Of a DNA stretch of 16,658 bases, positions 1-16,658 are shown piece after piece. The notes beneath the pieces were generated by a model. It was given only the letters and a program-made list of their open reading frames with translations. It was not told where the DNA came from and did not search any database. Source of the stretch: an uncultured Eubacteriales bacterium (GTDB taxonomy: Bacteria > Bacillota_A > Clostridia > Lachnospirales > Cellulosilyticaceae); assembly GCA_900556665.1 (NCBI GenBank), contig USPX01000025.1:1-16658 (forward strand), read 5' to 3'. A program made the position numbers and the translations under genes. Position 1 is the first letter of the stretch; each line of letters starts with the position of its first letter.

Positions 1-40
1 CCCCTCTAAACCCGTAAGGTAAATTTTCCACTTTTTAAGA

Positions 41-85
41 TTGACTGTAATTCTATTTTTTAATATAATATGTTAGCAAACTAAC
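41..85 (+). promoter_or_regulatory. Promoter with overlapping palindromic operator of the MarR-ABC operon
   Basis: A -35 box TTGACT (41-46) and a -10 box TATAAT (64-69) are separated by exactly 17 bases. Immediately downstream, covering the expected start of transcription, is the perfect inverted repeat GTTAG-CAAA-CTAAC (72-85). A palindrome in this position before a MarR-type gene is the usual arrangement for autorepression. The boxes and the palindrome are read directly from the sequence; their use as an operator is inferred. Confidence 0.75.
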
Positions 86-117
86 AATTAAGTTTTAGCA
101 TAGGAGGTGAGGGCAAG

Positions 118-546
118 GTGAAAGGAGATGTAGGATTTGAAATCCGTACGATATCTAACTTAATTAGAAGAAATATAGGTAATTTACCAGCTTTAAAGGC
201 TGTAGAAAGCGTAACGGGAACACACTGCTGGATGATTGGTTATATTTATGATCATCAAGATCAAGATGTGTATCAGAAGGATATAGAAGAAAAATTTTCT
301 ATTAGACGTTCTACAGCTACAGCAATATTACAGCGTATGGAGAAGAATGGCCTTATTGTTCGCTGCCCAGTAGCTCATGATGCGAGACTTAAGAAACTGG
401 AACTTACAGAGAAAGCTATCAAGATTCAAGAACAAATTAATCTTGAAATAGATGCTTTTGAACGAAAGTTAGTAGCAGGCCTTAAAGAAGAAGAAATACA
501 AATGTTCCTTGAAATCATAGATAAGCTTAAGAAAAATCTAGAATAA
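118..546 (+). CDS. MarR-family transcriptional regulator
   Basis: A 142-residue winged-helix DNA-binding protein of the usual MarR length. The start is GTG at 118, chosen because AGGAGGTGA lies just upstream (102-110). The central part has the helix-turn-helix: DIEEKFSIRRSTATAILQRM (about residues 56-75) supplies the recognition helix. The wing is CPVAHDARLKKLELTEKA, with the D-x-R motif typical of the family. Long helices at both ends would form the dimer interface. It lies about 106 bases ahead of a two-gene drug-type ABC exporter on the same strand, so it most likely represses that operon and itself and is released by a small ligand, perhaps an exporter substrate. The ligand cannot be told from the sequence. 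Confidence 0.9.
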   Translation: MKGDVGFEIRTISNLIRRNIGNLPALKAVESVTGTHCWMIGYIYDHQDQDVYQKDIEEKFSIRRSTATAILQRMEKNGLIVRCPVAHDARLKKLELTEKAIKIQEQINLEIDAFERKLVAGLKEEEIQMFLEIIDKLKKNLE

Positions 547-557
547 GTTATCTGATA

Positions 558-580
558 AAAGTGGGAGAGCCACTTTATTT
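558..580 (+). terminator. Short hairpin between marR and the ABC genes
   Basis: AAAGTGG (558-564) and CCACTTT (570-576) pair perfectly around a GAGAG loop and are followed by ATTT. The T-tract is poor, so this is at most a weak terminator or attenuator that would lower read-through from marR into the exporter genes. A CTAACAA half-site like the marR operator (617-623) and an AT-rich TATAAT (633-638) follow before the next ribosome binding site. No good -35 box matches that TATAAT. Confidence 0.4.
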
Positions 581-652
581 AATGGAGCAATTGTTATTAG
601 GCTGACGGTTTATGGGCTAACAAATAATTAAATATAATATAAGGAGGTCGCT

Positions 653-2386
653 ATGATTAAAAAATTAGCAGGCTGTATCAGAGAGTACAAAAAAGCATCG
701 CTTTTAACGCCGCTATTCATGGTTTTAGAAGTTACCATGGAAGTAATCATTCCAATATTAATGGCTCAGCTTATTGATAAAGGAATTGATCAAGGTGATA
801 TGGGATACATTGCTAAAATGGGAATTATTTTAGCAATATCATGTGTTATGTCCTTAAGTTTTGGTGCTCTTTCAGGAAGATTTGCGGCGATTGCATCAGC
901 AGGTTTTGCAAAGAACTTAAGACACGACATGTACTATAATGTACAAAACTTCTCATTCTCAAATATTGATAAATTTTCAAGCGCAAGTATTGTAACACGT
1001 TTAACAACGGACGTTACAAACGTACAAAATTCATATCAGATGATTATAAGAATTGCGGTACGTGCACCAATGATTTTAATTTTTTCATTAGCAATGGCAT
1101 TTACAATTAGTGCAAAGCTAGCATGTATCTTCTTAATCACTATTCCAATTTTAGGTGGCGGTTTATTCTTTATTGTTTACAAAGTTCACCCAATCTTTGA
1201 AAAAGTATTCCGTACATATGATAAGTTAAATAACGTTGTACAAGAAAACTTACACGGAATCCGCGTTGTTAAATCTTTCGTTAGAGAAGATGTAGAAGAA
1301 AAGAAATTCACAGATATCTCAAAAGAGATTTATACAGACTTTACAAGAGCTGAGAAGACTATTGCTTTCAATGGTCCACTTATGCAATTTTCAATGTATT
1401 TATGTATGATTTTAATCTCGTGGTTTGGTGCAAGATTAATCGTGGGTGGTGAGCTTACAACTGGTGAGCTTATGAGTCTTATTACTTATGCAATGCAAAT
1501 CTTAATGGGACTTATGATGCTTTCAATGGTATTCGTTATGATTATTATTTCTGAAGCATCAGCTAAAAGAATTGTAGAAATCTTAGATGAACAAAGTGAC
1601 TTAACAAATGGTGCAAATCCTATTAAAGAAGTAAAAGATGGTAGCATTACATTTGAAAATGTTAACTTTAGTTATGCAAAACGTGCAGACAAATTATGTC
1701 TTAGCAATGTGAATATTGATATCAAATCTGGTGAAACAATTGGGATCATTGGTGGTACTGGTAGTTCAAAATCTAGTTTCGTACAACTTATCCCACGTTT
1801 ATATGATGTCACAGAAGGTAAAGTCACTGTTGGCGGTATAGACGTTAGAAATTATGATATCGAATCACTTCGTAATGAAGTAGCTATGGTACTTCAAAAG
1901 AATGTACTATTCTCAGGAACTATTAAAGAAAACTTACGTTGGGGTAATGAAAACGCTACTGACGAAGAATTAATTCATGTATGTAAACTTGCACAAGCTC
2001 ATGATTTCGTATCTACTTTCCCAGAAGGTTATGCTACATATATTGAGCAAGGTGGAACTAACGTATCAGGTGGTCAAAAACAAAGACTTTGTATCGCAAG
2101 AGCACTTCTTAAAAAACCTAAAATTCTTATTTTAGATGACTCTACAAGTGCTGTAGATACAAAAACAGATGCACTTATTCGTAAGGCGTTTGCAGAAGAA
2201 ATCCCAGATACAACTAAAATTATTATTGCACAACGTATTTCTTCTATTGAACATGCAGATAAAATTATCGTTCTTGACAATGGTAAAGTAGATGCAGTAG
2301 GTACACATGAAGAATTATTAGCATCTAATGCAATTTACCAAGAGGTTTATACTTCACAAACTAAGGGAGGTGAAGATCATGAGTAG
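653..2386 (+). CDS. Heterodimeric ABC exporter, subunit with the degenerate ATP site (BmrC/TM287-like)
   Basis: A 577-residue half-transporter. An N-terminal transmembrane domain (about 1-305, six predicted helices) is followed by a nucleotide-binding domain (about 330-570). It starts at ATG 653 behind AAGGAGG (641-647). The signature VSGGQ (471-475) is intact. The ATP site formed by its own motifs is degenerate: Asp496 stands in the Walker B motif (ILILDD) where the catalytic Glu should be, and Gln527 replaces the switch His (IAQRIS). Both changes are typical of the non-catalytic site in heterodimeric exporters such as TM287/288 and BmrCD. In addition, the Walker A motif reads GGTGSSKSS, with Ser372 in place of a Gly that is nearly invariant. 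It overlaps the next gene by 8 bases, which implies translational coupling and a fixed 1:1 partnership. A drug or lipid export role is inferred from family and MarR context. Confidence 0.9.
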   Translation: MIKKLAGCIREYKKASLLTPLFMVLEVTMEVIIPILMAQLIDKGIDQGDMGYIAKMGIILAISCVMSLSFGALSGRFAAIASAGFAKNLRHDMYYNVQNFSFSNIDKFSSASIVTRLTTDVTNVQNSYQMIIRIAVRAPMILIFSLAMAFTISAKLACIFLITIPILGGGLFFIVYKVHPIFEKVFRTYDKLNNVVQENLHGIRVVKSFVREDVEEKKFTDISKEIYTDFTRAEKTIAFNGPLMQFSMYLCMILISWFGARLIVGGELTTGELMSLITYAMQILMGLMMLSMVFVMIIISEASAKRIVEILDEQSDLTNGANPIKEVKDGSITFENVNFSYAKRADKLCLSNVNIDIKSGETIGIIGGTGSSKSSFVQLIPRLYDVTEGKVTVGGIDVRNYDIESLRNEVAMVLQKNVLFSGTIKENLRWGNENATDEELIHVCKLAQAHDFVSTFPEGYATYIEQGGTNVSGGQKQRLCIARALLKKPKILILDDSTSAVDTKTDALIRKAFAEEIPDTTKIIIAQRISSIEHADKIIVLDNGKVDAVGTHEELLASNAIYQEVYTSQTKGGEDHE

Positions 2387-4283
2387 AGGTCCTATGAGAG
2401 GTCCAGGCCCAAAAGGATTTGGTCCAAAACAAAAACCAGATAAGGCAACAATGAAACGTTTATTAGGTTACCTTGGTGGTTATAAACTTCAATTTATCAC
2501 AGTACTTGTGTGTATTTTAATAAGTGCCTTAGTAGGTGTAGCAAGTTCAATGTTCTTAAAAACACTTATTGATAGCTATATTGCACCTTTATTATTAGAA
2601 GCAAATCCTGTATTTGATGGTTTATTAAGAGCTATTTTAATCATGGCAGGCATCTACATGGTAGGTGTAGTTTCAACTTACCTTTATAACTATTTAATGG
2701 TATTTATTGCACAAGGTATTTTAAAAGAAATTCGTGATAAAATGTTTGCACATATGCAAAAACTCCCTATTCGTTACTTTGATACACATACACATGGGGA
2801 TATCATGAGTTACTATACAAATGATACAGATACATTAAGACAAATGCTTTCACAAAGTATTCCTCAAGTATTCTCATCTGTTATTACCATCGTATCAGTA
2901 TTCTGTGCGATGGTATATACAAGTATCTACTTAACAATTTTCGTTATCTTTTTTGTATTTTTAATGATGCAAGTGACTAAGAAAATTGGTGGAAATAGTG
3001 CGAAATACTTTATGAAACAACAACAATCAATTGGTAAATTAAATGGTTTCATTGAAGAAATGATCCATGGACAAAAGGTTGTAAAAGTATTCTGTCATGA
3101 AGAAAAAGCAAAACAAGACTTTGATAAATTAAATGAAGAACTTTGCGATAATGCAACACAGGCTAATAGCTTTGCAAATATCCTTATGCCTATCATGGCT
3201 AACCTTGGAAACTTACAGTTCGTTTTAATTGCCACACTAGGAGGATTCCTTACACTTAAAGGTGTAGGTGGACTTACAATTGGTGGTCTTATTGCTTTCT
3301 TACAACTTAGCAGAAGTTTCACAATGCCTATCGGTCAAGTATCACAACAAATCAATGCTATTGTTATGGCACTTGCAGGGGCAAAACGTATCTTCGAAGT
3401 AATGGATGAAGCACCAGAAACAGATGAAGGATATGTAACATTAGTTAACGCCAAATACGAAGGCGAAAACTTAGTAGAAACACCAGAACATACAGGTATC
3501 TGGGCGTGGAAACATCCACATGGTGATGGCAGTATCACTTATACAAAACTTGAAGGGGATGTTACACTTAATGAAGTAGACTTCGGATATGTAGAAAACA
3601 AAATCGTACTTCACGATATTTCTCTTGAAGCACTTCCAGGTGAAAAAGTTGCTTTCGTAGGTTCTACAGGAGCTGGTAAAACAACTATTACAAATCTTAT
3701 TAATCGTTTCTATGATATTGCTGATGGTAAAATCCGTTACGATGGGATTAACATCAACAAAATTAAAAAAGATGATTTACGTCGTTCATTAGGGGTAGTA
3801 CTTCAAGAAGTTAACCTCTTCACAGGAACAGTTATGGAAAACATCCGTTACGGTAAAATGGATGCAACAGATGAAGAATGTATTAATGCAGCGAAACTTG
3901 CTAATGCTCATGACTTCATTACTAGACTTCCAGAAGGCTATAACACAGTTCTTTCTGGAGATGGTTCAGGATTATCACAAGGACAAAGACAACTTATCTC
4001 TATCGCTAGAGCAGCAGTTGCCGATCCACCAGTAATGATCCTCGACGAAGCAACGTCAAGTATTGATACACGTACAGAAGCAATCGTTCAAAGAGGGATG
4101 GATGCTTTAATGAAAGGGCGTACAGTATTTGTAATTGCGCACAGACTTTCAACAGTTAAAAACTCAGATGATATCATGGTACTTGAACAAGGTAGAATTA
4201 TCGAAAAAGGTAACCATGAAGAACTTATCGCAAAACATGGTAAGTACTATCAACTCTATACAGGTGCCTTTGAGTTGGAGTAA
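2379..4283 (+). CDS. Heterodimeric ABC exporter, subunit with the catalytic ATP site (BmrD/TM288-like)
   Basis: The partner half-transporter, 634 residues. The start is ATG 2379: AAGGGAGGTGA (2363-2373) precedes it, and the start overlaps the stop codon of the upstream gene. A longer in-frame reading from 2328 lacks such a site. The N-terminus is rich in Gly and Pro (MSRGPMRGPGPKGFGPKQKP), followed by a six-helix membrane domain and a C-terminal ATPase. All ATPase motifs are canonical: Walker A GSTGAGKTT (428-436), signature LSQGQ (532-536), Walker B VMILDE with catalytic Glu557, and switch His588 (VIAHRLST). An insertion of about 40 residues between membrane and ATPase domains (about 351-392, containing ETPEHTGIWAWKHPHGDG) occurs in a clostridial branch of the family. 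The complementary site quality of the two subunits identifies an obligate heterodimer. Its stop codon lies in the first bases of a palindromic repeat. Confidence 0.92.
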   Translation: MSRGPMRGPGPKGFGPKQKPDKATMKRLLGYLGGYKLQFITVLVCILISALVGVASSMFLKTLIDSYIAPLLLEANPVFDGLLRAILIMAGIYMVGVVSTYLYNYLMVFIAQGILKEIRDKMFAHMQKLPIRYFDTHTHGDIMSYYTNDTDTLRQMLSQSIPQVFSSVITIVSVFCAMVYTSIYLTIFVIFFVFLMMQVTKKIGGNSAKYFMKQQQSIGKLNGFIEEMIHGQKVVKVFCHEEKAKQDFDKLNEELCDNATQANSFANILMPIMANLGNLQFVLIATLGGFLTLKGVGGLTIGGLIAFLQLSRSFTMPIGQVSQQINAIVMALAGAKRIFEVMDEAPETDEGYVTLVNAKYEGENLVETPEHTGIWAWKHPHGDGSITYTKLEGDVTLNEVDFGYVENKIVLHDISLEALPGEKVAFVGSTGAGKTTITNLINRFYDIADGKIRYDGININKIKKDDLRRSLGVVLQEVNLFTGTVMENIRYGKMDATDEECINAAKLANAHDFITRLPEGYNTVLSGDGSGLSQGQRQLISIARAAVADPPVMILDEATSSIDTRTEAIVQRGMDALMKGRTVFVIAHRLSTVKNSDDIMVLEQGRIIEKGNHEELIAKHGKYYQLYTGAFELE

Positions 4284-4437
4284 CTAAAAGGCTCGCCCTG
4301 TGATGAGGGTCTCATAGCTACACCTTACGTAATTTGTGATACTCTAAGTTCGATAATTAAATGGGCGGTCGAAAACTCGCTTCGCTCGGACACTCGACCT
4401 AAAAACGCTTTAATTATCTTCACTAAGAGTATCAACA
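4282..4437 (+). repeat. Palindromic repeat, copy A, left part (interrupted by the IS110 element)
   Basis: The left arm and centre of a large imperfect palindrome. The left arm begins at the stop codon of the ABC gene and includes CCCTGTGATGAGGG and TAATTTGTGATACTCTAAG. The centre contains GATAATTAAA (4352-4361) paired with TTTAATTATC, enclosing GGTCGA...TCGACC. The rest of the right arm lies beyond the IS element at 6027-6080. When the IS is removed, the two arms align along nearly their whole ~80-base length. Related copies lie at 6129-6252 and 15167-15367. Copies A and C both begin within a few bases of a stop codon, so the folded RNA may act as a 3' end or terminator. Confidence 0.85.
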
Positions 4438-4479
4438 AAACCCATATGAAGCTCGTAATTCACAAGCTATAATGAAAAC

Positions 4480-4660
4480 TTTTTTCTACTACTGGCAATA
4501 CTCTTAAAGAGTAGATTTTGTTGCTTGTAGTAATAATGGAATTAATAATCCGTCAACAAAACTAAGCATAACGACTGTAAAAGAACAAGGTATTGTACTG
4601 ATGAGTACGTATAGGAAAATTTATAAGAGACAGTTGTTATAAATCTACTCAATACCTTAA
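4480..4660 (+). ncRNA. Putative bridge RNA of the IS110 element
   Basis: The noncoding left end folds into the expected modules. First is a 5' stem-loop in which TACTAC (4487-4492) and GCAA (4495-4498) pair with TTGC (4521-4524) and GTAGTA (4527-4532), with an inner TACTCT/AGAGTA hairpin (4499-4513). Next is a loop region containing TCAACAAA (4553-4560), identical to the eight target bases ending in the core (4432-4439). Last is a domain closed by a perfect 9-bp stem AAGGTATTG (4587-4595)/CAATACCTT (4650-4658). It contains ATAGGAAA (4611-4618), identical to the right end plus core of the element, and an 8-bp stem ATTTATAA/TTATAAAT (4619-4626/4637-4644). The order target guide, then donor guide matches IS621. 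Right-hand guides are unclear: only GTAA (4577-4580) fits the target. A TATAAT at 4468-4473 would start the RNA near 4480. The RNA ends are estimates. Confidence 0.65.
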
Positions 4661-4678
4661 AAAGAAAAGAGTATATTT

Positions 4679-5917
4679 ATGGACGCTATTATTAAAACAT
4701 GTGCTGGTTTAGATATTCATCTTAATACAATAGTTGCTTGTGTATTAAGTGGTGAACTTGACCGCACACCAAAAAAAGAAATCAAAGAGTTTTCAACAAC
4801 AACTAAAAGCTTGTTAGAATTACTAGATTATTTAACTGAAAAAGGTTGTACACATGTTGCTATGGAAAGCACAGGTGTCTATTGGAAACCCGTCTGGAAC
4901 ATCTTAGAATCAGGCGGGTTTAACATTATTATTGCAAATGCACATAATATAAAGAACTTACCAGGTAGAAAAACAGATATTAAGGATGCAGAATGGATTG
5001 CGAAACTTTTAAGATGTGGCTTAATAGATAAAAGCTTTATTCCTAGTACAGAAATCAGAGATTTACGATATCTTACAAGATATAGGCGACGTCTATGTGG
5101 TGATTTAAATAAAGAAATGAATCATATCCATAAGACACTTCAAGATGCGAACATTAAGCTTTCTAGTGTTTTATCAGATATCTTTTGTGTTACTGGAACT
5201 AAAGTTTTATTAAGAATTATGAATAACGAACCACTTGATTGGGCTTTTGTAAACAGTATTTATACTGGTGCAATAGGTGCAAGTTTAAAAGCTAAACCCG
5301 ATGAGTTTTATGAAGCAATCAATGGCAGAATTCGAACATTTCACCGAAAAATGCTTAAAGTACACTATGACCATATTTTATTTATTCAGAGTCAAATCGA
5401 GGAGATAGAATCTCAAATCGAAGAAGCACTTGAAGAACATCAAGAAAGTTTAGAAATATTAACATCAATTCCAGGTATAGATGTTAAATCAGCTTCAGTA
5501 ATTATTGCTGAAATAGGTACGGACATGACACAATTCCCTAGTGCTAGCAGTATAAGCTCGTGGGCAGGTGTAAGTCCTGGAAATAATGAAAGTGCTGGTA
5601 AAAAAAAAAGTAGCAAAATCGTAAAAGGGAATAAGTGGTTATTATGTGTACTCTGTCAATGTGCCTGGGCTGCAAGTATGAAAAAGGGAAGTTATTGCAA
5701 TAAAAAATACTGGAATATGGTAAGTCGTATGGGAAAACAAAAAGCAATCGTAGCGATTGCTCATTATCAGCTTAGATTGTGTTATACGTTGTTGAAAAAT
5801 AAAAAGAAATATGAAGAGCGAAACTATGATTATCTCAAGAAAAAAGAAACACAAAGAACTCAAAGATTAATCAAGGAATTACAGAAATCAGGTTATAACA
5901 TTCAAAAGATAGTTTAA
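4679..5917 (+). CDS. IS110-family DEDD transposase (recombinase)
   Basis: A 412-residue recombinase. The N-terminal RuvC-like domain carries the DEDD acidic residues: Asp12 (GLDIH), Glu63 (MESTGVYWKP), Asp100 and Asp103 (GRKTDIKDAEW). A coiled-coil stretch (about 235-260) leads to the C-terminal transposase domain. That domain begins at SIPGIDVKSASVIIAEIG (about 263-280) and includes WAGVSPGNNESAGKKKSSKI. Ser305 in NNESAG is the likely nucleophilic serine by analogy with the conserved S-G of the family. The gene is intact and of full length, so the element may still be active. The ribosome binding site is weak (AAAAGAG before ATG 4679), in keeping with low transposase production. The protein would act with the RNA encoded just upstream to join a circular element to its target. 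Confidence 0.93.
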   Translation: MDAIIKTCAGLDIHLNTIVACVLSGELDRTPKKEIKEFSTTTKSLLELLDYLTEKGCTHVAMESTGVYWKPVWNILESGGFNIIIANAHNIKNLPGRKTDIKDAEWIAKLLRCGLIDKSFIPSTEIRDLRYLTRYRRRLCGDLNKEMNHIHKTLQDANIKLSSVLSDIFCVTGTKVLLRIMNNEPLDWAFVNSIYTGAIGASLKAKPDEFYEAINGRIRTFHRKMLKVHYDHILFIQSQIEEIESQIEEALEEHQESLEILTSIPGIDVKSASVIIAEIGTDMTQFPSASSISSWAGVSPGNNESAGKKKSSKIVKGNKWLLCVLCQCAWAASMKKGSYCNKKYWNMVSRMGKQKAIVAIAHYQLRLCYTLLKNKKKYEERNYDYLKKKETQRTQRLIKELQKSGYNIQKIV

Positions 5918-5931
5918 TGCCTAATACAACT

Positions 5932-5997
5932 AGCTCACCTTAATTAAAGGTCTTTAAAAATATTACCTAAAGATCTCTAGTTAAGGTGAGCTTTTTT
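5932..5997 (+). terminator. Rho-independent terminator of the transposase gene
   Basis: AGCTCACCTTAA (5932-5943) and TTAAGGTGAGCT (5981-5992) form a perfect 12-bp stem, with a smaller imperfect hairpin (AAAGGTCTTT/AAAGATCTCT) inside. TTTTTT follows (5992-5997). It lies 15 bases after the transposase stop codon, inside the element's right end. Confidence 0.85.
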
Positions 5998-6026
5998 AAA
6001 CTTCAAGGCATTGAGGTTTTCATAGG

Positions 6027-6080
6027 AATTACTTCAGAGGTAGCATATGATCCCCTCATCACAGGGCTTTCTTTATAGTT
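6027..6080 (+). repeat. Palindromic repeat, copy A, right-arm remainder
   Basis: The outer part of copy A's right arm, displaced by the IS110 insertion. CCCTCATCACAGGG (6055-6068) is the exact reverse complement of CCCTGTGATGAGGG in the left arm (4296-4309), and CTTTATAGTT (6071-6080) mirrors AACTAAAAGG at 4282-4291. The segment from ACTTCAGAGGTAGCAT onward also repeats directly in copy B, 168 bases further on. Confidence 0.8.
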
Positions 6081-6128
6081 AAACTCTGCGGCAGCGAGGG
6101 TGGATAGAAAGGACTTTGTGTGGAAGTG

Positions 6129-6252
6129 AGTTGAAAACTACGTTCAAACAATGCGCTAAAACCTTTTGACATATCTTCACTAAGACTATCAACAGATTAC
6201 TCCAGAGGTAGCATAGCCAGTGCTCATCCCCGGGACTCTTTTTTAGTTAAAC
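6129..6252 (+). repeat. Palindromic repeat, copy B (centre plus right arm, no IS)
   Basis: A partial copy containing a centre like copy A (GTTGAAAACTACGTTCAAAC), the segment ATCTTCACTAAGACTATCAACAG and the arm ACTCCAGAGGTAGCAT...TTAGTTAAAC. Copy A has the same right-arm order but with the IS110 inserted after ATCAACA. I see no good matching left arm, so this copy is truncated or diverged. It supplies the empty-site sequence used to place the IS borders. The stretch 6253-6329 holds nothing else I recognise. Confidence 0.7.
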
Positions 6253-6329
6253 CAGGGAGGACGTGAAGAGTGGCTGAAGCGTTGCTATCAGGCGATGTGG
6301 TAAAAGCTTTTTTTGTGGGTGTTTTCGTG

Positions 6330-6338
6330 TGTTATAAT
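6330..6338 (+). promoter_or_regulatory. ptuA: Extended -10 promoter of the Septu operon
   Basis: TGTTATAAT (6330-6338) is a TGn-extended -10 box with a perfect TATAAT. The -35 region is only a T-rich tract. Transcription would begin near 6345, which rules out the long in-frame reading starting at 6313 and supports the GTG start at 6382. Confidence 0.6.
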
Positions 6339-6381
6339 ACTATTATTAATGGTTATAATGAGAAATAAAAGGAGGATAAAT

Positions 6382-7644
6382 GTGGGAAATTTTATTAAAC
6401 AGATACGTATAGATAAAGCAAAACATCTACATGATTTAACGATAGATATAACAGATGATGAAAAAAGACATCTGATTATAACAGGAAAAAATGGTTCCGG
6501 GAAAACTACTTTATTAAGAAAGATAAGGCAATACTTGCAAGTTATTTGCGATAGTGATTTAACTTACTTAAATGTAACGTGGCCTAATGAATTACAGCGT
6601 CAAAAAGAAAGACAAGAAAAGTTAATAGAGACAGAATCTAATGACTGGAGAAAAAAAGGAGAGCTTGATGCCTGTCAAAAAATGATTGAGCACTACACTG
6701 AACTTATACAAAGATATAGAGATGGGATTCAAGTAGTATTTTGTGAAGATGAAAATATTAAAGAAAAGTATGATAAAGGAGAATTTGTATTAGCCTATTT
6801 TAATGCTACAAGAAATGCAAAGATTGATATACCTGAGAGTGTACCTAAAATACAGCTACAAGATAAATATGATATACAAAAAAACATCGGAAATATATTT
6901 TTAAATTATCTTGTATATTTAAAAACACAACAATCGTTTGCGCGAAATGAAGATGATATGGAAGAGGTTAATAAGATTCAAGAGTGGTTTGATCGCTTTG
7001 AAATGGCCCTTCGTAAGTTATTTGAGGATGAAAGCATAAAGCTGAAATTTTATTATAGAGAATTAAACTTTAAGATTAGTCAAGATAATAGAGAGGACTA
7101 TGGTTTTAATGAATTATCAGACGGGTATTCAGCTGTTTTAGATATTGTGATTAACTTAATCTTAAGAATGGAAAAGCATCATAAACAAGCCTATGATATT
7201 GAAGGGATTGTATTAATTGATGAGTTAGAAAATCATTTACACATTGGATTACAAAAGAAGATACTACCATTTTTAACTGAGTTTTTCCCTAATATACAAT
7301 TTATTATTAGTACACACTCCCCATTTATTATTAATTCAATAGATAATGTTGTAATATATGACTTAGAGAAAAAACAAGCAGTGGAAGATTTATCAGGTAT
7401 TGCCTATGAAGGAATTGTTGAAGGATATTTTGATATAAATCAGTATTCAGAGAAGATAAAGGCTAAATTAGAAAGATATAATGCACTTGTAGAAAAACAA
7501 GATAAAAGTGAAGAAGAAATAGATGAGGAATATGAGTTAAGAAGTTATTTAAAAACACTTTCACCTGATTTAGCACCGGAAGTAGTGTTGGCATTTAATA
7601 ATATAGAACTTGTAAGAAAAAATAAATTACGAAACAAGCATTAG
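6382..7644 (+). CDS. ptuA: Septu-type defence ATPase (PtuA-like, ABC/OLD-class)
   Basis: A 420-residue soluble ATPase. The start is GTG 6382 behind AAAAGGAGG (6367-6375). The overlapping ATG at 6380 is out of frame, and the upstream in-frame extension would cross the promoter. Walker A is GKNGSGKTT (35-43), the ABC-type signature is LSDGYS (245-250), Walker B is IVLIDE (276-281) and the switch His is His312 (STHSPF). A charged, helical insert (about 70-130) and a C-terminal coiled-coil-like tail (about 355-390) flank the core. Together these fit the SMC/OLD-like ATPases of anti-phage systems. It is followed 12 bases later by an HNH nuclease gene, the defining two-gene order of Septu. No reverse transcriptase or retron RNA is near, so this is a stand-alone Septu rather than the effector of a retron. 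The ATPase probably controls the nuclease and unleashes it on infection. The exact subtype is inferred. Confidence 0.75.
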   Translation: MGNFIKQIRIDKAKHLHDLTIDITDDEKRHLIITGKNGSGKTTLLRKIRQYLQVICDSDLTYLNVTWPNELQRQKERQEKLIETESNDWRKKGELDACQKMIEHYTELIQRYRDGIQVVFCEDENIKEKYDKGEFVLAYFNATRNAKIDIPESVPKIQLQDKYDIQKNIGNIFLNYLVYLKTQQSFARNEDDMEEVNKIQEWFDRFEMALRKLFEDESIKLKFYYRELNFKISQDNREDYGFNELSDGYSAVLDIVINLILRMEKHHKQAYDIEGIVLIDELENHLHIGLQKKILPFLTEFFPNIQFIISTHSPFIINSIDNVVIYDLEKKQAVEDLSGIAYEGIVEGYFDINQYSEKIKAKLERYNALVEKQDKSEEEIDEEYELRSYLKTLSPDLAPEVVLAFNNIELVRKNKLRNKH

Positions 7645-7656
7645 GAGGGGATATAA

Positions 7657-8343
7657 ATGATCAATTTTACTAAGCAAGTCCCCTCAGAAGAGGTGCTAAC
7701 GAAATTAGCAGAAGAAAAGAATAAACCTAATGGGACATATAATATACCGGAAGTTGTAAATGCACTAAAACAAGAGTTTCATGATAAATGTTATATATGT
7801 GAGCAAAAAAATATAAAGAGTATTAACATTGAACACTTTAAGCCACACAAAGGAAGTAATAGAGAATTGATGTTTGATTGGAATAATTTATATTATGCTT
7901 GTGGACATTGTAATAATCTTAAACTTTCTAAGTATGATAATATCTTAGATCCTGGAAATCCAGAAGAAGATGTTGAAAAGTCTATACACTATGGCATGCC
8001 AATACTACATAAAAGGGCTCAGGTTGAAATAAGGGCATGCGTAGATAGTGAAAAGACTCATAATACAGTTGAGCTATTAAACTATGTATATAATGGGAAG
8101 ACTGCTATAAAAGATATAGAGGCAATAAATATAAAGAATGATTTAGTAAAAGATTTAAATCAATTTATAATGTGGTTAAATAAATATGATGATGATGAAC
8201 TTGAAGAAGATGAAAAGGAATATTTAAAAAGAAATATTCGAAAAGGGCTTAATGTAAAATCTGCATTTACTGCGTTTAAAAGGCAGATTATTAAAGATAT
8301 TGATTATTTATATCAAGAATTTAAAGAGTATATAGAAGTATAA
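7657..8343 (+). CDS. ptuB: Septu-type HNH endonuclease (PtuB-like)
   Basis: A 228-residue nuclease. ATG 7657 follows AGGAGGGG (7643-7650), which overlaps the stop codon of ptuA, so the two genes form one operon. The HNH core is clear: zinc-knuckle cysteines Cys45 and Cys48 (CYIC) and Cys82 and Cys85 (CGHC), the catalytic His60 in NIEHFKPH, and asparagines in DWNNLYYACGHCNN (76-77, 86-87). LDPGNPEED follows, as in PtuB and related HNH proteins. The C-terminal third is acidic and helical with no recognised domain and may bind the ATPase. The expected role is DNA cleavage triggered by PtuA during phage infection. Other ATPase-HNH defence pairs exist, so the Septu name rests on the pairing plus the HNH pattern. 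Confidence 0.78.
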   Translation: MINFTKQVPSEEVLTKLAEEKNKPNGTYNIPEVVNALKQEFHDKCYICEQKNIKSINIEHFKPHKGSNRELMFDWNNLYYACGHCNNLKLSKYDNILDPGNPEEDVEKSIHYGMPILHKRAQVEIRACVDSEKTHNTVELLNYVYNGKTAIKDIEAINIKNDLVKDLNQFIMWLNKYDDDELEEDEKEYLKRNIRKGLNVKSAFTAFKRQIIKDIDYLYQEFKEYIEV

Positions 8344-8362
8344 GTAACATTAATAATAAAGG

Positions 8363-8407
8363 TCCTAGAATATAAGCAGATAAAGCCTTGTATTCTAGGA
8401 TTTTTTT
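8363..8407 (+). terminator. Rho-independent terminator of the Septu operon
   Basis: TCCTAGAATATAAG (8363-8376) pairs with CTTGTATTCTAGGA (8387-8400), a 14-bp stem with one G-U pair, followed by seven T (8401-8407). It closes the two-gene operon 20 bases after the ptuB stop. Confidence 0.9.
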
Positions 8408-8680
8408 GATTTGAGTGAAGGTAAGTTTAAAGGGAAAGTTAGTAAGAATAGTTTCTGTAGGCAACGGGAGATATGTTTATAGAAGAAAGAGGATTAAAAT
8501 AGAGATAATGAGTTGTAGGAATAGGACATATATAGGAGGAAAGGTTTGGGTAAAAACAAAAAATGTACCACCCTACTAGTCAAAAGGTGTACCACCTTAA
8601 TTAAAAATATAACCCCTATCGCGAGATGTAATATATGTAAGTAATAACCTACTTGAACATTTATGTTGAGTGTACTAAGT
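8408..8680. other. Gene-poor gap with a possible 32-codon ORF
   Basis: No conventional gene is visible. One small reading frame deserves note: TTG 8546, six bases after a perfect AGGAGG (8534-8539), runs to a stop at 8642-8644. It encodes a 32-residue basic peptide containing KKCTTLLVKRCTTLIK and four cysteines. The 24-base period of the underlying DNA repeat keeps the CTTL motif in frame, so the ORF may simply be a by-product of that repeat. The rest is AT-rich with no recognised sites. Confidence 0.3.
8557..8596. repeat. Short direct repeat CAAAARRTGTACCACC, possible transposon-end remnant
   Basis: Two 16-base copies, CAAAAAATGTACCACC (8557-8572) and CAAAAGGTGTACCACC (8581-8596), start 24 bases apart. 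On the minus strand they read GGTGGTACAnnTTTTG. Multiple short tandem end-repeats of this type are known at the ends of IS21-family elements. No istA/istB gene is present, so this could be an orphan end. The assignment is tentative. Confidence 0.4.
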
Positions 8681-8866
8681 TTAAATGGTGATTTCAATTT
8701 GATTGCCTTCAATGCCAATGATGCAGCTTTCGTAGTAGCCATCAGCTTTTAATGTGGATGTGAGCTCATCTACTTTTTCTTTGCTGCCTACGCTGAAAGC
8801 GAGGTGGATGAAACCTGTTCTTGTAGGTGTTTTTTCTAAGTCATTGACATACATTGCAAAATGATT
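8681..8866 (-). pseudogene. Collapsed VOC/glyoxalase-family gene remnant
   Basis: On the minus strand the frame ending at 8681-8683 reads [13 protein letters not shown], then [20 protein letters not shown] and [23 protein letters not shown]. These are the recognisable first strand and the C-terminal half of a small vicinal-oxygen-chelate (glyoxalase/bleomycin-resistance-like) protein. Family members have about 50 residues between the EKT and RTGF segments and about a dozen (typically YEVVSGPRTTGDG-like) between ADG and YYES. Both stretches are missing. The start codon region is also lost: the upstream frame meets a stop just before the Asn. The product cannot fold as a normal VOC protein. It is joined head-on to the end of the DUF4177 gene in another frame. 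Confidence 0.75.
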
Positions 8867-9051
8867 TCATAACTATCTGCGCGATAGACTCCTGTTTTTT
8901 CATTGAAAGGTGCTAAGATTTGTTTGAGGCGCCAGCCCTTTGCAGCTTCTTGGATGATGATTTCTTTACATGCATTAAAAGCATCATCTGAATGTGCTTT
9001 AAATCCAGGTTTTACTGGGACTTTTATAAAGTTATATTCATATTTTTTCAT
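8836..9051 (-). CDS. DUF4177-family small protein with altered C-terminus
   Basis: A 71-residue protein. ATG at 9051 (minus strand) follows GGAG about eight bases upstream. The pattern [18 protein letters not shown]...[33 protein letters not shown] matches the DUF4177 family, small proteins of unknown function of about 55-65 residues. The conserved part ends at YEII (about residue 64). The last residues (LQCMSMT) come from DNA that in a different frame encodes the start of the VOC remnant, so a deletion has fused the 3' end of this gene to the 5' end of its former neighbour. The loss is small and the protein may still function. Its role is unknown. Confidence 0.7.
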
Positions 9052-9151
9052 GTATGTTTCTCCATATAATCTATGTAGTTTATAAAATATCTTTGTGTAT
9101 TAATAATATAGTATAGTCATGAAGAAATCAAAAAGGTTAGGCATATAGGTG

Positions 9152-9157
9152 TATAAT
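9152..9157 (+). promoter_or_regulatory. Candidate -10 box for the isochorismatase-like gene
   Basis: TATAAT at 9152-9157 lies 65 bases before the start codon in an otherwise gene-free AT-rich gap (9064-9221). No convincing -35 box is found 16-18 bases upstream, so the assignment rests on the -10 box alone. Confidence 0.35.
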
Positions 9158-9221
9158 ATATTTGAAATACGCCTTATAAGGGGCAATACATAGAAGCAGA
9201 TAGTTACTTGGAGGAGATTTA

Positions 9222-9746
9222 ATGATTTTATTAGTAGTAGACACCCAGAAGTTAATTGTGAATGAAAAGTTATATGCATTTGATCAGTTTGTAAGCAATG
9301 TGAAGACTTTAATTAGTGAAGCTAGAAAAAATGAGATAGAAGTCGTTTATGTACGTCATGATGATGGTGTAGGAGAAGAATTAACTGTAGGAAATGCAGG
9401 ATTTGAGATTTATGAGGCATTTGCACCCAAGAATGGAGAGCAAATATTTGATAAGTATGTAAATAGTGCTTTTAGAGATACTGGCCTTTTAGAATATTTA
9501 AAGGATAAGAATGAAAAAGAGATTATTGTGGTAGGGCTTCAAACGGATTATTGTATGGATGCTACGATTAAATGTGGCTTTGAACATGGCTTTAAGATGA
9601 TTGTACCAGCTTTTGCAAATACTACAGTAGATAATGCTTTTATGACTGGAGCACAAAGTTATAAGTATCACAATGAACATATGTGGCAGGGGCGATATGC
9701 TGAGTGTATTTCAGTGGAAGAGGCTATACATAAAATGAAGAAATAA
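9222..9746 (+). CDS. Isochorismatase-family cysteine hydrolase
   Basis: A 174-residue single-domain alpha/beta hydrolase of the isochorismatase/nicotinamidase superfamily. ATG 9222 follows GGAGGAG (9210-9216). The catalytic triad is visible: Asp7 in LLVVDTQ, Lys78 in DKYVNSAF and Cys111 in GLQTDYCMDATI. The last motif also supplies the oxyanion-hole loop before the Cys. The protein is probably cytoplasmic, with no signal peptide or membrane segment. Members split amide or vinyl-ether substrates. The metal-binding His pattern of true nicotinamidases is not evident, so the substrate is unknown. It precedes an azoreductase-like gene by about 70 bases on the same strand with no clear terminator between, so the two may be co-transcribed. 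Confidence 0.88.
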   Translation: MILLVVDTQKLIVNEKLYAFDQFVSNVKTLISEARKNEIEVVYVRHDDGVGEELTVGNAGFEIYEAFAPKNGEQIFDKYVNSAFRDTGLLEYLKDKNEKEIIVVGLQTDYCMDATIKCGFEHGFKMIVPAFANTTVDNAFMTGAQSYKYHNEHMWQGRYAECISVEEAIHKMKK

Positions 9747-9818
9747 ATTTATAAAATAAGCATAAAAAGTAATGTGTCTGTAGATAATAAGGAGAAAATG
9801 CAAGAAAGAGGCATCCTT

Positions 9819-10466
9819 ATGAAGACACTTTTATATATTACAGCTAGTCCTTCTAAAGAAGATGATTCTATTAGTAAGAAGCTAGGACGTTATTTTGTGA
9901 CGAATTTTTTAAAAAGACATCCAGAGTATCAACTAGAAGAACTTAATTTATATCAGAGTCATATCCCAGAAGTTTGGCCTATTTATTTAGGTGATGAGCT
10001 GAAATTAGTAACTGGAGAAGCTTATGATAAGTTAAGTAGTGAAGATAAGAAAGCAGTAGATAGAATAGATGAGCTTGGGGATCAATTTATTAAAGCTGAT
10101 ATGTATGTTATTGCTACACCTATGTGGGATTTAACATTCCCTGCAAGACTTAAGATGTATATTGACTGTGTTTGTTTAGGTGGTAAGGTTATTAATTTCA
10201 AAGATGAGAAAAAAATGCCAGAGCCTCTTCTAAATGATAAAGAGCGTACCATGGTTTATTTACAAACATCAGGTGGAGATTTTCCTTTCTTTATAGAATG
10301 GAAGGTAAATCATGGCGTAAATTATTGTAAGGATTTATTTAAAGGTTTAGGCATTGCACATTTTGAGAAAATTTTAGTAGAAGGCGTTGTTCAATATGAA
10401 GAAGAACCAGAGAAGTATATGGATAAGGCATTTGAAAAAATTGATGGATTAATTCAAAAGTATTAA
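9819..10466 (+). CDS. Azoreductase-like FMN-dependent NAD(P)H oxidoreductase (flavodoxin fold)
   Basis: A 215-residue flavoprotein. I place the start at ATG 9819, seven bases after AAGAGG (9806-9811). The protein then begins MKTLLYITASPSKEDDSIS, the normal N-terminus and FMN-phosphate loop of the family. Longer in-frame starts (9774 GTG, 9798 ATG) have a missing or badly spaced ribosome binding site. Further family marks are ATPMWDLTFPARLKMYIDCV (the flavin-contacting PM-W/Y motif) and YLQTSGGDF near the isoalloxazine ring. Such enzymes reduce quinones, azo compounds or nitroaromatics using FMN and NAD(P)H, often as detoxification. The true substrate is unknown. A hairpin terminator follows at 10487. 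Confidence 0.82.
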   Translation: MKTLLYITASPSKEDDSISKKLGRYFVTNFLKRHPEYQLEELNLYQSHIPEVWPIYLGDELKLVTGEAYDKLSSEDKKAVDRIDELGDQFIKADMYVIATPMWDLTFPARLKMYIDCVCLGGKVINFKDEKKMPEPLLNDKERTMVYLQTSGGDFPFFIEWKVNHGVNYCKDLFKGLGIAHFEKILVEGVVQYEEEPEKYMDKAFEKIDGLIQKY

Positions 10467-10486
10467 TAGAATACGTATTTTATAAG

Positions 10487-10516
10487 GGCGATATCTTGAA
10501 TGAGGTATCGTCTTTT
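10487..10516 (+). terminator. Terminator after the azoreductase-like gene
   Basis: GGCGATATC (10487-10495) and GGTATCGTC (10504-10512) form a 9-bp stem containing two wobble pairs with an eight-base loop, followed by TTTT. It lies 20 bases after the stop codon. Confidence 0.65.
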
Positions 10517-10809
10517 AATATGGCATTAAAATGGTGGAAAAGCGAATAAAATTTAAAACTATTAACAAATATTCTGTGAATTATGGCCTGTGCTGTGGAT
10601 AAGTTAATATGAAATTTATAAAACTGTGATTAACTTGTGATAATATAAGAATAGGATATAAGATTTTAGCACAAGACATAGAAAATATTTATACGGGGCA
10701 TAGGCCTAGCTTTAAGAAAAATGAATTTAGGCGATAGTCCTAGCCTAAAAAAGTACCTCATGCTATTATAATAAGATAGCCTTTAAGGGACTTTAATGGA
10801 GGAAAATAA
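10517..10809 (+). promoter_or_regulatory. Leader of the HelD gene with alternative hairpins and a -10 box
   Basis: No gene is seen in this AT-rich stretch. TTTAGGC (10726-10732) and GCCTAAA (10743-10749) form a 7-bp stem. An upstream TAGGCCTAG (10701-10709) could instead pair, with one bulge, to CCTAGCCTA (10739-10747), so the two structures exclude each other. TATAAT at 10767-10772 could be the -10 box of the downstream gene without a good -35. An upstream TGTGATAAT (about 10637-10645) is an alternative extended -10 that would place the hairpins in the transcript. GGAGG (10798-10802) is the ribosome binding site. Confidence 0.4.
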
Positions 10810-12228
10810 ATGAGCGATTATAATAAACAACTAGAACAAGAGCAGCAGTACTTAAAGACTGTAACACACTTTTTAAATGAGCAAATCCAGATTGGTGGCA
10901 AAGCAGCAGCTGAGCAAAAGGAAAATTTAGTAGCCCTTCGTAAAGAAATGTTCGAGGGGGGAATGCCTGCTGTAGATGATTACGATAGAAATATTGAGCT
11001 TAGCCAATATCACACAATGGAACGTATTGAAACATCTCATTATGAACATAAACTTGGTAAAGTTGAAAAATATAAAAGAATTTTAGATAAACCTTATTTT
11101 GGGCGTTTTGATTTTACAGAAGAAGATGAAGATACAGAGAAAGTTTATATTGGTTATCAAAACGTTATGAATGATGATACTTATGAAGTAATGGTTTATG
11201 ACTGGAGAGCGCCTATTGCTAGTATGTTTTACCGTAGTGAATTAGGACCAGCAAGCTACAAAGCACCTTGTGGTGAGATCAATGGGGAAGTAAGCTTAAA
11301 ACGTCAGTATGAGATTGAAAAAGGGGAGTTAAAATATTTCTTCGACTGCGCGCTGACCATCACAGATGAAATGTTACAACAAGCATTAGGAAACAATGCT
11401 TCTAGTCATATGAAAAACATCGTTGAAACAATTCAAAAAGAGCAAGACCTCATTATTAGGGATGTGGATAATGACTTACTTATTGTACAAGGGGTAGCAG
11501 GTAGTGGGAAAACTTCTATTGCCATGCATCGTATTGCCTTCTTACTTTATGAACGCATGAATGAAGGATTAACCAGTGAAAATGTAATGATTATTTCGCC
11601 TAACCACTTATTTGGAGAATATGTGTCTACTGTATTACCAGAGCTTGGTGAAAATAATGTGTGCTATAGTACAATGGAAGATTTCTTCGATATGTACTTT
11701 AAGAATAGTATGAGATTACGCTCTAGAAGCAGTCAGTTAGAATTTATGATTACACATAAAAACCGTCATCATATTCGTGAGAACATTAGCTTCAAGGGAT
11801 CAAGCACATTTATTAGTTTATTAGATAGATTAGTAGAGGCTTATGAAAATGAATTACTTACATTTAGGGATGTAAAATACGCAGGAGAGCTTATTGCAAA
11901 AGGTGAAGACCTACGTAAAAATTTCTTAGATAATCCAATTCAAATGGCTATTGGTAAACGTCTTGGACGTATCGAACATGGTTTAATGAAAAAGTTAAAT
12001 GAGCTTGAAAAAGCAAAACGCAAAGAAATGATGAATGAGCTTCGTAAAAAAGGCGGTTATGATTATAAAGAAGAGGAACAGCTTAATAATACACTCAGTA
12101 ATTACCGCCAAGAGACATTAGAAGCAATGCGTAGCTTTACAAAAGTAAATGTATTTAAATTATATGATACCTTACTTTTATTTAACTCTTCTATCAAATC
12201 TTTATTAGCAGGGATTAAATATGCCTAA
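10810..12228 (+). CDS. helD: HelD-like RNA polymerase-associated helicase, N-terminal part (frame broken)
   Basis: The first 472 residues of a HelD-type superfamily 1 helicase, an ATPase that removes stalled RNA polymerase from DNA. The charged N-terminal coiled-coil arm (about 1-50), the HelD motif DWRAPIASMFY (131-141) and Walker A GVAGSGKT (228-235) are all present. The reading then runs through helicase domain 1A with its inserted helical region to IKSLLAGI, where it shifts out of frame and stops after KYA. The DEAQD motif and all later helicase motifs are in the next ORF, in the +1 frame, overlapping by 8 bases. The two together give about 741 residues, close to Bacillus HelD (about 770). 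Alone this half cannot hydrolyse ATP normally. Confidence 0.85.
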   Translation: MSDYNKQLEQEQQYLKTVTHFLNEQIQIGGKAAAEQKENLVALRKEMFEGGMPAVDDYDRNIELSQYHTMERIETSHYEHKLGKVEKYKRILDKPYFGRFDFTEEDEDTEKVYIGYQNVMNDDTYEVMVYDWRAPIASMFYRSELGPASYKAPCGEINGEVSLKRQYEIEKGELKYFFDCALTITDEMLQQALGNNASSHMKNIVETIQKEQDLIIRDVDNDLLIVQGVAGSGKTSIAMHRIAFLLYERMNEGLTSENVMIISPNHLFGEYVSTVLPELGENNVCYSTMEDFFDMYFKNSMRLRSRSSQLEFMITHKNRHHIRENISFKGSSTFISLLDRLVEAYENELLTFRDVKYAGELIAKGEDLRKNFLDNPIQMAIGKRLGRIEHGLMKKLNELEKAKRKEMMNELRKKGGYDYKEEEQLNNTLSNYRQETLEAMRSFTKVNVFKLYDTLLLFNSSIKSLLAGIKYA

Positions 12229-13030
12229 GAATATGGAGAATATCCGTAGCTTCACAGCTAAAAGCTTACGTCCTGACTTAGCGAATTACGAAGATGGTAT
12301 GGCACTTTTATACTTAAAACTTAGAATAGAAGATCAACATCACTATCCACAAATTAGACAGTTACTCATAGATGAAGCCCAAGATTACTATCCATTACAA
12401 TACAAGATATTAGGTGAAATCTTCAAAAATGCCCAATACACAGTGCTTGGAGATATTGGTCAAACTATAGAGAAGTCAGAAACAGAAGATTTATATGATG
12501 AAGTGATTCGTATTTTAGAACCTAAGAAAGCACTTAAATTAAGCTTAAACAAAAGCTATCGTTCATCTTATGAAATCAGTCAATTCACAAAGAAATTACG
12601 TGATACACAAAATATGAGTATTGCTTTTGAACGTCACGATGAAGTACCAATTGTGGCAGAGCAAGAAAACATGGGACAAATGTTTGATTGGATTGAAGAT
12701 AAAGTCAAAGAATATGAGCAAGATGGTTATGAAACAATTGCTATTATTTGTAAGTCACAAAAAGAAGTAAATCATGTCTATAGTAAGCTTGCTAAGAAAA
12801 TTGAGCTGCGTAAACTTAATCCAGAGGAAGATGGATTTGAAAAAGGTGTACTCATTATGCCAGTTTATATGGCAAAAGGTTTAGAGTATGATGCTGTAAT
12901 CGTATATGAAGTTAATGAAGAAAATTATTATGAAAAAGAAGATCAGCAATTACTTTATATTGCATGTACAAGAGCGTTACACCGTTTATCACTTTGCTAT
13001 ACAGGTGAATTAAGTAAATATCTTAAATAG
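12221..13030 (+). CDS. helD: HelD-like helicase, C-terminal part (frame broken)
   Basis: A 269-residue continuation of the same helicase. Its opening MPKNMENIRSFTAKSLRPDL is internal sequence of HelD proteins. Motif II LLIDEAQD (48-55), a Q-rich motif III region VLGDIGQTIEK, KSYRSSYEI (motif IV), AKGLEYDAVIVYEV (motif V) and LLYIACTRALHRLSL (motif VI) follow. The ATG at 12221 overlaps the upstream stop (ATGCCTAA) and is preceded by CAGGGA at 12209-12214, so coupled re-initiation could make this half as a separate chain. Otherwise it is the lost end of a frameshifted gene. Sequence is well conserved on both sides, so the break is recent, translationally bypassed, or a sequencing error. Confidence 0.85.
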   Translation: MPKNMENIRSFTAKSLRPDLANYEDGMALLYLKLRIEDQHHYPQIRQLLIDEAQDYYPLQYKILGEIFKNAQYTVLGDIGQTIEKSETEDLYDEVIRILEPKKALKLSLNKSYRSSYEISQFTKKLRDTQNMSIAFERHDEVPIVAEQENMGQMFDWIEDKVKEYEQDGYETIAIICKSQKEVNHVYSKLAKKIELRKLNPEEDGFEKGVLIMPVYMAKGLEYDAVIVYEVNEENYYEKEDQQLLYIACTRALHRLSLCYTGELSKYLK

Positions 13031-13036
13031 TTTTAG

Positions 13037-13077
13037 AAAATAGGTGAGGCAAAAATTATTTTGCCTCACCTATTTTT
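13037..13077 (+). terminator. Strong terminator after the HelD genes
   Basis: An 18-bp perfect stem, AAAATAGGTGAGGCAAAA (13037-13054) with its reverse complement at 13059-13076, encloses a four-base loop and ends in TTTTT. The flanking A and T runs would let it work on either strand. Confidence 0.92.
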
Positions 13078-13222
13078 GCATAAAAAAATAACAATTCAGT
13101 ACAAAAAAATATACAAATTCACACAAAAACGTTTTTTAAAACTGGAGATATGATAAGATGAATAGAGAGCATAAGATTAAGCAGTAAAATAGGATAGGCA
13201 TAAGGTTAGAGGAGCTGGTAAA

Positions 13223-15163
13223 ATGAAAAAACTTAGGAAAATAAGTGCATTAACACTCTGTGTGGGAATTGCCTTAAGTGGAAATATTATTCATGCAGAA
13301 GCAGATATGATAGACAAAACAGATGAGGTTCAGGAAATAATAAATACATCTCAAGATGAAGAATGGGAATTACCAGAGGTTGGAACACGTATACCAGGAG
13401 GGATACCTCAGGGAGAAGTACAACATGTTGTTTACTTTAAAGCAGTAGATGCAGATACAGGATTGCCACTTCAGGAGATTAGATCCTTTGAATGGTATAT
13501 TCCAACCTTCGTAGCTTATACAATAGAGCCAACTACGAAAAGAGTAAAAATATCTTATAGACTTGCAGAATGGGAAGGTGGCGTAGAAGGACAATGGTTT
13601 AATGTGACAGACCTTAAGGAGATGGAAGTTACACTTAATCGAAAAGGTGTAAATGGTAATACAGATAACTGGACTAATTTGAACATAGAACGTGAAAATG
13701 CTGCACCTTTTGAAATACATATTTTAAGGAATGCAAGTGAAGAGGAATTAGTAGGAAGTGATAATAATTACTTAGAATTATTACAGGTAAGTAATGGGGA
13801 ATTAGAACCTAGTTTTACAAAAGAAAATACGGAGTATAGTTTACAAGTGGATAAAGATATAGATGAGATGACTATTTTGGCTAAAACTGAAGATAGCAAT
13901 GCAAAGGTATATGAAACAACTGTAACTCCATTATCATTAGGAGGCAATTTTATTACAATTACAGTAACAGCTGAAAATACTAAGAAACGTTATTATCACA
14001 TTAATATTACACGTGGTACGGAAGAAGATAAAAAAGCGGAAGAAGAGAAGCATAGATTAGAAAAGAATAATAGCGCCAATAGTTCGACAGGACGTTATAA
14101 TACAAAACGTGATTTAGGAAACTTTAGTACGGTTACACATGTAGCAACTAAAGTTTCTACTACTGGGGTGATGATTGCTAATTCAGGTATGAAGGTAGAG
14201 GAAGTCATACCAACACTTAGTGAGGAACAAAAGGCACAAATCTTAGAGCGATTTAAACAAAAGATACCATATACTTCATTGGGTTATAGTGTAAAGGTAG
14301 AGGATATGAAAGTAGCTACACAGGCGATGTTTACAGATGAGCAAGTGAGTCAGTTGATTGCCTCACCAGAACTTATGGCGCAAATGGGCATTAATATCAA
14401 TGACCTTGTGACAACTGTAAGCTTACAAAATAGTGGCGTAGTAACTTATAATGATATTGATGAAAAAGAAGGTATAAGAGATGCAATTAATGAGGCAGTA
14501 AGCTTAGGTGTTTTAGAAGCATCTAAAGATGGTAGCTTCTATCCAAACAGTAATATTAAGTTTGAGGAAGCACTTAAAATGATGGATAATATATTACTGC
14601 TTAATGAAATGGAGACTATGAAATTAGGTCGTTCAACTGTAGAACTTTACTTTAAAAATTTAAATACAAAAGACTATCCAGCTGTAGCTTCAGTAGCTTC
14701 TAAATTACAAATAAAATCATTGAAGAACCTTGCAAATAAGCAATTAGGAGATACGCTAACAAAAGCAGAAGTAGCACAGATGATTTATGAAATTACAGAA
14801 GGTAAATTAATAACTAGTCATGATAACGTACAAATAGGCGATATAGAAGATACCAGTTATGAAGCTGCATTAGTTTATGCAGTACAAGCAGGACTTATGG
14901 AATTAAGTGGAGAAGATATCTCACCAAATAAAGCTATGACTAAAGGAGAGATGGTTGAAGTACTTGTTAAACTTAACAAAGCAATAAAAGCACAAAAAGA
15001 AGCAGAGCTAAAAGCTAAAGCTGAAGCAGCTCAGGCAATTGCCACACCAGAACAAGACCCATTAGCAGCTAAAACAGAATCAGGTCAAACAACTCAGGGA
15101 CAAAATAATTCCGTGCCACAATCAGAAAGTAAAGACCCCCTCAATAGAAGAACAGCTGAGTAA
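13223..15163 (+). CDS. Secreted protein with cadherin-like domain and three SLH-like repeats
   Basis: A 646-residue exported protein. ATG 13223 follows GAGGAG (13209-13214) by eight bases. Residues 1-25 are a signal peptide (MKKLRK, a hydrophobic core to NIIHA). There is no lipobox. An acidic N-terminal region with no recognised fold (26-180) precedes a cadherin-like beta-sandwich domain (about 183-266; YLELLQVSNGELEPSF...YSLQV...ITITVTAENTKKRYYHINITRG). A charged and Ser/Asn-rich linker follows (about 267-300), then an unassigned region. Three degenerate S-layer-homology repeats come next: about 408-460 (YNDIDEKEGIRDAINEAVSLGVLEASKDGSFYPNSN), 480-528 and 538-590. The tail is low-complexity and rich in Ala, Gln and Ser. 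SLH repeats usually hold proteins on the cell wall through pyruvylated polymers, so this is probably a surface protein. The cargo function is unknown. Confidence 0.78.
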   Translation: MKKLRKISALTLCVGIALSGNIIHAEADMIDKTDEVQEIINTSQDEEWELPEVGTRIPGGIPQGEVQHVVYFKAVDADTGLPLQEIRSFEWYIPTFVAYTIEPTTKRVKISYRLAEWEGGVEGQWFNVTDLKEMEVTLNRKGVNGNTDNWTNLNIERENAAPFEIHILRNASEEELVGSDNNYLELLQVSNGELEPSFTKENTEYSLQVDKDIDEMTILAKTEDSNAKVYETTVTPLSLGGNFITITVTAENTKKRYYHINITRGTEEDKKAEEEKHRLEKNNSANSSTGRYNTKRDLGNFSTVTHVATKVSTTGVMIANSGMKVEEVIPTLSEEQKAQILERFKQKIPYTSLGYSVKVEDMKVATQAMFTDEQVSQLIASPELMAQMGININDLVTTVSLQNSGVVTYNDIDEKEGIRDAINEAVSLGVLEASKDGSFYPNSNIKFEEALKMMDNILLLNEMETMKLGRSTVELYFKNLNTKDYPAVASVASKLQIKSLKNLANKQLGDTLTKAEVAQMIYEITEGKLITSHDNVQIGDIEDTSYEAALVYAVQAGLMELSGEDISPNKAMTKGEMVEVLVKLNKAIKAQKEAELKAKAEAAQAIATPEQDPLAAKTESGQTTQGQNNSVPQSESKDPLNRRTAE

Positions 15164-15166
15164 AGT

Positions 15167-15367
15167 AAGGTATCGCAAATAGGCCCGCAGAGGTAGGGGG
15201 GAGTGAGATGCTGCTCCTTACACAATTTGTGATAGGCTAAGCCAATATAATAAAAGCAACAGGCGAAACTCACTCACTGCGTTCGCTCAAACAGTCGCCT
15301 TAAGAGCACTTTTATCCACAGGCATCCTCTCAATCCCCCCTACCTCAGCTTGGTATTTGGATACCTT
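15167..15367 (+). repeat. Palindromic repeat, copy C
   Basis: A 200-base imperfect palindrome starting four bases after the SLH-protein stop codon. The outer ends AAGGTATC (15167-15174) and GATACCTT (15360-15367) pair. GAGGTAGGGGGG (15186-15197) pairs exactly with CCCCCCTACCTC (15335-15346). ATAAAAG and CTTTTAT, and AGGCGA and TCGCCT, pair further in. CCTTACACAATTTGTGATA is shared with copy A's left arm (CCTTACGTAATTTGTGATA), and the centre GAAACTCACTCACTGCGTTCGCTC resembles copy A's GAAAACTCGCTTCGCTC. Its right arm appears shortened where copy A carries the IS110 target. Position after a gene suggests a 3'-end hairpin role. Confidence 0.75.
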
Positions 15368-15486
15368 GGGGAAGACGAAAAAAGTTAATTTAATTATCTT
15401 GAAAGCAAGTGTAGCATTTGGCTTACTTATAGTTATATTTATAGATAAGTAGATAAATAAATAGATAGAGACATACATATATACAT

Positions 15487-15539
15487 AAAAAAGTGGCTAT
15501 CGCAAAATGACAATTTTGTTTTGCGGTAGCCACTTTTTT
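15487..15539. terminator. Bidirectional terminator
   Basis: A 21-bp stem, AAAAAAGTGGCTATCGCAAAA (15487-15507) with its near-perfect complement at 15519-15539 (one wobble), is flanked by A6 and T6. It ends the minus-strand isomerase gene 35 bases after its stop and may also stop read-through from the plus-strand SLH gene. Between copy C and this hairpin (15368-15486) lies AT-rich low-complexity sequence with GATA/AAATA-type short repeats and no gene. Confidence 0.88.
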
Positions 15540-15573
15540 ATATGAGTTATTGTGGAATTTTTGTATGTATGAG

Positions 15574-16425
15574 TTATTGAGTGATTTTTGTTGGTTGTGG
15601 GTAGGTGATACCTTGGGTGTTTACGCGGAGGCTTTCGATAACGACTGGTGTGTTTGGTTTGTCATAAGGGCCAGTTGGCACGTTTTGAACTTTGTCAATG
15701 ATATCGAGGCCTGAAGTTACTTTACCAAATGCAGCATATTGACCATCAAGGTAAGTTGCCTCTCCTGAAACGATGAAGAATTGACTACCTGCACTGTTTG
15801 GTGCAGAAGTTCTAGCCATAGAGATGACACCTACTTCGTGAGATAGTGTATTTTGCTCAAAGCCATTGATAGCAAATTCGCCAGCGATACTATAACCAGG
15901 ACCACCTGTACCAGTACCGTTTGGATCACCGCCTTGAATCATAAAGTCAGAGATAATGCGGTGGAAAGTAAGACCATCATAGAAACCACTATTAGCAAGA
16001 GCGATAAAATTATTCACTGTGTTTGGTGCCATTTTAGGATAAAGTTCTAATGTAACTGTGCAATAATCTTTAATTTTTAAAGTTGCTATAGGGAGTTCAG
16101 TTTTTTGATCAGCATTAGAACTATTTTTTGAAGTGATACTAATAAGTTTTGCATTGTTATCCCAATCTACAGCACAATTTAATTGTTCGCTTACAAAACG
16201 TAAAGGAACCATTGTTGTATTTTGAAGAGTAGTTGGGGCTTTAGTAAGTGTTTGTTTTACATTATTAACAAGTGCTTCTGTTTTACCAAGTGTCAGCACG
16301 ATTTTTTGGCCATCCTTAGTAATTGTAATCTTACTGCTAAATTCCTTAGCAGCCTTTACAAGCTCTCCTGCTGGACGTGCGTGGATTCCTTCCGGGTCTG
16401 TTACAACATACTTAAATTCTCTCAT
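15574..16425 (-). CDS. Chimeric HPr(N-terminus)-stalk-domain-cyclophilin protein
   Basis: A 283-residue protein built of three pieces. Residues 1-41 are the N-terminus of HPr (PtsH): MREFKYVVTDPEGIHARPAG, with phosphorylatable His15 in GIHARPA. The HPr sequence stops before regulatory Ser46 and the last helices. From about TITKDGQK (34-41) it changes to a copper-amine-oxidase-N/stalk domain (about 39-98; VLTLGKTEALVNNVKQTL, then TTMVPLRFVSEQLNCAVDWD). A cyclophilin-type peptidyl-prolyl isomerase follows (about 113-267) with FHRII (Arg156), FMIQGGDPNGTGTGG, MART and SAGSQFFIV. Stalk-domain isomerases are normally exported, but this one has no signal peptide. Promoter and ribosome binding site (GGAGG, eight bases before ATG) look like those of ptsH. 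It is either a real gene fusion through a shared short sequence or an assembly chimera. The isomerase core looks intact. Confidence 0.82.
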   Translation of the reverse strand: MREFKYVVTDPEGIHARPAGELVKAAKEFSSKITITKDGQKIVLTLGKTEALVNNVKQTLTKAPTTLQNTTMVPLRFVSEQLNCAVDWDNNAKLISITSKNSSNADQKTELPIATLKIKDYCTVTLELYPKMAPNTVNNFIALANSGFYDGLTFHRIISDFMIQGGDPNGTGTGGPGYSIAGEFAINGFEQNTLSHEVGVISMARTSAPNSAGSQFFIVSGEATYLDGQYAAFGKVTSGLDIIDKVQNVPTGPYDKPNTPVVIESLRVNTQGITYPQPTKITQ

Positions 16426-16488
16426 GATTCATTCCTCCATTTTTCTTTTTATCTTTGGTCTCTATTGATTTTCTTATTATTTGATTTC

Positions 16489-16517
16489 TTTATATCGGAT
16501 TTCACATTCTGTGTCAA
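16489..16517 (-). promoter_or_regulatory. Strong sigma-A promoter of the chimeric HPr-cyclophilin gene
   Basis: On the minus strand TTGACA (16512-16517) and TATAAA (16489-16494) are separated by exactly 17 bases. Transcription would start near 16482, giving a leader of about 57 bases with GGAGG before the ATG at 16425. A strong constitutive promoter suits a housekeeping gene such as ptsH, the likely original owner of this 5' region. Confidence 0.85.
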
Positions 16518-16658
16518 TCACTATTCACGATTATGTTACTGTTCATGACCTTCAGAATAACACGATTATATCTGCATATCTTTTCCAGACATGAGTTACC
16601 ATTCATTCCGCAGCCAATATTAGAGCCTGTTTGAACATCCATTGTCAGGCATTTTTCT
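16518..16658. other. Upstream region with a direct repeat; no gene seen
   Basis: CACGATTAT occurs at 16526-16534 and again at 16561-16569, 35 bases apart, just upstream of the minus-strand promoter. The spacing could suit a regulator binding one helix face, but nine bases twice in AT-rich DNA is weak. Near the window edge GCCTG (16624-16628) and CAGGC (16645-16649) could form a small hairpin followed by ATTTTTCT. I find no open reading frame with a credible start here. Confidence 0.25.

Follow-up and report, generated by a model that had tools for sequence, protein, structure and literature searches.

The closest described systems are IS621, ISEc21 and the IS1111 elements, for which we draw on portions of PMC11208158, PMC11208160 and PMC11187229. 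In IS621 the target loop of the bridge RNA reads stem, left target guide (LTG), hairpin, right target guide (RTG), stem; the LTG (A50–U58) precedes the RTG (G77–G80), according to the consulted part of PMC11208158. The consulted part of PMC11187229 separates IS110-type from IS1111 elements. IS110-type members have an upstream RNA, subterminal repeats that are absent or short, and the LTG before the RTG, an order that rests on one member, ISEc21; the motif G--P----SG is IS110-type, and transposases of 395–455 aa are found in the subgroup of IS110 itself. In IS1111 the noncoding region is downstream and the subterminal inverted repeats measure 7–17 bp; a few members are reported with upstream regions.

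How does the present locus compare? The window, by which we mean the whole stretch of 16,658 nucleotides that was analysed, contains an IS110-family element (4440–6026) whose noncoding left end very probably encodes a bridge RNA (table 1). We put at about 0.85 the probability that the target loop of this RNA reads stem, RTG, hairpin, LTG, stem, a circular permutation of the IS621 loop, and that the 412-aa recombinase uses it. This rests on matching sequences, on co-variation among related elements, on target sites found empty and on conserved stems; transcription, recombinase binding, a circular intermediate and strand exchange would follow by analogy with IS621.

Table 1. Positions in the window of the element, its target and the parts of the candidate bridge RNA.
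Feature	Position	Strand	Evidence
IS110-family element, from the first base of the left end to the last of the right end	4440..6026	+	LDG match at right end; joined flanks against uninterrupted repeat copies
IS110-family recombinase, 412 aa	4679..5917	+	Pfam, NCBIfam, PDB sequence relatives
Left part of interrupted palindromic target repeat	4283..4439	+	flank analysis
Right part of interrupted palindromic target repeat	6027..6088	+	flank analysis
Left target TCAACA	4432..4437	+	empty copies
Core AA, left copy	4438..4439	+	gapless register with empty copies
Core AA, right copy	6027..6028	+	empty copies
Right target TTACT	6029..6033	+	empty copies; pairs with 4529–4534
Left donor: right end ATAGG	6022..6026	+	LDG match
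TATAAT, possible −10 box of RNA, no matching −35	4468..4473	+	by reading
Candidate bridge RNA, ends inferred	4480..4660	+	aligned with 34 relatives and with 32 relatives
Target-loop stem, 5' strand GCTT	4523..4526	+	local fold; stem swap test z 3.3
Right target guide (RTG) AGTAAT	4529..4534	+	complementary to A-TTACT, the right-hand core base followed by the right target; unpaired in local fold
Target-loop hairpin between RTG and LTG	4536..4553	+	local fold; also whole-RNA fold
Left target guide (LTG) TCAACAAA	4553..4560	+	match to left flank; co-variation; 4554–4560 unpaired, 4553 paired in local fold
Target-loop stem, 3' strand AAGC	4564..4567	+	local fold; stem swap test
Donor-loop stem, 5' strand ATAACGACTGT	4568..4578	+	whole-RNA fold; stem swap test z 12.9
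Donor-loop hairpin GTACTGATGAGTAC, directly preceding LDG	4595..4608	+	inner pairs, local fold of 4584–4664; read at the corresponding position in relatives
Left donor guide (LDG) ATAGGAA = right end ATAGG + core	4611..4617	+	own against swapped right ends
Donor-loop stem, 3' strand ACAGTTGTTAT	4630..4640	+	whole-RNA fold; stem swap test

The recombinase carries the domains PF01548 (DEDD_Tnp_IS110) and PF02371 (Transposase_20), at 100.1 and 75.9 bits in Pfam, and scores 274.3 bits against the NCBIfam IS110 model NF033542 (cut-off 140). Its relatives in the PDB by sequence, at E ≤ 0.001, are IS621 and ISCro4 only. Where the motif G--P----SG is expected the window reads GVSPGNNESAG, with SA in place of SG. 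The noncoding part of the element is 239 nt upstream of the gene (4440–4678) as against 109 nt downstream (5918–6026). A repeat search of the two ends found no inverted pair of at least 12 nt between them; a 6-nt pair, TATGAA/TTCATA, is visible by eye. Downstream of the transposase stop codon, and before the right end, lies a 25-nt inverted repeat (5932–5992, 88% complementary), a terminator-like hairpin within the element.

Where was the element inserted? Its flanks are two parts of one imperfect palindrome of roughly 220 nt, which when joined has a predicted fold of −90.3 kcal/mol. The target recurs in the inverted left arm of the palindrome as TATC-ACAAATTAC, and an intact copy with ACTATCAACAGATTACTCC lies at 6185–6203 of the window. 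Positions 2000–4290 are 91% identical to the genome of Cellulosilyticum ruminicola (G002, the genome of locus L023), which makes a Cellulosilyticum the probable host. The joined flanks were compared with seven stretches of that genome, six further repeat places and the syntenic place. They align in one piece over the junction in 6 of the 7; three of these six alignments differ by at most 1 base in length and three have 8–9 extra bases at some point within the piece. The syntenic place, one of the seven stretches fetched, is without such a repeat. Uninterrupted copies read TATCATCAAATTACTAC (L199), TATCAATAAATTACTCC (L201) and TATCATAAAATTACTCC (L198), and thereby define the left target as ...TATCAACA, the core as AA and the right target as TTACTTC. 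The comparison shows no duplication beyond the core AA.

The target belongs to a dispersed palindromic repeat family of Cellulosilyticum, about 220 nt long (window 4283–4439, 6027–6088 and 6172–6215; L197–L202), with six further copies from C. ruminicola and a weak partial match at window 15210–15241. Several elements of the same clade sit in palindromic repeats: the window element, L072, and L085, L090–L092 and their kin (G117, G159, G190, G1220 and others), whose targets are short palindromic repeats such as GTAATCG-AAAAAC-CGATTAC, intact copies of which adjoin L091. In Cohnella rhizosphaerae (L001, L002, L025–L029) an A run followed by an inverted repeat is seen at 6 of 7 insertion sites, judged by eye from the right flanks. 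These sites resemble the tail of an opposite-strand terminator, and the guides are ACACAAA and a T run.

The initial annotation had noticed that TCAACAAA occurs both at 4553–4560 and at 4432–4439, the target bases ending in the core. This is correct, and the string common to the guide and the left flank is in fact 10 nt, TCAACAAAAC, reaching 2 nt into the left end. Equally correct is the donor match: ATAGGAAA (4611–4618) equals ATAGG of the right end (6022–6026), the core AA (6027–6028) and the first left-end base A (4440). Both left guides finish on the common AA core, and the target loop comes before the donor loop, as had been described. How readily might such matches arise by chance? When 4480–4678 was compared with 4425–4445, a match of at least 8 nt appeared in 6.65% of 2000 dinucleotide shuffles and one of at least 10 nt in 0.45%, so the caution that had been voiced about 8-mers was right.

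We turned, as had been proposed, to relatives. These came from one-per-species genomes, in which 176 elements were placed by tblastn; some places were fetched twice and were merged by clustering at 85%. The viral_contigs set held no relative of the element and no exact copy of the empty target, and among phages there were 6 records, all below 60% identity. The LTG test covered 154 of the 176, the 22 skipped being 10 without a 5' side, 7 without the anchor motif and 5 below 37% identity. The relatives carry a stretch of 7–13 nt, in most cases preceded by a conserved CCCG or CCG, that is identical to their own left flank and varies between elements. Over 49 clusters, with no selection on the match, the longest match of flank to guide region averages 8.16–8.27 nt with own flanks and 5.55–5.57 nt with swapped flanks (three draws; s.d. 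of the mean 0.13–0.15). Own matches reach at least 8 nt in 71–73% of the clusters, against 4–5% with swapped flanks. The own match falls below 7 nt in 10 or 11 of the 49 cluster representatives; L072 and L080 have an 8-nt own match at another register, and the others may truly be without an LTG match. The guide region of the window shares at least 8 nt with the left flank of only 1 of the 48 other clusters. Retention of TCAACAAA in different targets was not seen; relatives inserted elsewhere carry other guides.

The LDG behaves in the same manner with respect to the other end. For this test and for the RTG we started from elements with an LTG run of at least 7 nt and a recognisable right-end motif (110 elements in 34 clusters, L072 being set by hand), with no filter on the RTG. 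In relatives the LDG follows a conserved CACG and equals the element's own right end plus core. In 33 clusters it matches its own end at 6.9 of 7 positions and the ends of other elements at 3.3 of 7, the position having been picked as the best own match; the left-end reading for L043 is visibly wrong. The core is AA in the window and AG or AT in some relatives. Thus the co-variation of both left guides, which track the insertion site and the element's right end, supports the earlier proposal of a bridge RNA in the upstream noncoding end.

Could the region instead be a structured leader of the transposase mRNA and nothing more, its guide-like matches being chance or leftovers? The DNA is AT-rich, a lone 8-nt match is not rare in shuffles, and a sigma-70 scan of 4380–4700 found no plus-strand promoter. 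That three separate guides each track their own partner over dozens of clusters, and that the stems are kept by compensating changes, makes this the least probable reading that we considered, and a very improbable one.

If the left guides lie as in IS621, where is the RTG? The initial annotation had found no convincing right-hand guides. The relatives carry a sequence complementary to the right target on the 5' side of the LTG, where it is bounded by the stem and by a hairpin mostly starting TGG; in the window we now place it at 4529–4534. Each right target was scored by its best complementary 5-, 6- and 7-mer, own against swapped, in 35 clusters (Cohnella having been added by hand). Own right targets exceed swapped ones, with z of 5.1–6.1, in the stretch from 40 to 14 nt upstream of the LTG; none of 400 permutations reaches the observed value in any of the 15 runs. 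At the IS621-like place, 8–34 nt after the LTG start, the same 35 clusters give no signal (z −0.4 to 1.4), and the next region 3' of it gives z of −0.7 to 0.9. The region 66–40 nt before the LTG has fewer pairs than with swapped targets (z −1.0 to −3.0), which is unexplained and counts against our reading. When right targets starting AA were removed, or at least 2 G/C were required in the first five bases (22 clusters each), the 5' side kept a z of 3.7–5.9 and the 3' side gave −1.5 to 0.6. The signal is therefore not carried by A-rich right targets.

A bridge RNA with the plain IS621 plan, its RTG 3' of the LTG and too short to detect, has to be weighed against these figures. IS621 itself has that plan, with only 4 RTG pairs (PMC11208158, part consulted), and by eye the IS621 copy in L180 shows ATCGGGCCT with GCGTAG 3' of it, against core CT + ACGC. 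However, the 3' place is silent in the very elements in which the 5' place is not, and the contrast persists without A-rich targets. We rejected an RTG 3' of the LTG and regard the plain plan as highly unlikely, if marginally less so than the leader.

RTG pairing was also tallied position by position. The set comprised 43 guide strings, with more than one from several clusters; for 12 names we placed the hairpin anchor by hand, and an offset of 0–2 nt was optimised alike for own and swapped. Pairing at R1–R6 is 0.87, 0.86, 0.74, 0.71, 0.56 and 0.41 for own targets and 0.58, 0.51, 0.47, 0.44, 0.39 and 0.27 for swapped ones. The right-hand core base co-varies with the RTG (z 4.7) whereas the left-hand core base does not (z 0.6; the same 43 guides). 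Individual pairs include GGCTCAC with GTGAGCC (L052) and GTGAGCG (L043), GGAACTT-CT with AG-AAGTTCC (L117) and GAACT-TT with AA-AGTTC (L072). Among sister copies in one genome, GCATT faces AATGC (L098, L126) and GCCTT faces AAGGC (L127); a fourth, L125, breaks the pairing rule by a mismatch at one position. Pairing is poor or absent in L084, L081, L156–L158, L162 and most of the L057 group, and partial in L006, L009, the L014 group, L076, L082, L094 and L107. Column-wise co-variation on a MAFFT alignment is slight for the right target because of a one-base misregister in the RTG, and for this reason scanning and anchored tests were used instead.

Do the predicted folds accommodate these guides? 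Folded locally, 4519–4571 forms an internal loop, closed by pairing around GCTT/AAGC and containing the hairpin 4536–4553, in which AGTAATA (4529–4535) and CAACAAA (4554–4560) are unpaired. Across relatives the two strands of the target-loop stem fit each other better than they fit the strands of other elements (z 3.3, 33 clusters), and compensating changes preserve the donor stem that follows directly (z 12.9, 34 clusters). The LDG has the hairpin GTACTGATGAGTAC on its 5' side and the second strand of the donor stem on its 3' side. In the free fold of the whole RNA the unpaired probability is 0.36 for the RTG, 0.87 for the LTG and 0.68 for the LDG, and keeping all guides unpaired costs 5.2 kcal/mol (−30.5 versus −35.7). 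We give co-variation more weight than this single energy calculation. Rfam returned two weak matches to microRNA families, far below the cut-offs.

Neither of the two stems drawn in the initial annotation was kept as drawn. The 5' hairpin TACTAC (4487–4492)/GTAGTA (4527–4532) is present in the free minimum-energy fold of 4480–4664, where it hides the RTG; as it overlaps this guide we rejected it as drawn. The perfect 9-bp stem AAGGTATTG (4587–4595)/CAATACCTT (4650–4658) exists, and forms when 4584–4664 is folded alone, with the 5' strand of the donor stem left out; it is absent from the whole-RNA fold. Only the nearest relative, L072, shares it, and taken as a general crossing helix it gives a swap-test z of 1.7. 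We rejected it as the main donor stem, the conserved stem being 4568–4578/4630–4640.

What might such an RNA do? Coming from the noncoding left end, it would let the 412-aa recombinase join the circular form to the target, both left guides ending on the core AA. Followed round the loop, the order in IS621 is LTG, hairpin, RTG, closing stem; in the window's clade it would be LTG, closing stem, RTG, hairpin. Closing stem and hairpin would trade places, so to speak, and the guides could keep theirs on the DNA; the helix closed by a loop and the helix carrying the RNA ends would be exchanged. The donor loop would be similarly arranged, with the LDG 3' of its hairpin.

The right donor guide is another matter. 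An ungapped own/swapped scan of 11 regions around the LDG, in 33 clusters, found none: no region shows convincing pairing, the best z being 2.7 and 2.2 at 35–55 nt after the LDG, and two regions are clearly negative. Is such a guide absent, or does it exist in an invariant or discontinuous form that escapes the test? The IS621 guide pairs discontinuously (PMC11208160, part consulted), by reading, CATG is retained at the left end of 31 of 33 clusters (CATATG in the window), and in the aligned relatives few parts of the RNA are as conserved as the segment that separates donor stem and hairpin. Set against the scan, these points leave the chances of a hidden guide evenly balanced. The guide's absence from the scan, the burial of the RTG in the free fold, the RTG exceptions and the L125 mismatch also count against the permuted bridge RNA.

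Measured against IS621 (PMC11208160 and PMC11208158, parts consulted), the earlier claim of a similar plan holds for the upstream RNA and the succession of target and donor loops. The LTG and LDG have the same sense as the left target and the right end that they match, the left guides include the core dinucleotide common to target and donor, and the DEDD recombinase has both domains. The plan departs from IS621 in that the RTG is 5' of the LTG, the donor hairpin precedes the LDG, the ungapped scan finds no right donor guide, the core is not CT and the recombinase has 412 rather than 326 aa. With IS1111-type seekRNA, in the consulted part of PMC11187229, the element shares the order of top-strand complement (RTG) before bottom-strand match (LTG); its donor domain folds with more than one hairpin, like the multi-loop donor domains of many IS1111 RNAs (PMC11208160, part consulted). 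Unlike IS1111, its RNA is upstream rather than downstream, it has no long subterminal inverted repeats, and its recombinase exceeds the 330–350 aa given in PMC11187229. The IS110-type ISEc21 seekRNA likewise has an upstream noncoding region and two short guides for the two target strands, but in the opposite order, its top-strand match being 3' of the bottom-strand match (same part of PMC11187229). The element thus combines IS110-type layout and transposase length with IS1111 guide order.

In a tree of 42 rows, for which the program warns of long branches and which has no proven IS1111 reference, the window groups with L072 (99/97) inside a clade of 35 rows, all long transposases and ISArsp3 (414 aa) among them; this clade stands apart (100/99) from IS621, ISEc32, ISEc20, ISSfl4 and three others. 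In the broad sense of ISfinder and NCBI the element has the IS110 domains, site-specific insertion, ends joined through a shared core and no long duplication. We file it as IS110 family in that broad sense, neither IS621-type bridge RNA nor IS1111.

We consider it likely that a large long-transposase subgroup of IS110, here mostly from Firmicutes genomes with some from Chloroflexota, uses circularly permuted bridge RNAs, in RTG–LTG order though upstream, the donor loop permuted too and an RNA right-donor guide perhaps absent. The text searched in PMC11208160, PMC12045711 and PMC11187229, figures aside, gives no description of the reversed order for an upstream IS110-type RNA; three IS110-group RNAs (ISPpu10, ISAar29 and ISHne5) are drawn in Extended Data Fig. 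10c of PMC11208160. If the proposal is true, guide order no longer separates IS110 from IS1111, a split drawn in the consulted part of PMC11187229, and the recombinase tolerates rewired RNA connectivity. Bridge RNAs are under development as programmable DNA recombination tools, and if an element of this subgroup were reprogrammed after the layout of IS621, the RTG would end up on the wrong side of the loop. A natural circular permutation would also be a means to ask how the recombinase reads its RNA. The rule is directly testable, since the sister copies L098 and L125–L127 of G1237 differ in both guides and targets.

A minor observation concerns the recombinase gene. At window 5600–5609, directly after the ESAG (catalytic-serine) motif, lies an in-frame GGT-A10-G, and an A run occupies the same place in L001, L016, L019, L020, L072, L086, L088, L106–L108, L114–L116, L137 and L146–L148. 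This looks like a bridge recombinase gene with programmed frameshifting or transcriptional slippage; the names IS110, IS116, IS902 and IS1111 were not found in the recoding literature of PMC1088944, PMC5009743 and PMC3711429. In 14 of 55 distinct rows the first frame stops shortly after a run of 8–10 A and the −1 frame stays open for 88–113 codons; in another 3 the run is 8 A and the open frame is +1. Copies in the one genome G1256 need opposite shifts, L115 and L148 on the one hand and L147 on the other.
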